A stretch of 64,000 bases of DNA from assembly GCF_012027635.1 (NCBI RefSeq), contig NZ_SNUS01000001.1:558001-622000 (forward strand), read 5' to 3'. Below, piece by piece: positions 1 to 64,000 of this stretch. Under the pieces are notes generated by a model, which searched no databases, was not told the DNA's origin, and worked only from the letters and a program-made list of their open reading frames with translations. Made by a program: the position numbers and the translations under genes. Position 1 is the first letter of the stretch; each line of letters begins with the position of its first letter. The stretch comes from Thermococcus sp. 21S9 (GTDB taxonomy: Archaea > Methanobacteriota_B > Thermococci > Thermococcales > Thermococcaceae).

Positions 1-1245
1 GAACTCCGGATTTCCGCTTAGGCCGACCTCCTCTGGCTTGAGGAGCCCGCGGTGGATAAGCTCAAGAACCCACGCGGCGGTTCCTCCGAACTCTATCGCG
101 TCGAAACCCATAGCATCGACGGCGTGGACGCTTATGTCGCTGGCGCGGAGGCTTATGCTTCCGCTGAGCGGTCCGTTGGCCTCGTAGGGCTCGTACTCGA
201 CGTGGTGGCCGTTGCGGTACTTCTTGCAGACCACAGGACAAGGTTCGCCACAGGTCGTCCAGTTCTTGGGCTTTATTGCTTCCTCGTTGAAGGGCTCCCA
301 GTAGTGCTTCATTATGTTCTCGTGGATTTTTATGCGCTCCTCCTTCGGAATGTAGGGCATCTGCCAGTTGAGTATCGGAACGAAGTCCCCTTCGGCCGGA
401 TAGTTTCCGCCGAAGGTTCCGCCGGTGTTGAGCTTTGGATTGAAGCGATACTTGGTGGTCTTCTCGCTTACGACCTCGTTGTAGGGCTTCTTGTGGACGC
501 CCTCGACTATGCCTTTCGCCGTCCTGAAGTTAGAGATGTCCTCGCCCGGGAATTCCCTCTTCCTCGGCTTTCCGCCGAAGATTATGCCCACAACGTTGTG
601 AGCCCTCAGCAGAACGCTTCCAGAGCCACCCCTTGCGGCCCAGTCCTCGCTACCGACGAGGCGCTGGCCCTTCCTGAGGGCCTGAGAGAATATCGCACCG
701 TAGTTGGTGTTGAGGGAAGCTGGACCAACGACCGCTATCCGGTACTCGAAGTCAAAGCGCCCTCCAAAGGCCTCTATGAGGTACTGGGTGAGAGCATAGA
801 CACCCTCCTCGCCCTTGTAGTCTCTCCAGACCTCGATGACCTTCTCGAGCTCAATCTCGTGGAGCTCAACTTTAATGTTCTCGCCGTCGTTGTAGAGGAG
901 AACAACAACTGGCTTCTCGGCCCTGCCCTCGAAGGTCACGAAGTCAACGCCAACGTTCTTGAAGGCGTAGGCGGCACCGCCCATTGCCGAGGGGAACAGC
1001 GTGCCGTAGAGGGGTGAGCGGAAGAAGAACATGAGCCTGTGTGCTCCAGGAAGGGCCGAACCCGAGAACGGCCCCATTCCCATCACGACGACGTTCTTCG
1101 GGTCATAGGGGTCAATGGAATGAGTCCCGAGTGCCTCGTGAAGCTCAAGACCGTAATCTATGACGCCGTAAACGTTATCCTTCTCGTATTCCTCGCTTTC
1201 AACCCTTCTCTCGTCCAGCTTGAGCCGGAGAACCGTGAACTTCAT
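1..1245 (-). CDS. gor: Glyceraldehyde-3-phosphate:ferredoxin oxidoreductase, N-terminal 415 residues (cut by window edge)
   Basis: Tungsten enzyme of the modified archaeal Embden-Meyerhof pathway that oxidises glyceraldehyde-3-phosphate to 3-phosphoglycerate and reduces ferredoxin. The reverse strand encodes MKFTVLRLKLDERRVESEEY at the start, later FFFRSPLYGTLFPSAMGGAA and a TCGEPCPVVCKK cysteine cluster near residues 330-340, part of the Fe-S site of aldehyde ferredoxin oxidoreductases. The sequence resembles the GAPOR branch rather than AOR or FOR. The ATG at 1245 follows a strong GGGGTG ribosome site. The gene runs off the left edge, so the C-terminal third is not visible. A Tgr-like operator lies between its TATA box and start (separate entry). 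Confidence 0.93.
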   Translation of the reverse strand, partial: MKFTVLRLKLDERRVESEEYEKDNVYGVIDYGLELHEALGTHSIDPYDPKNVVVMGMGPFSGSALPGAHRLMFFFRSPLYGTLFPSAMGGAAYAFKNVGVDFVTFEGRAEKPVVVLLYNDGENIKVELHEIELEKVIEVWRDYKGEEGVYALTQYLIEAFGGRFDFEYRIAVVGPASLNTNYGAIFSQALRKGQRLVGSEDWAARGGSGSVLLRAHNVVGIIFGGKPRKREFPGEDISNFRTAKGIVEGVHKKPYNEVVSEKTTKYRFNPKLNTGGTFGGNYPAEGDFVPILNWQMPYIPKEERIKIHENIMKHYWEPFNEEAIKPKNWTTCGEPCPVVCKKYRNGHHVEYEPYEANGPLSGSISLRASDISVHAVDAMGFDAIEFGGTAAWVLELIHRGLLKPEEVGLSGNPEF

Positions 1246-1260
1246 GGTCCCACCCCTTTG

Positions 1261-1277
1261 TATCACTCTAAGTGTTA
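1261..1277. promoter_or_regulatory. Tgr/TGM-like operator in the gor promoter
   Basis: TATCAC-TCTAA-GTGTTA matches the Thermococcales glycolytic motif TATCACN5GTGATA at 11 of 12 fixed bases. It lies downstream of the probable gor TATA box (CTTAAATA on the reverse strand, 1293-1300) and over the expected transcription start near 1270. In this position the Tgr regulator is known to repress glycolytic genes. Confidence 0.72.
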
Positions 1278-1395
1278 GCTAAGGTTCGAACGTATTTAAG
1301 TTTTTCCTGTTGCGCTGAGGGCACGGAGAAGATGAACAGAACTGAGCATTGAATGAGATTGAAAGGAAATCGAAGAAGGAAGAGAATCGGGGGAA

Positions 1396-2523
1396 TCACT
1401 CGATGTCCTCAAAGCGCTCCTCAAGCCTCTTCAGCACGCCCGGCAGGGTGGTGTACTCCATGTCCTCGAGCGGGAGCCTGTGGGGCTCGAACGGGCCGTG
1501 CCTGCGCATGTACTCGGTAATCTCGAGGGCCTTCTGCCTGGCGTAGTCGTAGGCCGGGTCGTCGAAGAGGTCAACCGGGCCGACGAGCTTTCCTTCGGGG
1601 CTTATCTGCCAGCCGAGCGCGACGACGCGCGGGGGTCCGTCGAACCTGGTCGGGTTGGCGTAGTTCATCGGAACGGGCATTATCGGGCCGTTGTGGGAGC
1701 CCCTCATCCATCCGCTGACGAGGTGCGGGAACGCGAAGGGCTCGAGGACCTCACCAAGGGCCGGAAGTCCGCTCTGGGCCCTGACTATGGCGACCGGGTC
1801 GTCCTTGCCAACGTACTCGCCGGCAATCTCGTAGAGCTTCTCGGTGCTGACAACAGCTACCGGCTCGTCCTTCGGGAGCGGGTGGCCCTCCTTCGGGTAA
1901 ACGCGCTTGATGACGTACCTGCTCTTAGCTCCAATGAGTGCGAGAAGGTCGTAGACTTCCTCAGGGGTGTTGAGTATGACGCGCTTGTGCTTGAGGATGT
2001 CCCAGACCTCGAAGCGGAAGCCGGCGTGCATCTTGGGGTCAATGACCAGACCGGCAGTGTTGAACGGGTCGGCGAACATCCTGAATATCGGCAGGTTAAA
2101 CGCGCCGGGCTCGGTCTTGTCCATGTGGAAGGTCACTATCGGCTCGCTCTTCCTGAGGGTAATCTCCATCTCTGCCACACCGGGCCCCATTCCGCGGACG
2201 TTTCCGCTGAAGGCGTCCTTGAGGAGGTCCTGTCCGGCGCCGTAGAGGCCGAGCTCCTTGGCGACCTTGGTTGCCTCCTCGAAGGCCTTCCAGGCGAGTC
2301 CGTGAACGTCGGGGCTGTCAACGCCCTTCTTGTGGGTCATGATGAGCTGGAGGTCGTCGCCCGCGTAGGCCACGTAGAAGTCGATTATCGTGCCTTCCTC
2401 CTTGGCCTTGGCAAGGACTTCCTCCGCGGTTTCTATCAGCTGTGGGTGCACCCTGGAGTGCCCCGGCCAGCCACCTATGTCGGCCTTGATTACGCTAATC
2501 GTTATCTTTTCTCCAACGGCCAT
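1396..2523 (-). CDS. fbp: Archaeal (class V) fructose-1,6-bisphosphatase / FBP aldolase-phosphatase
   Basis: A 375-residue protein with the family N-terminus MAVGEKITISVIKADIGGWP; the Asp and following GHS residues are metal ligands in this family. Family members dephosphorylate fructose-1,6-bisphosphate in gluconeogenesis, and several archaeal ones also perform the aldolase step. The length is that of the whole family, so the gene is complete. The ATG at 2523 follows GGGTGG. TATA lies at 2558-2566 (reverse strand) and a Tgr-like motif lies just upstream of it. It is adjacent to and co-oriented with gor, but has its own promoter and opposite metabolic direction. Confidence 0.95.
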   Translation of the reverse strand: MAVGEKITISVIKADIGGWPGHSRVHPQLIETAEEVLAKAKEEGTIIDFYVAYAGDDLQLIMTHKKGVDSPDVHGLAWKAFEEATKVAKELGLYGAGQDLLKDAFSGNVRGMGPGVAEMEITLRKSEPIVTFHMDKTEPGAFNLPIFRMFADPFNTAGLVIDPKMHAGFRFEVWDILKHKRVILNTPEEVYDLLALIGAKSRYVIKRVYPKEGHPLPKDEPVAVVSTEKLYEIAGEYVGKDDPVAIVRAQSGLPALGEVLEPFAFPHLVSGWMRGSHNGPIMPVPMNYANPTRFDGPPRVVALGWQISPEGKLVGPVDLFDDPAYDYARQKALEITEYMRRHGPFEPHRLPLEDMEYTTLPGVLKRLEERFEDIE

Positions 2524-2572
2524 GGCAAACCACCCGACGAGAATAGGGAGTTTTATACTTATAAAACGTTAA

Positions 2573-2589
2573 TATCACCATAAATGATA
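2573..2589. promoter_or_regulatory. Tgr/TGM-like operator upstream of fbp
   Basis: TATCAC-CATAA-ATGATA matches TATCACN5GTGATA at 11 of 12 fixed bases. It sits immediately upstream of the fbp BRE/TATA (TTTTATAAG on the reverse strand, 2558-2566). This is the position from which Tgr activates gluconeogenic genes. Confidence 0.75.
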
Positions 2590-2612
2590 CGGCGGGCCTA
2601 AAAGGGGAAAGG

Positions 2613-2849
2613 TCACTCGCAGATGTCGGTCCAGCCGAACTGCTCCTTGACGACCTTGATGAGGTTCTTGAGCTCGTCCTTCTTGAGGTTGACGCTCGAA
2701 CTCGCACCGACGAGGGCTATGATACCGTGGACTTCCTCCTGGAGCTGTATGACGTCGTCATGGACCTTGACAACCCTGAGCTCCCTCCTCGCGGTCTCGT
2801 CCTCCCCAATCTTGAACTTGTCCTTTCCGATAACGATTGGCTCCTCCAT
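2613..2849 (-). CDS. Small conserved hypothetical protein, 78 aa
   Basis: Acidic, soluble-looking protein beginning MEEPIVIGKDKFKIGEDETA and ending FGWTDICE, with no signal peptide or membrane segment. I do not recognise a named domain. The ATG at 2849 is preferred over two upstream GTG codons because those form part of the GAGGTGGTG ribosome site. It lies upstream of fbp in the same orientation with a gap that contains the fbp promoter, so it is probably transcribed separately. Codon use matches its neighbours, supporting a real gene. Function unknown. Confidence 0.75.
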   Translation of the reverse strand: MEEPIVIGKDKFKIGEDETARRELRVVKVHDDVIQLQEEVHGIIALVGASSSVNLKKDELKNLIKVVKEQFGWTDICE

Positions 2850-2908
2850 CACCACCACCTCATAGTATTTTTGTGTGTCAAAGTTAATAAAACTTCCGGG
2901 AGCAAAGT

Positions 2909-2917
2909 TTATAAACC
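2909..2917 (+). promoter_or_regulatory. TATA box of the tRNA-Trp gene
   Basis: TTTATAAAC-type element about 26-34 bases before the 5' end of tRNA-Trp, the usual distance for an archaeal promoter with a very short 5' trailer to be removed by RNase P. Confidence 0.6.
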
Positions 2918-2942
2918 CGGGGCGGTTAAGGTTGAGACGGAT

Positions 2943-3082
2943 GGGGGCGTGGTGTAGCCTGGTCCATCATCGCGGGCTCCAGAGGTATGAGGACTTGCGG
3001 GTTTGCTGATTGGGGATGAGCCTTTGGAGCTCTGACCCGGAGAAACCCGCGGACCGGGGTTCAAATCCCCGCGCCCCCACCA
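2943..3082 (+). tRNA. trnW: tRNA-Trp (anticodon CCA) with 62-nt intron; CCA encoded
   Basis: Acceptor stem GGGGGCG (2943-2949) pairs with CGCCCCC (3072-3078). The discriminator is A3079 and CCA is encoded at 3080-3082. The T arm is CGGGG-TTCAAAT-CCCCG (3055-3071). The anticodon stem GCGGG (2972-2976) pairs with CCCGC (3046-3050) and the anticodon CCA is at 2979-2981. The exons are separated after position 37 (G2982) by an intron at 2983-3044. A canonical bulge-helix-bulge is visible: CTCC (2977-2980) pairs with GGAG (3039-3042), flanked by 3-nt bulges AGA and AAA, the substrate of the archaeal splicing endonuclease. Confidence 0.97.
2983..3044 (+). ncRNA. tRNA-Trp intron acting as box C/D guide RNA (predicted targets C34 and C39 of its own pre-tRNA)
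   Basis: Inside the intron are box C ATGAGGA (2987-2993), box D' CTGA (3006-3009), box C' GGGATGA (3013-3019) and box D CTGA (3032-3035). The D' guide 2997-3004 is fully complementary to 3043-3050. Its fifth base before D' (G3001) faces C3046, tRNA position 39. The D guide 3023-3030 pairs with 2976-2983. Its fifth base (G3027) faces C2979, tRNA position 34. Intronic guides for residues 34 and 39 of tRNA-Trp are known in other Euryarchaeota, where position 39 is usually U. Confidence 0.93.
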
Positions 3083-3083
3083 C

Positions 3084-3108
3084 AGAAACTTTGCCGGGCA
3101 AAGTTTCT
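3084..3108. repeat. Perfect 12-bp inverted repeat with 1-nt centre after tRNA-Trp
   Basis: AGAAACTTTGCC, a central G, then GGCAAAGTTTCT. It begins two bases after the encoded CCA, is followed by a T-rich tract, and ends about 10 bases before the TATA-like CCTTTATT (3117-3124) of the next gene. It could be the tRNA terminator hairpin or a dyad operator for the exporter gene. Confidence 0.8.
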
Positions 3109-3146
3109 TTAGAAAAACCTTTATTGTCTCAGCCATTATCCCAATC

Positions 3147-3965
3147 ATGTCGCGGAAGCACGCCGTCGGGGCGGTTCTGCTATGGTCAACGGTGGCCTCT
3201 GCCTTCAAGCTCTCCCTCCGCTACATGAGTCCGTTTCAGCTCCTCTTCTGGGCGTTTCTAACGTCTTTCCTGTTCTACGGTTTTTTGTACCGCAAAAATT
3301 TCCGGATTTCAAGGGAAAACCTCCGCTCGGCATACCTCGGCTTCGTCCTCCTGCTCTACTACTCCGTGCTGTTCTCGGCTTACGACCTTCTGCCGGCCCA
3401 GGAGGCGCAGGCCCTCAACTACACCTGGCCCCTCGTTCTGGTTCTCCTCTCGGTCCCCCTGCTCGATGAAAGGCTCACCGCAAGGACCCTCACGGGCCTT
3501 CTTCTCGGATTTTCCGGTGCGCTGATAGTTGCAACGAGGGGCAACGTCCTCTCGCTGGACTTCTCGAATCCCATAGGGGACGCCCTCGGCCTCGGGAGCG
3601 CCTTCATCTGGGCCACCTACTGGCTCCTCAACGTTAGAGACAACAGGAGGCTTGAGGAGAAGATGTTCTGGAACTTCGCCTTTGCACTCATCTACGCATT
3701 TCCGCTGGCATTCTCTTCGGGGTTCTCAGTTCTCCCAGTCGGTATCGCCGGGGCGGTCTACGTCGGACTGTTCGAGATGGGAGTTACCTACCTGCTCTGG
3801 TACAGGGCTATTGAGGGAGACGTTGCCTTCGCCTCGAACTTAGCCTACCTCGTTCCCTTCCTCAGCCTGCTGTTCATCTCAACGGTTCTCGGGGAGAGAA
3901 TAGAGGTCTCGACACTCATCGGACTGGCACTCATAGTTGCGGGCATAATACTCGGAAAACGATAA
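3147..3965 (+). CDS. EamA/DMT-superfamily transporter
   Basis: A 272-residue integral membrane protein with about ten hydrophobic helices arranged as two EamA halves; each half has the small-residue-rich pattern of this family (AYDLLPAQEAQALNYTWPLV in the first half). Such proteins export or exchange small metabolites across the cytoplasmic membrane; the substrate cannot be told from sequence. The ATG at 3147 lies about 25 bases after a TATA-like element, so the mRNA is probably nearly leaderless. It stands alone between tRNA-Trp and the convergent gcvT. Confidence 0.85.
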   Translation: MSRKHAVGAVLLWSTVASAFKLSLRYMSPFQLLFWAFLTSFLFYGFLYRKNFRISRENLRSAYLGFVLLLYYSVLFSAYDLLPAQEAQALNYTWPLVLVLLSVPLLDERLTARTLTGLLLGFSGALIVATRGNVLSLDFSNPIGDALGLGSAFIWATYWLLNVRDNRRLEEKMFWNFAFALIYAFPLAFSSGFSVLPVGIAGAVYVGLFEMGVTYLLWYRAIEGDVAFASNLAYLVPFLSLLFISTVLGERIEVSTLIGLALIVAGIILGKR

Positions 3966-3979
3966 GAGAAAAGGGAAAA

Positions 3980-5176
3980 TCACTCCTCCCTGAAGGCGCC
4001 GTACTTCTTGGGGTCGTAGAACGGTGGGGTGACCGTTACGGCCTTCTTGGGCTTGCCCCTTATCTCTACCTCCAGCTCGACGCCCGGCTTGGCGTACTCC
4101 TCCTTGACGAAGGCTATTCCGATTCCTATGCCAAGGAGCGGTGAGAGAGTTCCGCTGGTCACCTCGCCGATGACCTCTCCGTTGGCCAGAACCCTGTAAC
4201 CTTCCCTCGGGATTCCCTTGTCGACCATCTTGAAGTGGACGAGCTTCCTTCCCAAACCGCGCTCCTTCTGCTTGAGGAGGGCGTCTTTGCCTATGAACTC
4301 CTTGTCCCAGAATATCGCGAAGTCGAGGTTGGCCTGGAGCGGGGTGACCTCGTCTATATCGGTGCTGAGGAGCTGTAACTCCTTCGTCTCGTTACCGTAG
4401 AGCGTGTAGCCGGCCTCGAGACGGAGAGTGTCGCGAGCACCGAGACCAGCGGGCCTTATGCCGTACTTCTCGCCGGCCTCGAGGATTCTCTCCCAGACGT
4501 GCAAAGCTTTTTCGGGCTTGCCCCTCTTCTCCGGGTTCGGGTGGTAGGGATTGGCGTCCTCGAAGTAGACCTCCCAGCCGTTCTCGCCAGTGTAACCGCT
4601 CCTCGAGAGGAGCATCTTGATTCCGTCGAGTTCAACCTCCTTGGCCTGGAACCACCAGAGGTCGTTGATGTCTATTCCGAAGAGGTCTTTAGCTAAGTCC
4701 CTTGCCTTCGGCCCCTGAACGGAGAACATGACCATGTCATAGGTCTTGTTCTCAATCTCGAGGTCAAGCTCACCGAACTTCTCTATTCCACGCTTTATGG
4801 CGTTGAACCAGGCTTCAAGCTTCTCGAAGGCATCTGAATCGCAGACCATCATGTAGGTGTCGTTTCCCATATTGAAGACGAGGGTCTCGTCCTTAACCGC
4901 TCCACGCTCGTTGAGAACCAACGTGTAGGTTCCACTTATGGCTGGAGGCTTGCTTATGTCGTTCGTTGTTACGTACTGGAGGAACTCCAGCGCGTCTTTT
5001 CCGCGGAAGATGAACTCGCCCATGTGCGATACGTCGAAGATGCCCACACCGTTTCTAACAGCCAGATGCTCCTCCTTTATGCTGGAGTACCAGATGGGCA
5101 TCTCCCAGCCTGCAAATTCTTCAACCTTCTTGGCGTGCTCCTTATGCCAGTCGAAAAGGTGAACCCTCTTGACCAT
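3980..5176 (-). CDS. gcvT: Glycine cleavage system T protein (aminomethyltransferase)
   Basis: A 398-residue protein starting [20 protein letters not shown] and carrying the GcvT signature [20 protein letters not shown], the central folate-binding domain and the C-terminal GcvT_C barrel. It transfers the methylene group from the H-protein aminomethyl arm to tetrahydrofolate (or the archaeal pterin) and releases ammonia. The ATG at 5176 is chosen because GGTGAT directly precedes it at good spacing. The other cleavage-system genes (gcvH, gcvP) are not in this window. A perfect-armed palindrome sits between its TATA and start. Confidence 0.95.
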
Positions 5177-5193
5177 AGCCATCACCGTTCAAA

Positions 5194-5205
5194 CTATGGT
5201 CATAG
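5194..5205. promoter_or_regulatory. Palindrome CTATG-GT-CATAG in the gcvT promoter
   Basis: Inverted repeat with 5-bp arms located between the reverse-strand TATA element GTTATAAC (5207-5214) and the gcvT start at 5176. That is the usual place for an archaeal repressor operator. Regulator unknown. Confidence 0.4.
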
Positions 5206-5220
5206 CGTTATAACACTTTC

Positions 5221-6444
5221 TCACTCGACGTGCCTTATCGCCTCCGCCGGGTTCAGCTCGGCCGCCTTCTTGGCCGGATAGACGCTCGCAACGATGCCGA
5301 TGAGGAAGGTTATGCCGAAGGCCACCGCGACGACCCTAAGGTCAACGACGGGGTTCGGAAGACCAGGAGTTTTGGCGCGGAGAATCTGGACAACCACGTT
5401 CGCCATGACTATACCGGAGCCAAAGCCGATGACACCGCCGATTATCGTCAGCATTATGCCCTCGATGAGAATCATCTCGAGTATGAAGCGCTTCTTGGCG
5501 CCAAGGGCCCTGTAGGTCCCTATCTCCCTCGTCCTCTCCATAACGGAGGTAAGGAGAGTGTTCACAACCCCCAGTGCACCAACGATAAGCGCGATGCTTC
5601 CGATTCCAAGGAGGAGGTTGTTGAGCATGTTCTCAATCTGAACGACCACCTCTATACCCTGCCTCTCGGTTATGACCGTTGCACTCGGGAGCAGTTTCTG
5701 AATCCTCGCCTTCACGTAGTCCACAAAGTTCACATCATCAACCCAGACCTCGATGAAGCTTATCTTTCCCGGCTCGTTGTACATCTCCTGGAGCGTTCCG
5801 AGGGGAACGAAGACGCTCGTGTCTATGAAGCCCCCTATAAAGCTCTGACCGCTCTCCTGGAAGTTTCCGGAAACCTTAAACTCCCAAGCCCTACCGCTGG
5901 AGTCGTAGAGCTTTATCGTCTGGCCGGGCAGTATCTCCCAGTTGAGCGTTCCACCACCCTGCTTCTGAATCTTCCCGTTGGCTATGGAGTAGCCGAGCAG
6001 AGCTTTGAAGCGCGAGCCCTGGGGGATGAACTGACCCCTCTGGAGCTGGGGGCCGGTCAGGGCGTAGAACTTCTGGGCGTCCCTGGGGATTACACCCATG
6101 ACCGTCACGGGAACCTCCCAGCCCCGGTACTCCATCACCGTGAACTTGACAAGGACAGGGTTGACGGCCTCGACGTGGTTTATCCGAGAGATGTCGTCAA
6201 CGACGCTCTGGTTGAGGGTGTTGGTTCCTATCGTCCATATCGAGGCACCCATGCCAGGAAGGACTATTATGACGTTGCTCGTGCTCTGGAGGGTCTCGCT
6301 TATCGATAGCTGAAAGCCCTCCGCGATGGACACAAGGGCGGTTATCGAGGCTATGGCGATTATTATGCCGAGCATCGTGAAGAAAGTTCTCAGCTTTCTC
6401 CTGTGAAGGTTCCTGAAGGCTATCTTCAGTATCTCCCTATCCAC
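5221..6444 (-). CDS. ABC transporter permease, MacB/FtsX type
   Basis: A 407-residue protein starting (GTG at 6444, after GGAGGGG) with DREILKIAFRNLHRRKLRTF. It has one N-terminal membrane helix, a MacB-like periplasmic core domain (about residues 40-250) and three C-terminal helices of the FtsX domain (NTLLTSVMERTREIGTYRAL precedes helix 3). The longer open frame to 6489 lies inside the preceding gene; the GTG gives an 8-nt overlap and a good ribosome site. Third gene of the ATPase / secreted protein / permease operon. Such exporters act on lipoproteins, peptides or drugs; substrate unknown. Confidence 0.9.
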   Translation of the reverse strand: MDREILKIAFRNLHRRKLRTFFTMLGIIIAIASITALVSIAEGFQLSISETLQSTSNVIIVLPGMGASIWTIGTNTLNQSVVDDISRINHVEAVNPVLVKFTVMEYRGWEVPVTVMGVIPRDAQKFYALTGPQLQRGQFIPQGSRFKALLGYSIANGKIQKQGGGTLNWEILPGQTIKLYDSSGRAWEFKVSGNFQESGQSFIGGFIDTSVFVPLGTLQEMYNEPGKISFIEVWVDDVNFVDYVKARIQKLLPSATVITERQGIEVVVQIENMLNNLLLGIGSIALIVGALGVVNTLLTSVMERTREIGTYRALGAKKRFILEMILIEGIMLTIIGGVIGFGSGIVMANVVVQILRAKTPGLPNPVVDLRVVAVAFGITFLIGIVASVYPAKKAAELNPAEAIRHVE

Positions 6445-8296
6445 GGCCCCTCCTCCAGAGCAGTATTGCCACCAGAACGAGAACGGCACCGCCGAGATAA
6501 TAGTAGCGCCTGTCCCTCGACGGGGCTATGTTGGCCGGTATCTGAACCTCAAGGGTCTCGTTGAAGCTCGTGAAGTCTCCGCTGGGGAGCATGTAAGTCA
6601 CCCTGACGGTAATTGGATACCTTCCCGCCTTCAGCGTGCCGTTCAGAACCACGAAGTTCACGCTGTCGTAGTCCATGGGCTCGATGCTTCCAACGTAACG
6701 CTCGCCGAGGGGGAAGAGGCTCAGAGCAGGCGAGCTAATCGAGACCGTGACCCCCCTTGCAGGGGCGTTTCCGTCGTTGGCTATGTCAACCTCGAAGTTG
6801 TACTTACCGTCGCTCACCCAGACGTTGCCCACGTAGGCCTTAAGCTTGGGACGCCCCTCCACCCGAACTCCAAAGGTCCCCTGGGACTTGTACTCAACTC
6901 CGTTCTTGTCGTAGTATGTTATGACGACGTAGAGGGGATAGATGCCGTTGGAGACATCCTTAACGGCAAAATAGAGCTTTCCTCTTGCCGTCCCATTGGC
7001 AGGTATCTCGCCGAAGTAAAGGACGCTCTGTCTCCCAATAGGGTACAGACTGCTCTCCTGAGGCTGTTCCTGAGCAGTTGGAAAGAGGCTGTACGTCTGA
7101 GTTCCCTCCTGCGGTTTGGTCGTCAGGACCTCGACCCTGACGTTGTAGGCTTCTTCGTTTCCAGTGTTCCTTAGGGTTACGGTCACGGTGAAGTTTGAAG
7201 CCGGCTGAACGGGGTTCGGCTGAACCTTAAAGCTCTCAACGCTCACCTTCGGCCGGGTGACATCGTTCACCGGCACCCCAACCTGAACCTCCTCCCTCTT
7301 GAGGACCCCGTTCTGGTCGCCGTACTGGAGCTGGATGTAGAGGGGATAGACGTCCGGTTTGAGGGCCTTGGAAGAGATTAACCTGAAATGGAGCGTTTTC
7401 ACCTGGCCGGGCGCGAGTTCGTCGGTGTACTTTATCGGCCCCTCCATATATGCAGCGAAGGGAATCTCCTGCTGAAAAGTCGGAACGGTTACCGTTGGGA
7501 GTAGCGTTTTCTGACTCTCCTCGCTCCCCTGAACAACCGGCTGGGAGTAGAGGTAGACCCTCACGAACCTCGCAACCTGGTCTCCAACGTTCTTTATGGT
7601 AACGCTCAGGTTGAATACGCCACCGACTTCAACGGGCGTGAAGCTGACGTTTTGGATTACAACAACTGCTCCTTGAACGATGGAATAGCGAATGTACTTC
7701 GGGGCCAGAATCTTCATGGTGACGCTCCCGTTCGTTATGTTGTAAATCACGATGTCAACGCCGTGCCAGTAGTGGCCCCCAATACCGAAGTAGGCGTAGT
7801 CCGTGAAGCCATCGCGGTAGTAGCGCATGAAGACTGTTTTGTTGCTCACGTTTATGAGGGACAGCTGAACCGGGCCGTAGGAAAAGGTTGAATTGGCCTT
7901 CGTCGTCCCGTAGAAGACAGTTGTTGGCTTCGAGAAAACGGCGACGAGCGCCGAGGGATTGTCCGTTGGGTTCTTCACGTAGTTTAGGTAAACTTTGACG
8001 TCCCCGTAGGTGTAGCTCTGGCCCTCGCCGAGGGCAAACTCAACAGACGTAAAGTTCCGGTTGTCCCGGAGCTTGAACAGTACCAGGGGCGTTGAACCAG
8101 TCTGGGTGCCGTAGAGGAAGTTAACGACCGTCAGCGTGTAGTTTCCGAAGGTAAGGGACTCACCGAGTCCGAGGTAACCCGAAAAGACCTGCATATACGC
8201 GGGCTCCTGGAAGGTCGCGGAGGAAACGGGCCCAACCTGTCCAAAGGCAACCGCGATGAGCATGATGGCCAGAAATCCCGTGAGGGCTTTCTTCAT
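6437..8296 (-). CDS. Secreted, membrane-anchored protein with COG1361/CARDB-like S-layer-type domains
   Basis: A 619-residue protein with an N-terminal signal peptide (MKKALTGFLAIMLIAVAFGQ, likely cleaved after VSSA), a long beta-rich extracellular region and a C-terminal helix (YYLGGAVLVLVAILLWRRGR). At least three repeats resemble CARDB/COG1361 modules, with phrases such as TVTVTLRNTGNEEAYNVRVE and DIANDGNAPARGVTVSISSP. It lies between the ATPase and permease genes with 4- and 8-nt overlaps, so it is very probably a dedicated extracellular partner of that exporter. This three-gene order recurs in Thermococcales as far as I know, but its function is undefined. Confidence 0.85.
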   Translation of the reverse strand: MKKALTGFLAIMLIAVAFGQVGPVSSATFQEPAYMQVFSGYLGLGESLTFGNYTLTVVNFLYGTQTGSTPLVLFKLRDNRNFTSVEFALGEGQSYTYGDVKVYLNYVKNPTDNPSALVAVFSKPTTVFYGTTKANSTFSYGPVQLSLINVSNKTVFMRYYRDGFTDYAYFGIGGHYWHGVDIVIYNITNGSVTMKILAPKYIRYSIVQGAVVVIQNVSFTPVEVGGVFNLSVTIKNVGDQVARFVRVYLYSQPVVQGSEESQKTLLPTVTVPTFQQEIPFAAYMEGPIKYTDELAPGQVKTLHFRLISSKALKPDVYPLYIQLQYGDQNGVLKREEVQVGVPVNDVTRPKVSVESFKVQPNPVQPASNFTVTVTLRNTGNEEAYNVRVEVLTTKPQEGTQTYSLFPTAQEQPQESSLYPIGRQSVLYFGEIPANGTARGKLYFAVKDVSNGIYPLYVVITYYDKNGVEYKSQGTFGVRVEGRPKLKAYVGNVWVSDGKYNFEVDIANDGNAPARGVTVSISSPALSLFPLGERYVGSIEPMDYDSVNFVVLNGTLKAGRYPITVRVTYMLPSGDFTSFNETLEVQIPANIAPSRDRRYYYLGGAVLVLVAILLWRRGRG

Positions 8297-8985
8297 AGGT
8301 TCTCCACCTCGTAGAGTTTTCCATCCCTAATCCTCAAAATCCTGTCGGCCTTTCTGGCCACGTCGAGGTCGTGGGTGACGACGACGAAGGTCGTTCCCTT
8401 CTCGCGGTTGAGGGTTTTCATGAGAGAAACTATCTCCTCCGAGGACTTCGTGTCAAGATTTCCCGTTGGCTCGTCGGCAAGGATTATGCTCGGCTCGTTG
8501 GCGAGGGCCCTCGCTATGGCGACGCGCTGTTGCTGGCCACCGCTCATCTCGGTCGGCTTGTGCTCCGCCATGTGGGGAATTCCAACGAGTTCAAGGAGAC
8601 GTTTTGCGCGCTCAATCCGCTTTTTCGGCGGAACTCCCGCAAGAATCATCGGGACCTCGACGTTCTCGAGGGCGGTGAGGATTGGTATCAGGTTGTAGTG
8701 CTGGAAGACGAAGCCTATTTTCCAGAGCCTCATCTCGGAGAGCTCGTCATCGTCGAGCCCGATAACGGACCTGCCGTCTATGTAGAGCTCGCCCGAGTCG
8801 GGCGTGTCCAGAAGGCCGAGAATGTTGAGGAGCGTCGTCTTACCGCTACCGCTCGGCCCGATGATTGCCACGAACTCACCAGCAGTAATCTCAAGGCTCG
8901 CCCCCCTGAGGGCCGGAACCGTTACCTTGCCGAGCCGGTAGCTCTTGTAGAGCTCAACCGCTTTTAAAACGATTTTTTCACCCAT
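8293..8985 (-). CDS. ABC transporter ATP-binding protein, LolD/MacB type
   Basis: A 230-residue ATPase with Walker A GPSGSGKTT, Q-loop FVFQHYNLIP, signature MSGGQQQRVAIARAL, Walker B IILADEPTGNLD and switch VVTHDLD, all intact. It powers the FtsX-type permease encoded two genes downstream. First gene of the operon; its stop overlaps the next start by 4 nt. The ATG at 8985 is followed by GEKIVLKAVELYKSY. Confidence 0.95.
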   Translation of the reverse strand: MGEKIVLKAVELYKSYRLGKVTVPALRGASLEITAGEFVAIIGPSGSGKTTLLNILGLLDTPDSGELYIDGRSVIGLDDDELSEMRLWKIGFVFQHYNLIPILTALENVEVPMILAGVPPKKRIERAKRLLELVGIPHMAEHKPTEMSGGQQQRVAIARALANEPSIILADEPTGNLDTKSSEEIVSLMKTLNREKGTTFVVVTHDLDVARKADRILRIRDGKLYEVENL

Positions 8986-9077
8986 GGTGGAAACTCAGCC
9001 GGGAGGATATTAACTTTATCCTCGAAGCCTCGGAAGTTCTAAATACGATGACGCCCAATACAATATAAGGTGATGTC

Positions 9078-9914
9078 ATGTTTGAGAGAATCCTCTACCC
9101 GACAGACTTCTCCGACGTATCGCTCCACGCCCTCAAACACTGTATCCCCAGGCTCTTCGAGCTCGGTGCCAAGGAACTCTACCTCCTCCACGTCATCGAC
9201 ATAACCGTTGCGGAGCTTGAGGCGTTCGAGCTTGAAGAAATCTACCGCGAGAAGCTTGAGAAGCTCGCCGAGGAGCTGAGAAAGGAGGGAATCAACGCCA
9301 AGGCCGATGTGAGGGTGGGAATACCGTCGCTTGAGATAGCGGAGGCGAGCGAAGAGGCAAAGGTTGACCTCGTCGTGACGCCGAGCGTCGGCGAGAACAT
9401 ATGGAGACAGATGTTCATGGGGAGCACCGCCTCGAACCTCGCGAGGGCCACCAAGAGGCCGGTCCTCCTGCTCAAGTACGTCAAAAAAGACGACTCCTAC
9501 GAACTGGCCGTTGACTGCTCCGAACTCTTCAAAAGGCCTCTGGTAGCGGTGGACTTCTCGAAGTGCTCAATCAGGATAGTCAAGACCGTCCGGAAGTTCG
9601 AGGAGCTCATAGAGCGGGGAATACTTCTGCACTCGGTCGACTACGGCAAAGTTGACGAGCTGGAGCACAACATCGAGATAGCCAAGAAGAACCTCGAGAA
9701 GACGGCGAAGGGTGTCAAAGCCGACTTCGAGCTCGAAGTCATGGTCGGAACCGCGAGCCAGGCGATAATAGGAACGGCACTTGCAAAGGGCGCAACGCTC
9801 ATAGTCATCGGCAAGAAGGGCAGGAGCGTTCTCAAGGATTTGATACTCGGTAGCACGGCGGAGAGGGTCATGCGGGACTCGAAGCTCCCAGTCCTCCTCG
9901 TCCCGTGCGAATAG
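9078..9914 (+). CDS. Universal stress protein with two UspA domains
   Basis: A 278-residue cytoplasmic protein made of two tandem UspA domains (about 1-135 and 145-278). The first starts MFERILYPTDFSDVSLHALK; the second ends with the ATP-binding type motif GKKGRSVLKDLILGSTAERV, while the first has the less canonical SVGENIWRQMFMGSTASNLA, so only the second half looks nucleotide-binding. Role in stress or ion homeostasis is inferred only from the family. Monocistronic; a reverse-strand guide RNA candidate abuts its stop codon. Confidence 0.9.
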   Translation: MFERILYPTDFSDVSLHALKHCIPRLFELGAKELYLLHVIDITVAELEAFELEEIYREKLEKLAEELRKEGINAKADVRVGIPSLEIAEASEEAKVDLVVTPSVGENIWRQMFMGSTASNLARATKRPVLLLKYVKKDDSYELAVDCSELFKRPLVAVDFSKCSIRIVKTVRKFEELIERGILLHSVDYGKVDELEHNIEIAKKNLEKTAKGVKADFELEVMVGTASQAIIGTALAKGATLIVIGKKGRSVLKDLILGSTAERVMRDSKLPVLLVPCE

Positions 9915-9973
9915 CCTCAGACTGGAACGGCTTCCTCATCAACTCGGTAGCTACCCTGTTGCCATCATCGGCT
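9912..9973 (-). ncRNA. Candidate box C/D sRNA with its own promoter
   Basis: Reading the reverse strand: AGCC, box C-like ATGATGG, a 14-nt guide, D'-like CCGA, C' TGATGA, a 15-nt guide, box D CTGA, then GGCT. The flanks AGCC/GGCT form a 4-bp terminal stem, as in archaeal C/D RNAs. A TATA element (CTTTATAA on the reverse strand, about 9996-10003) lies about 25 bases before the predicted 5' end. Boxes C and D' each deviate by one base and the guides are a little longer than the usual 12, so it is not certain. Confidence 0.6.
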
Positions 9974-10003
9974 GTCCTTCCCTATTTTTCCGGCCTTATA
10001 AAG

Positions 10004-10591
10004 CTACTCCTTCGTGCTTTCTCCGGTCATGAAGGCGCTCGCCATTATGTGCGCCAGGCGGAGTGGTTCAGGAATCAGTCCGGTCTTCGTGGTTACCCTG
10101 ACGACCTCGAAGGCCACATCAGGAGAAACGCCGAGTGCCTGGACGTAGAGCTTCCCAGGAATCATCTCGAGGAGCGGGGGAGCCTTCCTCAGGAGTTCAA
10201 CCCTCTCCTCCCAGTCCGGGAAGTGCTTCCTCAGCGCGAGCTCCATGGCGTTTAAATCGGGTCTCTTCCTCACAACGACGATTACCGGGAGGCCGGTCTC
10301 GCGGTGAAGCCTCTCAAGGTCAACGACGTTGAAGCCCCCGTAGGTTATTCCCTTGAGGAGGATTACCCTTAAATCCCTGAAGCGGGAGTTATTTACGGCG
10401 TCAATCAGCTTCTCGGTTGCATCGGTTCCGTCAACGGTTATCCACCTCGAAACGGCCCCGACGACCTCCTTCGAGCCCTTCATGACGACACCGAAGAGAA
10501 CCGTCTTTCTCCTTTCGAGCTTGGAAGAAAAGGAGAACGTCCCGTCGTCAAAGCCGACAACCCTTATCTCGGGCTTCACCTTGCGAATCAT
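10004..10591 (-). CDS. DUF99 (UPF0215) family protein
   Basis: A 195-residue protein starting [20 protein letters not shown], the DUF99 family signature with an acidic FDDG. The family is structurally related to endonuclease V-like folds, but a biochemical role is not established as far as I know. The ATG at 10591 overlaps the cutA stop by ATGA, which fixes the start and shows translational coupling. No membrane segment. Confidence 0.85.
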
Positions 10592-10902
10592 CCGAACAGC
10601 ACCCTTGCCATCCACTCCGAGTACTCCCTGTTGAGCTTGTCGAGGTCAACCCTCGCTATCAGCGGGACCTCGTAGGGGTGGAGCTCCCTCAGCGCATCCC
10701 TCAAGGCCTTCCACCTGCTCACCTCGGTCTTGAGGAGAACGCCGATTTCTTTGCCCTCCTCTATCTTTCCCTCCCACCAGTACATCGCCTCGTGCTCCCT
10801 CATGTTGGCGCAGACTATGAGCTTCCTCTCGAGGAGCTCCCTGACGACCTTTCTGGCGCTCTCCCAGTCCGGGAAGGTCGTGTAAACGAATATCGCCTCC
10901 AT
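10588..10902 (-). CDS. cutA: CutA1 divalent-cation tolerance protein
   Basis: A 104-residue protein starting [20 protein letters not shown], with the CutA1 core ([20 protein letters not shown] and [20 protein letters not shown]). Family members are extremely stable trimers that bind divalent metals such as copper; the in vivo role in archaea is unclear. The start at 10902 is chosen after GGGGTG. A longer frame upstream is not supported by a ribosome site. First gene of a two-gene unit with the DUF99 gene. Confidence 0.95.
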
Positions 10903-10971
10903 TGGACACCCCTGAGAGAGTAGGCAAGTAAAGCTTAAATCCCTTGTGGAGAAATCGAAACGGGATGGTGT

Positions 10972-11247
10972 ATGAGAAAGGTTAGGGCGCACCTTAGGAT
11001 ATACGGGCGCGTTCAAGGGGTCGGCTTCCGCTGGAGCATGCAGAGGGAAGCCAGAAAACTCGGATTAGCGGGCTGGGTCAGGAACCTGCCGGATGGTAGC
11101 GTTGAGGCCGTCGTTGAGGGAGACGAGGAGAGGGTCGAGGCGTTGATAGGCTGGGCCCACCAGGGGCCACCGCTGGCGAGGGTAACGCGCGTCGAGGTGA
11201 AATGGGAAGAACCGGAGGGGCTCGAAGGCTTCAAAGTCGTTGGGTGA
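10972..11247 (+). CDS. acyP: Acylphosphatase
   Basis: A 91-residue protein that hydrolyses carboxyl-phosphate bonds in acyl phosphates. It has the signature [20 protein letters not shown], including the catalytic Arg, and [20 protein letters not shown], including the catalytic Asn. Full family length. Its 3' end overlaps the convergent ACT-domain gene by 17 bases. The small cytoplasmic enzyme is widespread in Thermococcales. Confidence 0.96.
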
Positions 11248-11824
11248 TTGCCTCCAGGAGAACCCTCTTGGGGCAGTACTTGACCTCACAGTAGTTGCAG
11301 ACGAGCTTTTCCTTCTCCTTCTCCGGCGTGTGGAGTATGAGCCTCTGGAAGCCGTGGATGTCCTTTATCTTCGCGAAGGTCTCAACCGGGAGCGTTCCGT
11401 CTATGACGATGAATATCTTGCTCGTCTCTTCCCTGAGGTTCCTGCCAAAGACCTCCATGACCGGAACCTCGTTCTCCGCGAGAATCCGCATGACCTCTGC
11501 AAAGGCCCTCTGGTAGTTCTCCTTTTCAACGTCAATCTCGAGCACTTCCCAGCCCATCAGCGGGGCGACGTCTATCAAGCTCGGCAGGGGGTTGAGACGC
11601 TCGAAAATGAGCTTCAGTGGGTAGGTCTTCTCGATGTACTCGATTGTGTGGTAGATTATCTTCCTGTTGACGCCTATGGCTCGAGCGAGCTCGCTTATCG
11701 GCACCTCAACGTTCTTGAGGTAGATTTTACCGTTCCGCACGCTCAGGCCGTTCTCAAAGAGGAACTCGGCGACCTTCCTCCTGGCCGGATAGTTCTTGAA
11801 GTAGGCCTCAAGTATGAGCATCAT
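11231..11824 (-). CDS. Predicted regulator of amino acid metabolism with HTH and ACT domain (COG2150 type)
   Basis: A 197-residue protein. The N-terminal half has a helix-turn-helix-like segment ([20 protein letters not shown], about residues 40-60) and the C-terminal half an ACT-like fold ([20 protein letters not shown]). A C-terminal [12 protein letters not shown] cysteine motif may bind metal. This arrangement matches archaeal ACT-domain regulators thought to sense amino acids; the ligand and DNA targets are unknown. Divergent from the PfkB kinase gene, with which it shares a 107-bp promoter region. Confidence 0.8.
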
Positions 11825-11931
11825 CTTTGTTCACCTCTTACTCATACATGGGTAGAAATGGATATTTAAATCTTTCCCCGGACAAAGGTTATAACTCCAA
11901 ACGCCGTATTCGGGATTCCGGAGGTGGTGGA

Positions 11932-12804
11932 ATGCTCGACGTGATAGGCATGGGAAACCTCAACTACGACATAATCTTCCTGCTCGACCGCTTTCCCGAG
12001 TTCCACGAGAAGGTAGTTTCCAGGGAGGCCCACTTCGGCCTCGGCGGTGCGGCTGGAAACACGATAAGCTGGCTCGCAACCTTTGGACTGAAGGCAGGCT
12101 TCATCGGAGCGGTTGGAAGGGACGAGATGGGCGAGGCTCATCTGAGATACTTCGAGAGGCTCGGCGTCGACACATCGGGAATAGACGTCGTTGATTTGCC
12201 TTCAGGAGTGGCCGTCTCGATGGTTCACGGGGACGACAAGAGGATAGTCAAGCACCTTGGAGCCAACTCCCTCAGAAAGTTTAAGCCGGACTACGCGAGG
12301 AAAGCCAGGTTCCTGCACCTCTCGTCCAACCCACCGGAGCTCATCGAGGAAGCCGTTCGCTTCGCCAACGCCAGTGGGATTCCGATTTCAGTCGATATCG
12401 GAGAGGCAACGCTACCCAGGGAAGTGGAGGGCATGATTGACTACCTCCTCATGAACGAGGACGAGTACAGGAGGAAGTACGGCTCGCTCGACACCTCCCT
12501 CAGCAACGCCAAGAACCTGATAATAACGCTCAACGGAGGCGGTGCAATCGTCCGCGAGGGGGATGAAACATTCGAGGTTCGCGGGCTGAGCGCGAAAGTT
12601 GTTGACAGCACCGGTGCCGGCGATTCCTTCGATGCAGGCGTAATCTACGGGATTCTCAACGGCTGGTCGCTCAGGGATTCGGCGAAACTCGGCATGCTCC
12701 TAGCGTATCTCACCGTCCAGAAGGTGGGCGCGAGGAGTGCGATAGTTCCGCTCGATGAGGTGGTCAAACTGTCAAAGGAGCTGAACCTCGATTTGCCGTG
12801 GTAA
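11932..12804 (+). CDS. PfkB/ribokinase-family sugar or nucleoside kinase
   Basis: A 290-residue cytoplasmic kinase starting [20 protein letters not shown] after GGAGGTGGTG. It contains the GG motif [15 protein letters not shown] and the C-terminal [16 protein letters not shown] with the catalytic Asp. The substrate cannot be read from sequence. Thermococcus relatives include an ADP-dependent ribose-1-phosphate kinase of the nucleoside-degrading pentose bisphosphate pathway and inositol kinases; I lean to the former on overall resemblance but with low certainty. Confidence 0.85.
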
Positions 12805-12884
12805 CGAAAGTTTTCGAGTTGGAAAACCTTAAAAATTCGGGTTTCAAAAAAGGTTAGGGAGCCGGAAGAGCGGAGGTGAGCCCT

Positions 12885-13172
12885 TTGGAAATAGTGATTG
12901 ACAACTTTAAGCCAAAGATAACAAGGCCCTTCAAGAGGAAGAACGAGTACTGGGTCAAGCTCATCCTCCCCGAGGGAGAGGAGTACATAATGAAGTTCAA
13001 GAGCCCCCTCGAGGCGGAAGACGCGATTTACGGCATGCTCGACGACCTTCAGGTTTACGGGGGCAAGGTGAAGCTCAAGCTCCGTGAGGGAAACGTCATC
13101 GAGGATATCGAGGTTCTCGAGCTCTACAAGCCGTCCGCGAAGGAACTCCTCAACGAGTACTTCAACGACTGA
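12885..13172 (+). CDS. Conserved hypothetical protein, 95 aa
   Basis: A small soluble protein starting MEIVIDNFKPKITRPFKRKN (TTG start, after GGAGGTGA; an in-frame GTG at 12876 lies inside that ribosome site). No recognised motif; alternating hydrophobic residues suggest beta structure followed by two helices. Promoter CCTTAAAAATT near 12824-12834. It precedes tfe but a strong promoter separates them. Function unknown. Confidence 0.75.
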   Translation: MEIVIDNFKPKITRPFKRKNEYWVKLILPEGEEYIMKFKSPLEAEDAIYGMLDDLQVYGGKVKLKLREGNVIEDIEVLELYKPSAKELLNEYFND

Positions 13173-13195
13173 CGTCCTTTTCTGTTCATTATGGT

Positions 13196-13249
13196 TGTCA
13201 TTTTGACAGGAAACTTATATATATCCCCGCGCCCAATATTTCTATTGGG
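13196..13249. promoter_or_regulatory. tfe promoter: TATA box between two palindromes
   Basis: TATA CTTATATATA at 13214-13223. Upstream is TGTCA-TTT-TGACA (13196-13208). Downstream, over the expected start site, is CCCAATA-TTTC-TATTGGG (13232-13249), a perfect 7-bp stem with a 4-nt loop. Both are candidate operators, and the second could also fold at the mRNA 5' end. Confidence 0.6.
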
Positions 13250-13298
13250 GTCTATCCGTTTAGGTGACCGTTAATCAAATCGTGTGGAGGTCGTCCCA

Positions 13299-13838
13299 GT
13301 GGCAAGACGGAAGAACAAGGAGCTCATCGAAATCGCAATGGACATAGGCGGTGAGGAGGCCGTTGAGGTAGTCAAAGCCCTCGAAAAGATGAAAGAGGCG
13401 ACCGATGAAGAGCTTGCTGAGAAGACTGGAATCAGGGTTAATACCGTCAGGAGGATTCTCTACCAGCTCAACGACCAGGGTCTGGCGGACTTCAAGAGAA
13501 TCCGCGACCCCGAGACCGGGTGGTATTACTACTACTGGCGCCTTGAGACCAAGAGACTGCCCGAGATAATAAAGGCCCGAAAGATGGCCGAGCTGAAGAG
13601 GCTCAAGGAGATGCTCGAGGAGGAAACCAGCGAGATTTACTACTGGTGTGGCGAGGAAGGTCATCCGAGGCTCACCTTCGACGAGGCGATGGAGTACGAG
13701 TTCCAGTGCCCGATATGCGGTAAGATGCTCATGCAGTACGACAACAGTCGAATTGTCGAGGAGCTCAAGAAGCGCATAGAGGAACTCGAAATCGAGCTCG
13801 GCCTGAGGAAGAAGCCAAGGAAGAAAAAGAGCGGTTAA
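13299..13838 (+). CDS. tfe: Transcription initiation factor TFE, alpha subunit
   Basis: A 179-residue homologue of eukaryotic TFIIE-alpha that helps open promoters together with TBP, TFB and RNA polymerase. An N-terminal winged helix ([20 protein letters not shown] onward) is followed by a zinc ribbon with cysteines [11 protein letters not shown]...FQCPICGKM and a charged coiled C-terminus. The GTG at 13299 is preferred because GGAGGTCGT lies 6-10 bases before it; a GTG five codons earlier overlaps the ribosome site. Two palindromes bracket its TATA box. Confidence 0.95.
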
Positions 13839-13880
13839 ATAAGCGGAATGGACTCTTAATGAACTTCGGGGATGGTGAAG

Positions 13881-14612
13881 ATGGAAGAAGTGGTTATTCT
13901 TGAGAAGGTTTACGGGGACAGGAGCGGTTTTGACAAGCTCCACAGGAAGCTCCGCTCCCTTCTGGGGGATTTGGAAGTCGAGTGGAAGCTATCGGCAACG
14001 ACCAAGAACTGGGTCAAGGTCAGCCTCAGCGGTGAGGACGAAGAGATAAGCGCGAACCTCGTTAGGGACGAGTTCGGCGAGGTTCCCTACAGCCTCAAGA
14101 ACGTCGAAACCGGAAAGACCTACAGGGGACGCTTTATAGACCTCGGCAAAGTCGGCTACGGCGCCTACGTTGACATTGGAATCTTCAAGCCAAAGCCCAA
14201 GGACGCGCTGATTCCGCTATACTACCTCAAGAAAACCTTCGGGGACATGCCGGTAAGGCAGATGATTCGCGAGTTCGGATGGGTGGACAACCTGCCCGTC
14301 GAGGTCGAGGTGACGAACGTCGAGTTCGGCGCCAGGGAAGTCGAGCTGGCCTTCAGCGACGCCCAGCTGAAGAGGATTAAGGAATGGCTGAGCGACGGTT
14401 ACGACAAGCTCTTCATAACGGGGACGATAAGCGAGAAGGTTGAGGAGGCGCTCATCAAAACCGGCCACGGCAGGGACGTCAGGAGAATGGAGGAGCTCGG
14501 TTTAATGGAAACTCTACTCGTCCTCAAGAAGGGAACCCAGGCCCCGGGAATCATCAAGGCAATCGGCCCGCACCTTAAGGGGGCCGTCTTCGGCGCAATC
14601 AAGTTTGAATGA
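13881..14612 (+). CDS. DUF2110 family protein
   Basis: A 243-residue archaeal protein starting MEEVVILEKVYGDRSGFDKL, matching the DUF2110 family. The middle segment KTYRGRFIDLGKVGYGAYVD resembles an S1/OB-type fold, so RNA or ribosome contact is possible, but no function is established. The next upstream ATG (13872) is also possible. It sits downstream of tfe after 42 bases with its own TATA-like GGTTAAATAAG, and its 3' end overlaps the convergent membrane gene by 14 bases. Confidence 0.83.
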   Translation: MEEVVILEKVYGDRSGFDKLHRKLRSLLGDLEVEWKLSATTKNWVKVSLSGEDEEISANLVRDEFGEVPYSLKNVETGKTYRGRFIDLGKVGYGAYVDIGIFKPKPKDALIPLYYLKKTFGDMPVRQMIREFGWVDNLPVEVEVTNVEFGAREVELAFSDAQLKRIKEWLSDGYDKLFITGTISEKVEEALIKTGHGRDVRRMEELGLMETLLVLKKGTQAPGIIKAIGPHLKGAVFGAIKFE

Positions 14613-15957
14613 CAGAGTGAACGAGCCTGACGGCGAGTATCGAAACGAGTGTCAGCGCGTAGGGGAAGAAACCGCCCACGAAAGGAGCAATCAGAAGGAA
14701 CGCCAGCGTTGACAGGGTTATGAAGGCCGTCGGGCCCCTCCACCTTATTCTTCTCAGCCCTGTTAACAGGGCATAGACCACTATGACGAGTCCCAGGAGA
14801 GACTGGAGGATGAGGTTCTCGACGAAGCCAGGATGGGGCTGAAAGCTCGTCCACTTCGACAGCCAGTCGAAGCCGTAAACCCTGCACAGGGCCCAGAAGC
14901 CGGCCCACACGAGGACGAGGTAGGAGGAGTTCCTGAGCTTCCTTCCAGGGTACGTTAGGGCAAAGAACAGTGGAAAGAGCAGAAGGTACGGGTTGAAAAT
15001 GGACGCAAGGAGCGTGGCACCTGCCAGGGCCAGTATCTCCAGGGTTCTCCTCGAACCTGGAACAAAGGAAGAGTTCGTTGCCACGGCTATCGCGAGGAGC
15101 ATAAGCACGAGACCGGGAAGGGCGATGCCAACGGTGGCAACCTGTGAGCGGAAGAGCGGTGCCGAGAAAACGAGCCCGAAGGCTATAAAGCCGAGCGCCC
15201 TCTCACGCTTGGGGGCGACGTAGAAGAAGAGCCCGGTGAGGGTTAAAAGGAAAAGCCAGTGGGCCAACCAGAGGGTCTCGTCAGTTGGGGGAACAGCGGA
15301 GAGTATGTGACCGATGAGGGCCAGTAGCGGGGAGGATGGAACTGCACCCGCGGAAACGGACAGGGCCCGTGAGAAGAACTCAAGGAAGTTGCTCGGCAGA
15401 ACGGGCGTTTCCGAGAGGGTGAACCAGACGAAAATGAGGGACGCACCGAGAAGGAAGAACCTCGCGGAGTAGCTCCTGTCCGCCCGGAGGCTAAGGCCAA
15501 AGAGCAGGACGATAGCAAACGCAAGAAGGGCAAACAGGGCCAGGGAAGTCTTTGGCGGAACCCAAATCTCCGAGAAGGCGTCGTGGGTGAGGTAAATGTT
15601 GTCCTCGCTTCCGGTGACGAAAAGGGTGTTATTGACGACGATTACCATGGGGGAAAGCGAGGCGCTCTCAGGAAGGCCCGTCAGGTTCCAGAGCCTCTTC
15701 ATCTCGGGGTTCTCGTAGACGTTTCCGACGAGAACGAGCGTGCCGTTCCCGTGCTCAAGGACTTCACCGAGTTTGGCGTCAACGTAGCGTGCCCAGCCCT
15801 TTGCCCAGTAATCCCTGCCCGGAACGACACGGTAGGTTGCGTTGGAGTGTATGAAGCGTGTAAAACTGGCCTTATCGGGATAATAGCTAACCCCACCGGC
15901 CGAAACGAGCGGTGAAACGAGCAGGAGGAGCAAAAGCACAGCCAAAGCCCTTCTCAT
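14599..15957 (-). CDS. Polytopic membrane protein of unknown function, 452 aa
   Basis: N-terminal signal-like segment (MRRALAVLLLLLLVSPLVSA), an extracytoplasmic domain of about 110 residues (to SEIWVPPKTS), then roughly eight to nine membrane helices to the C-terminus. The layout resembles archaeal membrane proteins with an N-terminal DUF4350-like or glycosyltransferase-C-like architecture, but I do not recognise a family. Monocistronic, with a structured reverse-strand leader region upstream (16014-16055). Confidence 0.75.
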   Translation of the reverse strand: MRRALAVLLLLLLVSPLVSAGGVSYYPDKASFTRFIHSNATYRVVPGRDYWAKGWARYVDAKLGEVLEHGNGTLVLVGNVYENPEMKRLWNLTGLPESASLSPMVIVVNNTLFVTGSEDNIYLTHDAFSEIWVPPKTSLALFALLAFAIVLLFGLSLRADRSYSARFFLLGASLIFVWFTLSETPVLPSNFLEFFSRALSVSAGAVPSSPLLALIGHILSAVPPTDETLWLAHWLFLLTLTGLFFYVAPKRERALGFIAFGLVFSAPLFRSQVATVGIALPGLVLMLLAIAVATNSSFVPGSRRTLEILALAGATLLASIFNPYLLLFPLFFALTYPGRKLRNSSYLVLVWAGFWALCRVYGFDWLSKWTSFQPHPGFVENLILQSLLGLVIVVYALLTGLRRIRWRGPTAFITLSTLAFLLIAPFVGGFFPYALTLVSILAVRLVHSVIQT

Positions 15958-16013
15958 CCTCTCCCCGGGATAGGTAGGGGCAGGGGTTAAAAAGCTTAAC
16001 GTAGCCTGGTCCA

Positions 16014-16055
16014 GCGCGACCCCATCGCAACGGCTCCCGCCGGCCTGAGTCGCGC
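16014..16055. other. GC-rich two-tier hairpin in an intergenic region
   Basis: Outer stem GCGCGAC (16014-16020) / GTCGCGC (16049-16055); inner stem CGGC (16031-16034) / GCCG (16039-16042). On the reverse strand the inner loop is GGGA, a GNRA tetraloop, and a TATA-like TTTTTAAC lies near 16080-16088, so a reverse-strand RNA or leader is the better reading. It does not fit box C/D rules. High GC in this otherwise AT-rich spacer suggests a structured RNA. Confidence 0.45.
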
Positions 16056-16087
16056 CCGGAGAAGAATTGGCAAAAAGAAGTTAAAAA

Positions 16088-16993
16088 TCACTCGGTCTTC
16101 TCCTGCTTCCCTTCTTCACCCTCGCCCTTCAGCTCTTCAAGCTTCTTCACGAGCCTGTCGGCGAGCTCCATGAAGGCTCTCGCGGCGGGGGTGTCGTCGT
16201 AGAGGACTATCGGGATTCCGGCGTCACTTGCCTCCCTCGCCTTGAGGTCTATCGGAACCTCACCGAGGAAGTCAACGCCCTCCTTCTCGGCCAGCTTCTT
16301 GCCTCCGCCCTTTCCGAAGAGGTCAATCTCGTTGCCACAGTGCGGGCAGATGAGGTAGCTCATGTTCTCGACGACGGCTATGTAGGGAACCTCCATCTTC
16401 TTCATCATGTTCACTGCCTTGCCGGTGTCAAGTAAAGCAACCTCCTGGGGGGTCGTGACGATGACAGCGGCGTCGAGCTGGACGTTCTGGACGACGGTGA
16501 GGATTTCGTCACCGGTTCCGGGCGGGAAGTCGATTATCATGAAGTCAAGCTCGCCCCACTTGACGTCGCCGAGGAGCTGTTTGATGGCCTTGGTGACGAG
16601 GGCACCGCGCCAGATTATCGGCTGGTCCTCCGGAACGAGGAAGCCCATGCTCATGACCTTGATGGGCGTTATCTGGCCCATGAAGTCGGCCATCGGCGGG
16701 AGCATCTCAAAGCGACCGTCTTCCAGCCTCTCCGCCAGAACGTCGGCCTTGTCCACGCCGAGCATCTTTGCAACGTTCGGCCCATGTATGTCCGCGTCGA
16801 GCAGGCCGACGTAGTAGCCCTTCTTAGCAAGCGCGGTCGCGAGGTTCACCGCGACGGTGCTCTTTCCAACGCCACCCTTACCGCTGAGAACCGCTATCTT
16901 GTACTTCCACTTCTTCTGCTTCTCCTTTATCCTCTCCGTGAGCGGGTCAGCGCCCAGACCGCCTATGTTGAGGGTCGGAGCCTTAATCGTCAT
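16088..16993 (-). CDS. mrp: Mrp/NBP35-family P-loop ATPase (Fe-S cluster carrier)
   Basis: A 301-residue cytoplasmic protein with deviant Walker A VLSGKGGVGKSTVAVNLATA, GLLDADIHGPN, the MIIDFPPGTGDE motif and a CPHCGN pair that holds the bridging Fe-S cluster in ApbC/NBP35 proteins. It carries assembled Fe-S clusters to apoproteins. The ATG at 16993 follows GGTGGTG. It lies just downstream of cooC in the same orientation, 83 bases away with its own promoter, so it is probably the ordinary housekeeping copy rather than part of the CODH unit. Confidence 0.93.
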   Translation of the reverse strand: MTIKAPTLNIGGLGADPLTERIKEKQKKWKYKIAVLSGKGGVGKSTVAVNLATALAKKGYYVGLLDADIHGPNVAKMLGVDKADVLAERLEDGRFEMLPPMADFMGQITPIKVMSMGFLVPEDQPIIWRGALVTKAIKQLLGDVKWGELDFMIIDFPPGTGDEILTVVQNVQLDAAVIVTTPQEVALLDTGKAVNMMKKMEVPYIAVVENMSYLICPHCGNEIDLFGKGGGKKLAEKEGVDFLGEVPIDLKAREASDAGIPIVLYDDTPAARAFMELADRLVKKLEELKGEGEEGKQEKTE

Positions 16994-17076
16994 CGTACAC
17001 CACCGACGAGAATAGTTCGGTGAACTTAAAAACCTTTGTCCCAAAAAGGGTAAGATTGGTCAGAATTGTGCAATAT

Positions 17077-17988
17077 TCACTCGGCGTACTTCAACAGTAT
17101 ATCCTTCAGTTCCAGGACCTTTCTGTAAGTGGGTGATTCCGGATTTCCCAAGATGGCCTCGATTTCGGGGTCGTACTCCTCCACGAGTTCGTCATAAGGG
17201 ATTACCGTCTTGGTCGTGAAATCGTTAAAGCCAAGTTCATTGAGTATCCTCTCGACTTTCTCAACCTGGCTTTCCCTCTTCACTTTGTTTATCACGAGGT
17301 GGACGTGCTTAATGCCAAGCTGTCTTGCGAGCCGGGTGGCACTGACAGCGACCTGAACGGAGTTGTATGTCGGCTCAGTAAGCACAACTGCCTGCTTGAA
17401 ACCCCTGGCGAGTGCCCGTCCAAAGTGCTCCAGACCGGCCTGGGTGTCCATTAAGATTACCTCACCTTTCCGAACGGTTATGTACCTCACAACAGCACTT
17501 AGAAGCGCGTTTTCCGGACAGAGGCATCCAGCAGCGGCTTGAACGACACTCCCCATCACTATGAGCATGACCCCATCAGGGCCAATAACCCCGAAGCGCT
17601 CGACGACATCCCTAACGTCTGGAGTTAGCGAGAAGTAGAGGCCCCATCCGGTTCCGGGCCGTGCTCCCGTCTTCTCTTCGATGTAGTCAAGGTTCCTGTT
17701 GAGGGGCACTATCTTGGCCCTGACCTCCTTTGGAATCCCGAGAGCGTGGGCCAGGTTCATCTGGGGGTCTTCGTCAACCGCCAAAACCCGATAACCGTCC
17801 CGTGCAAGAAGCCTGGCGAGCAGAGCTGTTATCGTTGTTTTTCCAACCCCGCCCTTCCCTGTCACGACAACTCGAAAGCCGTCCTCACCGGTTCTCCTGG
17901 AAGCGCGTCTGTTCAGCTCCTCCGCCACCGTGAACAACCTTTTTCTCCGCTCTTGTGTTTTCACACCGGGGTTGTAGTCCACATTCAT
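17077..17988 (-). CDS. cooC: CooC-type CO dehydrogenase nickel-insertion ATPase
   Basis: A 303-residue MinD-like ATPase with deviant Walker A VVVTGKGGVGKTTITALLAR, VLAVDEDPQMNLAHALGIP and the CooC cysteine pair in AAAGCLCPENALLSAVV, which binds metal at the dimer interface. It matures the CODH active-site nickel. A reverse-strand TATA (ACTTATATCT, about 18010-18022) places transcription start close to 17990, so the ATG at 17988 is chosen. Unusually, about 50 residues precede the P-loop. Transcribed divergently from cooF. Confidence 0.88.
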   Translation of the reverse strand: MNVDYNPGVKTQERRKRLFTVAEELNRRASRRTGEDGFRVVVTGKGGVGKTTITALLARLLARDGYRVLAVDEDPQMNLAHALGIPKEVRAKIVPLNRNLDYIEEKTGARPGTGWGLYFSLTPDVRDVVERFGVIGPDGVMLIVMGSVVQAAAGCLCPENALLSAVVRYITVRKGEVILMDTQAGLEHFGRALARGFKQAVVLTEPTYNSVQVAVSATRLARQLGIKHVHLVINKVKRESQVEKVERILNELGFNDFTTKTVIPYDELVEEYDPEIEAILGNPESPTYRKVLELKDILLKYAE

Positions 17989-18058
17989 AACAGTACCCAC
18001 ATCAATAGCCAGATATAAGTTTTTGGGAGGGAGCATTGAGCCCCCGCATTACGGCAAA

Positions 18059-18068
18059 TCTTAAATTA
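18059..18068 (+). promoter_or_regulatory. TATA box of cooFS
   Basis: TCTTAAATTA followed by an expected start near 18090 and a 40-nt leader ending in GGGGGAT before the TTG start at 18134. The cooC TATA lies back-to-back 40 bases away, so one regulator bound between them could control both units. Confidence 0.5.
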
Positions 18069-18133
18069 TCCCCCGGAGGGAAAGGCTAAAAGAATCACAA
18101 AGCGAAACCCAAATACCCAACGGGGGATATGCC

Positions 18134-18655
18134 TTGTCAGAGGGTTCAAGGTTAACTATCTTCATCAACCCGTCACGCTGTATCGGTTGCCATCACTGCG
18201 AGATAGCCTGCGCAGTGGAGCATTCCAAAAGCGGTAGCATACTGTCCGCAATAACGGAGGACCCAATCCCACTGCCAAGGATAAGAATAATCTCAGTGGG
18301 CACACAAAACCTCCCCGTTCACTGTTACCACTGTGAGGAAGCCCTCTGTATGGAGGCCTGCTTAGCGGGGGCCCTCTTCCGGGACCGGGACGGAGCGGTT
18401 CTCGTTGATTCCAATGAGTGCACAGGGTGTATGGCCTGCGCCACGGCATGCCCCTTCGGCATACCCGAGTTCGATGTTCTCAGGGGGGTAATGGTTAAAT
18501 GCGACTTGTGTCCCGATAGGAGGGCAGAGGGAAAACTTCCCGCATGTGTTGAGGCGTGTAAAACAGGTGCACTGCAGTTTGGCAGTATCGAGGAGTTGCT
18601 AACAAGCACCGGCTGGAGTAGGGCACGTGATGGTGTGGGCGATGAGCGGGCGTGA
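18134..18655 (+). CDS. cooF: CooF-type ferredoxin-like electron carrier of CO dehydrogenase
   Basis: A 173-residue protein with four Cys clusters typical of DMSO-reductase-B-like Fe-S subunits: CIGCHHCEIAC, CHYCEEALCMEAC, CTGCMACATACPFG and CDLC...CVEACKTG. It passes electrons from CooS to a partner enzyme. TTG start at 18134 after GGGGGAT; an ATG at 18128 is out of frame. It overlaps cooS by 14 nt. No hydrogenase genes follow, so the electron acceptor is not shown by context. Confidence 0.92.
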   Translation: MSEGSRLTIFINPSRCIGCHHCEIACAVEHSKSGSILSAITEDPIPLPRIRIISVGTQNLPVHCYHCEEALCMEACLAGALFRDRDGAVLVDSNECTGCMACATACPFGIPEFDVLRGVMVKCDLCPDRRAEGKLPACVEACKTGALQFGSIEELLTSTGWSRARDGVGDERA

Positions 18656-20618
18656 GAAGATTTCAATGGACAAAGCCACTGAAGAGATGTTTCGCAGGGC
18701 GAGGGAACTCCGCATCGAGACGGTGTGGGATAGACTTGAAAAGCAACAACCCCAGTGCGGGTATGGTCTTCTCGGACTCTGCTGTCAGAATTGTATGATG
18801 GGGCCGTGCAGGATTAATCCCTTTGGTGGAGAACCGAAAAAAGGTGTCTGCGGTGCGACCGCTGATACAATAGTCGCGAGAAACTTCCTCAGGATGGTAG
18901 CGGCGGGTGCCGCAGCGCACAGTGACCACGGCAGGCACGTTGCGCTTACCCTTCTACTCGCAGTTAAAGAAAACGGAGGCACGGACTCCCCCGAGGGCAG
19001 GAAAATGTTCCTGGGAGCGGATGGCCTGGTCGTCCAAAGTTCACCGTATCAAATCAGAGACACCAAAAAGCTTAAAGCAATTGCCCAACGCCTCGGGATT
19101 CCCACAGAAGGCAAATCTGAGGCAGAAATAGCCCGGGCAGTGGCCAAAATTGCCCTGGAAGACTTCGGGAAACAGGACAGTAACCCACTAAGGTTTCTCC
19201 GGGCCTACCTCAACACCAAGACACTTGAACATCTTGAAAAGGCCGGACTCCTTGCCAAAGTCCCGGGCTGGGAGGCTGGTGTTCTGCCCAGGGGAATAGA
19301 CCGGGAAATCACGGAGGCCCTCCATAGAACCCACGTTGGAACAGACCATGACCCTATGAGCCTAATCCTCCACTCGATAAGGACGTCACTTGCGGATGCG
19401 TGGGGAGGTTCGCTAATAGCCACAGAACTTCAGGACGTACTGTTTGGAACACCCGAAATCACAAGAACGGAGGCGAACTTGGGAACACTCAGGGAAGAAT
19501 ACGTCAACATAATAGTTCACGGCCATGAACCGGTTTTATCCGAGAAAATCGTCGAGGCCGCGGGCGACCCAGAACTGATAGAACTCGCGGAGAAGTACGG
19601 GGCAAAGGGCATAAACATAGTCGGGATGTGCTGTACCGGTCTGGAAGTCCTCATGAGAAGGGGCATCCCAATCGCAGGCAACTTCCTTCAGCAGGAGGCG
19701 GCCATCATAACCGGAGCAGTTGAGGCAATGGTAGTTGACGTTCAGTGCATAATGCCCGGAACCGTGGACGTCGCCAGGTGCTTCCATACTCTTGTGATAG
19801 ACACGAGTCCAATCGCGACTTTCCCAGGCGCCATTCATGTGAAGTTCAACCCCGAAAAAGCCGACGAGATAGCCCGGAAGATAGTCAGGATGGCCGTGGA
19901 GAACTTCCGGAACCGCTCCGCCCACAGGGTCAGGATACCCAAGGTCAAACAAGCCGGAATAGTTGGATTCAGTGTTGAGACACTGATTGAACGCTTCGGA
20001 GGCTCGCTTGAACCCCTGAAGGAAGCAATCGTGGAGGGAAAATTAAGGGGCATAACGGCGATGGTGGGATGCAACAACCCCAAGGTTGCACATGATATGA
20101 ACCACATCACCCTCGCCAACGAGCTGATGAAAAGGGACATTCTCCTACTTGGAACCGGTTGCTGGGCAACGGCGGCAATTAAACACGGCATATTCTTACC
20201 GGAGTACGCTGACACGGACAACGTTGGCCCCGGCCTGAGGAAGTTCGTAAAAGAATGGAATATTCCCCCGGCACTCCTTATGGGCTCCTGCGTTGACAGT
20301 ACAAGAATACTCGTCACTGCAAGCCGTTTAGCTGAGGATTTCGACGTTCCCATAGCCTCGCTCCCCATAGTGGCATCAGCACCGGAGCCGATGGCTGAAA
20401 AGTCGCTCTCGATAGGTATGTACTTCGTTTCCAGTGGAATAACAACTCACCTTGGACTAACCCCTCCCGTTCTTGGAGGACGGGAAGTCGTGAAAATCCT
20501 CACGCAGAAGCTCCAGGAAATAGTGAGGGCGTCTTTCATAATCGAGAGTGACATGAGGAAAGCTGCAAGGGCAATAACGGACCATATAGACCGGAAGAGA
20601 AACGAGTTGGGAATCTAA
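18642..20618 (+). CDS. cooS: Ni-containing anaerobic carbon monoxide dehydrogenase catalytic subunit
   Basis: A 658-residue CODH that oxidises CO with water to CO2. The N-terminus shows D/B-cluster cysteines (CGYGLLGLCCQNCMMGPC, later GVCGAT). The NiFe C-cluster ligands lie in AAHSDHGRH, GMCCTGLEVLMRRG, GCNNPK, GTGCWATAA and GSCVDSTR, so the enzyme appears intact. The ATG at 18642 is used; GTG and ATG codons at 18627/18630 also keep the frame. Codon choice (more GAA, AAA and ATA) differs from the strongly GC3-biased neighbours, consistent with horizontal acquisition together with cooF and cooC. Confidence 0.95.
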   Translation: MSGREKISMDKATEEMFRRARELRIETVWDRLEKQQPQCGYGLLGLCCQNCMMGPCRINPFGGEPKKGVCGATADTIVARNFLRMVAAGAAAHSDHGRHVALTLLLAVKENGGTDSPEGRKMFLGADGLVVQSSPYQIRDTKKLKAIAQRLGIPTEGKSEAEIARAVAKIALEDFGKQDSNPLRFLRAYLNTKTLEHLEKAGLLAKVPGWEAGVLPRGIDREITEALHRTHVGTDHDPMSLILHSIRTSLADAWGGSLIATELQDVLFGTPEITRTEANLGTLREEYVNIIVHGHEPVLSEKIVEAAGDPELIELAEKYGAKGINIVGMCCTGLEVLMRRGIPIAGNFLQQEAAIITGAVEAMVVDVQCIMPGTVDVARCFHTLVIDTSPIATFPGAIHVKFNPEKADEIARKIVRMAVENFRNRSAHRVRIPKVKQAGIVGFSVETLIERFGGSLEPLKEAIVEGKLRGITAMVGCNNPKVAHDMNHITLANELMKRDILLLGTGCWATAAIKHGIFLPEYADTDNVGPGLRKFVKEWNIPPALLMGSCVDSTRILVTASRLAEDFDVPIASLPIVASAPEPMAEKSLSIGMYFVSSGITTHLGLTPPVLGGREVVKILTQKLQEIVRASFIIESDMRKAARAITDHIDRKRNELGI

Positions 20619-20654
20619 AGGCCAAATGCAAATGTGAGAAAAGAAAGAGGCCAA

Positions 20655-21650
20655 TCACTCCTCCGGCTTCGGGAGGGTGACCTCGACGCCGAGGACCTTC
20701 CACATGGCCTTTATCTGCTCGCGGAGCTGGTCGATTGCCTCTGGCTGCTTGAAGAGGTGCTTGAACCTGCCCTGGAGCTTGAGGTACTCCTCGATGGGCT
20801 TCTTGAACTCGATGGCAACGATTTTGCCTCCCTCGCGCTTGACCTTCGCGCCTCCTCCGGGGCTCTGTATCTTGATGTTGTGGAAGTCGCCGTTCTCAAT
20901 CTCGAAGAGTGGCCAGACACCGGTCTCGATGGCGAGACGAGCTATCTCAACTCCCTTCTCGAGCGGGCTCTTCCAGCCGGTCGGGCAGGTACAGTGAACC
21001 TGGACGAAGGCCGGGCCGTCGACCTTTGCTGCCTTCTTCATCTTCCTGACGAAGTCGAAGGGGTTGCCTATGCTCGCGGTGGCGACGTAGGGTATCTGGT
21101 GGGCTGCAGCTATAAGGGCGACCCACTTCTTGGGCTTGTCCTCACCGATGGAGTACTTGCCGGGCGGTGAGGTGGTGGTCCAGGCTCCGTAGGGGGTTGA
21201 GGAACTCCTCTGGATTCCGGTGTTCATGTAAGCCTCGTTATCGTACATCAGGTAAACGACGTTGTGCCAGCGCTCGAGCATACCGCTCAAAGCTTGCATA
21301 CCGATGTCAGCGGTTCCACCGTCACCGCCTATGGCAAGTATCTTGCCCTTGAGTCCCTTCTTCTTCCAAGCTGCTTCAACACCGCTCGCCACTGCCGCGG
21401 CGTTCTCGAAGGCGACGTGAACCCACGGGGCCTTCCAGGCGGTGTACGGGAAGACGGCGCTAACAACTTCCATACATCCGGTGGCCTGGGCTATGGCGAA
21501 GGCATCGGGGTCGCCGTACTTCTCCTCCATAGCCTCGCTAAAGGCCTTGGTGGCAAGCCTGAGAGCGGTGGCACAGCCACAGCCGGCACAGGCGGCGTGG
21601 CCCGGTGCCCAGTACTCGCGAGTGGTAACGGGGGGCTTCCTAACGGCCAT
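20655..21650 (-). CDS. porB: Pyruvate:ferredoxin oxidoreductase beta subunit
   Basis: A 331-residue TPP-binding subunit starting [20 protein letters not shown] with cysteines [11 protein letters not shown] that hold a 4Fe-4S cluster and the TPP motif [20 protein letters not shown]. With PorA, D and the shared G subunit it oxidises pyruvate to acetyl-CoA and reduces ferredoxin. ATG 21650 after GAGGTGATG. Last gene of the porG-vorDAB-porDAB operon, the order known from Pyrococcus. Confidence 0.95.
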
Positions 21651-21660
21651 CTTCATCACC

Positions 21661-22845
21661 TCACAGAATCTCCTTCCTAAGGCCTATCCAGTTGACCTCG
21701 TCAAACTCCTCTCCGTTGAGGGCCTTCTGCGCAATCGCGAGGGCCTCGTCAAGGTCCTTGAAGGTGACGTCCCTGCCACCGAGTCCAAGGATGAAGTCCA
21801 CTATGACCGGCTTCTCCTTCTCGTTCACGAGGGTCCTGCTGAAGTCCTGGAAGAGGGCTCCACCGACGCTGAAGGTGACGTTCTTCTCGAGGAGAGCGAG
21901 AACCTTAGCCTTCTTGGCCAGCTCGCGAACCTCTTCAATCGGGAACGGCCTGTAAACGGTCATCTTCGCGGCTCCGGCCTTTACCCCCTTCTCGCGGAGG
22001 TGGTCGACGTACTCCTTGACGGTTCCGGCGAGTGAGCCCATGGTGACGAAGATTATCTCGGCGTCGTCAGTCCTGTACTCCTCAATCTTCTGGTACTTCC
22101 TGCCGAACTTCTTCTCGAACTCGGCAAAGACCTCGTCGATGACCTTCCTCGCGTTCTCGTTGGCCTCCCAGACCTTGTAGCGGGCCTCCATGTAGTGGGC
22201 CGGGAAGGCAAGGGTACCCTGAGTTATCGGCCTCTTCGGGTCAAGGTAAGCGTGCTTCGGCTCGTACTCACCGAGGAACTCGTCAACGAGCTCCTGGTCC
22301 GGAATCTCGACGGGCTCGACGGTGTGGGTGAGGATGAACGCGTCGAAGCCGACCATCGCCGGGAGAAGGACCCTCTCGTCCTCGGCGACCTTGTAGGCTA
22401 TCAGGATGAGGTCCAAAGCTTCCTGGTTGTTCTCGGCGTAGAACTGGAGCCATCCGGTGTCGCGCTCGCTGATGGTGTCCTGCCAGTCGTTCCAGATGTT
22501 AATCGGAGCTGAGAGAGCCCTGTTTCCAACGGCTATGACTATCGGAAGGCGCATTCCTGCTGCTATGAAGAGTATCTCGTGCATCAAGGCAAGACCCTGG
22601 GAAGCTGTCGCGGTGAATGTCCTAACACCGGCCGCTGAGGCACCGACACAGGCCGAGATGGCCGAGTGCTCGCTCTCGACCTTGATGAACTCCGCATCGA
22701 GCTCGCCGTTGGCGACGAACTCGCTGATTTTCTCGGGGACGAGCGTCGAGGGAGTAATCGGGAAGGCCGCTATGACCTTCGGCTTGGCAAGCTTCGCGGC
22801 CCAGGCGGCCGCCTCGTTGGCTTTCATAACCGTCCTAATCGGCAT
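21661..22845 (-). CDS. porA: Pyruvate:ferredoxin oxidoreductase alpha subunit
   Basis: A 394-residue subunit with the pyrimidine-binding fold, starting [20 protein letters not shown] and containing [20 protein letters not shown] and the C-terminal transketolase-like domain. It forms the active site with PorB. It is similar in length and layout to the vorA product two genes upstream, reflecting duplication of a DAB block. Ten bases separate its stop from porB. Confidence 0.95.
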
Positions 22846-22856
22846 CTTTCACCACC

Positions 22857-23174
22857 TCACTTGGTCTCCCTAACCATTATTATCGCGTCGGTCGGGCACT
22901 CGTTCGCGCAGATTCCACAACCCTTACAGTAGTCGTAGTCGAAGACCGGGTAGTTCTCCTCGTCGAGGTAGATGGCCGGCTCCGGGCAGTAGATGTAGCA
23001 GAGGTAGCACCTAACGCACTTGTCCCTGTTGAACTCCGGCATGAAGACACGCCAGGAACCGGTCTTGTTGATTACGCTACTCCCCGGGATGTAGGCAATC
23101 GCTCCCGGCGTCATCTTTTCGCTATACTCCTTCTGAACCCTCTCTATGTCGGCCTTAAACGGGCTCTCAGCCAT
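22857..23174 (-). CDS. porD: Pyruvate:ferredoxin oxidoreductase delta subunit
   Basis: A 105-residue two-cluster ferredoxin subunit with CVRCYLCYIYCPEPAI and CKGCGICANECPTDAI. It conducts electrons from the TPP site to external ferredoxin. First gene of the porDAB block; about 58 bases separate it from vorB. Confidence 0.95.
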   Translation of the reverse strand: MAESPFKADIERVQKEYSEKMTPGAIAYIPGSSVINKTGSWRVFMPEFNRDKCVRCYLCYIYCPEPAIYLDEENYPVFDYDYCKGCGICANECPTDAIIMVRETK

Positions 23175-23232
23175 TTATATCACCCCTGGTGAGTTATCAG
23201 AGGGAAACTTAAACCTTGTGGAAAAGGAAAGG

Positions 23233-24168
23233 TCAGCCGAAGACCTCGGCGAGCTTCTTGAGCTTCTCCCACTCGCGAAGCACCCAGCTCTGGAGGTTCT
23301 CGATGTCCTCCTTGGTCATGTACTTGAACCTGCCCTGGAGCTTGAGGAACTCCTCAATCGGCTTCGGCTCCTTCTTGGGCGATGGCATGTTTATCTTGTA
23401 CTTGCCGTTCTCGTACTCGAAGAGCGGGAAGTATGCGGTCTGAACTGCCAGGCGGGCTATCTCGATGCTCTTGTCGGTCGGTGAGCGCCAGCCGGTCGGA
23501 CAGGGAGCGAAGAGCTGTATGAAGGCCGGACCCTCAACCTTCCTGGCCTTCTTGAGCTTCCTTATGAAGTCCTCCGGGAAGGCGACGCTCGCGGTCGCGG
23601 CGTAGGGAACCTCGTGGGCGATGACGATGTCGATGACCTTCTTCTTGTGCCTCTTCTCAAGGAAGTGCCTCTTTCCTCCTGGAGTGTTAGTGGTCCAAGC
23701 TCCGTAGGGAGTTGAGCTCGACCTCTGAATTCCGGTGTTCATGTAAGCCTCGTTGTCGTACATTATGTAGACCGCGTCGTGGCCCCTCTCGAGGAAGCCA
23801 CTCAAAGCCTGAAGGCCTATGTCCGCTGTACCACCGTCGCCGGCCCAGCCGACGACCATAACCCCGTCGTCGCCCTTGACCTTTATTCCCCTCGCCTTTA
23901 AGGCAGCTTCAATACCGCTTATGACAGCACCTGTGGTCTCGAAAGCTGTGTGGAAGAGGTTAGCGTCAAGCGCGGTGTAGGGCCAGGGACCGGCTATGAT
24001 GGTCGAACAGCACGCCGGGATGACGAAGATGGTCTTCCTGCCGTAGGCCTTGAGGACGTACCTTATTCCGAGCGAGGCGCCACAGCCCTGACAGGCCGTG
24101 TGACCGGCAAAGAAGTGCTCCTCGGCGGGAATGCTCAGCCTTTTCCTAACGTTCTCGGGAATCTCCAT
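23233..24168 (-). CDS. vorB: 2-ketoisovalerate:ferredoxin oxidoreductase beta subunit
   Basis: A 311-residue TPP-binding subunit starting MEIPENVRKRLSIPAEEHFF with TACQGCGASLGIRYVLKAYG and [20 protein letters not shown]. It oxidises branched-chain 2-ketoacids from Val, Leu and Ile to acyl-CoA. ATG 24168 after GAGGTGAGAA; the longer frame begins inside vorA. Assigned VOR rather than POR by position in the conserved operon order and similarity to the known pair; sequence alone cannot prove substrate. Confidence 0.92.
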   Translation of the reverse strand: MEIPENVRKRLSIPAEEHFFAGHTACQGCGASLGIRYVLKAYGRKTIFVIPACCSTIIAGPWPYTALDANLFHTAFETTGAVISGIEAALKARGIKVKGDDGVMVVGWAGDGGTADIGLQALSGFLERGHDAVYIMYDNEAYMNTGIQRSSSTPYGAWTTNTPGGKRHFLEKRHKKKVIDIVIAHEVPYAATASVAFPEDFIRKLKKARKVEGPAFIQLFAPCPTGWRSPTDKSIEIARLAVQTAYFPLFEYENGKYKINMPSPKKEPKPIEEFLKLQGRFKYMTKEDIENLQSWVLREWEKLKKLAEVFG

Positions 24169-24173
24169 CGTTC

Positions 24174-25361
24174 TCACCTCTTGAGGTGGTACCACTCAAC
24201 CTCTCTATCGAGCTTTCCTGCCTCGATAACCTTCTTCATGTTCTCCGCTATGGCCTTTACATCGGGAACGGTGAAGTCCCTGCCACCGAGTCCGACGATG
24301 TAGTTCTTGATTATCGGCCTGGCATCGGTGTTGTAGAGAACGCCCTTGGACTCGTTGAAGAGTATGCCCTCCTGGCCGAAGGAGTAGTTCCTGTCGAGGA
24401 CAGCTATGCCCTTGACGCTCTCGGCTATCTCCCTCAGTTCTTCCTTCGGGAACGGGCGGAACCATCTAACTTTCGCGTAGCCGACCTTGTAGCCCTCCTT
24501 CCTGAGGAGCTCGACGGCCTCCTTAACGGTTCCCATGAGAGAACCCATGCCCATGAAGACGAAGTCGGCATCGTCAACGTAGCCCTTCTCAATCATCTCG
24601 CTGTAGTCCCTGCCAAACCTCTCGCCGAACTCCTTGCCAACGTCCTTGATGACCTTGACTGCGTCCTCCATGGCCTTGGCTATCTTGTACCTGAACTCGT
24701 AGTAGTCGTTCGGCCCACCGAGGGCACCAACCGAGAACGGCTGGCTGAAATCGGCGAGGTCATAGAGGGGCTTCCTCGGCGGAAGGAACTCGTCAACGAG
24801 CTCCTGCGGAATCATTTCGACGACGTCGTAGGTGTGGCTCAGTATGAAGGCGCTCTCGATGACCATTGCCGGAAGGTTGACGGTCTCGGCTATCTTGAAG
24901 GCCATCAGAACGCCGTCGTAAACCTCCTGGTTGTTCTCGGCGTAGAACTGCATCCAGCCGGTGTCCCTCTGGGACAGGCTGTCGGTCTGGTCGTCCCAGA
25001 CGCTCCACGGGGGAGCCATGGCCCTGTTAACGTCGACCATCACAACCGGAAGCCTCGCACCGCTCGCCCAGTGGAGCATCTCGTGCATCAAAGCCAGACC
25101 CTGGGCAGAGGTTGCGGTGAAAGCTCTCGCCCCAGCGGCGGAAGCGCCAATGCTCGCGGCCATGGCGGAGTGCTCGCTCTCGACGGGGACGTACTGGATG
25201 TCGGCCTCTCCGTTGGCTATGAACTCGGCTATCTTCTCGATGATGCTCGTCTGGGGGGTGATTGGGTAAGCGGCAACGACCTGGACGCGGGCGTGCTTAA
25301 CGGCGTAAGCGGCCGCGTAGTTACCGCTCACAACCTTCCTAATCGGCTTGTACTCCGCCAT
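24174..25361 (-). CDS. vorA: 2-ketoisovalerate:ferredoxin oxidoreductase alpha subunit
   Basis: A 395-residue subunit starting AEYKPIRKVVSGNYAAAYAV with PVESEHSAMAASIGASAAGA, paralogous to PorA. It forms the catalytic dimer with VorB. Its start lies one base after the vorD stop, and five bases separate its stop from vorB, so the block is tightly coupled. Confidence 0.92.
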   Translation of the reverse strand: MAEYKPIRKVVSGNYAAAYAVKHARVQVVAAYPITPQTSIIEKIAEFIANGEADIQYVPVESEHSAMAASIGASAAGARAFTATSAQGLALMHEMLHWASGARLPVVMVDVNRAMAPPWSVWDDQTDSLSQRDTGWMQFYAENNQEVYDGVLMAFKIAETVNLPAMVIESAFILSHTYDVVEMIPQELVDEFLPPRKPLYDLADFSQPFSVGALGGPNDYYEFRYKIAKAMEDAVKVIKDVGKEFGERFGRDYSEMIEKGYVDDADFVFMGMGSLMGTVKEAVELLRKEGYKVGYAKVRWFRPFPKEELREIAESVKGIAVLDRNYSFGQEGILFNESKGVLYNTDARPIIKNYIVGLGGRDFTVPDVKAIAENMKKVIEAGKLDREVEWYHLKR

Positions 25362-25362
25362 A

Positions 25363-25680
25363 TCACTTCTCCTCCTTCTCCATCGTTATCGCGTTCGTCG
25401 GGCACTCGTTCGCACAAATACCGCATCCCTTACAGTAGTCGTAGTCTATCCCGACGTAGCCGTCCTCGCGGATGTAGATTGCAGGCTCGGGGCAGAACTT
25501 CCAGCAGATGTAGCACTTGACGCACTTGTTGTCATCCACAACGGGAATGAAGGTTCTCCAGTCGCCGGTGAAGTTGCTGAGCGTTGTGCCAAGGCTCACC
25601 GGGGCCTCGGGGTACTGCTCCACTGAGGTGAAGGTGAGCTTCTCAGCCTGGGCTTTCTTTTCTCCAAACAAGGTGTTCAA
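25363..25680 (-). CDS. vorD: 2-ketoisovalerate:ferredoxin oxidoreductase delta subunit
   Basis: A 105-residue ferredoxin-like subunit with CVKCYICWKFCPEPAI and CKGCGICANECPTNAI. The TTG at 25680 is chosen since GGTGGT lies 7-8 bases before it and the resulting protein (NTLFGEKKAQAEKL...) has the usual 105 residues; two GTG codons slightly upstream are alternatives inside the ribosome site. Confidence 0.92.
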   Translation of the reverse strand: MNTLFGEKKAQAEKLTFTSVEQYPEAPVSLGTTLSNFTGDWRTFIPVVDDNKCVKCYICWKFCPEPAIYIREDGYVGIDYDYCKGCGICANECPTNAITMEKEEK

Positions 25681-25721
25681 CTTTACCACCACCCGCCTCG
25701 GTTAAGGAAGGGAAGAGAAGA

Positions 25722-26279
25722 TTAGAGCTCGTAGACAACGGTCTTGTTGAAGGCCTCTTCGGCGGCCTTGGCGTTCTTCTCACCGAGGGTTCCTGAGAAG
25801 GTCTCCTTAATGGCCTCCTGGACGTACTTGAGCTCGACGACGCCGGTGGCTTTGGCGACGGCACCGAGTATGGCCGTGTTGGTAATCGGGAGACCGAGTA
25901 TGTCAAGAGCTATCGTGGTGGCGTCGACGAGGGCAAGCTTGGCCGGCTTCTTCTTGAGCTTGGCGAGAACCTCGTCCTTGCTCTTCTCGGTGTTGACGAT
26001 GACGGTTCCACCGTCCTTGAGACCGGCGGTAACGTCAACGGTGTCGAGAAGGCTCGGGTCAAGGACGACGACTATATCAGGTTCGTAAATCTGGGTCTTA
26101 ATCCTTATCGGCTTGTCGTCAATTCTGGTGAAGGCCGTAACAGGGGCTCCACGCCTCTCAACACCGAAGAAGGGGAACGCCTGGACGTATTTGCCCTGCT
26201 TGAACGCTGCAGAGGCTAAGATGTTGGCGGCCGTAACGGCACCCTGTCCACCCCTACCGTGAAAACGTATCTCAATCAT
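25722..26279 (-). CDS. porG: Shared gamma subunit of pyruvate and 2-ketoisovalerate ferredoxin oxidoreductases
   Basis: A 185-residue subunit starting [20 protein letters not shown], the hallmark of the gamma domain that binds CoA. In Thermococcales one gamma protein serves both POR and VOR, which explains a single copy before two DAB blocks. ATG 26279 after AGGAGG. First gene of the seven-gene operon; its promoter carries an inverted repeat around the TATA box. Confidence 0.95.
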
Positions 26280-26317
26280 CTTCCCTGCCTCCTGTGGGTT
26301 TTTCACCGGTAGTTAGT

Positions 26318-26341
26318 CCGAAACATTTATTTAGGTTTCGG
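26318..26341. promoter_or_regulatory. por/vor operon promoter: TATA box flanked by a 7-bp inverted repeat
   Basis: CCGAAAC (26318-26324) and GTTTCGG (26335-26341) are perfect inverted copies separated by 10 bases. Those bases hold the AT-rich TATA (CTAAATAAAT on the reverse strand). A protein bound to both arms would sit exactly on the TBP site of the main ketoacid oxidoreductase operon. Confidence 0.6.
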
Positions 26342-26433
26342 TATCGTGTTAAGGAACCCTAAACGGGATTTTCTGGGTAAGGGTGAACTTTGAATTCCTC
26401 CGATGGTTTTTTCCGCTCATCGTTTCTCGAAAA

Positions 26434-26463
26434 CTTTTTTAATTCACTATATAGACTATATAG
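26434..26463 (+). promoter_or_regulatory. Promoter and tandem CTATATAG sites of the first phosphate transporter gene
   Basis: TATA CTTTTTTAAT at 26434-26443. Two identical octamers CTATATAG at 26447-26454 and 26456-26463 fill the space between TATA and the expected start near 26463. That is a classic position for a repressor operator. Confidence 0.55.
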
Positions 26464-26469
26464 CCAGTG

Positions 26470-27438
26470 ATGGGTATGGAGGGGCTCGCGGTAGCTATAA
26501 TCGCAGTGGCTTTCTATATAGCCTGGAACATAGGCTCAAATGATTCGGCGAACGCTATGGGAACCGCCGTCGGTTCGGGAATACTGAGCTTTCGCCAGGC
26601 GACGCTCACGATAGCGATATTCGTGGTCCTCGGGGCATACCTGAAGGGCTACAAGGTCATGAAGACGGTCGGAGAGGGCATAGTTCCCGAGGGTTTTCTC
26701 ACGATGGAGATGGCATTGATAGCGCTCCTCGCCGCCGGAATCTGGGTCACGATAGCAACCGTGAGGGGCCTTCCGGTCTCCACGACCCAGTCGATAGTCG
26801 GTGGCGTTATAGGCGTCGGTCTCGCGATGAAGGCCCCGGTGAACTGGTTCACCCTCGGGAAGATAGCGGCCGCTTGGGTTATCTCACCGATACTCTCGGG
26901 AATCCTTGCGATGGTTCTCTACAAGTTCTATTCGAAGGTGATTTCGGAAATCAAGAGCGTCTCGACAATTGAAGCCCTCTACAAGGCCCTCGCGATTTTA
27001 GGCGGTTCTTACATGGCCTTCAACTTCGGAACCAACGAAGTTGCCAACGCCTCGGGTCCGATAGTCGGGGCAGGCTTCATGGAGCCCAAGACGGCGGGCG
27101 TTCTCGTCGCTATAAGCCTGGCCATCGGTTCCCTGACCTTCAGCTACGCGGTGATGCACACCGTTGGAAAGAAGATAACGGCCCTCGGTCCGATTTCAGC
27201 CTTCGCGGCCCAGTTCGGCTCGGCGATATCAGTTAGCCTCGCCAACTTCCTCGGACTGCCGGTCAGCTCAAGTCAGTCAATAGTCGGTGGCGTTGTCGGA
27301 GTCGGCCTCGTCGTCGGTCAGGGCGTTGACAGAAGGGTAATCAGGGACATACTCTTCGGCTGGGTCGCGACGCCTTTAACGGCCATCGTGATTTCCTTCG
27401 TCCTCGTCAAGCTCTTCAGCTTCGCCGGGATGCTTTAA
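26470..27438 (+). CDS. pitA: PiT-family inorganic phosphate transporter
   Basis: A 322-residue membrane protein of about ten helices with two inverted halves. Each half contains the PiT signature: WNIGSNDSANAMGTAVGSGI near the N-terminus and FNFGTNEVANASGPIVGAGF in the second half, plus PVSTTQSIVGGVIG and PVSSSQSIVGGVVG. It imports phosphate, probably with Na+ or H+. The mRNA is likely near-leaderless; ATG 26470 or 26476. The 3' end overlaps hflX by 63 bases on the opposite strand. Shorter than the second PiT gene at 51.4-52.7 kb. Confidence 0.93.
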   Translation: MGMEGLAVAIIAVAFYIAWNIGSNDSANAMGTAVGSGILSFRQATLTIAIFVVLGAYLKGYKVMKTVGEGIVPEGFLTMEMALIALLAAGIWVTIATVRGLPVSTTQSIVGGVIGVGLAMKAPVNWFTLGKIAAAWVISPILSGILAMVLYKFYSKVISEIKSVSTIEALYKALAILGGSYMAFNFGTNEVANASGPIVGAGFMEPKTAGVLVAISLAIGSLTFSYAVMHTVGKKITALGPISAFAAQFGSAISVSLANFLGLPVSSSQSIVGGVVGVGLVVGQGVDRRVIRDILFGWVATPLTAIVISFVLVKLFSFAGML

Positions 27439-28704
27439 CCGCTCTATTTTTACCCCCATTCTCGTGAGCTCCTTCAGCATGCCGGTCTGGACGTAGGCCC
27501 TAATCCTCGTTACGTCGCCGTACTCAACCGACAGGACCTCACCAACCGAGCTCAGGAAGGCCATCACCGCCGGAACCCTTGAGGGGTCTTCAACCACTAA
27601 CTCAAAGGCCCCGTACTTGGGGAGCTTGAGGAGAACCCGTTCGAGGAGAGAGTAAAGCTCGTCAAGTTGCCTCTCCTTGGCCGAAACTTTCGCCACTCCC
27701 TCAATCGAGACCCCGAGGTTCTCGCTCAGCTCAGTCAGGAGCCTCGCCTTCTCCTCGGCATCTTCCCGCTCAATCAGGTCAACCTTGTTGAGGACAACGA
27801 CCAGGGGCTTGTCAAGGGCCTTGAGCTCGCGGAGAACGTTTATCGACGCCCGGAACTTCCTCGCTATCTCGCGCCAGGGCTCGCTCGAATCGAGGACGAG
27901 GAGAACTATGTCAGCCTTGACAATCTCCTCCAGCGTCGAGTGGAAGGCTTCGACTATGAAAGGTGGCAGTCCGTCTATGAAGCCGACCGTGTCAGTGACG
28001 AGAACCCTCTTGCTCCCGAGCTTGAAGCGCCTCGTCGTCGTGTCGAGGGTCGTGAACATCTGGTTCCTCGCTTCCACGCTCTCCCCGGCCAAGGCGTTGA
28101 GGAGCGTTGACTTGCCGGCGTTCGTGTATCCAGCAAGGGAGACGAGGATAAATCCGACCTCCTCGCGCTTCTTCCTCCTGATTTCCCGCTCGGCCTTGAC
28201 CCGCTCAAGTTCCTTCCTTATCTTGCCCATTCTGTATCTGATGTGCTTGAGGTACTGCTGGGTTTGATACTCACCCATTCCCTTGAAACCGGCCCTGTCG
28301 CCGAGCTTTATCCGCCTTATCGCTTCCTTCACGAGCGGAACCTCGTACTGGAGGCTCGCGAGTTCCACCTGAAGTTTGGCCTCCTTTGAGTGGGCCCGCT
28401 TTTCAAAAATCTCAAGGACGAGTTGCCAGCGGTCGATGACCTCAACTTTAAGTTCTTTCCAGAGGTTGTAGGCCTGAGAAGGCGTTAAGCGGTTCGCAAA
28501 AACCACCTTGTCCGGTTTGAGCTCTCTGACGAGCTCCTTAAGCTCCTCCAGCTTCCCCTTTCCGATGTTGTAGCGCGGGTGCTCCTCCCTGTTCTGCTCG
28601 AGAACCGCCAGAACCTCGTAACCGGCGCTTCTCAAGAGCTCCTCGAACTCCTCCCTGCTGAGCCTCTCCTTTCGCGAGTACCTTATGACGCCTACTGCCC
28701 TCAT
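27376..28704 (-). CDS. hflX: HflX-family GTPase
   Basis: A 442-residue GTPase that binds ribosomes in known relatives. The N-terminal glycine-rich HflX domain ends near residue 190 (HPRYNIGKGKLEELKELVRE), followed by the G domain: LAGYTNAGKSTLLNALAG (G1), DTVGFIDGLPP (G3) and NKVDL (G4). The C-terminal tail (EAEELDEDEGNHDGR) is acidic and is encoded opposite the end of pitA. The upstream region has a CCCATC-G-GATGGG dyad at 28711-28723 next to the start codon. Confidence 0.94.
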   Translation of the reverse strand: MRAVGVIRYSRKERLSREEFEELLRSAGYEVLAVLEQNREEHPRYNIGKGKLEELKELVRELKPDKVVFANRLTPSQAYNLWKELKVEVIDRWQLVLEIFEKRAHSKEAKLQVELASLQYEVPLVKEAIRRIKLGDRAGFKGMGEYQTQQYLKHIRYRMGKIRKELERVKAEREIRRKKREEVGFILVSLAGYTNAGKSTLLNALAGESVEARNQMFTTLDTTTRRFKLGSKRVLVTDTVGFIDGLPPFIVEAFHSTLEEIVKADIVLLVLDSSEPWREIARKFRASINVLRELKALDKPLVVVLNKVDLIEREDAEEKARLLTELSENLGVSIEGVAKVSAKERQLDELYSLLERVLLKLPKYGAFELVVEDPSRVPAVMAFLSSVGEVLSVEYGDVTRIRAYVQTGMLKELTRMGVKIERLKHPGEAEELDEDEGNHDGR

Positions 28705-28785
28705 CGTCCACCCATCGGATGGGCCCTTAATAACCTTTGGGCTAAGCTTAAATCCTAACGCACCGTAATAGAGAGGGGGGAGACT

Positions 28786-30324
28786 ATGCTGGGTTTGGCG
28801 CTTCTTGCCGTGCTAAAAGGTGGCGATATCATAGTTGACAAGGAGGGCATGAGAAAGGATTTACTCGCATGGCGCCTGAAGGAGGTTCGAACGCTGGCCG
28901 AGGAATACGACAAGGTCTTCAAGGTTCTGCTCGAGCTGTTGAACGACGAGAACCCCCACGTGCGTGCCAACGTGGTTCAGGTGCTCATAGATATGCTCGC
29001 CGAAGGAAAGCTCGAAGGTGAGAGGAAGAGACTCGCCCTGGACGCGGTTCTTGAGCTCGTGAAGAACGATGATGAGCGGGTGGCGTTGAAGGCGCTGGAG
29101 TTCATAAACGCACTCCTCGAAACCGGCGAGCTCAGCGAAGAGGAGTACGAGAAGGTCACCGAGGCCCTAAAGGACGTGGTGAAGTCCGGAATGCCTGTCC
29201 TCGGCGAGTACGCGGCGGAGGGACTTGGAAAACTCGGCGCAAAGGTGGCGAAGATAGCCTACAAGATTATCCGCTGGCTGTTCTCGCTCATAGGGTCAAG
29301 TAAGAAGAGGGAAGTTCAGAGCGCGGCTATAACGGCCCTTACAGAGATGGCGATGAAGACCGACGATAGAAAGGTCCTGAACGAAGTTTTCGACGGGATA
29401 GCCGATTTACTTGCCCATCCCGACCCATACGTCGTTGAGAGGGCACTGTACTCCATTGAGAGGATGCTCTCCCGCGAGAAAGATATAAGCACGAGGAACA
29501 AGCTGAAGGCAATAACGAGGATAAAAGAGCTCAAGGGCGACGTCAAACTTGGGATTAAAGCGTCGCAGGTTCTCGAGAAGCTCGAAAAAATCAGCGTGAC
29601 GAGCGAAGACCTGATAAGCGAGACCGAAGCCAAGAAGAGGCTCGAAATAAGTCAGTACAGCATAGACGACATAGAGAGGCTCTTGGATGCCGGGAAAACC
29701 GAGATAGTGGCCGAGATGGCGAAGCTCGACCCCGATGTGATGGACAGGATTCTCAGCATGCTGGAGAGCGACGACTACAGCAGGAGAATGGACGCGCTCT
29801 GGATTGTGGCGAGGCTGACGAGTCATCTAACCCCGAGCGACGCCTACAGGATTCTCCCGGTCCTCGGGGACTTCCTTAAGAGCAAGAACCCCTGGGCGAG
29901 GGAAACCGCGTCGAGGGTTCTCGCAGACATATACGCCCTCTACCCTGGAACGGCCAAGTTCTTCAGCAGTTTACTTGACACGCTCCTCAAATCGGGCAAG
30001 GAGAGGGACGTCGAGGGGGCACTCGAGCTCATGGCCCGGCTCTCGGACAGGCTTCCCTCAAGGGAGATGCTCTCGGGTATGCTCAAACTCGTTCTGAAAC
30101 TGCTCGACGACGACAGAACCAGGGGAGTCACGCTCCGCGTGATTGCAAGGGAAGCCCAGAAACTCCTTGACCTCGACACGGAAGACCTCTTCGCAATGAA
30201 GGACAAGCTGAAGGAAATCTACGGAAAGGACAACGGAAAGTACGACCACATAATCGCAGGGCTCATAGACGTTATAGACGACATCCTGAAGATGCGCAGG
30301 CAGGGAATCATGGTCAACGAGTAG
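28786..30324 (+). CDS. HEAT/armadillo-repeat protein, 512 aa
   Basis: All-helical soluble protein made of repeated pairs of helices, such as LLELLNDENPHVRANVVQVL, VFDGIADLLAHPDPYVVERA and LPVLGDFLKSKNPWARETAS. I count roughly ten or more HEAT-like units. Such solenoids serve as protein-protein scaffolds; no catalytic motif is visible. A short hydrophobic start (MLGLALLAVLKGGDI) is probably the first helix rather than a signal. Monocistronic. Binding partner unknown. Confidence 0.83.
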   Translation: MLGLALLAVLKGGDIIVDKEGMRKDLLAWRLKEVRTLAEEYDKVFKVLLELLNDENPHVRANVVQVLIDMLAEGKLEGERKRLALDAVLELVKNDDERVALKALEFINALLETGELSEEEYEKVTEALKDVVKSGMPVLGEYAAEGLGKLGAKVAKIAYKIIRWLFSLIGSSKKREVQSAAITALTEMAMKTDDRKVLNEVFDGIADLLAHPDPYVVERALYSIERMLSREKDISTRNKLKAITRIKELKGDVKLGIKASQVLEKLEKISVTSEDLISETEAKKRLEISQYSIDDIERLLDAGKTEIVAEMAKLDPDVMDRILSMLESDDYSRRMDALWIVARLTSHLTPSDAYRILPVLGDFLKSKNPWARETASRVLADIYALYPGTAKFFSSLLDTLLKSGKERDVEGALELMARLSDRLPSREMLSGMLKLVLKLLDDDRTRGVTLRVIAREAQKLLDLDTEDLFAMKDKLKEIYGKDNGKYDHIIAGLIDVIDDILKMRRQGIMVNE

Positions 30325-30388
30325 TTGGGAACGTTTCGTTCAGGAAAGCCTTTAAGATTCTTCCTTCCAACAAATATCGGTGGTTCCC

Positions 30389-30736
30389 ATGGAGAACGGG
30401 GAAGTTGAAGTCAAACTTAAGGAGATTGAGGAGCTCCTCGACAGGCTCGGGAAGGAGCACCCGAAGGAGATTTCGGCCTTCTCAAGGTTCCTCCGCGAGA
30501 CCCTCGACAACAAGGCCCTTACAACCAGGGAGAAGGAGCTCATAGCGCTCGCCCTCGGCATCGCCCAGGGCTGTGAGTGGTGCATCTACCTCCACACCCA
30601 GAAGGCTTTGGATGCCGGAGCGAAGCCGGAGGAGCTCATAGAGGCCGGTTTGGTCGCGGTTCTTATGGCCGGAGGCCCGGCTCTGATGCACCTCATACCG
30701 CTCATGAAGGCAATAGAGAAGTTCAAGAAGGAGTGA
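30389..30736 (+). CDS. Carboxymuconolactone decarboxylase / AhpD-like protein
   Basis: A 115-residue protein with the AhpD-type motif GCEWCIYLHTQKALDAGAKP: a CxxC followed by a His, the redox or proton-relay site of this family. Members act as peroxidase partners or disulfide reductases; the specific role here is unknown. The ATG at 30389 follows GGTGG. It converges on the NAC gene, whose stop begins one base after its own. Confidence 0.88.
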   Translation: MENGEVEVKLKEIEELLDRLGKEHPKEISAFSRFLRETLDNKALTTREKELIALALGIAQGCEWCIYLHTQKALDAGAKPEELIEAGLVAVLMAGGPALMHLIPLMKAIEKFKKE

Positions 30737-31072
30737 TTACTCCCCGCTCAGCTTGAGGATTGCCTCCGCTATGTCCCCTTTCGTTTCTTTCAGCGCTTTG
30801 AGCGCGGTTTCCCTGTCAACGCCGGCCTGCTCCATGACGAGCTCGATGTCCTCCTCTGGAATCTCAATGACCTCCCTTACCTCCTCGCTCCCGGGGACAA
30901 TCTGGTAGGTCTTCTCGCCCTGAACGACCATGACCGTGACGACGGGGTCCTTAAGGACGATTTCCTTGCCCTCAAGCTTAAGAACGACCTCCTTAACGCC
31001 CTCCATCTCCTCCATCTTTATTCCGAACTGGCGCATGAGCTTCTTCATCTGCCTGGGGTTCATTCCCATCAT
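30737..31072 (-). CDS. nac: Nascent polypeptide-associated complex protein
   Basis: A 111-residue archaeal NAC: N-terminal MMGMNPRQMKKLMRQFGIKM, a NAC beta domain (KLEGKEIVLKDPVVTVMVVQ) and a C-terminal UBA domain (AGVDRETALKALKETKGDIA). It forms homodimers that bind ribosomes and nascent chains. GGTGG precedes two candidate ATG codons (31072 and 31069). The stop abuts the convergent AhpD-like gene. Confidence 0.95.
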   Translation of the reverse strand: MMGMNPRQMKKLMRQFGIKMEEMEGVKEVVLKLEGKEIVLKDPVVTVMVVQGEKTYQIVPGSEEVREVIEIPEEDIELVMEQAGVDRETALKALKETKGDIAEAILKLSGE

Positions 31073-31166
31073 CTCAACCACCGGCTAAGGTTCGTTGCGA
31101 CTCTTAAAAAGGTTGGCAGGGCAACGTTTAATTAGGGTTCCACCAAGGAAACGCCGGCGAGTTAAA

Positions 31167-31370
31167 GTGGCTCCCGCCCCACTTCCCGATGGTTCCTCAC
31201 CACAGTCAGACCTGAGCTGGACAAAGGTCGTTCTGATGTTCGTGGTCGCGGTGATTTCGGGGGTTCTGATATACTTCGCGGGCGACCTGATGGAGCGCTA
31301 CGCCCAGCGGAAAGAAAAGGAAATTGAAGAGGAACTGAAGGAGCTCGAAGACTCCGGAGACGTTTACTGA
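31167..31370 (+). CDS. Small single-pass membrane protein, 67 aa
   Basis: From the GTG at 31167 the protein has a short polar N-terminus, one membrane helix (WTKVVLMFVVAVISGVLIYF) and a highly charged, probably coiled tail (RYAQRKEKEIEEELKELEDS). A TATA-like TTTAATTAGG at 31124-31133 places transcription start near 31155, so the longer TTG-initiated frame from 31095 is unlikely. Function unknown. Overlaps the convergent antiporter gene by 7 bases. Confidence 0.65.
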   Translation: MAPAPLPDGSSPQSDLSWTKVVLMFVVAVISGVLIYFAGDLMERYAQRKEKEIEEELKELEDSGDVY

Positions 31371-32494
31371 CCCCTGAAGGCAAGCTTGAGGAGCGGTGGT
31401 GTAACGAGGGTGCTCAGGAATATCATCAGGACTATCACGAGGTAGGCATCGCTCCCGACTATGCCGGCCTTCATCGCTATCGCCAGCATCGCGAGCTCGA
31501 CGCCCATTCTCGGAATCATTCCAACGCCGACGCGCAGGGCTTCCCTCGGGCTCATACCGCCGATTAGCGCCCCGATTCCACAGCCGATTACCTTGCTCAC
31601 TATCGCCACGAGGCTGAAGAGAATGGCAAAGAGCCCGGCGCTCTTGAGGTCTTTAACAGGTATGTTCATTCCCACGTCGACGAAGAACAGCGGGACGAAG
31701 ACGGAGTGGGCTATTATCCTCGAGTGCTCGAAAATCGGCTTCCTGAACTCGGTTTCGCTCAGCGCGAGGCCGAGCAGATAGGCACCCAGGATAGATGCAA
31801 GGTTCATGTGCTCCGCAAGGTAGGCGAAGGCGAAGAGGGCGGCCATCGAGAGGGTAACCGTCGAATCCGCGAAGCCTATCCTCACGACCTTCCTGAGGGC
31901 GTAGTCGAGAACCCTCGGCATCGCGAAGACCATCAGGGCTATGAAAACGCCAACCTTGGCGAGGATTTCAACGAGACTGACGACGCTGACGCCCCCGGAG
32001 ACGAGGGAGGAAATAACGACCGTCAGAACGATTATGCCGAGTATGTCGTCGACTATCGCCGCGGTGAGGATTGTGGTTCCCTCACGGCTCTTCAGCCGGT
32101 CCATCTCCATCAGAACCCTGACGGTAAGGCTAACGCTCGTTGGAGTGGTCAGAGCGCCGTAGAGGAGGGCCTGGTCAAAGCCCTTGAAGGGATAAGCGAT
32201 ACCAAAGCCCATTGCGAAGGCCACAACAACCCCGACGAAAGCGACGGAAAAACCGCTCTTGCCGGCGCTCTTGAGCTCTTCGACGCTACTCTCAAGGCCG
32301 GCCAAGAAGAGGAGCATCAGGACGCCTATTATGGAGATGTCCTTCACTTCCTCCGTCGGCGGGAACGCCAACCCGAGGAGGATTCCACCCACTATCTGGC
32401 CGAGAACCACGGGCTGTCCAATCCTTGAGAACAGCCAGCCAAAGGTTTCCGCCGTTAAAAGCATGAGCGCGAGGTAGAGGATTAGCTCAATCAA
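31364..32494 (-). CDS. Cation:proton antiporter, CPA2/KefB-NapA type
   Basis: A 376-residue membrane protein of about twelve helices, without the C-terminal TrkA-N domain of full KefB proteins. Landmarks are GQIVGGILLGLAFPPTE, AAIVDDILGIIVLTVVISSL (the Asp pair characteristic of CPA2 transporters) and GMIPRMGVELAMLAIAMKAG. It exchanges Na+ or K+ for protons. TTG start at 32494 after GGTGAGGGAAG, six bases after the CBS gene stop, so the two genes are likely cotranscribed and the CBS protein may regulate transport. Confidence 0.9.
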   Translation of the reverse strand: MIELILYLALMLLTAETFGWLFSRIGQPVVLGQIVGGILLGLAFPPTEEVKDISIIGVLMLLFLAGLESSVEELKSAGKSGFSVAFVGVVVAFAMGFGIAYPFKGFDQALLYGALTTPTSVSLTVRVLMEMDRLKSREGTTILTAAIVDDILGIIVLTVVISSLVSGGVSVVSLVEILAKVGVFIALMVFAMPRVLDYALRKVVRIGFADSTVTLSMAALFAFAYLAEHMNLASILGAYLLGLALSETEFRKPIFEHSRIIAHSVFVPLFFVDVGMNIPVKDLKSAGLFAILFSLVAIVSKVIGCGIGALIGGMSPREALRVGVGMIPRMGVELAMLAIAMKAGIVGSDAYLVIVLMIFLSTLVTPPLLKLAFRGQ

Positions 32495-32500
32495 CTTCCC

Positions 32501-32962
32501 TCACCGCGCGAAGACCCTGAGCAAGCGTATAACGCTCTGAGCCGAGAAGGTTCCGACGACTTTCTTCTTCTCGACAACCGGGAACTGCCTCACGCCGGTT
32601 TCCATCATCATACTCAGGGCGTAGCCGAGCGTATCGTTCGGGGAGAGCGTTATGGGCCGGGTATTCATTATCTCCTTCACGGGCCTGTCCCAGTCGAAGT
32701 GGGCCTCCCTGAGGGCGTCGAGGCCAACGAGAACGTAATCGGACGGCGGAAGGAGGAGGTTTATTATCTCGTCAACTGAGATGAAGCCGAGCAGTTTTCC
32801 GGATTCGTCGGTCACTACAGCACAGGTTCTGTGCTCGAGCCCCTTGATTAGGTCCTCGACCCTGTCGTCCGGGCTCAGGCGAAGGAACTTCTCCTCCATC
32901 GCGAGCCTTATCGGCATCTTGGAGAGCTTCGCTATGTTCAGCTTCGGCTTTTCCTCGTCCAA
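32501..32962 (-). CDS. Two-CBS-domain protein
   Basis: A 153-residue cytoplasmic protein with two CBS modules (DRVEDLIKGLEHRTCAVVTD and PNDTLGYALSMMMETGVRQF). CBS pairs bind adenosine nucleotides and regulate partner proteins. TTG start at 32962. It lies directly upstream of the CPA2 antiporter gene (6-base gap), so an energy- or nucleotide-dependent control of that transporter is a reasonable inference. Confidence 0.88.
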   Translation of the reverse strand: MDEEKPKLNIAKLSKMPIRLAMEEKFLRLSPDDRVEDLIKGLEHRTCAVVTDESGKLLGFISVDEIINLLLPPSDYVLVGLDALREAHFDWDRPVKEIMNTRPITLSPNDTLGYALSMMMETGVRQFPVVEKKKVVGTFSAQSVIRLLRVFAR

Positions 32963-33004
32963 GGCAATCCCCGAAGAAAAGGTAGGGAGGGAGAGCTTAA
33001 AAGG

Positions 33005-34024
33005 TTAATTCCCGGGGAAGTGAGAGGTTTCTTCGTTGGCCTTGAGGATTCTCTGCCGGTACTCCTCGTACTTCTTCCTGGCTTCTTCGGCATTCTCCGC
33101 CTCGCCGAGGTACTCATAGGCTTCTGCAACGTGCTTCCACCACATCGGGTCCTTTTCAGCTTCCTTGAGGCAGTACTCGAGGAACTTCTGGTAGGCCTCA
33201 CGGGCCAGCTCCTCCTTGCCGAGCTTCCTCGCTATGTTGCCGACGTCCTCCCAGAAGACGCCCTCCTCCTGAGCCTCCTTGGTGTAATACTCAAGGGCCT
33301 TCTCCCAGGCTTCCCTGGCTTTCTCCTCGTTTCCGAGTTCCTCGTAGAGCTTGGCAACGTCCTCCCAGAACCAGGGTTCCTCCTCGGCGTACTTCTCCAG
33401 CGCCTTAACGGCCCTCTCCATGTTTCCAGCTTTCTTCCAGTACTCGTGGGCCTCCTTCAGGTAGTAGGTGTCCTTCTCCTTCTCGTAGAGCTTCTCGTAG
33501 AGCTCGGCGGCCTTCTCGTACTTCCCGGCCTTCTCGTAGGCCCACGCCGCGCTCTCAAGCCAGCCGAGCTTGAGGTACATCTCAGCCGCCTTCTCGTAGT
33601 TTCCGGCCTTCTCGTACTTCCTCGCGGCCTGCTTGTAGCGTCCCATCCTCTCGAGCTTTTCAGCAGAGCGGAAGCGGTCCGCTATGCTCAAATCGGGCTC
33701 GCTTATGTACCATATTCCGAAGGCGAAGAGCAGGATGAAGAACGCTATGATTCCCCCGACGATTTCGAGCTTCTGCCAGGTGAGCACGAGGTAGGAGCCG
33801 TAGCCCGCTATTGCCGTCAAAACGGCCAGAACTGCCCCGTACTTCCAGCTCTCGGCGTAGAGGGTCAGCGCCGTGAAGAACAGCAGTGCGAGCGTGAACC
33901 CGACGAAGCCTATCGCGAGGATTACCTGGACCAGCTTCCAGAAGCCCCAGTTGTAAACTATGAAACCGGCCACCGCAAGGACAGCAACGAGGAAGCCGAT
34001 TATATAGGCCTTCAGCTTGTCCAT
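33005..34024 (-). CDS. Membrane-anchored TPR-repeat protein
   Basis: A 339-residue protein with four membrane helices in the first 110 residues and then about six to seven tetratricopeptide repeats, e.g. RYKQAARKYEKAGNYEKAAE, LEYYTKEAQEEGVFWEDVGN, with regular Tyr/Ala/Trp spacing. The TPR part faces the cytoplasm by the positive-inside rule (RFRSAEKLERMGRYKQAARK). It overlaps ogt by 13 bases and lies in one operon with trmJ and ogt, but no functional link is obvious. Confidence 0.87.
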   Translation of the reverse strand: MDKLKAYIIGFLVAVLAVAGFIVYNWGFWKLVQVILAIGFVGFTLALLFFTALTLYAESWKYGAVLAVLTAIAGYGSYLVLTWQKLEIVGGIIAFFILLFAFGIWYISEPDLSIADRFRSAEKLERMGRYKQAARKYEKAGNYEKAAEMYLKLGWLESAAWAYEKAGKYEKAAELYEKLYEKEKDTYYLKEAHEYWKKAGNMERAVKALEKYAEEEPWFWEDVAKLYEELGNEEKAREAWEKALEYYTKEAQEEGVFWEDVGNIARKLGKEELAREAYQKFLEYCLKEAEKDPMWWKHVAEAYEYLGEAENAEEARKKYEEYRQRILKANEETSHFPGN

Positions 34025-34536
34025 TCCTTCACCCCCTCAAGTTCAAGCAGGAACCTCTTCTCTTCAATCCCAGAGCTGTAGTAGCCGATGCCGTCGCTCG
34101 CCACCACCCGATGACAGGGAACGATTATCGGATACGGGTTCCTCTTCATCGCCCCGCCGATGGCTCTCGGCGACGTTTCGAGGGCCTTCGCAAGGCTACC
34201 GTAGGTTATAACGGTGCCTCTTTTAACGTTTTTCGTGAGCCATTCGTAAACGCGCCTCTCAAAGGGCGTTACGCCCTCTAAGGAGAGCTCGGAAAGGGCT
34301 TTCTCGTTGTCGAGCTCCCCGACCATGACGCGATAAACGAGCTCTGTGTAATTGCTCGGCTGAACGTCGAGGGAAACTCCAACACCTCGTTTCCGGAGGA
34401 ACTCGGCGAGGTTTCTGATTCTCTCCAAGAGCTCGCCCCTCGTGAAGGCGAAGCTTATTCCCTGAATCCTACCGTGAAAGATTACCCCAATCCAGACGTC
34501 CCGGCCGTTGACCCTGAACCTCTCCACCGCGAGCAT
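34012..34536 (-). CDS. ogt: Methylated-DNA--protein-cysteine methyltransferase
   Basis: A 174-residue suicide repair enzyme that removes alkyl groups from O6-guanine. The active site IVPCHRVVASDG and the preceding FERRVYEWLTKNVKRGTVIT and SPRAIGGAMKRNP segments are intact. The start follows the trmJ stop with no gap. Alkylation repair is expected for hyperthermophiles, and this is the single-domain archaeal form. Confidence 0.95.
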   Translation of the reverse strand: MLAVERFRVNGRDVWIGVIFHGRIQGISFAFTRGELLERIRNLAEFLRKRGVGVSLDVQPSNYTELVYRVMVGELDNEKALSELSLEGVTPFERRVYEWLTKNVKRGTVITYGSLAKALETSPRAIGGAMKRNPYPIIVPCHRVVASDGIGYYSSGIEEKRFLLELEGVKEWTS

Positions 34537-35238
34537 TCAGCATTCCTCCAGCCTCTTAACGGCCCTTCTCAGCGGGCCTATGAGGGTGTGCACCTCTCTC
34601 CCGTAGAGGAAAGCCTTGCCAATAGCTTTCCTAAAGACCTTAACGAAGACAGCTCGCCTCTCCCCATCCTTCGGATAGTTGAGAACATTTAAAAGCTCAG
34701 CCCACACCCTAACGAGCGCCTCCTTCTCCTCTCTCGTCGCAGGTTTCAAGGCTTCGACCGAAGGTTCCGGTTTAGCCTTCGAGAGCTCGTAGAGGATAAC
34801 CGCGACCGCCTGAGCTAAGTTCATAACGGGATAATCCTCGCTCGTCGGAATCGTGACAATTATGTCGAGCCTCTCAAGCTCCTCGTTCTTCAAACCGATG
34901 CTCTCCCTGCCAAAGAAGAGACCGACCTCGCCGGTGTAGCCCTTCAAGGTTTCCCTCAGCTCCCAGGGGTAGAGCGGTGCGCGGTAGGGTATGAACTTCT
35001 TTCCTGGCTTTCCAGTGGTTCCGACGGTCAAATCGAATAGCTCCAGGGCCTCCTCAAAGGTATCCGCTATGACCGCGTTTTCAAGGACGTCGGTAGCGTG
35101 GACCGCGTAGCTGTAGCTCTCCTCCGTCAGGTTCGGGTTCACGAGGACTAACCGCGAGAAGCCGAAGTTCTTCATCGTCCGCGCTACCATGCCTATGTTC
35201 GCCGGCCCCTCAGGTTCGACGAGAACGACCGAGAGCAT
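34537..35238 (-). CDS. trmJ: TrmJ/SpoU-family tRNA (ribose-2'-O) methyltransferase
   Basis: A 233-residue SPOUT methyltransferase starting MLSVVLVEPEGPANIGMVAR with motif 2 FGRESIGLKNEELERLDIIV and motif 3 SEDYPVMNLAQAVAVILYEL, which form the trefoil knot. Archaeal TrmJ methylates C32 of tRNAs. A C-terminal extension of about 60 residues aids dimer or tRNA contact. A TATA (CTTAAATG) only about 15-25 bases upstream suggests a leaderless mRNA. First gene of trmJ-ogt-TPR. Confidence 0.9.
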   Translation of the reverse strand: MLSVVLVEPEGPANIGMVARTMKNFGFSRLVLVNPNLTEESYSYAVHATDVLENAVIADTFEEALELFDLTVGTTGKPGKKFIPYRAPLYPWELRETLKGYTGEVGLFFGRESIGLKNEELERLDIIVTIPTSEDYPVMNLAQAVAVILYELSKAKPEPSVEALKPATREEKEALVRVWAELLNVLNYPKDGERRAVFVKVFRKAIGKAFLYGREVHTLIGPLRRAVKRLEEC

Positions 35239-35283
35239 CGGTATGCATTTAAGGGGGACTCTTTAAACGCTTGCGGTGGGAGC

Positions 35284-35748
35284 ATGGAGTGGATTCCTTA
35301 CCTGTACCTTCCGCTCATCGGTCCGGCGGTGAAGAAAAAGGCCAGACCCTTCTCGGCCGGCGCACTTCTCGCCTTCGCGCTGACCTACCCGCTCGGGGAA
35401 GAGGAGAGGTACGCGCTAATAGCTCTCTCGGTCATCCTTCTGGCCCTTGGCTATCCCTACGAGAAACAGCCGGTGAAGTTCTGGGAGCGCTTCGTCAACG
35501 CGGTAATCGGGGGAACTGGTCTCGCCATAGCGCTCGGCCTCTACAACCTCGGGAGCACAGGGGCGGTTCTCGGGGTTGCCGTTCCGTTCCTCCTCCTGAG
35601 GAACAGGGTTCTATCTTCCTTCGGACTCCTCCCGGCGTCGGCGCTCTACCTAATCGGGGATTACCAGGTTCCTGAGAGGGTTAAGCTGGCCCTCTTCGCG
35701 CTGGTTTACGTTTACTCGCTCAACCACCTGAGAAAGCTCCTGAGGTGA
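35284..35748 (+). CDS. Small polytopic membrane protein, 154 aa
   Basis: Hydrophobic protein with about five membrane helices, starting [20 protein letters not shown] after GGTGGGAGC. No recognised family. It is followed 4 bases later by panE, so it is translationally close to and probably cotranscribed with it. A coenzyme A-related transport role would be speculation. Confidence 0.75.
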
Positions 35749-35752
35749 GAGG

Positions 35753-36667
35753 ATGAGGATTTACGTGCTCGGAGCTGGAAGCATAGGTTCACTTCTCGGC
35801 GCGCTCCTGGCGAGGGCCGGAAACGACGTCCTGCTCATAGGGCGAGAGGAGCAGGTTAAAGCCGTAAACGAGAACGGACTGAAGGTTACCGGGATAGAAG
35901 AGTTCGAGGTTAAGGTTAACGCCTCGCTGTACGCACCTAAAGAACCGCCAGACCTGCTCCTCCTCACTACCAAGTCCTACTCAACGAAGACCGCCTTGGA
36001 GTGCGCGAGAAACTGCATAGGGCCGGAAACGTGGGTTCTGAGCGTCCAGAACGGTCTCGGAAACGAGGAGTTAGCCTTAAAGCTGACGCCCAACGTCATC
36101 GGGGGAATAACGACCAACGGCGCGATGCTCGTTGACTGGGGCGTCGTCAGGTGGACGGGGAAAGGGATAACCGTCATCGGGAAGTATCCGACTGGGAAGG
36201 CGGAGTTCGTCGAGGAGGTCGCGAAGGTCTTCAACGAGGCAGGGATAGAGACGAGCGTAACCGAGAACGCAATCGGCTGGAAGTGGGCGAAGGCGATAGT
36301 AAATTCCGTCATAAACGGACTCGGGACGGTTCTGGAGGTTAAGAACGGGGCCCTGCGCGACGTCCCAGAGCTGGAGGGAATCTCGATAGAGATAGCGCGG
36401 GAAGGGTGTATGGTTGCACAGCAACTCGGAATTGAGTTCGAAATTCACCCCCTCGAACTGCTCTGGGACACGATAGAGAGAACGCGGGAGAACTACAACT
36501 CAACGCTCCAGGACATAATGCGCGGAAGAAGGACGGAGGTGGACTACATTCACGGCAAAATCGTGGAATATGCTCATTCCGTTGGCCTCGAAGCCCCGAG
36601 GAACGAACTCCTGTGGGCACTCATCAAGGGGAAGGAAAACCTAAATAGGGGTAGTGGCAAAGTTTGA
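35753..36667 (+). CDS. panE: 2-dehydropantoate 2-reductase (ketopantoate reductase)
   Basis: A 304-residue enzyme of coenzyme A synthesis that reduces ketopantoate to pantoate. N-terminal Rossmann motif [20 protein letters not shown], the catalytic Lys in [20 protein letters not shown], and a C-terminal ApbA_C domain with [19 protein letters not shown]. In Thermococcus kodakarensis the enzyme is NADH-dependent and feedback-inhibited by CoA. Second gene after the small membrane protein; followed by a PhoU-like gene with its own ribosome site. Confidence 0.95.
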
Positions 36668-36682
36668 AGCGGAGGTGTAAAG

Positions 36683-37330
36683 ATGGCCATCTTCGGCGGT
36701 AAGGAAAGCAACGTTTTTGACGCCATAGACAGGCACCTAAACATCGTTTACGAAACCGTCAAGGCCTTTGAGAATCTCATCGAGGCGTACCTGAACGGTG
36801 ATTTTGAGGGCGCGAAGGAACTCGAGGAGAGGGTAACCCTGCTCGAGAGTGAGGCCGACAAGCTCAGGAGAAGCATCGAACTCATGCTCTACGAGGGGGC
36901 CTTTCTGCCGGCGAGCAGGGGTGACTACGTGAGGCTGAGCGAGTTAATAGACCAGGTGGCAGACGCGGCCGAGAGCGCGGCCCACACGTTGATTCTCGCC
37001 AAGCCAAGGGTCCCTGAGGAGCTCAAAGACGAGATAATGGCCCTCGTGAGGGAGGCGGTAAAAACCTACGAGAAGCTCATGGAGGCGGTAAAGGCTCTCA
37101 ACGAGGACGTTGACAGGGCTTTAGAGCTCGCAAAGGAGACGGAAGACCTTGAGGAGAACGCTGACAAGGTTGAGTACAAGCTCAAGGCGATGGTGTTTGA
37201 CAGCGAGACGATAACAACATACGCAAAACTAATATGGAACCAGGCAATCACGAAGGTTGGCGACATAGCCGACCGCGCGGAAGACGCTTCCGACCAGGTA
37301 ATGCTGATGGCAATAAAACGGAGGGGGTGA
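36683..37330 (+). CDS. PhoU-like DUF47 family protein (first copy)
   Basis: A 215-residue all-helical protein starting AIFGGKESNVFDAIDRHLNI, with the four-helix bundles and acidic EExxD patterns of DUF47/TIGR00153 proteins, distant relatives of PhoU. DUF47 genes commonly lie beside PiT transporters and are thought to modulate them. Here the gene sits between panE and serA, away from either PiT gene, while a second DUF47 gene (50.8 kb) is adjacent to the second PiT gene. This copy may therefore serve pitA at 26.5 kb in trans. Confidence 0.88.
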   Translation: MAIFGGKESNVFDAIDRHLNIVYETVKAFENLIEAYLNGDFEGAKELEERVTLLESEADKLRRSIELMLYEGAFLPASRGDYVRLSELIDQVADAAESAAHTLILAKPRVPEELKDEIMALVREAVKTYEKLMEAVKALNEDVDRALELAKETEDLEENADKVEYKLKAMVFDSETITTYAKLIWNQAITKVGDIADRAEDASDQVMLMAIKRRG

Positions 37331-37334
37331 AAGC

Positions 37335-38249
37335 ATGAAGGTTCTCGTTGCGGCGCCACTGCACGAGAAAGCCTTGGATGTTTTGAAGAACGCCGGTTTT
37401 GAGGTTCTTTACGAGGAGTATCCGGACGAGGAGAGGCTGGTAGAGCTCGTCCGCGATGTTGACGCGATTATCGTTAGGAGCAAGCCGAAGGTGACGAGAA
37501 AGGTCATCGAAAACGCTCCCAAGCTCAAGGTCATCGGAAGGGCCGGCGTCGGCCTGGACAACATAGACCTTGAGGCCGCGAAGGAGAGGGGCATTAAGGT
37601 CGTCAACAGCCCCGGAGCGAGCTCAAGGAGCGTCGCCGAGCTCGTCTTCGGACTTCTCTTCGCCGTCGCGAGGAAGATAGCCTTCGCTGACAGGAAGATG
37701 AGGGAAGGCGTCTGGGCCAAGAAGCAGTGCCTTGGAATCGAGCTCGAGGGCAAGACGATGGGTATAATCGGCTTCGGAAGGATAGGCTACGAGGTGGCCA
37801 AGATAGCGAAGGCCTTCGGAATGAACGTTCTCCTCTACGACCCGAGACCGAACGAGGAGCGCGCAAAGGAGGTCGGAGGAAAGTTCGTCGACCTTGAGAC
37901 CCTTCTGAAGGAGAGCGACGTGGTAACGCTCCACGTCCCGCTCATCGACGCCACCTACCACCTCATAAACGAGGAGCGCCTTAAGCTCATGAAGCCGACC
38001 GCGATACTCATCAACGCGGCAAGGGGTGCTGTCGTTGACAACAGCGCCCTCGCAAAGGCCCTTCAGGAGGGCTGGATTTACGGAGCCGGTCTGGACGTCT
38101 TCGAAGAGGAGCCCCTTCCGAAGGACCATCCGCTCACCAAGCTCGACAACGTCGTTCTAACCCCACACATCGGTGCCTCCACCGAGGAGGCCCAGATGCG
38201 CGCTGGAGTCCAGGTCGCGGAGCAGATAGTCGAGATTCTGAAGGGCTGA
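37335..38249 (+). CDS. serA: D-3-phosphoglycerate dehydrogenase, short form
   Basis: A 304-residue enzyme for the first step of serine synthesis (3-phosphoglycerate to 3-phosphohydroxypyruvate). It has the NAD motif GIIGFGRIGYEVAKIAKAFG, substrate loop RAGVGLDNIDLEAAKERGI, catalytic Arg in LINAARGAVVDN and the His in LTPHIGASTEEAQ. It lacks the C-terminal ACT domain of long SerA proteins, so serine feedback through ACT is not expected. It starts four bases after the DUF47 gene. Confidence 0.93.
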   Translation: MKVLVAAPLHEKALDVLKNAGFEVLYEEYPDEERLVELVRDVDAIIVRSKPKVTRKVIENAPKLKVIGRAGVGLDNIDLEAAKERGIKVVNSPGASSRSVAELVFGLLFAVARKIAFADRKMREGVWAKKQCLGIELEGKTMGIIGFGRIGYEVAKIAKAFGMNVLLYDPRPNEERAKEVGGKFVDLETLLKESDVVTLHVPLIDATYHLINEERLKLMKPTAILINAARGAVVDNSALAKALQEGWIYGAGLDVFEEEPLPKDHPLTKLDNVVLTPHIGASTEEAQMRAGVQVAEQIVEILKG

Positions 38250-38304
38250 GGCTCCCTTTCCCTTCTTACTCCTAACGCCCGCTGAAGCAGGTTCTTGGGA
38301 GCGG

Positions 38305-38394
38305 AAACTACCGGTATGGTGTGTGCGTTCGAGTGAAATGTTTACCAGTATGGTGGTAGAGTTTTGGGAAAAGTTTACCGGTATGGTGGTAAAC
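38305..38394. repeat. Three copies of a 20-22 bp motif, about 33-34 bp apart
   Basis: Copies: AAACTACCGGTATGGTGTGT (38305-38324), GTTTACCAGTATGGTGGTAG (38340-38359) and a 22-mer at 38373-38394 running GTTTACC-GGTATGGT-GGTAAAC. The last copy is a clear dyad with 7-bp arms. The spacing of 34 and 33 bp is close to three helical turns. They lie in the 219-bp gap between serA and the fumarase genes, upstream of the TATA-like CTTTTTAAC near 38427. Confidence 0.85.
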
Positions 38395-38468
38395 ATTGGG
38401 AGTTCGCAGGTCATTCTCGCGTCAATCTTTTTAACTCTCACACCCAGTCTTAGACAGGTGAGTGCCTA

Positions 38469-39320
38469 TTGATAGAGGCAATCGTCGAGGCGATAAGGCT
38501 CGCTGTGACGAGAATTCCAGATGACGTCGTTTCCGCTCTGAAGAAAGCCTACGAGCGCGAGGAAAACGGGGTGGCGCGCTTCAACCTTGAGAACATCCTG
38601 AGGGCGATAGAGATTGGAAAGGCAGAAGCAATACCAGTCTGTCAGGACACGGGAACGCTCACCTTCTTCGTGAAAGCCGGCCTGAACAGCCCGTTTCTGG
38701 GAGAAATCGAGGGTGCAATAGTGGAAGCCACGAGGCTCGCGACGAAGGAGGTCCCGCTCAGGCCCAACGCGGTGAACGTTCTCACGGGAAAGAACTCGGG
38801 CGACAACACGGGCAGGGGCGTCCCTGTAATCCACTGGGAGCTTGTTGAGGGCGATGAAATCGAGATGGCGGTTCTTCCAAAGGGCGGAGGAAGCGAGAAC
38901 TGCTCCGCCCTGGCGATGCTCACCCCGGGCGAGGGCTGGGAGGGCGTTAAGCGCTTCGTGGTCGAGAGGGTCAAGGCCTGCGGTGGAAAGCCCTGTCCGC
39001 CCGTAATTCTTGGCATAGGCGTCGGCGGTGGCGCCGATTACTCCCTCCTGCTGGCGAAGAAAGCACTCCTCATGAGGGTCGGCGAGAGGAACCCCGATGA
39101 AAGGATTGCGGAAATCGAGGGGGAGCTTTTGGAGGAAGTTAACGCCCTCGGAATCGGCCCGATGGGAATGGGCGGGAGAACGACCGCTCTGGACGTAAAG
39201 ATAGAGGTCGCTCACAGGCACCCGGCGAGCTTTCCCGTCGGTTTAGTCGTCCAGTGCTGGGCGGACAGGCGGGCCTTCGTGAGGATAAAGCCCGACGGGA
39301 GGGTCGAGGTGTGGCAGTGA
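38469..39320 (+). CDS. fumA: Class I fumarate hydratase, alpha (N-terminal) subunit
   Basis: A 283-residue Fe-S hydratase subunit with the class I signatures [34 protein letters not shown] and [20 protein letters not shown]. Cysteines at CQD, NC and the [10 protein letters not shown] region are candidates for the 4Fe-4S site. With the beta subunit it interconverts fumarate and malate. A tartrate-dehydratase relative is possible, but the neighbouring malic enzyme favours fumarase. TTG start at 38469. Promoter near 38427-38435. Confidence 0.93.
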
Positions 39321-39826
39321 AGCTGAGGACCCCGCTGAGCATGGAGGACGTCCTTAGACTAAAGGCCGGAGACGTCGTTTACCTGTCAGGGGAAATCATA
39401 ACCGCGAGGGACTCGGCCCACAGGCGGATTCTGAGCCTGCAGAGGGAGGAACTGCCCTTCGAGCCCGAGGGGGCCGTAATCTACCACTGCGGGCCCGTTG
39501 TGAGAAAAACCGGGGAGGGCTACGAGGTAGTCTCGGCCGGGCCGACGACAAGCGCGAGAATGAACCCCTACCTCGACGGGGTTCTTGACCTGGGCATCAG
39601 GGGGATAATCGGGAAGGGAGGAATGAAAGCTGAACCGTTCAGGGGCAGAGGGGTTTACTTCGCCTTCACAGGGGGAGCTGGCTCGCTCGGGGCAAAGAGC
39701 GTAAAGCACGTTAAGGCCGTCCACTGGCTCGACCTTGGAACGCCAGAGGCCCTCTGGGTCCTTGAGGTGGAGGATTTCCCTTTGATTGTTGCCATAGATG
39801 CGCACGGGAACTCGCTCTACCGGTAG
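39317..39826 (+). CDS. fumB: Class I fumarate hydratase, beta (C-terminal) subunit
   Basis: A 169-residue subunit starting (GTG at 39317, after GAGGTG, overlapping the alpha stop as GTGA) with [20 protein letters not shown]. It contains [20 protein letters not shown] and [20 protein letters not shown], typical of the Fumerase_C domain. The split two-gene form is usual in archaea. It overlaps the convergent malic enzyme gene by 10 bases. Confidence 0.93.
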
Positions 39827-41103
39827 GCCCTCCGTTCCTCGTTCATTGGGACTACGAACCGGGAGTAGAACTCCCGCCACTTCCTTAGCCTCTCCGCGAC
39901 CTCCTCCGGATTAACGTGAACCCTCGCAACGCCCTCTTTCATCGCTTCTTCCGCCACAGCCTTAGCCACAGCGGGGTGAACGTCAGGGTGGAAGGGTGAC
40001 GGGATTATCTCCTCCTCGCTCGGCTCTATAACCGAGGCCATGGCCTTTGAGGCCTCTATTATCATGCCGTCCGTTATCGTCCTGGCCCTGACGTCCAAAG
40101 CACCCCTGAAAATCGCCGGAAAGCCGAGGAGGTTGTTTATCTGGTTGGGATAGTCGCTCCTCCCCGTTGCCACAATCCTCGCGCCGGCCTTTTTAGCATC
40201 TTCCGGCAGTATCTCCGGAACGGGATTGGCGAGGGGAAAGACTATCGCGTCGTCGGCCATCAGCCTTATCCACTCGGGCTTTATGACGCCCGGCCCCGGC
40301 CTCGTGAATGAGATTAAAACGTCAGCTCCCCTGAGCGCCTCTGCCGGGCCTCCCTCAATCCCATCGCCGTTGGTCTTCGCGAGGAGTTCGCCCCTGTACG
40401 GGAACAGCTCCTCAAGGGGCAAATCCTGTGTTAGAATCCTCGGCTCCCCGTCAATCAGCTCGACGACGCGGACGTTTTCAGGCTTGACGCCGGCTTTGAC
40501 GATTAATCTGAGCGTCGCGAAGCCGGCAGAACCGGCCCCAAAGAGCGCAACGCTTATCTCGTCAAGCTTCTTGCCGACTACCTTGAGGGCGTTGATTAAG
40601 CCCGCCAGAACGACGCTCGCGGTTCCCTGCTGGTCGTCGTGGAAGACCGGGATATCGAGTTCCTTCCTCAGCCTGTCGAGGATGTAGAAGCACTTCGGCG
40701 AGGCTATGTCCTCAAGGTTTATCCCACCGAAGGACGGGGAGACGGCTTTAACGACATCGATGAACCTTTCAGGGTCCTTCTCTGCTAAAACGAGCGGAAA
40801 GGCGTCAACGCCACCGAAGGCCTTGAAGAGCAGGGCCTTGCCCTCCATCACAGGAAGCGCACTAAGGGGCCCGATGTCTCCGAGACCTAAAACCCTCGTT
40901 CCGTCGCTTACGACCGCTATCGTGTTGCCCCTGTTGGTGTATTCAAAGACTTTCCCGGGCTTCTCAGATATCTCGCGCGAGACCTCGGCGACGCCAGGGG
41001 TGTAGGCTAAGGGAAGGGTTTCCCTCGTGAGCGGAACCTTCGGGATTACCTCTATTTTGCCATTGCCGATGAAGTTGCCCCTGTGAAAATCATTCGCGTC
41101 CAT
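39817..41103 (-). CDS. Malic enzyme (oxaloacetate-decarboxylating malate dehydrogenase)
   Basis: A 428-residue short archaeal/bacterial-type malic enzyme that converts malate to pyruvate and CO2 with NAD(P)+. Seen: [20 protein letters not shown] with the catalytic Tyr, [20 protein letters not shown], the metal-binding [20 protein letters not shown] and the Rossmann motif [20 protein letters not shown]. It lies tail-to-tail with fumAB, so fumarate, malate and pyruvate are linked in one locus. Whether it runs toward malate or pyruvate cannot be told. Confidence 0.94.
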
Positions 41104-41171
41104 TCGACCACCAGAGAGATTAGCAGGAGGAAGTTAAAAGTCCTTTCGTCAGAAAAGAAAATTTACAAAAA

Positions 41172-41229
41172 GAGGTCAGGGGCCGATTAGCTCATCACGG
41201 CTCAGCCACCTACCCTCACATCATCCCCC
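41172..41229 (-). ncRNA. Box C/D sRNA overlapping the end of the signal peptidase gene
   Basis: Reverse strand: GGGG flank, box C ATGATGT (41218-41224), a 12-nt guide, box D' CTGA (41202-41205), a 3-nt spacer, box C' GTGATGA (41192-41198), a 12-nt guide, box D CTGA (41176-41179), then CCTC. Both guide spaces are exactly 12 nt, the archaeal norm, and GGGG/CCTC can form the terminal stem. The 5' end lies inside the last codons and stop of the signal peptidase gene. Guide targets would be 5'-CCACCUACCCUC and 5'-GGGCCGAUUAGC, methylated at their fifth base. Confidence 0.82.
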
Positions 41230-41721
41230 CAGACCGATTGCGTCGCGAATCCAGAGAGGGATTAGGCCAATCTTGGGGATGACGAGCTCGGCTTTGGCCT
41301 CGACAGCATAAGCCGGAGCACAGCCGGCCACGTAACCGTCAGGAAGCTGAACCTCGAGCAGGCCGTCGGGGGTTGGGTAAGGTGGGTCCGGAACGGGATT
41401 GTTGTCCCCCCAGGTCACGAAGCATTTCTCCTGCTTCCCATCGATTTTAACGGTGTATATGTAGCGGACGCGGTGAATTATCGGGTACTCGTAGCCGGGA
41501 CGCTTGTAGACTATCACGTCGCCGACCTTTATCTGGTCGGGGTTGGTAACCCCCTTGAGGAGAACTACGTCTCCCCTGTAAAAGACGGGCTCCATCGAAC
41601 CGCTGACGACGATGACGAGCGGGGAACTCGTGTGAAGGGCCACTTTGAGACCTGCCTGTATTCCAAAGACGACGACGATTGCCACCAAAAACCACGCTAC
41701 TTCCTTCTTCCACTCCTCCAT
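41221..41721 (-). CDS. Signal peptidase I (archaeal S26B type), first copy
   Basis: A 166-residue membrane protease with an N-terminal helix (VAWFLVAIVVVFGIQAGLKV), catalytic Ser in VVSGSMEPVFYRGDVV and the conserved His in PIIHRVRYIYTV, the Ser-His form found in archaea and ER peptidases. It removes signal peptides outside the cytoplasmic membrane. It overlaps the DUF531 gene by 25 bases upstream, and a box C/D RNA overlaps its stop codon. Probably the general housekeeping signal peptidase, as opposed to the copy at 54.8 kb. Confidence 0.92.
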   Translation of the reverse strand: MEEWKKEVAWFLVAIVVVFGIQAGLKVALHTSSPLVIVVSGSMEPVFYRGDVVLLKGVTNPDQIKVGDVIVYKRPGYEYPIIHRVRYIYTVKIDGKQEKCFVTWGDNNPVPDPPYPTPDGLLEVQLPDGYVAGCAPAYAVEAKAELVIPKIGLIPLWIRDAIGLGG

Positions 41722-42251
41722 TTCAAGGCCTCCATGTAGGTGGCAACTCTAACGGCTATCGCACCTATAGCGGTACAGGTTTCGAGGCTGACCCTCTTTC
41801 CCGTGACGTCCATATGATGTCGGGCCAACTTAAAGGTTTCCTTCGGCAGTCCGTGCCGGCCGAGTCCTATAAGGAGAAGAAAACGTTCGCCGTTGAGGGC
41901 CCGTTCAGCAAGTTCAAGGGGCGTGATTTCTTTTTCCTCCGAGGGCTTTCTCGTCGTGGCAACTGGAACACCGAACTGCGGGGGAAAGCCTTTCTTCGGA
42001 AAGTCAAGGAGGTGGAAGCGGTTCCCCCTGGCGAGTTCGATGAGGTACCTGCCCCCCTCCCCTATCGTCGTGTGCTCGCTGACCTCCCCGGCAACGTCGA
42101 GGGGCTTTCCATCGAGAGGGAATCCGATTAGGGCCAGATGAAAGCCGTAGGCGTACGCTATCGGAGCTGAACGGGCTATTGCGCGCAGGTGAGCTTCGTG
42201 GAGCTTTCTAACGTCATAGGTGTTGTAAAGGGCCAGAGTCAGCATCGGCAT
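41697..42251 (-). CDS. DUF531 family protein
   Basis: A 184-residue protein starting MPMLTLALYNTYDVRKLHEA, matching the archaeal DUF531 family. The pattern LLIGLGRHGLPKETFKLA and the C-terminal VSLETCTAIGAIAVRVATYM resemble the knot region of SPOUT methyltransferases (cofactor loop plus helix), so an RNA methyltransferase role is plausible but unproven. Overlaps the signal peptidase gene. Confidence 0.82.
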   Translation of the reverse strand: MPMLTLALYNTYDVRKLHEAHLRAIARSAPIAYAYGFHLALIGFPLDGKPLDVAGEVSEHTTIGEGGRYLIELARGNRFHLLDFPKKGFPPQFGVPVATTRKPSEEKEITPLELAERALNGERFLLLIGLGRHGLPKETFKLARHHMDVTGKRVSLETCTAIGAIAVRVATYMEALKWRSGRRK

Positions 42252-42307
42252 GGTTGTATGAGGCCCGAGAAGGTTTATAAGGATTTGGACGTTAATTAAA
42301 AGTTGCC

Positions 42308-43384
42308 ATGACCGACATCGACGAGATTAGGGCTCTGGCTGAGAGGGGGCAGTTTGAGGACGCGCTCGAGCGGGTTTGGGACCTGAAGGATGGGCTCGAC
42401 CAGATAGAGGCTCTCGTCAACGTTGCCCTCGCCATAAGGCGAAAGGGTGGGCCCGAGGACTGGATTCCGGGAATCCTCGAGGATGCAGAGTACATAGCCG
42501 AGCACTCCAAGGACCCCTACGTGAGGGCGATAGGATACGGCATGATAGCCTTTGCCTTCCACGCCCTCGGCTACTACCGGGAGGCATCCGAGACCTTTGA
42601 GACCGCCATTGAAGAGGCGGGCAAGATTAAGGACCCCCTCCTGAAGGGCGTTGCCATAGCGACCATAGCCTACTACGTTGCCACAACCGGCGACGCCGAG
42701 ACCGCCATGAGGCTCTTCGACGTTGCTTTCGACGTGATAGCACGGGCAGAGGTGGAGTACCGGTCGAAGGTGGACGGTCTCCTCAAGATAGCCGAACTCA
42801 TGGAGAACGCAGGCGACGAGCTGTTCTCCAAGAGCGCCGTAGAGTTCTACCGGACTGCCTTCGATATATTTGACAAGCTCCACGTGAACCAGAGGGCGGG
42901 CGTAACCGAGAAGAAGCTCCAGCTCGCGGAGATAATGAGCGAAACCGGCCTGCCGGAGATAAGGCGCGCCCTCCTCGAGGGACGCTACCACTACGCGTTA
43001 GCCTTGATAAGGCGGAAGTTCAAGGGCGCGTCAAGGCTCATAGGTGAACTGGAGTCGGCCCTCTGGATGAAGCGTGTAAACGAACCGACGTACGTGGATG
43101 TCATAGACGAGGCCCTGAGAGAGGCCGGAAGCGTCGAGCTCTCCCCAGCGAGCGCCCAGCGCGTTGCAATGCTCCTGACCCAGCTCGGAAGCCTCAGGGA
43201 TGCACTGACCTTTGCGGAGATGATAGACGACCCCGGACGGAGGAGTAGTGCCCTCAGGGGAATAGCGATTGCCCTCGCGGAAAGGGAGGAGTACGACGAG
43301 GCGAGAAAGGTTGCCGAGTCAATACCCCTGCCCGATGTCAGGGCGGAAACCTTAAGGGACGTCGAGACGATGTCCCTTGGGTGA
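42308..43384 (+). CDS. Helical-repeat (TPR-like) protein, 358 aa
   Basis: Soluble all-alpha protein with repeated units, e.g. IRALAERGQFEDALERVWDL, YGMIAFAFHALGYYREASET and IAIALAEREEYDEARKVAES, spaced about 35-40 residues apart. This is a Sel1/TPR-like solenoid seen in several Thermococcales proteins. No enzymatic motif. A near-leaderless promoter (GGTTTATAAGG) precedes it. It is 4 bases upstream of the dipeptidase gene and probably cotranscribed. Function unknown. Confidence 0.8.
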   Translation: MTDIDEIRALAERGQFEDALERVWDLKDGLDQIEALVNVALAIRRKGGPEDWIPGILEDAEYIAEHSKDPYVRAIGYGMIAFAFHALGYYREASETFETAIEEAGKIKDPLLKGVAIATIAYYVATTGDAETAMRLFDVAFDVIARAEVEYRSKVDGLLKIAELMENAGDELFSKSAVEFYRTAFDIFDKLHVNQRAGVTEKKLQLAEIMSETGLPEIRRALLEGRYHYALALIRRKFKGASRLIGELESALWMKRVNEPTYVDVIDEALREAGSVELSPASAQRVAMLLTQLGSLRDALTFAEMIDDPGRRSSALRGIAIALAEREEYDEARKVAESIPLPDVRAETLRDVETMSLG

Positions 43385-43388
43385 GCCC

Positions 43389-44318
43389 ATGATTTTCGAT
43401 GCACACTCGGATTTGCCAACCTACGTTTACGACGAGAGAAAGGCCGGGAAAACGCGCGTCCTCGAGGAGAACTGGCACTTCTTCAACGGATGGATTAGTT
43501 CCAGGGTTATGGCCATATGGACGAGGCCCGACAGGCGAAAGGACGCGACCACTTACGGTTTCGAGGTCCTGAACGCTTTTCTCAAGGATGTCGAGGAGAG
43601 CGAGCGCTTCGAGCTCGTGAGGAACGTTGAGGAGATGAGAAAAACCATAGAGGACGGAAGGGTCGCCCTCTGGCTCGGCCTCGAAGGGGGAGAGCCGATA
43701 GGCGAGAGCCTCGACCTGCTGGAGGTCTTCCACCGCCTAGGGCTCCGCGTTCTGACGCTTACCTGGAGCCTCAGAAACGCGATAGGCGACGGCGTCTTTG
43801 AGAGAACGAACGGAGGCCTCACCAACTTCGGTGTTGAAGTCGTCGGCAAGGCCGAGGAGCTTGGAATAGTCATAGACCTCAGCCACATAAACGAGGCCGG
43901 ATTCTGGGACGCGCTGAGCGTTACCTCGTTCCCGGTCATAGCGTCGCACTCCAACGCGAAAAAGCTCTGCGACCACCCGAGGAACCTAACCGATGAGCAG
44001 TTGAAGGCGATAGCCGAGAGGGACGGCGTTGTTGGTGCCGTCGCCATACCGGGCTTCGTGGATAGGGAGAAGCCGACGCTGGAAAAGTACGTCGAGCACA
44101 TAGCTTACATGGCCGACCTCATCGGATACAAACACGTGGGACTCGGCTTTGACTTCGTCTACTACCTTAGCGGATGGAGCGGAAAGAGCGTTGAGGGATT
44201 TGAGAACGAGTCGAAGATTCCCGCGCTCATTGAAAAGCTGAGGGAGAACTTCAGCGAGAAAGAGGTGGAAGCGATAGCTTTCAGGAACTTTGAGAGGGTG
44301 TTTGAGAGGGTAACCTAA
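43389..44318 (+). CDS. Membrane (renal-type) dipeptidase, family M19
   Basis: A 309-residue zinc peptidase starting MIFDAHSDLPTYVYDERKAG with the metal ligands HSD, GLEGGEPIGESLDLL (Glu), IDLSHINEAGFWD and FPVIASHSNAKKLCDHPRNL, and the substrate-binding GLGFDFVYYL. It cleaves dipeptides and supports peptide use. No signal peptide, so cytoplasmic despite the family name. Its stop overlaps the convergent 146-aa gene by 4 bases. Confidence 0.93.
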   Translation: MIFDAHSDLPTYVYDERKAGKTRVLEENWHFFNGWISSRVMAIWTRPDRRKDATTYGFEVLNAFLKDVEESERFELVRNVEEMRKTIEDGRVALWLGLEGGEPIGESLDLLEVFHRLGLRVLTLTWSLRNAIGDGVFERTNGGLTNFGVEVVGKAEELGIVIDLSHINEAGFWDALSVTSFPVIASHSNAKKLCDHPRNLTDEQLKAIAERDGVVGAVAIPGFVDREKPTLEKYVEHIAYMADLIGYKHVGLGFDFVYYLSGWSGKSVEGFENESKIPALIEKLRENFSEKEVEAIAFRNFERVFERVT

Positions 44319-44755
44319 GGCCTCCTGAGAAAAGACGGTATGCCTAGGTGCTCTCTGGTGCTGGAAAAGCGCACGAACCCGAGGAACCTGGCTTCCCCAG
44401 TCACCTTCAATGAGAGCATGCCAAGAATCCGCGACCGCTCCACAGCGGAGCGAACGGACTCCTTGCCGAGCTCGGTCTCAAAGACGGGCGGGCGATACAT
44501 GCCAAAGGCCGTGTCAAGTTCCCTGTCCGAGATACCCTCCCTCCTTCCCCTTTTGAAGGCGTTCACCGCAGAGCCCAGGGCGTCCCTCGCCTCGGCCTCC
44601 CTGAAAGTCCTTTCTTTGAGGTCACGCGCCCATCCACTCCAGGCGAGGTGGCCGGAGTAGCCAAGGTAGTAACCGAGGAGGTAAGCCCTTCTAACGGGGT
44701 TCTCCTCAGCGAGTATCTCCGCCATGGTCACCGGCTTTCCACGAAAACGCTTCAT
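44315..44755 (-). CDS. Uncharacterised protein coupled to a KaiC-like ATPase, 146 aa
   Basis: Basic protein starting MKRFRGKPVTMAEILAEENP with two helical stretches (RRAYLLGYYLGYSGHLAWSG and AEARDALGSAVNAFKRGRRE). I do not recognise a domain. Its ATG overlaps the stop of the KaiC-like gene as ATGA, so the two products are very likely made together and may interact. Confidence 0.72.
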   Translation of the reverse strand: MKRFRGKPVTMAEILAEENPVRRAYLLGYYLGYSGHLAWSGWARDLKERTFREAEARDALGSAVNAFKRGRREGISDRELDTAFGMYRPPVFETELGKESVRSAVERSRILGMLSLKVTGEARFLGFVRFSSTREHLGIPSFLRRP

Positions 44756-45450
44756 ATGAGTGGCCCCCTCACCGAGAGCCCGCGAGGACCGAACTCGACG
44801 CGGTACATCCTCGTCTCGTGGTTCGTCCTGCGCATCTTGAGAACCTGAATGGCGCGGACCATCTTAACCCCGTCAAGGTAGTAGTGAAGCATTATGACAC
44901 CATCGACGAGGTAGTGCTCCTCGGTGTAGCGGTCGAGCTCAGTCAGTTCGGCAACGAGAACGCTCGTTATGCCGAGGTCCTCAATGGTTCGGAGGAACGT
45001 CGCCAGCTCGGCCCTCTTCTCGGCGGGGTCTGTTGTTGGGAAGTCTATGGCGGTCAGTGGGTCTATGGCAAGGCGTGAAATCTTCGCTTCCCTCGCGAGG
45101 TCTTTGATACGGAACATAACGCTACTCCACTGGGGCGGTTTGGCGGTGGAACCCCAGAGTTCCCGCCCCAAATCGTAGAGGATTAGGTTTCCGTGGGCGA
45201 TGTGGTCCCTGACGTCGGGGTCAAAGCGCTCGAAGTCCTTCAAAACTTCCTCGGGGTTGTGGACGAGAGAAATGTACGCGACCCTCTCACCGTTCTTGGC
45301 CCCTTCAACGAGGAACTGCATGGCGAATGTGGTCTTCCCGCTCCCGGGAGGACCTGTGACGAGGTAAGCCTTTCCAGGAACGAAGCCACCCTCGATAAGT
45401 TCATCAAAGCCAGGGATTCCGGTGCGAACCCGCTCGCCGGCCCTCATCAT
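44752..45450 (-). CDS. KaiC-like RecA-superfamily ATPase, single domain
   Basis: A 232-residue ATPase: RVRTGIPGFDELIEGGFVPG, Walker A TGPPGSGKTTFAMQFLVEGA, and Walker B-like ISRLAIDPLTAI. It belongs to the archaeal single-domain KaiC/RadA-like group with signalling or regulatory roles; no circadian partner genes are present. The ATG at 45450 follows GGAGGCTGAT; the longer frame runs through the promoter (TTTTTATATAG near 45485-45495). Coupled to the downstream 146-aa gene; divergent from a methyltransferase gene. Confidence 0.88.
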   Translation of the reverse strand: MMRAGERVRTGIPGFDELIEGGFVPGKAYLVTGPPGSGKTTFAMQFLVEGAKNGERVAYISLVHNPEEVLKDFERFDPDVRDHIAHGNLILYDLGRELWGSTAKPPQWSSVMFRIKDLAREAKISRLAIDPLTAIDFPTTDPAEKRAELATFLRTIEDLGITSVLVAELTELDRYTEEHYLVDGVIMLHYYLDGVKMVRAIQVLKMRRTNHETRMYRVEFGPRGLSVRGPLI

Positions 45451-45524
45451 ATCAGCCTCCAGGTTATTAATAAATGAGGTAAAACTATATAAAAAGGTGT
45501 CCCATCCTGGAAGAGGGAAAGGCC

Positions 45525-46379
45525 ATGAACGCTTACTTTTTAACGGCTCGGGACGCGAGGAGAATGCTCCTTTCAAGGGAAACCGTCAGGCTCAACCTCG
45601 ACCTAAGGAGGACCAACAGAACTTGGGAGATAACGCGAGAGGGCGATGAGTTCATCTTCCCCGATGGAACGCGCGTCTCGAAGGACGTCATCGAGAGGAT
45701 AGCGAGGGACGAGGGTAGCGTTTACTTCGTTAAGGACGGAGGAGTTTATAAGGCAGCTATAGCCGGAGAGGGCTTCTACAAGCTCGTCCCGACGATTCCG
45801 CCGACGATTGAGATAAACGGCATCAGGATGCACAGGACGAAGGAGATAAACCCGCTTCAGGACACGAGGAACAAGGTGAACACGGTTAGGCCAAAGGAAG
45901 GCGAGACGGTCTTAGATACCTGCATGGGGCTCGGCTACACCGCCATAGAGGCCTCAAAGCGCGGAGCCTACGTCATAACAATCGAGAAGGATAAGAACGT
46001 CATCGAGCTCGCGAAGATAAACCCCTGGAGCAGGGAGCTCTTCACGGGCGGTAAAATCCAGGTGATTCACGGCGACGCCTTTGAAGTCGTGAAGAAGTTC
46101 AAGGACGAGAGCTTCGATGTAGTCATCCACGACCCACCGCGCTTTTCCTTAGCCGGCCAGCTCTACTCGGAGGAGTTCTACCGCGAGCTTTTCAGGGTTT
46201 TGAAGCCCGGCGGAAGGCTCTTCCACTACGTTGGAAATCCGGGGAAGAGATACCGCAGAAAGGACCTCCAGAAGGGCGTGATGGAACGGTTGAGGAGGGC
46301 GGGCTTCGTCGGCGTTAAGCGCGTTGAAGAGGCACTTGGAGTCGTGGCGAGAAAACCGGAAAAGAAGGAGAAGTCATAG
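45525..46379 (+). CDS. Predicted SAM-dependent methyltransferase (COG2521 type)
   Basis: A 284-residue protein. The N-terminal 100 residues form an archaeal accessory domain; then class I Rossmann motifs follow: VLDTCMGLGYTAIEASKRGA (motif I), VITIEKD (acidic loop) and DVVIHDPPRFSLAG, whose DPPR resembles N6-adenine or RNA methyltransferase motif IV. The substrate is unknown. It may act on RNA or a small molecule. It overlaps the convergent ATPase gene by 6 bases. Confidence 0.85.
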   Translation: MNAYFLTARDARRMLLSRETVRLNLDLRRTNRTWEITREGDEFIFPDGTRVSKDVIERIARDEGSVYFVKDGGVYKAAIAGEGFYKLVPTIPPTIEINGIRMHRTKEINPLQDTRNKVNTVRPKEGETVLDTCMGLGYTAIEASKRGAYVITIEKDKNVIELAKINPWSRELFTGGKIQVIHGDAFEVVKKFKDESFDVVIHDPPRFSLAGQLYSEEFYRELFRVLKPGGRLFHYVGNPGKRYRRKDLQKGVMERLRRAGFVGVKRVEEALGVVARKPEKKEKS

Positions 46380-47438
46380 CCTTTGGAAAACGCGGTACAT
46401 TACGGGGTCGGGAATCCTGTACTTCCCATGCCCAACAGACTCAAGGAAACCGTAGTCAATCAGCCGGTTGATGTAGTTCCTTAGGGATTTGTCGTCAACG
46501 CCAACTTTTCTTTTAATCTCTTCGAACCTTGCATAGCCAAACCCCTCGCTAAGCTCCGCGACTGCTTTCATTACGAGCTCGTACCTCGGGGACAGCTTGG
46601 TGAGTTCTCTAAACTCAGAGGTCACGTATGCCATCGCCTTCTCAAGAACCCTCTCAACGGCCTCATCGTGTGTCAGGCCATCAACCCTTGAAGCCCCGTA
46701 GTGAACGAGCCAACCGGGAACCCCGTCGAGGGTTTGAATAGCGGAGAGCAATTCCTCGTCATCAACGGGCTTACTAACCTCCTCAAAGCCCCGTTCAAGG
46801 AACTCAAGGCTTTCCGAGGGGTTAAAACGGGGAAGACGAATCCTGACCTCATACCTTCCGAACAACGGTGAAGAGCCGTCGTAGAGCTTCAAAAAGTTCT
46901 CAAGAACGCCAACCTGCGAGCCCGTGAAGACGAGGACAATGTTCTGAAGGGCATCGAGAACCCATGCAAAGAACCGAGTCATGTCTTCGTTTGAAAACCT
47001 GAGGTACTGGGCCTCGTCGAAGGCGACTATAACAGGATTTCCCACCCTGTTCAGGAGGGAGAAAACCTCAACGAGGTCCGGCTTATCGCCAATGTCGAAC
47101 TCAACGGGACCGAGCTTAACGCCCCTTACCTTTGAGAGCACGCTACCTATGACGTTGCGTCCGAGGAGGGCCCTGTAGACCTGCTCGGCTATGACCTTCT
47201 GAGGGTACCTTGAGTTCAGAGAAGTTGCCGCACGGGTATCTATTACTATGTGTGGAATTCCATCATCGGCGAATTCGTTGAGGGAAGCGTAGAGGAAGCT
47301 GGTCTTGCCTATCCTCCTCGGTCCGGTAATTAGAATGAAGTTCCTACCCTTTCTCACGGCGTCTCTAAAAATCAAATACTCCGCCTTCCTGCCGAAGAGC
47401 TCGCGGATTGATGTCTTGGGACGAACATCAAACAACAT
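46374..47438 (-). CDS. Archaeal STAND-type ATPase (Arch_ATPase) with C-terminal winged helix
   Basis: A 354-residue P-loop ATPase with Walker A LITGPRRIGKTSFLYASLNE, Walker B VIVAFDEAQYLRF and sensor IVLVFTGSQVGVLENFL, followed by a winged-helix region (FEEIKRKVGVDDKSLRNYIN). This family is amplified in Thermococcales; roles are unclear, with some members linked to mobile elements or defence. Codons are more AT-rich than in flanking genes. The start lies 4 bases after a strong hairpin whose 3' arm contains the only good Shine-Dalgarno sequence. Confidence 0.88.
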   Translation of the reverse strand: MLFDVRPKTSIRELFGRKAEYLIFRDAVRKGRNFILITGPRRIGKTSFLYASLNEFADDGIPHIVIDTRAATSLNSRYPQKVIAEQVYRALLGRNVIGSVLSKVRGVKLGPVEFDIGDKPDLVEVFSLLNRVGNPVIVAFDEAQYLRFSNEDMTRFFAWVLDALQNIVLVFTGSQVGVLENFLKLYDGSSPLFGRYEVRIRLPRFNPSESLEFLERGFEEVSKPVDDEELLSAIQTLDGVPGWLVHYGASRVDGLTHDEAVERVLEKAMAYVTSEFRELTKLSPRYELVMKAVAELSEGFGYARFEEIKRKVGVDDKSLRNYINRLIDYGFLESVGHGKYRIPDPVMYRVFQRL

Positions 47439-47442
47439 TTAA

Positions 47443-47469
47443 GGACACCCCCCGAAAAGGGGGATGTCC
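47443..47469 (-). promoter_or_regulatory. Hairpin covering the ribosome binding site of the Arch_ATPase gene
   Basis: On the reverse strand GGACA(T)CCCCC-TTTTC-GGGGG(G)TGTCC forms two 5-bp stems split by one mismatch. The start codon follows TTAA after the hairpin. GGGGGGTG in the 3' arm is the Shine-Dalgarno. A TATA-like CTTAATATAC lies just upstream, so the same dyad could alternatively be an operator at the start site. Confidence 0.7.
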
Positions 47470-47480
47470 AGAGGTGTATA

Positions 47481-49349
47481 TTAAGGTTTCTCCTTCAGTA
47501 TCTTCTCAACGTCGAAGCCCTCCTCGTACTTCCTAAGCTTCCTCTCGAAGAACTCCACGAAGAGCTTGTAGCGCTTCGAGCGGTGCTTCGGGCTTCCGCG
47601 GATGCTGTGGCCGTGCGGGCCCCTCTTGAAGACGGCTATGTAGGCCTCCTTACCGAGGTCCTTCAGAACGTTGTAGAACATCAGGCTCTGGTCGAGCGGA
47701 CAGCGGTAGTCCTCGAGCGAGTGTATGAGCAGTATCGGGGCCTTCACGTTCTTCGCGTAGAACAGCGGGCTTAATTTCCTGTAGTTCTCGTTTTCGAGCG
47801 GATTCGGGCCGATGACCTCGACGTCGAACCAGAGGCCTATGTCCGAGAAAGCGTAACTCGTCAGCCAGTAGCTTATGCCGTTCTCGCTGATTCCGGCCTT
47901 GAAGAGGTCGCTCTGCGTTAACGCCCAGTTGGTCATGAAGCCACCGTAGCTTATGCCCGTTATGCCAACCCTCTCCCTGTCGGCCTGGGGCTCGAGCTTG
48001 AAGAACTCCTCTATTCCGGTCATTATGTCCTCGAAGTCCTCCAGGCCGGTCCTCTCAAGAACGCGGAGCGCGAAGTCCTCGTCGTAACCGTCGCTACCGC
48101 GCGGGTTGACGTAGACAACATAGTAGCCCTTGTTCGCCATCAACTGCATCTCGTAGACGAAGCGGTGGCCGTACATTCCCTTCGGCCCGCCGTGAACGAA
48201 GACTATCACCGGGGCCTTCTCGTCCTCCTTGAGCTCCGGTTTGAGGTACCAGCCGTCTATCTCCAAATCCTTGCTCTTGAAGCGGAAGTGCCTCGGCTCG
48301 AAGGTTTTCAATTTCTTGAAGATTGGCCCGTTGTAGTCGGTTACCTGCTTGAGCTCGCCGTCGTAGAGGTAGAGCTCGCCTATCCTCGTTGCCGTCATTA
48401 TGAGGAGCAGGGCCTTTCCGTTGCTGGCATCCAAGCCGTAAATCCAGTGGTTTCCAACGACGACCCTCTCGGCTTTACCGTCCCAGAGCCAGAGGTGAAC
48501 ACTGCCCGCATCTGGCGTTAGGAAGTAGACCTTGCCCTCGGTGAGCTTCGCACCCCAGACGTCGAGCGGACCCTCATAGATAGGCTTAAGCTCGCCGTCG
48601 TAGAGGTAGAGCCAGTCGTGCTCGCTGATGAACCGCTTTTCCTTCTTGCCCCTAAGGAGAATCGCCTTCCCGTCGGAGTCAACCGCCTCGAAGGAAACGC
48701 GCTCGAAGAGCTTCTCCTCGTTTCCGTCCTTCCAGAGGATTACGTCGTAGAACTTGAAGAGGGCCGGCTTGCCGTCCTCGCGGTGCGGGACGTTGATGAG
48801 TATTCCATCCCCGTGCCATAGGCCTGAACTGAAGCGGGGCTTCTCGAACTCCTCTATGATTTCCTCCGCCTCGGTGTCGAGGACCCAGAAGGTTGTCTTC
48901 TCCCCATCAAGGAAGCCCATACTGTCGAACCAGAAGGGAACGTCGTCGTCAAAGACGAAGTCGTCATCGTCGTGCCTCTTGAAGCCGACCACCAAAAGCC
49001 TCCTTGAGTCGTCGTTCCACTGGAGGGAGCGAATGTTCTTGGCCGAGAGAACCTTCTTGGCGCTCATCGTCTCAAGCTCGGCAACCCAGACCTCGGTTTC
49101 CTTCTTCTCCTCGTTGGGCCTCGCGAAGGCAAGTTTACTCCCGTCCGGCGAGAGTCTCGGCATGGAGGCGTTTTCAATGAAGCGCCTTGAACCGGTCTCG
49201 AGGTCCTCAACGACTATCGTGCTCTCGTACCTGTTGTCCTTCATGTTGACCTTGGTCAGGGTGTACGCTATTCTGCTCCCTTCAATCCGCGGGTCGTTCA
49301 CGTAGGCGAACCGAGAAAAGGTCTTCTCGTTCCATTCGATACCGCTCAT
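47481..49349 (-). CDS. S9-family peptidase (acylaminoacyl-peptidase-like)
   Basis: A 622-residue serine peptidase: an N-terminal beta-propeller (about 1-370) with WD-like blades, then an alpha/beta-hydrolase domain. The nucleophile lies in VGITGISYGGFMTNWALTQS (GxSxG), the Asp in LIHSLEDYRCPLDQ and the His in KRGPHGHSIRG. It degrades oligopeptides or releases acylated N-terminal residues in the cytosol; no signal peptide. The start is preceded by GGTGATAGCG. Confidence 0.94.
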   Translation of the reverse strand: MSGIEWNEKTFSRFAYVNDPRIEGSRIAYTLTKVNMKDNRYESTIVVEDLETGSRRFIENASMPRLSPDGSKLAFARPNEEKKETEVWVAELETMSAKKVLSAKNIRSLQWNDDSRRLLVVGFKRHDDDDFVFDDDVPFWFDSMGFLDGEKTTFWVLDTEAEEIIEEFEKPRFSSGLWHGDGILINVPHREDGKPALFKFYDVILWKDGNEEKLFERVSFEAVDSDGKAILLRGKKEKRFISEHDWLYLYDGELKPIYEGPLDVWGAKLTEGKVYFLTPDAGSVHLWLWDGKAERVVVGNHWIYGLDASNGKALLLIMTATRIGELYLYDGELKQVTDYNGPIFKKLKTFEPRHFRFKSKDLEIDGWYLKPELKEDEKAPVIVFVHGGPKGMYGHRFVYEMQLMANKGYYVVYVNPRGSDGYDEDFALRVLERTGLEDFEDIMTGIEEFFKLEPQADRERVGITGISYGGFMTNWALTQSDLFKAGISENGISYWLTSYAFSDIGLWFDVEVIGPNPLENENYRKLSPLFYAKNVKAPILLIHSLEDYRCPLDQSLMFYNVLKDLGKEAYIAVFKRGPHGHSIRGSPKHRSKRYKLFVEFFERKLRKYEEGFDVEKILKEKP

Positions 49350-49466
49350 AACGCTATCACCGAGTTATGATAAGCGTCGAGGTATATAAGCTTAACTCCG
49401 ATGGCCAGTAATGAACACGGGAACCTTTAAAAGGAGCCCGCCGATAGTGCCGGGACAGGTGGGAGA

Positions 49467-49793
49467 ATGAAGGAAACGAGCGCCATAGCGATAATCCTCG
49501 CCGTGGGAATAGGCGTTTCATTGCTCCTGAAGAACTACATCGGGATAGCCATAGCGGCCTTCGGAATACCGGCGTACCTCGCCTACACCGCCCGCGAACA
49601 GAACATACTCGCGAAGTCGAGGCTCTACGACAGGGACCTGTTCCTCATGATTGGGGTCGCGGTAGTGGTAATCCTCGTCTTCAACTACTTCCTTGACCCG
49701 AGGATTGGACTCATAGCCCTCGCAATCGTCGTTCCGCTCCTGGCCCTCTACGCCGACAGGCTAAAGGCCGGAAAGAAGGCCCAGAAGGCGTGA
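49467..49793 (+). CDS. Small polytopic membrane protein, 108 aa
   Basis: Four hydrophobic segments in two pairs (SAIAIILAVGIGVSLLL, IGIAIAAFGIPAYLAYTA, LFLMIGVAVVVILVFNYFL, IGLIALAIVVPLLALYA) with a Lys-rich tail. Promoter ACCTTTAAAAGG near 49414-49425; ribosome site GGTGGGAG. No recognised family. Overlaps the convergent kinase-like gene by 33 bases. Confidence 0.75.
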   Translation: MKETSAIAIILAVGIGVSLLLKNYIGIAIAAFGIPAYLAYTAREQNILAKSRLYDRDLFLMIGVAVVVILVFNYFLDPRIGLIALAIVVPLLALYADRLKAGKKAQKA

Positions 49794-50411
49794 AAGCTTT
49801 CCGGTTCTCTTGTACTCCCTCAGCGCTTCTTTTACCTCCTCCCTGAAACCCTCGTCGAGACCGAACTTCAGGTAAAGTCTTTCGGAAATCGCGTTTCTGC
49901 CGACGAAGAGCATCGAAAAGGCCGAGGTTAGGTTGTTCGGCTTCCTCCAGCCGGCTTTCTCGAAGTCTATGATGTAAACGTCCTCGCCGACGATGATGTG
50001 CTTGCCACCCTGAATCTGGCCGTGGTCGAGGTAGAGCCTGTCGAGCAGGGCCGTTTTCTCGGCTATCCCGAAGAGGTGGCGCTTTTCAATATCGGCGTAG
50101 AGAACGGGCTCACCCTCGGCGAACTCCCTGACGAGATACGGAAGACCCTCAAAGACCCCAGTGAAGAGGAGCGGAGGAGTTATTCCAAAGGGCTCTATAG
50201 TTTTTAGTATCCTAGCCTCCCTTTCAAAGTTGTTCCTCGGCGAATCCGGCCTCTGAAGCTTCACGACGACCTTTTTTCCGTTCAACTCGCCGAGGAAGAC
50301 GAGGCTCGTGGTTCCTTTGGAGAACGGCCTGACCTCAGCTAAACCAAGACCTTCAAGATGGTTCAGAAACCGCCCCAGTTTCTTACGACCGATGATGTTT
50401 TCAAACGTCAT
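49761..50411 (-). CDS. RIO/COG2112-type predicted serine/threonine protein kinase
   Basis: A 216-residue kinase-fold protein starting MTFENIIGRKKLGRFLNHLE. It has a glycine loop-like FSKGTTSLVFLGELNGKKVV, the ATP-binding Lys in VVKLQRP, LDHGQIQGGKHIIV in the catalytic-loop position (HGQ in place of HRD) and YIIDFEKAG (DFE in place of DFG). It is an archaeal minimal kinase-like protein, target unknown. The ATG at 50411 lies about 15-20 bases after a TATA (TATTTAAG), so a leaderless mRNA is likely. Confidence 0.85.
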   Translation of the reverse strand: MTFENIIGRKKLGRFLNHLEGLGLAEVRPFSKGTTSLVFLGELNGKKVVVKLQRPDSPRNNFEREARILKTIEPFGITPPLLFTGVFEGLPYLVREFAEGEPVLYADIEKRHLFGIAEKTALLDRLYLDHGQIQGGKHIIVGEDVYIIDFEKAGWRKPNNLTSAFSMLFVGRNAISERLYLKFGLDEGFREEVKEALREYKRTGKLSRLLGLLSGL

Positions 50412-50460
50412 CTCGATAAGCTTAAATAGGTCGCGGGTTAAATATTTTTGGTGATAGCCC

Positions 50461-50688
50461 ATGGTGACGGCTTTTATTTTGATGGTTACGGCCGCTGGAA
50501 AGGAAAGGGAAGTTATGGAGAAGCTTCTCGCCATGCCAGAAGTTAAGGAGGCCTACGTCGTTTACGGCGAGTACGACCTTGTCGTTAAGGTTGAGACAGA
50601 CACGCTCAAGGACCTCGACCAGTTCATAACGGAGAAGATAAGGCGCATGCCGGAAATCCAGATGACCTCGACGATGATAGCCATCTGA
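50461..50688 (+). CDS. Stand-alone Lrp/AsnC ligand-binding (RAM) domain protein
   Basis: A 75-residue protein covering only the effector/oligomerisation domain of Lrp/AsnC regulators (VTAFILMVTAAGKEREVMEK, VVYGEYDLVVKVETDTLKDL). It lacks the helix-turn-helix. Stand-alone RAM proteins bind amino acids or co-assemble with full-length regulators. TATA-like TTAAATATTT lies about 25 bases upstream of the ATG; the ATG at 50461 gives a near-leaderless mRNA. Confidence 0.93.
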   Translation: MVTAFILMVTAAGKEREVMEKLLAMPEVKEAYVVYGEYDLVVKVETDTLKDLDQFITEKIRRMPEIQMTSTMIAI

Positions 50689-50759
50689 TTTTCTCGTTCT
50701 TCTCTCGCATTATTCTCCGCAAAGCATTCTTAGAATGAAAAGAGGAAACAGTGGGAATT

Positions 50760-51434
50760 TTACTTGTTCATCATCAGCCTTATCCTCTCGGCGGCGTCCT
50801 TGGCCTTGTCCGAGATGTTGCTGATTGTCCTCGCTATGTTCAGGATGCAGAAGCCTGTTCCCCAGTCGAGCTTATCGGCGTTCTCGAAGACGAGCTTCAT
50901 CAGCCTGGTGTCGAGGCCGTCAATCTTGCTCTCCACTTCCTCTATGGTCCGAATCAGTTCGTATTCCCTTGCTATCTCGTTCTCAGCGAAGCCACTCTCT
51001 ATAACCCTGTCCATTTGCACTATCGCCTCGTAAACGAGCTTTGCAGCTTTTATGCTCTCGGTTCCCATCTGGAGGATTACGTCCTTTATCTCCTCGGGAA
51101 TGTCGCAGGGACTCTTCACAAGCAACCACTTGGCGGTGTCCTCGGCGGAGTCGGCGACCTTGTCCTGCATGTGGAGGTATATGAGTACGTCCTCGCGCGA
51201 GACCGCCATCATGAGCTTAGAGCTGAGCGAATCGCGGATTTCTTCCTTTATCCTGTCGGCAACGTCCTCAAGCCTGTCAACCTCGATGGCGAGCCTCTCC
51301 ATCTCCTCAACGTTTCCCTCGTGCCAGGCCTGGAGGGCCTTCTCAAGGGTTTCAACCGTCTGGATGACCACTTCCGCGTGCTTTATCAGGGGTTTGAAGG
51401 GGCTCTTCGCGAAGAGCTTGGTCCAAACCTGCAT
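50760..51434 (-). CDS. PhoU-like DUF47 family protein (second copy)
   Basis: A 224-residue helical-bundle protein starting QVWTKLFAKSPFKPLIKHAE, with LEDVADRIKEEIRDSLSSKL and MQDKVADSAEDTAKWLLVKS matching DUF47. Starts 4 bases after the PiT gene, so the pair forms an operon and this copy is the probable modulator of that transporter. Paralogous to the gene at 36.7 kb. Confidence 0.92.
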   Translation of the reverse strand: MQVWTKLFAKSPFKPLIKHAEVVIQTVETLEKALQAWHEGNVEEMERLAIEVDRLEDVADRIKEEIRDSLSSKLMMAVSREDVLIYLHMQDKVADSAEDTAKWLLVKSPCDIPEEIKDVILQMGTESIKAAKLVYEAIVQMDRVIESGFAENEIAREYELIRTIEEVESKIDGLDTRLMKLVFENADKLDWGTGFCILNIARTISNISDKAKDAAERIRLMMNK

Positions 51435-51438
51435 GGTA

Positions 51439-52650
51439 TCACCCCACGAGCATTAAGACCTTGAATATGACGGCGCTTATCGCGGCCGCAACCGGAACCG
51501 TCACGAACCATGAAATCACTATGTCCTTCAGGATTGAAGTGTTTATCGCCTTGATTCCCCTGGCGAGGCCAACGCCGACGACGGCCCCAACGACCGTGTG
51601 AGTCGTCGAGATTGGCATTCCCAGCCAGCTGGCCACGAGTATGACGGTGGCGGCGGAGAAGTCGATGGAGAAGCCCCTTGTGTTCGTGAGCTCGGTAATC
51701 TTCTTCCCGACGGTCTCCATGACCTTGTAGCCGTACATGAATATGCCGACAGCTATTCCCAGACCGCCCATCGCAAGAATCCATCTGGGAACGGGAACCT
51801 TCATACCCGCGAGACCCATCGTTATGACAGCATAAGCGGCCGCTATTGGGCCGACGGCGTTGGCAACATCGTTTGAGCCATGAGCAAGGGCCACGTAAGC
51901 TGAAGTAACCACCTGAACCTTTCGGAATATGCTCTCGACTCCTATGTAGGGGTCGCTGGGCTTGAAGTGGACTCTAATAAGAAGGTAACTGAGGACAAAC
52001 ACGACGATGCCCGCGGGGATTCCGTAGAACAGGACACCGTGGACGAGGTTTTTCCCGTGGATGACCTTTATGTAGAACATCGTCCCGATGACCACGAAGG
52101 CGAGGCCAATCCAGAAAGGAGCCCAGTGGCGTGCACTTTTGACAGGGTCGGCCCTCACAAGGATGCTCCTCCTAACGGCCTTGAACACGAAGAACGCAAC
52201 TATCGCGCCGAATATCGGCGAGAGAATCCAGCTCAGGACGACCTGGGCAAGCTTGCCCCAGTCCACTATTCCGGTTCCCGCGTATACGAGTCCGTAGCCA
52301 ACGACACCGCCGATGATTGAGTGGGTTGTCGAGACGGGCAGGCCGTTGTACGTGGCGAAGATGAGCCAGATGCTCGCCGCGAGAAGGGCCGCAAGGGAGC
52401 CGTAAACGATTACCCACGGGTCTGTAATCTTGCTGGGGTCAAGGATTCCCTTCCTTATCGTCTCGGTCACGCTCTTACCGAAGAAATAAGCGCCCGTGAA
52501 GTTCATAACTCCGGCTATGACCGCGGCCTGCTTCGGCGTTATGGCCTTCGCACCGACTGCAGTTCCCATCGAGTTGGCCACGTCGTTTGCACCGATGTTC
52601 CACGCCATCCAGAAACCAAGGAGTATCGTAGCTATTAGCCACGGGTCCAT
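51439..52650 (-). CDS. PiT-family inorganic phosphate transporter (second copy)
   Basis: A 403-residue membrane protein with two PiT signatures (WNIGANDVANSMGTAVGAKA and LAHGSNDVANAVGPIAAAYA) and the PVSTTHSIIGGVVGYGLVYA and PISTTHTVVGAVVGVGLARG repeats. Longer than the first PiT protein because of a central cytoplasmic loop with two extra helices. ATG 52650 after GGTGGTG. TATA ATATTTATT (reverse strand, near 52682-52692). A CTATATAG octamer, also present at the first PiT gene, lies at 52725-52732. Confidence 0.94.
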   Translation of the reverse strand: MDPWLIATILLGFWMAWNIGANDVANSMGTAVGAKAITPKQAAVIAGVMNFTGAYFFGKSVTETIRKGILDPSKITDPWVIVYGSLAALLAASIWLIFATYNGLPVSTTHSIIGGVVGYGLVYAGTGIVDWGKLAQVVLSWILSPIFGAIVAFFVFKAVRRSILVRADPVKSARHWAPFWIGLAFVVIGTMFYIKVIHGKNLVHGVLFYGIPAGIVVFVLSYLLIRVHFKPSDPYIGVESIFRKVQVVTSAYVALAHGSNDVANAVGPIAAAYAVITMGLAGMKVPVPRWILAMGGLGIAVGIFMYGYKVMETVGKKITELTNTRGFSIDFSAATVILVASWLGMPISTTHTVVGAVVGVGLARGIKAINTSILKDIVISWFVTVPVAAAISAVIFKVLMLVG

Positions 52651-52724
52651 CCACACCACCGGGCGGAACTAAATGGACCCAAATAAATATCTTGTCGCAA
52701 TAAAATATAGCTCGCTAAAGGTCT

Positions 52725-52732
52725 CTATATAG
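52725..52732. promoter_or_regulatory. CTATATAG octamer upstream of the second PiT/DUF47 operon
   Basis: Same octamer as the tandem pair in the first PiT promoter, here within the palindrome TCTATATAGA, about 35 bases upstream of TATA. A weaker CTATATTT copy lies near 52703-52710. Its role is inferred only from the shared occurrence. Confidence 0.35.
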
Positions 52733-52757
52733 ACACAAATAGAATAAAGAGAAAAGC

Positions 52758-54386
52758 TCAGGTGGAGACCTTGACCACCTTTATGTCAACCTTTCCATCG
52801 GGTTCCATCGTCAAGATGGTGTAGTGATAGAAGCCACCCTCGTCGGGCTTCGCGTAGAGGGGCGCACCTCCTCCGCCGGTTATGATGAAGTGAACGCCGT
52901 CGTAGGTTCCGTTCCAGTATATGTGAATGTGGCTGAAGATTCCGAAGGCGTTGTACTCCTTCATGAGCTTTAGGAGTTCCTTCGCGCTCTCCTCGCTCAT
53001 AGCGTGGTCGTCTCCGCCGGGCCTCGGGTCGTAGGGCGGTGCGTGCATAACGACGACAGGCCTCTCACCGCGCTCCTTGGCTATTTCAAACTGCTTCTTG
53101 AGCCAGGCGAACTGCTCGTCGGTCAGACTGTAGTCGTTGCTTATGTCGTTGGCGAAGATGTAGCGGTAGTTTCCGAGGCTGAAGGCGTAATCAGTCGGGC
53201 CGAAGTAGTAGTGGAAGATGCTCACTCCCTCGCCCTGGTACTCGTGGTTTCCGACCGCTATGAAGACCGGCTTGTTCCAGTGCCAGACCTTCATGAGGTT
53301 GGCCCACTGGTAGATTGTGCCGGAGTAAACGAGGTCGCCACCGTCTATGACGAAGGCCCCGCTCTCGTTGTTGACGTCCGCCATTATCTTGAGGAAGACC
53401 TCTGGGGGCTTGTCACCGCTTGCCGGCCTGTGGTCGCCGAAAGCGAGGACGCGGTATTCGCTAACGTTCTTGGCAACTATTGAAAAGCTCGGCTCACTCG
53501 TGGTGAACTCTATCGTGGTGTTGTCGAGGATTTTGGTTCCCTCCGGAAGAACCATGAGTTCTGGGTTGACGTTCTCGATGACGTAGGTCAGCTGGACGTT
53601 CTTCGGGTTCTCAACCTTCACGGTGACGTTGAAGCCGAGGGCCCGTATGTAGACCGTCGTGCCGTTGACGAGCCTTATGAAGCCACCGCTGACGGTGACG
53701 TTTTCGCCTTTCACAACCCTCCAGTAGTAGTTGAAGGGCTCGTCGTAGAGGAGCTGGTAGAGCTCGTAGTGCTCATCGCTATCTGGGATTCCGTTGAAGT
53801 TAACGTCACCGAACTCCTTGAGGAGGATTCCCTCAAAGGAACCGGAGCGAACGACAGCGTTGGGGTCGACCGAAATCTTCCTGTCCTTGAGCTCCTTGAG
53901 GAAGTAGAGCGAAGCACCGACGCCGGCCTTGCTCGTTCCAGTGACGACCATGAGGGGACCCTTATCGGAGTTGAGAATCGCTATGGCGCCAAGCCAGGGG
54001 CCCGGAAGGTGGGTTCCATACTTGTAGGCGATGTAACCGAAGGGTTCAAGTTTCTGAACCTGAACCGGTTTTCCGAAGAGTATCCTTGAACTGACCTCGT
54101 CTCCCGGCGAGAGAACGACTATACCGCTTCCCTTGAACTGGGAGAAGGGCTCGACCTTTGCGTTCGGGAAGTAGTGCTTAACCAGACCCTCGTAGCCGTC
54201 GCTGACGTAGAACGTCTCGTTGAAGAGCTCCCACCAGCTTCCGATGACCTTTCCTGTGGGATACTTGGCGAAGTTAATTCCAGTGGGCTGGGGGGTTGAT
54301 GTTGTTGAGCTCTGCGTCTGGGTTGAACCTATGCATCCACCGGCCAGAACGACCAGAACCAAAACAAGTGCAATCAAACGCCTCAT
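52758..54386 (-). CDS. Lipoprotein metallophosphoesterase, 542 aa
   Basis: Signal peptide with lipobox (ALVLVLVVLAGGC), a Ser/Thr-rich linker, an N-terminal domain of about 280 residues with no clear family, then a calcineurin-like phosphoesterase domain: AFGDHRPASGDK, DGGDLVYSGTIYQW, FIAVGNHEYQGEG, VMHAPPYDPRPGG and FGIFSHIHIYWNG. The metal ligands are present, so it is probably an extracellular membrane-tethered phosphatase. Placement beside the PiT/DUF47 operon suggests phosphate scavenging, but it has its own promoter. Confidence 0.87.
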   Translation of the reverse strand: MRRLIALVLVLVVLAGGCIGSTQTQSSTTSTPQPTGINFAKYPTGKVIGSWWELFNETFYVSDGYEGLVKHYFPNAKVEPFSQFKGSGIVVLSPGDEVSSRILFGKPVQVQKLEPFGYIAYKYGTHLPGPWLGAIAILNSDKGPLMVVTGTSKAGVGASLYFLKELKDRKISVDPNAVVRSGSFEGILLKEFGDVNFNGIPDSDEHYELYQLLYDEPFNYYWRVVKGENVTVSGGFIRLVNGTTVYIRALGFNVTVKVENPKNVQLTYVIENVNPELMVLPEGTKILDNTTIEFTTSEPSFSIVAKNVSEYRVLAFGDHRPASGDKPPEVFLKIMADVNNESGAFVIDGGDLVYSGTIYQWANLMKVWHWNKPVFIAVGNHEYQGEGVSIFHYYFGPTDYAFSLGNYRYIFANDISNDYSLTDEQFAWLKKQFEIAKERGERPVVVMHAPPYDPRPGGDDHAMSEESAKELLKLMKEYNAFGIFSHIHIYWNGTYDGVHFIITGGGGAPLYAKPDEGGFYHYTILTMEPDGKVDIKVVKVST

Positions 54387-54469
54387 GCAACCACCCGTGG
54401 AAAGTCTGTGTTAACCTTAAAAGCGTGAAGGTTTAAATATGAATCCCTCTAAGGGTATCCGGTGATACC

Positions 54470-54826
54470 ATGTTCGTCGGGCACTACCAAGATGTCCCGG
54501 AGAAGGACACCGGTTTTGAGGGCGTGACCATAAGGTGGCTCGTTTCTCCGAAGCTTGGCGCCAAGAATTTCGCCATGCGCTACTTCGTCATGAAGAAGGG
54601 CGCCGAGATTCCGATACACCAGCACGACTGGGAGCACGAGATTTTCATCATGAAGGGAGAAGGGATAATAACCAACGGAAAGGAGGAGCACCACGTTAAA
54701 GCTGGAAACTTCCTCTACGTCCCGCCCAACGAGCCCCACGGCTACAAGGCCCTGAGCGACACCTTCGAGTTCCTCTGCCTCATTCCAGCGAAGAAAGAGG
54801 CCATTCCCAAGGAGGAGTGGGCTTAA
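54470..54826 (+). CDS. Cupin-domain protein
   Basis: A 118-residue single-domain cupin with the two metal-binding motifs: PIHQHDWEHEIFIMKGEG and FLYVPPNEPHGYKALSD. Small archaeal cupins include isomerases and dioxygenases; the substrate is not identifiable here. The gene overlaps the convergent signal peptidase gene by 4 bases. Confidence 0.92.
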   Translation: MFVGHYQDVPEKDTGFEGVTIRWLVSPKLGAKNFAMRYFVMKKGAEIPIHQHDWEHEIFIMKGEGIITNGKEEHHVKAGNFLYVPPNEPHGYKALSDTFEFLCLIPAKKEAIPKEEWA

Positions 54827-55386
54827 CGGCGGTAGTACCTCTTCAGCTTTTTCCTTTTGATTGCGAGCAGTGAAGGTTTGGCCCACTTGGGCCTCGGTGG
54901 TTCTTCTTCGAGGAGTATGAGGGCAATCTCATAGGCCAGACTACCGATTATGAACAGGAAAATCAGGAGGACTATCAGAGGAGTGTAGTACCAGACCAGG
55001 CCAACCTTTGGAATCACGAGGATTACCTTCCCGATAACCTGGTCCGGATAAACGCGCCAGGGGTCGGTGTACTTTCGGTTGTCGCCCTTCGTCACGAAGT
55101 AGATTCGACCAGAATCGTCCCGTTTGATTGCCACTATCCTGTGGGTTATCCGGTAAGTGGCGTTTCCAAGGTGAATCTCATAGAGTATTACGTCGCCGAC
55201 GTGAAGCTCGGAGGGAGGAACCGGCTTGGTGACGACGAGGTCGCCGGGGTTTATGTGGGGCTTCATTGAGTCCGTCAAGATAACGACGTACTGGAAGCCG
55301 AAGACGAAGTGGAGGACTAACACGACCGCGACGAATATCACGACCGCATACGAGAGCACTGAAAACCAGTCAACGCGCCTCCCCAT
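54823..55386 (-). CDS. Signal peptidase I, SipW-like second copy
   Basis: A 187-residue S26B peptidase with an N-terminal helix (VLSYAVVIFVAVVLVLHFVF), Ser in ILTDSMKPHINPGDLVVTKP, His in YRITHRIVAIKRDD and a second C-terminal helix (YTPLIVLLIFLFIIGSLAYE) ending in a very basic tail. The two-helix layout resembles SipW/ER-type peptidases and differs from the copy at 41.2 kb. It lies directly downstream of the secreted beta-rich protein gene, in the same orientation but with its own TATA near 55425, which suggests it may be dedicated to that substrate. Confidence 0.9.
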   Translation of the reverse strand: MGRRVDWFSVLSYAVVIFVAVVLVLHFVFGFQYVVILTDSMKPHINPGDLVVTKPVPPSELHVGDVILYEIHLGNATYRITHRIVAIKRDDSGRIYFVTKGDNRKYTDPWRVYPDQVIGKVILVIPKVGLVWYYTPLIVLLIFLFIIGSLAYEIALILLEEEPPRPKWAKPSLLAIKRKKLKRYYRR

Positions 55387-55494
55387 TTTACCACCCTATT
55401 TAATCCCCGGCGGGTAACGGTGTATAATTTGACCGCAACGCCCTATAACTCTTCCGCTCAAAACCGTCCCCGAACGCAGTTCGAATTCCGAAAC

Positions 55495-55505
55495 CTGGAA
55501 AAAAG
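55495..55505 (-). terminator. T-rich terminator after the secreted beta-rich protein gene
   Basis: On the reverse strand a CTTCTTTTTTCC tract follows the stop at 55527 by about 25 bases, preceded by a C-rich stretch. Poly-T tracts end transcription in Thermococcales. It would separate this gene from the downstream peptidase gene. Confidence 0.45.
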
Positions 55506-55526
55506 AAGGGGGTTGGGGCTGGTAAA

Positions 55527-55979
55527 TCAGCTGGTTATCTCCTGACCCTGGTAGATGACCTTAACCGAGCTGAGCTGGTCAATCGGAATCGAACTGTAGC
55601 CGTTCTCGTAGGTGAATGTAGTCACAGAGACGTAAAGGGCTCCAGTGGTGGTGTCCTGCTGGACGGTTCCGCTACCGTAGGCAATGACCTGGTCATTGTA
55701 GTCAAGGAGCTGGACATAAACGGTGTCGCCAGCCTGGACCTGGAACGCGTTGTTGGTGTCGTCAAGGTAGACCTTAACCCCGGTCACGACGGAACCGTTA
55801 CTGCTGAGCTGGAAGTTAACGGCAGCGGTGATGTTGTACTGGCTGGGATACGAGGCCTGACCCTGGCCGAGGGGCTGGAGCTTGACGGTAATCTGCGGAA
55901 CGGCCAGAGCCGCACCTACGACGGTAAGCACGAGCGCGAAAACAAGCGGAAGCAACCTCTTCCTGGCGTTCCTCCTCAT
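55527..55979 (-). CDS. Secreted beta-rich protein, possible TasA/AbpA-like filament subunit
   Basis: A 150-residue protein with a basic n-region and signal peptide (RLLPLVFALVLTVVGAALA, probably cut before VPQITV), leaving a mature protein of about 124 residues rich in Thr, Gln, Val and Tyr with alternating beta-strand patterns and no Cys. The size, lack of a class III (prepilin) signal, and a dedicated-looking SipW-like peptidase next door recall the TasA/camelysin group and archaeal bundling pilins. I cannot confirm homology by eye. Strong ribosome site AGGTGG and a TATA (TTTATACC) suggest high expression. Confidence 0.78.
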   Translation of the reverse strand: MRRNARKRLLPLVFALVLTVVGAALAVPQITVKLQPLGQGQASYPSQYNITAAVNFQLSSNGSVVTGVKVYLDDTNNAFQVQAGDTVYVQLLDYNDQVIAYGSGTVQQDTTTGALYVSVTTFTYENGYSSIPIDQLSSVKVIYQGQEITS

Positions 55980-56044
55980 TCAAGCCACCTCCGTTTAAAC
56001 TCTCAACAAAGCTGGAAGCGGTGGTATAAATAGTTTTCTAAAAT

Positions 56045-56059
56045 GAACCCTAATGGTTC
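56045..56059. promoter_or_regulatory. Inverted repeat GAACC-N5-GGTTC upstream of the secreted protein gene
   Basis: Perfect 5-bp arms separated by CTAAT, about 15-20 bases upstream of the reverse-strand TATA (TATTTATACC near 56025-56034). This is a candidate activator site. The rest of the 153-bp gap is AT-rich with no other feature seen. Confidence 0.35.
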
Positions 56060-56132
56060 GATTTCTGCATTAGATTGAACACAATTAAAACCGGAAGTAC
56101 TTGAGGAATCTCCAAAGAGAAGGCCCGTAAAC

Positions 56133-57413
56133 TCAATCCTCCACAGGGACACCCCGCAGGTAGGTAGACCCGACCCAGGTAACCCTTGCCTTGAGGAGTT
56201 CACCGGCCTCGCCAGAGTCAAGGATTATATCCTTGTAGTTGAAGGTTCTCCCCTCGACTCCACCCTTCTTACCCGGCCCGTGGACGAGAACCTCGACGGT
56301 TCTTCCGAGATAAACCCTGTTTATCTCGTAGGCTATCTGAAGCCTCAGGCGGTGCAAAAGCCTCGAGCGCTCCTTGACGAGCCAGCCAGGTAACTGCTTC
56401 CAGCGGGAAGCTATCGTTCCCGGCCGGGCGGAGTAACGGGAGACGTTAATCTTGTCCGGCTTAATCCGCTTAACAAGCTCGACCGTGTTCCTGAAGGCCT
56501 CATCAGTTTCCCCGGGAAAGCCAACTATGATGTCGGTGTTGAGGTTCAGGTCCGGAATCTTCCTCCGGAAGGCATAAACTATCTCCTCGAACTCCTCAAC
56601 GGTGTAGGTTCTCCCCATTCTCCTGAGAACCTCGTTGTCACCACTCTGAACCGGCAGATGGAGGAAGCGGTAAACCTTCTCGTCCAGATAGGCCTCAATC
56701 AGCTCGTCGAGGAACTTGAGGACGTGGTTGGGGTTCATCATGCCGACCCTTATCCTGAACTCCCCTTCAATGGCCGTTATCTCATCGAGAAGCTCAGCCA
56801 AGTTCGTCCCGATATCAAAACCGTAGCAACCGGTGTCCTCGCTCGACAGGATAATCTCCTTGTATCCTCTCGCCAGGGCTTCCTTCACCCATTTGACGAC
56901 GAGTTCCGGCTTGTAACTCTTGAGAACTCCTCGAGCAAAGCGCGTCGCGCAGTAGGTGCAGGCGTTGAGGCAACCCTCGCTTATGGGAACCACGAAGGCG
57001 ACGCCGGGCTTCCAGAGGCGCGGGAGTTCGAGCTTGTCAGGGTTCCTCTCGCGCCAGCCTTCCACGCTGACGAGCTTTCCACCGCGCTCGGCAACGTCAA
57101 TCGCCTCGGCGATTCTGTCTATGCTCTTAACTCCCAGAATCCCCGAGACGCGCGGGTCTATCACATCGGGGTTGACGTGGACGAGACAGCCGGTAACGAT
57201 TACCCTCTTCCCGGAATCGAGGAGCTCCCTAATCCTTTTCGCCATCTTGAACTCAGTGGGGTCCTTAACCGCGCAGGTGTTGACGACGACGTAGTCGGCC
57301 CGCTCCGGAGTCTCAACTAACTCGTGGCCCGCTTTCAGAAGAAGGGCCTCCATTATCTCGCCGTCTGCCTTGTTCCTTGAGCAACCGTAGCTCTCGACGT
57401 GAACTTTAACCAT
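56133..57413 (-). CDS. tRNA t6A37 methylthiotransferase (archaeal CDKAL1/MtaB type radical SAM enzyme)
   Basis: A 426-residue enzyme that adds a methylthio group to t6A at tRNA position 37. N-terminal UPF0004 domain with cysteines VESYGCSRNKADGE, NTCAVKDPTE and VTGCLVHVNP; radical SAM motif SEGCLNACTYCATRFARGVL (CxxxCxxC); C-terminal TRAM domain (RTVEVLVHGPGKKGGVEGRT). The archaeal/eukaryotic e-MtaB subgroup is favoured over MiaB. Probably leaderless-like (TATA TTTTTAAGG about 25 bases upstream). Confidence 0.92.
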   Translation of the reverse strand: MVKVHVESYGCSRNKADGEIMEALLLKAGHELVETPERADYVVVNTCAVKDPTEFKMAKRIRELLDSGKRVIVTGCLVHVNPDVIDPRVSGILGVKSIDRIAEAIDVAERGGKLVSVEGWRERNPDKLELPRLWKPGVAFVVPISEGCLNACTYCATRFARGVLKSYKPELVVKWVKEALARGYKEIILSSEDTGCYGFDIGTNLAELLDEITAIEGEFRIRVGMMNPNHVLKFLDELIEAYLDEKVYRFLHLPVQSGDNEVLRRMGRTYTVEEFEEIVYAFRRKIPDLNLNTDIIVGFPGETDEAFRNTVELVKRIKPDKINVSRYSARPGTIASRWKQLPGWLVKERSRLLHRLRLQIAYEINRVYLGRTVEVLVHGPGKKGGVEGRTFNYKDIILDSGEAGELLKARVTWVGSTYLRGVPVED

Positions 57414-57488
57414 CGGTGGGCGCTCTAAGAACGGCCTTAAAAAATGTATGGTTCAGAATTGGGAATAAGAGTAGGAAAGGGAAAAGAA

Positions 57489-57719
57489 TCACTCGATGAC
57501 CGAGGCGAAGGCGAACTTCCTCTTGACGGAGTTAATCACAATCTCAACCTCGTCTCCAACCTGGGTGTTCGGGACGAATATCACGAAGCCCTGAATCTTG
57601 GCGATTCCATCGCCACCCTTTCCAAGGCTCTCAATCTTGACCTTGTAGCGCTCTCCAACCTTAACGGGGGCCTCGCTTCCGTAGTCCCTTCCATATCCAC
57701 CATATCTGTCTCCGTACAT
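57489..57719 (-). CDS. TRAM-domain RNA-binding protein
   Basis: A 76-residue protein: a Gly/Tyr-rich N-terminus ([13 protein letters not shown]) and a TRAM domain ([40 protein letters not shown]). Stand-alone TRAM proteins in archaea bind RNA and act as chaperones, in some species cold-induced. ATG 57719 chosen; TTG and GTG codons just upstream are alternatives. Expected transcription start near 57775 leaves a 55-nt leader that opens with a small hairpin (57759-57774). Confidence 0.88.
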
Positions 57720-57758
57720 ACACAACACAACCTACACATTTCTGGAACCTTCCCGAAA

Positions 57759-57774
57759 GACTCCGAGAAGAGTC
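57759..57774 (-). promoter_or_regulatory. Hairpin at the 5' end of the TRAM-gene leader
   Basis: GACTC (57759-57763) and GAGTC (57770-57774) flank a 6-base loop. A reverse-strand TATA CTTTATATA at 57798-57806 puts the transcript start at the base of this stem. It could protect the mRNA end or regulate translation. Confidence 0.4.
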
Positions 57775-57898
57775 CCGTTGGGGAGTAGCCCGGAGGGTAT
57801 ATAAAGCTTTGGGTGCGCTCGTTTGCCGTTCCTGAAAAGGAAAACAAAACTGTTTTTCAAAACGGGGCCATATGGTGGTGTTTTAGGGGAAATCCACG

Positions 57899-57932
57899 GT
57901 TCCAAACCTTCGGTTCAGGAAACCCTTTTATC
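57899..57932 (+). promoter_or_regulatory. SurR-type site and TATA box of the frhAGB operon
   Basis: GTT-CCA-AAC-CTTCG-GTT at 57899-57915 matches the extended SurR consensus GTTn3AACn5GTT exactly. It ends about 10 bases before TATA CTTTTATC (57925-57932). SurR binding just upstream of BRE/TATA activates hydrogenase operons in the absence of sulfur. The rest of the 268-bp gap is AT-rich with no gene seen. Confidence 0.8.
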
Positions 57933-57987
57933 AAAAGCCGATTACCAGATAATGGGTGAGATAAAATTCAAATTTGGGGGTGGTACT

Positions 57988-59160
57988 TTGGGCGAGATTA
58001 AGCTCGATAGGGTCTGTCGCGTCGCTGGCGAGGCGAAGCTCGTACTCTACGAGGAGGACGGAACCGTTCAGGATGCACTCTTCATCGCAACCGCACCGGT
58101 CAGGGGCTTCGAGAAGATGGTTATCGGAAAGAACCCGCTCTTCGCAGTCGAGGCTGTCATGAGGATATGTGGCCTCTGCCACGCGTCCCACGGCATAGCG
58201 GCGGTGGAGGCCGTCGAGCACGCGATAGGAATAGCACCGCCGAGGAACGGCCTTCTCATGAGGGAAGCGTTGGGGCTGATAAACAGGGCCCAGAGCCACA
58301 CACTCCAGTTCCTCATGATGGCGGGAGACCTGATAAAGGAGGAAAAGAGAAACGAGGTGCTCTTCAGGCTCATGGACTTCCACGCAAAGGTAAGCGACTA
58401 CCTGCTCAAGCTCGGTGGCGCGGCAACGCACCCGCCGAACCTGACAATCGGCGGAATGCTCCGCGTCCCAAAGTGGAGCGTTTTCAACAACCTGAAGGCG
58501 AGGTTTCCGGACCTCATGAAGAGCTGGGAGGAGCTGAAAGAGGTTCTCCTCGACGAGGACGTCCAGACAGAGATAGCGGGGGAGCTTAGGGAAGCGAGGA
58601 GGGAGATGCCATACCTCGCGAGCAGTTTCTTCTACGGCGACCGCTACAACATAAGGACCGACAAAGTGGAGACGATGCCCTACTATGAGTTCAGGAAGGA
58701 GGAACCCGCGAGGGAATCAACGACGCTCGTCGCTTTCTACGACGGGAAGAAGGTCGAGGCCGGTCCGAGGGCGAGGATGAAGACCTATCGCGAGTTCAGG
58801 GATGACTCCCTCTACGGAATCCACCTCGCGAGGGTTCTGGACGTTGAACTCGCAATACTCCGTCTGGGAGAGATTCTCGACGAGATTAACATGAACGAGG
58901 CATTCAGGGTCAAGAACATGAACTTCGGGCCGGGAAGGGGCGTTGGCGTTTACGAGGCGCCGAGGGGGACGCTGATACACTACCTCGAACTCGGCGAGGA
59001 GGGGCGCGTGGTCAGCTCGAAAATAGTCGTCCCGACGATGTTCAACATCCCGGTCATGGAGGAGATGGCGAAGGGCCTGAACGTTAAGACGGCGGAGGCC
59101 GTTATGAGGCTCTACGACCCGTGCATCCCCTGCACGACCCACGTCGTGAGGATGAGGTGA
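57988..59160 (+). CDS. frhA: NiFe hydrogenase large subunit, FrhA type
   Basis: A 390-residue catalytic subunit with both NiFe-binding motifs: RICGLCHASHG near residue 60 and DPCIPCTTHVVRM at the C-terminus, where a His of the processing site precedes the removable VRMR tail. Closest in layout to F420-reducing hydrogenase large subunits, although Thermococcales lack F420; in Thermococcus onnurineus the corresponding enzyme has been described. TTG start at 57988 after GGGGGTGG; the ATG at 57952 would coincide with the transcription start. First gene of frhAGB. Confidence 0.92.
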   Translation: MGEIKLDRVCRVAGEAKLVLYEEDGTVQDALFIATAPVRGFEKMVIGKNPLFAVEAVMRICGLCHASHGIAAVEAVEHAIGIAPPRNGLLMREALGLINRAQSHTLQFLMMAGDLIKEEKRNEVLFRLMDFHAKVSDYLLKLGGAATHPPNLTIGGMLRVPKWSVFNNLKARFPDLMKSWEELKEVLLDEDVQTEIAGELREARREMPYLASSFFYGDRYNIRTDKVETMPYYEFRKEEPARESTTLVAFYDGKKVEAGPRARMKTYREFRDDSLYGIHLARVLDVELAILRLGEILDEINMNEAFRVKNMNFGPGRGVGVYEAPRGTLIHYLELGEEGRVVSSKIVVPTMFNIPVMEEMAKGLNVKTAEAVMRLYDPCIPCTTHVVRMR

Positions 59161-59165
59161 TGGTT

Positions 59166-59846
59166 ATGGAGAAACTGAAGGTCCTTCACGTTGACATAGG
59201 CGGTTGTGAGGGCTGTAACGTGAGCATCATCAGGGCCTACCCAAAGCTCATGGATAGCGTAGAGCTCGATATCTCCTACCTCCGCGACGGGGAATGCAAG
59301 TACGACGAGTACGATGTGGCCCTGATAACCGGTGGCGTCTGTATGAACGAGCCGAGAATCGGAGAGGAGCTGAAGGAGATAAGGGAGAAGGCCAAGGTCG
59401 TCGTTGCATTCGGCTCGTGCGCCTCGCTGGGCGGAATACTGCGCTTCTGTCGTGGCGGTCAGGCGCCGAGGCCGGACCACAGGAACTTCCAGCCGATAAA
59501 CAGCGTCATAGAGGTGGACTACTCGATACCAGGCTGTCCACCGACGCCCCAGATGCTCCAGTCCTTCTTCAAGTACTTCATGGCCGGAAACGAGACGAGG
59601 CTCAAGCTGTTTAAGGTCACCGCGGGAGTGAAGAAGCTCAGCGGGTTCGACCTCATCGACGACGTCGTCCTAACGGGCCTCTGCATAGGCTGTGGAGCCT
59701 GCGAGCTCTCCTGCCCGACCGGGGCCATCAAGCTCATAGACAAGAGGCCGACCCTGGCCCAGGAGAGGTGCATACGCTGTGGAACCTGCTACATCCGCTG
59801 TCCGCGCGCGAGCCAGATTATATGCCTCGGGGGTGTTAAGACATGA
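59166..59846 (+). CDS. frhG: NiFe hydrogenase small subunit, FrhG type
   Basis: A 226-residue Fe-S subunit: proximal-cluster ligands in VDIGGCEGCNVSIIRAYP, FGSCASLGGILRFCRGGQ and VDYSIPGCPPTPQML. It is followed by a C-terminal two-cluster ferredoxin domain (CIGCGACELSCPTGAI, CIRCGTCYIRCPRAS), as in FrhG proteins. ATG 59166 after GAGGTGAT, chosen over the ATG at 59160 that overlaps the frhA stop. Overlaps frhB by 4 bases. Confidence 0.93.
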   Translation: MEKLKVLHVDIGGCEGCNVSIIRAYPKLMDSVELDISYLRDGECKYDEYDVALITGGVCMNEPRIGEELKEIREKAKVVVAFGSCASLGGILRFCRGGQAPRPDHRNFQPINSVIEVDYSIPGCPPTPQMLQSFFKYFMAGNETRLKLFKVTAGVKKLSGFDLIDDVVLTGLCIGCGACELSCPTGAIKLIDKRPTLAQERCIRCGTCYIRCPRASQIICLGGVKT

Positions 59847-60673
59847 TGCCCGTTGGAGAAACCCTTCTCGGCCAGATTAGGGCCGTTTACCTCGGAAGGG
59901 CAACCGACGAGGAGATACTGAAGCGGAAGGTCGCGAGCGGCGGCGCTGTTACTGCCATGCTCACCTACGCCCTCGAAAAGGACATAATAGACGGCGTCGT
60001 TACCGCGAAGAGGACGAAGGGCCTTGAAGGTGAGGCCGTCGTTGCAAGGACGAAGGAGGAGCTCCTCGAGACGGCAGGAAACCGCTGGAGCATAGTTCCC
60101 TTCGCGGCGAGGATTAAGGCGAAGATAGAGGAGGAAGACCTGAAAAGGGTCGCGGTTGTCTGTCTCCCCTGCCAGGCGCAGTTCTTCGGCCAGATGAGGG
60201 ACTTTCCAATACTTGAAACGGACTTCGGCAACAGGATTAAGTACATCGTCAGCCTTTTCTGCATGGGAACGTTCGCCTTCGAGGCGTTCCTGAACTACCT
60301 GCGCGTCAAGTACGGCGTCAGGGCAGAGGAGATAGAGGACATAAAGCTCTCCGGTGATTTCCTCGAAATCCACAGGGAGACAGGCGTTCTCGCGATACCG
60401 CTGAAGGAGGCGTTTTCATACCTCCAGACCGGCTGTCTGGTGTGCTCTGACTACACCGGAGTGTGGAGCGACGTTTCGGCGGGCTTCGTCGAGAGCGAGC
60501 CCGGGTGGACTGTGCTGATAACGAGGAACCAGCGCGGTGAAGAGCTCGTCAGGGGAGCCGAGAGGGAGGGCTACCTTGAACTCCGCGACGGCTCCCACGT
60601 GCTCGGCGACGTGCTCAAGGGTGCCCGCGAAAAGCTCGCGAGGGCTCAGAAGAACATGGCCCAGCTTCTCTGA
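59843..60673 (+). CDS. frhB: FrhB/FpoF-type flavin and Fe-S subunit of the hydrogenase
   Basis: A 276-residue protein of the coenzyme F420 hydrogenase beta family with RKVASGGAVTAMLTYALEKD at the start, VCLPCQAQFFGQMRDFP and GCLVCSDYTGVWSDVSAGFV. It would hold FAD and Fe-S and pass electrons between the hydrogenase and a soluble carrier; since F420 is absent in Thermococcales, the natural partner is something else, such as ferredoxin, the neighbouring formate dehydrogenase or a thioredoxin-type system. Third gene of the frhAGB unit. Confidence 0.92.
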   Translation: MMPVGETLLGQIRAVYLGRATDEEILKRKVASGGAVTAMLTYALEKDIIDGVVTAKRTKGLEGEAVVARTKEELLETAGNRWSIVPFAARIKAKIEEEDLKRVAVVCLPCQAQFFGQMRDFPILETDFGNRIKYIVSLFCMGTFAFEAFLNYLRVKYGVRAEEIEDIKLSGDFLEIHRETGVLAIPLKEAFSYLQTGCLVCSDYTGVWSDVSAGFVESEPGWTVLITRNQRGEELVRGAEREGYLELRDGSHVLGDVLKGAREKLARAQKNMAQLL

Positions 60674-60754
60674 ACCTTTTGAGCCTTTATTTTTTGGCAG
60701 GATAGTTAAACACTTTTGTTTTCCATCCCGGAAAGGGAATACAAAAAAGCTTTT

Positions 60755-60785
60755 TACGGGCTTTTTTCGGCGAAAGAAGGCCGTA
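60755..60785 (+). terminator. Imperfect 14-bp inverted repeat with T-run between frhB and fdhA
   Basis: Left arm 60755-60768 (TACGGGCTTTTTTC), centre GGC, right arm 60772-60785 (GAAAGAAGGCCGTA); 12 of 14 positions pair. Other poly-T tracts lie at 60689-60697 and 60750-60755. The 228-bp gap therefore looks like termination of frhAGB followed by a new promoter for fdhA. Confidence 0.5.
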
Positions 60786-60796
60786 TAACACCTTTT

Positions 60797-60832
60797 GTTT
60801 GGAACCGGGAATTTGGAAAAGCGTTTTAAATT
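60797..60832 (+). promoter_or_regulatory. SurR-type core site and TATA box of fdhA
   Basis: GTT-TGG-AAC at 60797-60805 matches the SurR core GTTn3AAC, though no extra GTT half-site follows at the expected 5-base distance. TATA-like GTTTTAAATT is at 60823-60832, with expected start near 60852 and a leader of about 50 nt. Confidence 0.6.
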
Positions 60833-60901
60833 CTTCAGTGAACTTCGGAATGAGGGAACAAAAATGTGCACGTGGACATATATGTTCATGGAGGTGGGAG
60901 C

Positions 60902-63004
60902 TTGAAGGTCCCCGTCGTGTGCCCATACTGTGGCGTCGGCTGTCGGCTCTACATCGAGCGGACGCCGAGCGGTTACAGGCTGGATTACGCTGACGACGTA
61001 CCGGGCATCCCCAACGAGAACGGAAGCCTCTGTCCAAAGGGCAACGCCGTCCTCGATTTGCTCTCGAAGGACAGGCTCAGGAAGCCCCTCAAGGCGAAGG
61101 AAGAAGGTAAGTTCGTCGAGGTGAGCTGGGATGAAGCCATCCGGGAGGTCACCGAGAGGCTGAGGGAGATAGCTAAAGACGACCCCAACGGGCTTATGTT
61201 CTTCGGCTCGGCAAAGACCTACAACGAGCCGAACTACCTCGTTCAAAAGCTGGCCAGAATGCTCGGGACCAACAACATCGACCACTGCGCGAGGCTCTGC
61301 CACTCCTCAACGGTCGCAGGCCTGAAGGCCGTCTTCGGAGCGGGGGCGATGACGAACACCTACCGCGACATCGAGAGGGCGGACGTGATAATGATTTGGG
61401 GCCACAACTACGCCGAAACCCACCCCGTCGGCTTCCGCTACGTCATCAAGGCGAAGGAGAGGGGCGCAAAGGTCATCGTCGTTGACCCGCGCTACACGAG
61501 GACCGCGTGGTTCTCGGACATCTTCCTCCAGCCCTACCCCGGAACGGACATAGCGCTCGCCAACGGCCTTATGCACGTCATCATAAAGCACGGCCTCTAC
61601 GATGAGGAGTTCGTGGAGAGAAGAACCGTCGGATTCCAGGAGCTCAAGAAGACCGTCGAGAAGTACACGCCCGAGAGGGTGGAGGAGATAACCGGTGTCC
61701 CCGCGGAGCTGATAGAGGAGGCGGCGGTTACCTTTGCGAAAGCCGAGAACGCGGTGGTTACCTGGGCGATGGGGCTGACGCAGTCGGTTCACGGCTACGA
61801 CAACGTCAGGGCAGTTGCAACTCTCATAGCAATCACCGGCCACATAGGGAAGCCCGGAAACGGAGCCTCTCCAATGCGCGGGCAGAACAACGTCCAGGGA
61901 GCCTGCGACCTCGGCGTTCTCCCGAACGTCTTCCCCGGCTATCAGGCAGTTACGGACGAGGAAAAGAGGAGGTTCTTCGAGGAGTTCTGGGGCGTTGAGC
62001 TGAGCGGTGAGGTCGGCCTTACGACGGTCGAGGCGACGCACGAGGCCCTGAAGGGCAGGCTGAAGGCCTACTACATCGTCGGCGAGAACCCAGTGATAAG
62101 CGAGGCCAACTCGCGCAACGTCGTAAAGGCCCTTAGAAAGCTCGAGTTCCTCGTCGTTCAGGACATATTCCCGACCGAGACGGTGAGGTTGGCGGACATC
62201 TTTCTGCCGGCAACTTCAATGCTCGAAAACGATGGTTCGCTCACCAACACAGAGAGGCGCGTGCAGTGGAGCTTCAAGGCACTCAAACCGCCCGGGGAGG
62301 CGAGGCCCGACTGGTGGATAGTGAGCGAGGTCGGAAAAGCCCTCGGTTTCACCGGGAATGGACCAAAGGGCTTCGGCTACCGCTCGGCGGAGGACGTTCT
62401 GAGGGAGATAAACGCCTGCACGCCCCAGTACAGGGGCATAACGCCCGAGAGACTAAAGAGCAACCTTGCCGGAATCCACTGGCCGTGCCCGAGCGAAGAA
62501 CACCCGGGAACGTCCCTGCTCTACACCGAGAGCTTCCTAACGCCGGACGGAAGGGCCCACCTGGCGAGCGTCGAGCACAGACCCCCGGCCGAAACGCCCG
62601 ACGATGAATACCCGCTCATCTTAACGACGACGCGCTACGTGGGTCACTTCCACACGCTGACGATGACGGGGAGGAGCGAGCTCCTGAGGAAGCGCTGGAG
62701 GGAGCCGTTCCTTGAGGTCAACCCGAGCGATGCAAGACGTTTCGGGCTTGAAGACAACGGCTGGGTGCTCATAGAGACGAGGCGCGGGAGATACGTCGCG
62801 AGGGTGAAGGTTACTAAAGCTGTGAAGCCCGGAGTTGTTGCGATTCCCTGGCACTGGGGGGCCAACGTCCTGACCAACGACGCCCTCGACCCGGTCTCGA
62901 AGATTCCAGATACGAAAGCCTGCGCCTGCCGCGTTAAGCCCGTTGGGGAGGCCGAGGCGAGGCGGATTCTGGAGGAGCTGAGGGCCGAGGGGGTGGTAGC
63001 TTGA
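60902..63004 (+). CDS. fdhA: Formate dehydrogenase catalytic (molybdopterin/tungstopterin) subunit, Cys type
   Basis: A 700-residue enzyme that oxidises formate to CO2 or works in reverse. N-terminal 4Fe-4S motif CPYCGVGCRLYIERTPSGY...SLCPKG; bis-pterin fold; the metal ligand region reads HCARLCHSSTVAGLKAVFGA, where Cys replaces the Sec of E. coli FdhF, followed by the conserved His. The C-terminal dinucleotide-binding domain includes TTTRYVGHFHTLTMTGRSEL. The TTG at 60902 is chosen after GGAGGTGGGAG; an ATG 12 codons upstream lacks a ribosome site. Its stop overlaps the next TTG start. Confidence 0.95.
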   Translation: MKVPVVCPYCGVGCRLYIERTPSGYRLDYADDVPGIPNENGSLCPKGNAVLDLLSKDRLRKPLKAKEEGKFVEVSWDEAIREVTERLREIAKDDPNGLMFFGSAKTYNEPNYLVQKLARMLGTNNIDHCARLCHSSTVAGLKAVFGAGAMTNTYRDIERADVIMIWGHNYAETHPVGFRYVIKAKERGAKVIVVDPRYTRTAWFSDIFLQPYPGTDIALANGLMHVIIKHGLYDEEFVERRTVGFQELKKTVEKYTPERVEEITGVPAELIEEAAVTFAKAENAVVTWAMGLTQSVHGYDNVRAVATLIAITGHIGKPGNGASPMRGQNNVQGACDLGVLPNVFPGYQAVTDEEKRRFFEEFWGVELSGEVGLTTVEATHEALKGRLKAYYIVGENPVISEANSRNVVKALRKLEFLVVQDIFPTETVRLADIFLPATSMLENDGSLTNTERRVQWSFKALKPPGEARPDWWIVSEVGKALGFTGNGPKGFGYRSAEDVLREINACTPQYRGITPERLKSNLAGIHWPCPSEEHPGTSLLYTESFLTPDGRAHLASVEHRPPAETPDDEYPLILTTTRYVGHFHTLTMTGRSELLRKRWREPFLEVNPSDARRFGLEDNGWVLIETRRGRYVARVKVTKAVKPGVVAIPWHWGANVLTNDALDPVSKIPDTKACACRVKPVGEAEARRILEELRAEGVVA

Positions 63005-63471
63005 GCGGGATTCTAATCGACCCCGGCAAGTGCATAGCCTGCCGGGCCTGTGAGGTTGCCTGCGAGAGGGAGCACGGGAGGAGCTTCATAACGGTCTTCG
63101 AGTTTGAAAGCTCGGCCGTTCCGCTGAACTGTCGCCACTGCGAGAAGGCGCCGTGCATAGACGCCTGTCCGACCGGGGCGCTCTTCAGGGACAAGGATGG
63201 GGCCGTTATGGTGGACGTTAAGAAGTGCATAGGTTGCGATATGTGCCTCTTAGCCTGTCCCTTCGGTATTCCGGAGATTGCCGGGAAGGTCATGGTGAAG
63301 TGCGACCTCTGTCCCGAAAGAAGGGCCGAGGGGAAGCTCCCGCTCTGTGTCCAGACCTGTCCGACGGGGGCTTTGAGCTACGTCGAGCCCAACGAATTCT
63401 CCGCGGGAAGAAGGAAGGCCTACGCCGAGAGGCTCGCCCTCAGGAGGGCTGAGAATGCGCCCGGTCTTTGA
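63001..63471 (+). CDS. Four-cluster ferredoxin-like subunit (FdhB/HydN/CooF type)
   Basis: A 156-residue electron-transfer protein with cysteine clusters CIACRACEVAC, CRHCEKAPCIDACPTG, CIGCDMCLLACPFG and CDLC...CVQTCPTG. It carries electrons from FdhA. Strikingly similar in layout to CooF at 18.1 kb, including the EREHGRS/AVEHSKS and CPFGIPE segments, so the two are paralogues used by different C1 enzymes. TTG start overlapping the fdhA stop; overlaps the next gene by 17 bases. Confidence 0.93.
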   Translation: MSGILIDPGKCIACRACEVACEREHGRSFITVFEFESSAVPLNCRHCEKAPCIDACPTGALFRDKDGAVMVDVKKCIGCDMCLLACPFGIPEIAGKVMVKCDLCPERRAEGKLPLCVQTCPTGALSYVEPNEFSAGRRKAYAERLALRRAENAPGL

Positions 63472-63826
63472 CTGGGAGAGGTGCATAGGCTGTCTCGCCT
63501 GCGTGAGGGCCTGCAAAACCGGCGCCCTGAGCTACAGCGACGAAAATGGAGTGAGGAGGATAACCTTTGAGCCAAGGCTCTGCGACGGTGACCTGCTCTG
63601 CGTTGAGGTGTGCCCGGTAAACGCGGTGAAGGGCTTCCCCAACCACGAGAGCGGGGAGAGCTCGGCCACCTTCGAGCTGGCGCGCTGTGAGAACTGCGGG
63701 AGGCTGACGGATTTCACTGTTAAGGAGGTTGAATGGGCCCGGAAGATGGACCATTTCACCGTTTTCCTCTGTTCAACCTGCAGGAGGATTGAATCGGCAA
63801 GAAAAATCGGGGAGGGATTGGAATGA
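63455..63826 (+). CDS. Ferredoxin-like Fe-S protein, 123 aa
   Basis: One complete ferredoxin cluster motif CIGCLACVRACKTGAL, a second set CDGDLLCVEVCPVNAV (with Asp in place of a Cys spacing), and a C-terminal zinc-ribbon-like pair CENCG...CSTCRRIE. It probably links the formate dehydrogenase to another acceptor. Its stop overlaps the formate channel start as ATGA. Confidence 0.88.
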   Translation: MRPVFDWERCIGCLACVRACKTGALSYSDENGVRRITFEPRLCDGDLLCVEVCPVNAVKGFPNHESGESSATFELARCENCGRLTDFTVKEVEWARKMDHFTVFLCSTCRRIESARKIGEGLE

Positions 63827-64000
63827 GCGAAATCCTGTACGGGGTTGACTCCACCTTTGAGGGGATTGCGAAGAAGGCAACCCCGAAGTTCAAAACAACT
63901 CCTGGAAGGTTGCTCTTCGCGGGCTTCATGGCCGGAGCTTACATAGCCTTTGGTTTCGTTTTAGCTGTTATAGCCGCCACGGGCTTCCACGACAACCCAT
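63823..64000 (+). CDS. focA: Formate/nitrite transporter family channel (N-terminal 59 residues; cut by window edge)
   Basis: Starts SEILYGVDSTFEGIAKKATP and continues into the first helix LLFAGFMAGAYIAFGFVLAV, matching FocA/FNT channels that exchange formate across the membrane. The ATG overlaps the previous stop (ATGA). It completes a formate uptake or export and oxidation unit with fdhA. The rest lies outside the window. Confidence 0.88.
   Translation, partial: MSEILYGVDSTFEGIAKKATPKFKTTPGRLLFAGFMAGAYIAFGFVLAVIAATGFHDNP

Follow-up and report, generated by a model that had tools for sequence, protein, structure and literature searches.

The window, a 64,000-nucleotide stretch of the Thermococcus sp. 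21S9 genome, contains a small gene for a secreted protein and a neighbouring gene for a signal peptidase, both on the minus strand. The small gene lies between a methylthiotransferase gene and the peptidase gene, with a convergent cupin gene past the peptidase. The coordinates of the features are collected in Table 1.

Table 1. Features of the small gene, its peptidase and the loci used for comparison. Positions are those of the window unless a contig or locus is given; G000 is the genome of the window.
Feature	Position	Strand	Remarks
Small secreted gene, candidate filament subunit	55527..55979	-	150 aa, cysteine-free, fast-evolving open reading frame
Signal peptide, residues 1-26	55902..55979	-	class I, conserved
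Mature N-terminal tail, residues 27-41, proposed donor strand	55857..55901	-	conserved, VPxIxVxVQxLGxGx
Six-stranded beta-sandwich body, residues 51-144, proposed acceptor	55548..55829	-	AlphaFold2 strands, pLDDT ~70-95
BRE/TATA-type promoter of the small gene, GAAAACTATTTATA	56025..56038	-	nearly invariant upstream in many genomes
Inverted repeat GAACC-n5-GGTTC, candidate operator	56045..56059	-	directly upstream of the promoter
Ribosome-binding site, GGAGGTGG	55985..55992	-	from sequence
T-rich stretch after the small gene, CCTTCTTTTTTCC, possible terminator	55497..55509	-	conserved in G048 and G074
Dedicated archaeal-type signal peptidase (S26B, SipW-like)	54823..55386	-	187 aa, Ser40/His82/Asp102; TIGR02228, alignment, co-occurrence
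Ordinary archaeal signal peptidase, outside the system, for comparison	41221..41721	-	
True camelysin/TasA-type locus	G000:C1 ~793.6 kb; L080 (G000:C1:790000-802000) 3116-7554		passes PF12389
Further camelysin-type gene	G000:C1 ~882.5 kb		passes PF12389

The initial annotation had described a small, cysteine-free, beta-rich secreted protein with a standard signal peptide and strong translation signals. The open reading frame is present as described, and its ribosome-binding site lies 5 bases ahead of the ATG. The precursor opens with a positively charged n-region, which is followed by a hydrophobic core and the cleavage site ALA/VP (...GAALA/VP). The mature protein starts with VPQITVKLQ and is rich in V, T, Q, S and Y. 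A weak match of the protein to Flagellin_D3 (E 0.004, below the cut-off) was taken as chance.

Upstream of the promoter, the inverted repeat is kept as GAACC-n5-GGTT in many relatives, and within this genome the exact GAACC-n5-GGTTC sequence is found only ahead of the small gene. The T-rich stretch after the small gene, as a possible terminator, would favour the production of more subunit than peptidase.

The neighbouring protein is indeed a second signal peptidase, as had been proposed, and is of a two-helix, archaeal/SipW-like kind. It scores 84.1 bits against NCBIfam TIGR02228 (sigpep_I_arch, cut-off 51.85), presents a single hydrophobic segment at either end, and its Ser, His and Asp residues are conserved in the alignment. 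In these respects it resembles SipW and archaeal signal peptidase I (TIGR02228, S26B). It differs from the SipW equivalog NF046067, against which it scores 54.5 bits, far under the 190-bit cut-off. The other, ordinary signal peptidase that had been noted in the window is also present and is 33% identical to it.

Distribution and joint loss of the two genes

Among 81 Thermococcaceae genomes, the small-gene family was found in 44. Both genes are present in 43 genomes and neither in 36, with one genome holding the small gene alone and one the peptidase alone; the co-presence gives a Fisher p of 1e-20 if the kinship of the genomes is ignored. Put differently, 43 of the 45 genomes that carry either gene carry both, and in all 43 the two lie on the same strand within ~2.3 kb. 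In the genome with the small gene only (G044), the contig ends ~160 bases past that gene. In the genome with the peptidase only (G039), the small gene survives beside the peptidase as a remnant of 32 residues. No homologues of the pair were found beyond the Thermococcaceae among the 115 genomes of the phylum that were searched.

Ten non-carriers from the same genus are missing the pair but have kept both flanking genes, methylthiotransferase and cupin, mostly adjacent to each other. When placed on the methylthiotransferase tree, the pattern of presence and absence needs up to 10 changes, at least six of which fall on well-supported branches. The peptidase changes in the same way as the small gene in 5-6 of 6 independent pairs (sign test, p ~0.03). 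The pair is far more than a chance adjacency. Co-occurrence in other genomes had been put forward as a check on the proposed pairing, and the outcome (43/1/1/36) strongly favours a functional pair.

Archaeal signal peptidases are usually broad in specificity, which leaves room for a general second signal peptidase that acts on other substrates and lies beside the small gene by accident. This is highly unlikely given that the two genes have been lost together repeatedly with their flanks intact, and that the peptidase is missing from 36 of the 37 genomes without the small gene. The suggestion that the peptidase looks dedicated is well supported, since co-occurrence and joint loss indicate that both genes move as a single cassette.

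Two observations concern the surroundings of the cassette. In one genome (G073, L048 6470-7768), a 432-aa protein that by eye is TnpB-type and transposon-like separates the small gene from the peptidase. Within the window, a lipoprotein with a calcineurin-like phosphoesterase domain (52758-54386, minus strand) adjoins a Pit-type phosphate transporter and a PhoU-like gene, the last two recognised by eye; in most of the genomes examined there, the lipoprotein gene is found at this position whether or not the cassette is present.

A conserved tail on a variable body

The small protein is conserved very unevenly. Mean pairwise identity is 61% in the signal peptide and 56% in the first 15 mature residues, referred to here as the tail, and 30-31% in the body (32-38 members). 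By comparison, the mean identities of the neighbouring methylthiotransferase and of the peptidase are 85% and 64%, respectively. The tail has alternating hydrophobic residues at I30, V32 and V34, invariant P28 and G40, and a near-invariant Q35. Such hypervariability in the body points to selective pressure at the surface, of which viruses or partner recognition are possible sources.

AlphaFold2 models of two different members (pLDDT = 76.5 and 82.5) both present a six-strand beta-sandwich, with most of the core at a pLDDT of ~85-95. In each model the tail is unplaced beside the sandwich with a mean pLDDT below 50; the alignment held only seven sequences, and such a shallow alignment could itself cause the low confidence in the tail. 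An unplaced tail beside a confident sandwich is the look expected of a donor strand in a model of the monomer. Alternatively, the tail could form strand A of each domain and not be donated. The best fold neighbours identified by Foldseek were Cj0090 and DUF1425 (E 0.004 to 0.03, TM ~0.4), which for these predicted models indicate an Ig-like sandwich only. Neither the sequence search nor the fold search of the PDB recognised a solved donor-strand subunit.

Relation to TasA, camelysin and AbpA

TasA and AbpA polymerise by strand donation. The initial annotation had proposed a possible TasA/AbpA-like system for the two genes, and the proposal stands in part: a SipW-like peptidase gene adjoins the small gene, as it does in TasA-type loci, and several features of the protein would suit a filament subunit that polymerises in this way. 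The cassette shares with TasA-SipW-TapA of Bacillus, with camelysin (PF12389) and with the archaeal bundling pili of AbpA the combination of a small secreted beta-rich protein and a SipW-like peptidase. The likeness to the Bacillus system would extend to a predicted N-terminal donor strand and to an accessory protein with a donor strand, which is TapA there and would be the DUF2341 proteins described below. TapA has been proposed to lend the first strand to TasA (PMC9674648).

Membership of the 150-aa protein in the TasA/camelysin/AbpA family, by contrast, is not supported by profile, hhalign or fold comparisons. The searches ran through Pfam, NCBIfam, a PDB sequence search, hhalign against the camelysins of the same genome, and Foldseek. 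The protein does not match Pfam PF12389, though other proteins of its own genome pass the cut-off. In hhalign, the profile of the small-gene family failed to align with the camelysin/TasA proteins of the same genome (probability 0.4%). The PDB sequence search is a weak negative because a genuine camelysin-type protein of the same genome also found no PDB chain. The fold search of the PDB with the two AlphaFold2 models gave no match at E<=0.001, and TasA, AbpA and thread chains were absent from the best 50; as a comparison of predicted models, this weighs weakly against a TasA fold.

The protein might still belong to the TasA/camelysin/AbpA family and have diverged too far for profiles to detect it. 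The same layout of a small beta-rich secreted protein with a SipW-like peptidase speaks for such a relationship, and strand donation would be a common principle (PMC9674648). In addition to the missing profile, hhalign and fold matches, however, the A-x-F-S-D-T-E-like signature that follows the hydrophobic segment at the signal/mature boundary is absent from the small-gene family and is replaced by AVPxIxVxVQ. The body is also smaller, with only ~95 residues and six strands, and the accessory proteins contain DUF2341. Taken with these differences, shared ancestry within this family is distinctly unlikely.

The genome of the window also holds PF12389 loci that are separate from the cassette. 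At the one near 793.6 kb (L080), two camelysin-like proteins with A-Y-F-S-D-x-E motifs are encoded together with a winged-helix protein, another small secreted protein, an S26 peptidase of 308 aa and a DUF5305 protein; this locus is conserved in G048 (L082). Across the family, camelysin/TasA-type proteins are found in 65 of the 81 genomes, in cassette carriers and non-carriers alike.

Tail-bearing DUF2341 proteins and a proposed donor-strand model

The tail is not confined to the small protein. In at least eight genomes, a gene inserted within the cassette, after the small gene and ahead of the peptidase, encodes a ~370-aa protein whose mature N-terminus has the same tail; DUF2341 follows, without the subunit domain. 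G020, G032 and G038 belong to another genus, in which a divergent ~155-aa protein is encoded beside the pair; its tail, TYIHLASQQLGEG, is related, and the rest of it is DUF2341-like by eye. A longer, unlinked paralog (L079 5784-7286, ~G000:C1:41783-43285) is composed of a tail, a subunit domain, a second tail and DUF2341. In 24 of the 26 long proteins, the second tail is found 107-135 residues past the first, which is about one subunit length, and it lines up in the alignment. Taken singly, the second tails score weakly (about -10 to 16, mostly inside the range of shuffled sequences); thus, the argument rests on their constant position.

The long paralog is present in 35 of the 37 carriers of the same genus, and the other two have the form within the operon. 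No intact long DUF2341 paralog was found in any of the non-carriers of that genus. One of these non-carriers (G056) has a decayed long paralog with several stops (G056:C1:31785-32567). Most genomes also have DUF2341 in other settings, and it is only the tail-bearing forms that follow the cassette. The genome in which the small gene is reduced to a remnant (G039) has kept both the peptidase and a two-tail paralog.

In another genome (G009, L076 4364-5629, minus strand), no stop interrupts the peptidase frame before it enters a secreted tail-domain-tail protein, giving a frame of 421 aa. From its sequence, this frame may be a natural fusion or a translational coupling of the peptidase and its substrate. 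The continuous frame ties the peptidase to the tail proteins directly, a further point against a general signal peptidase.

From these features, the small gene probably encodes the subunit of a donor-strand-type filament that is distinct both from type IV pili and from TasA/camelysin. The precursor would be exported by Sec and cleaved after ALA by the membrane peptidase, leaving a mature protein that starts with VPQITVKLQPLGQG and would serve as the major subunit of an extracellular Thermococcus filament. The tail would act as a donor beta-strand which lies outside its own fold and fills the gap left in the sandwich of the following subunit, and donation from subunit to subunit would build a head-to-tail thread. 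An accessory protein that shares the tail exists in the form of the DUF2341 proteins, which may plug the end of the chain as caps or adhesins. The simplest reading of the long paralog is a subunit fused to its cap, in which the second tail would sit in the groove of the protein's own subunit domain and complement it in cis. We infer the cleavage of the small protein as peptidase substrate, the strand donation, the polymerisation and the adhesion. The separation from type IV pili, which the initial annotation had also drawn, agrees with the mature end of the protein: a type IV pilin has a class III signal peptide and then a hydrophobic mature helix, whereas here cleavage falls after the hydrophobic segment and the mature N-terminus is an alternating strand. 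The filament of that annotation is retained as a proposal.

A protein that does not polymerise must also be considered. The 150-aa protein may be monomeric or associated with the S-layer, as a binding protein or decoy at the surface, with a tail that serves for recognition by the peptidase and retention at the cell. A hypervariable body behind a conserved signal and tail would suit this role. Nevertheless, a 15-residue alternating strand exceeds the needs of peptidase recognition, the tail recurs one subunit length further on within the long paralogs, at a place where signal cleavage is not expected, and the partnership with tail-bearing DUF2341 proteins is constant. A non-polymerising surface protein is for these reasons unlikely.

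With the donor-strand filament as the preferred reading, the cassette may well stand for one more class of archaeal donor-strand filament that is unrelated to the others. Its major subunit would be the hypervariable protein, its dedicated peptidase would serve all of the tail-bearing proteins, and the DUF2341 proteins would be capping adhesins, one form of them being a cis-complemented fusion. Thermococcus includes genetically tractable hyperthermophiles, and a cleanly lost two-gene cassette would provide a minimal and testable donor-strand filament without a chaperone or usher. It would also provide a test of why such filament systems keep a signal peptidase of their own.

The open-licence literature was searched for descriptions of a system made of this small gene and peptidase, and of a non-type-IV filament of Thermococcus, and neither was found. 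VARTIG, an Ig-domain island of Thermococcales (PMC8416519), was set aside since large proteins are central to it and the term 'signal peptidase' is absent from its description. Closer parallels are found in other archaea. The Sulfolobus acidocaldarius thread subunit Saci_0406 (PMC9715654) resembles the small protein in its conserved mature N-terminus and beta head, and is a signal-peptidase-I substrate as the small protein would be. The thread is a donor-strand chain, and Saci_0405, its putative cap, has the tail and is missing the acceptor groove (PMC9715654). Mature Saci_0406 has an N-terminal Asp and a YYY motif (PMC9715654), both of which are absent from the VPxIxVxVQ tail. The Thermococcus cassette differs further in its dedicated peptidase gene, and no sequence or fold match to the thread was found. 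The Mth60 fimbriae of Methanothermobacter, which by description have a different set of genes, are similar in being of a non-type-IV kind and in consisting mainly of one small self-assembling protein with accessory genes (PMC10370314).
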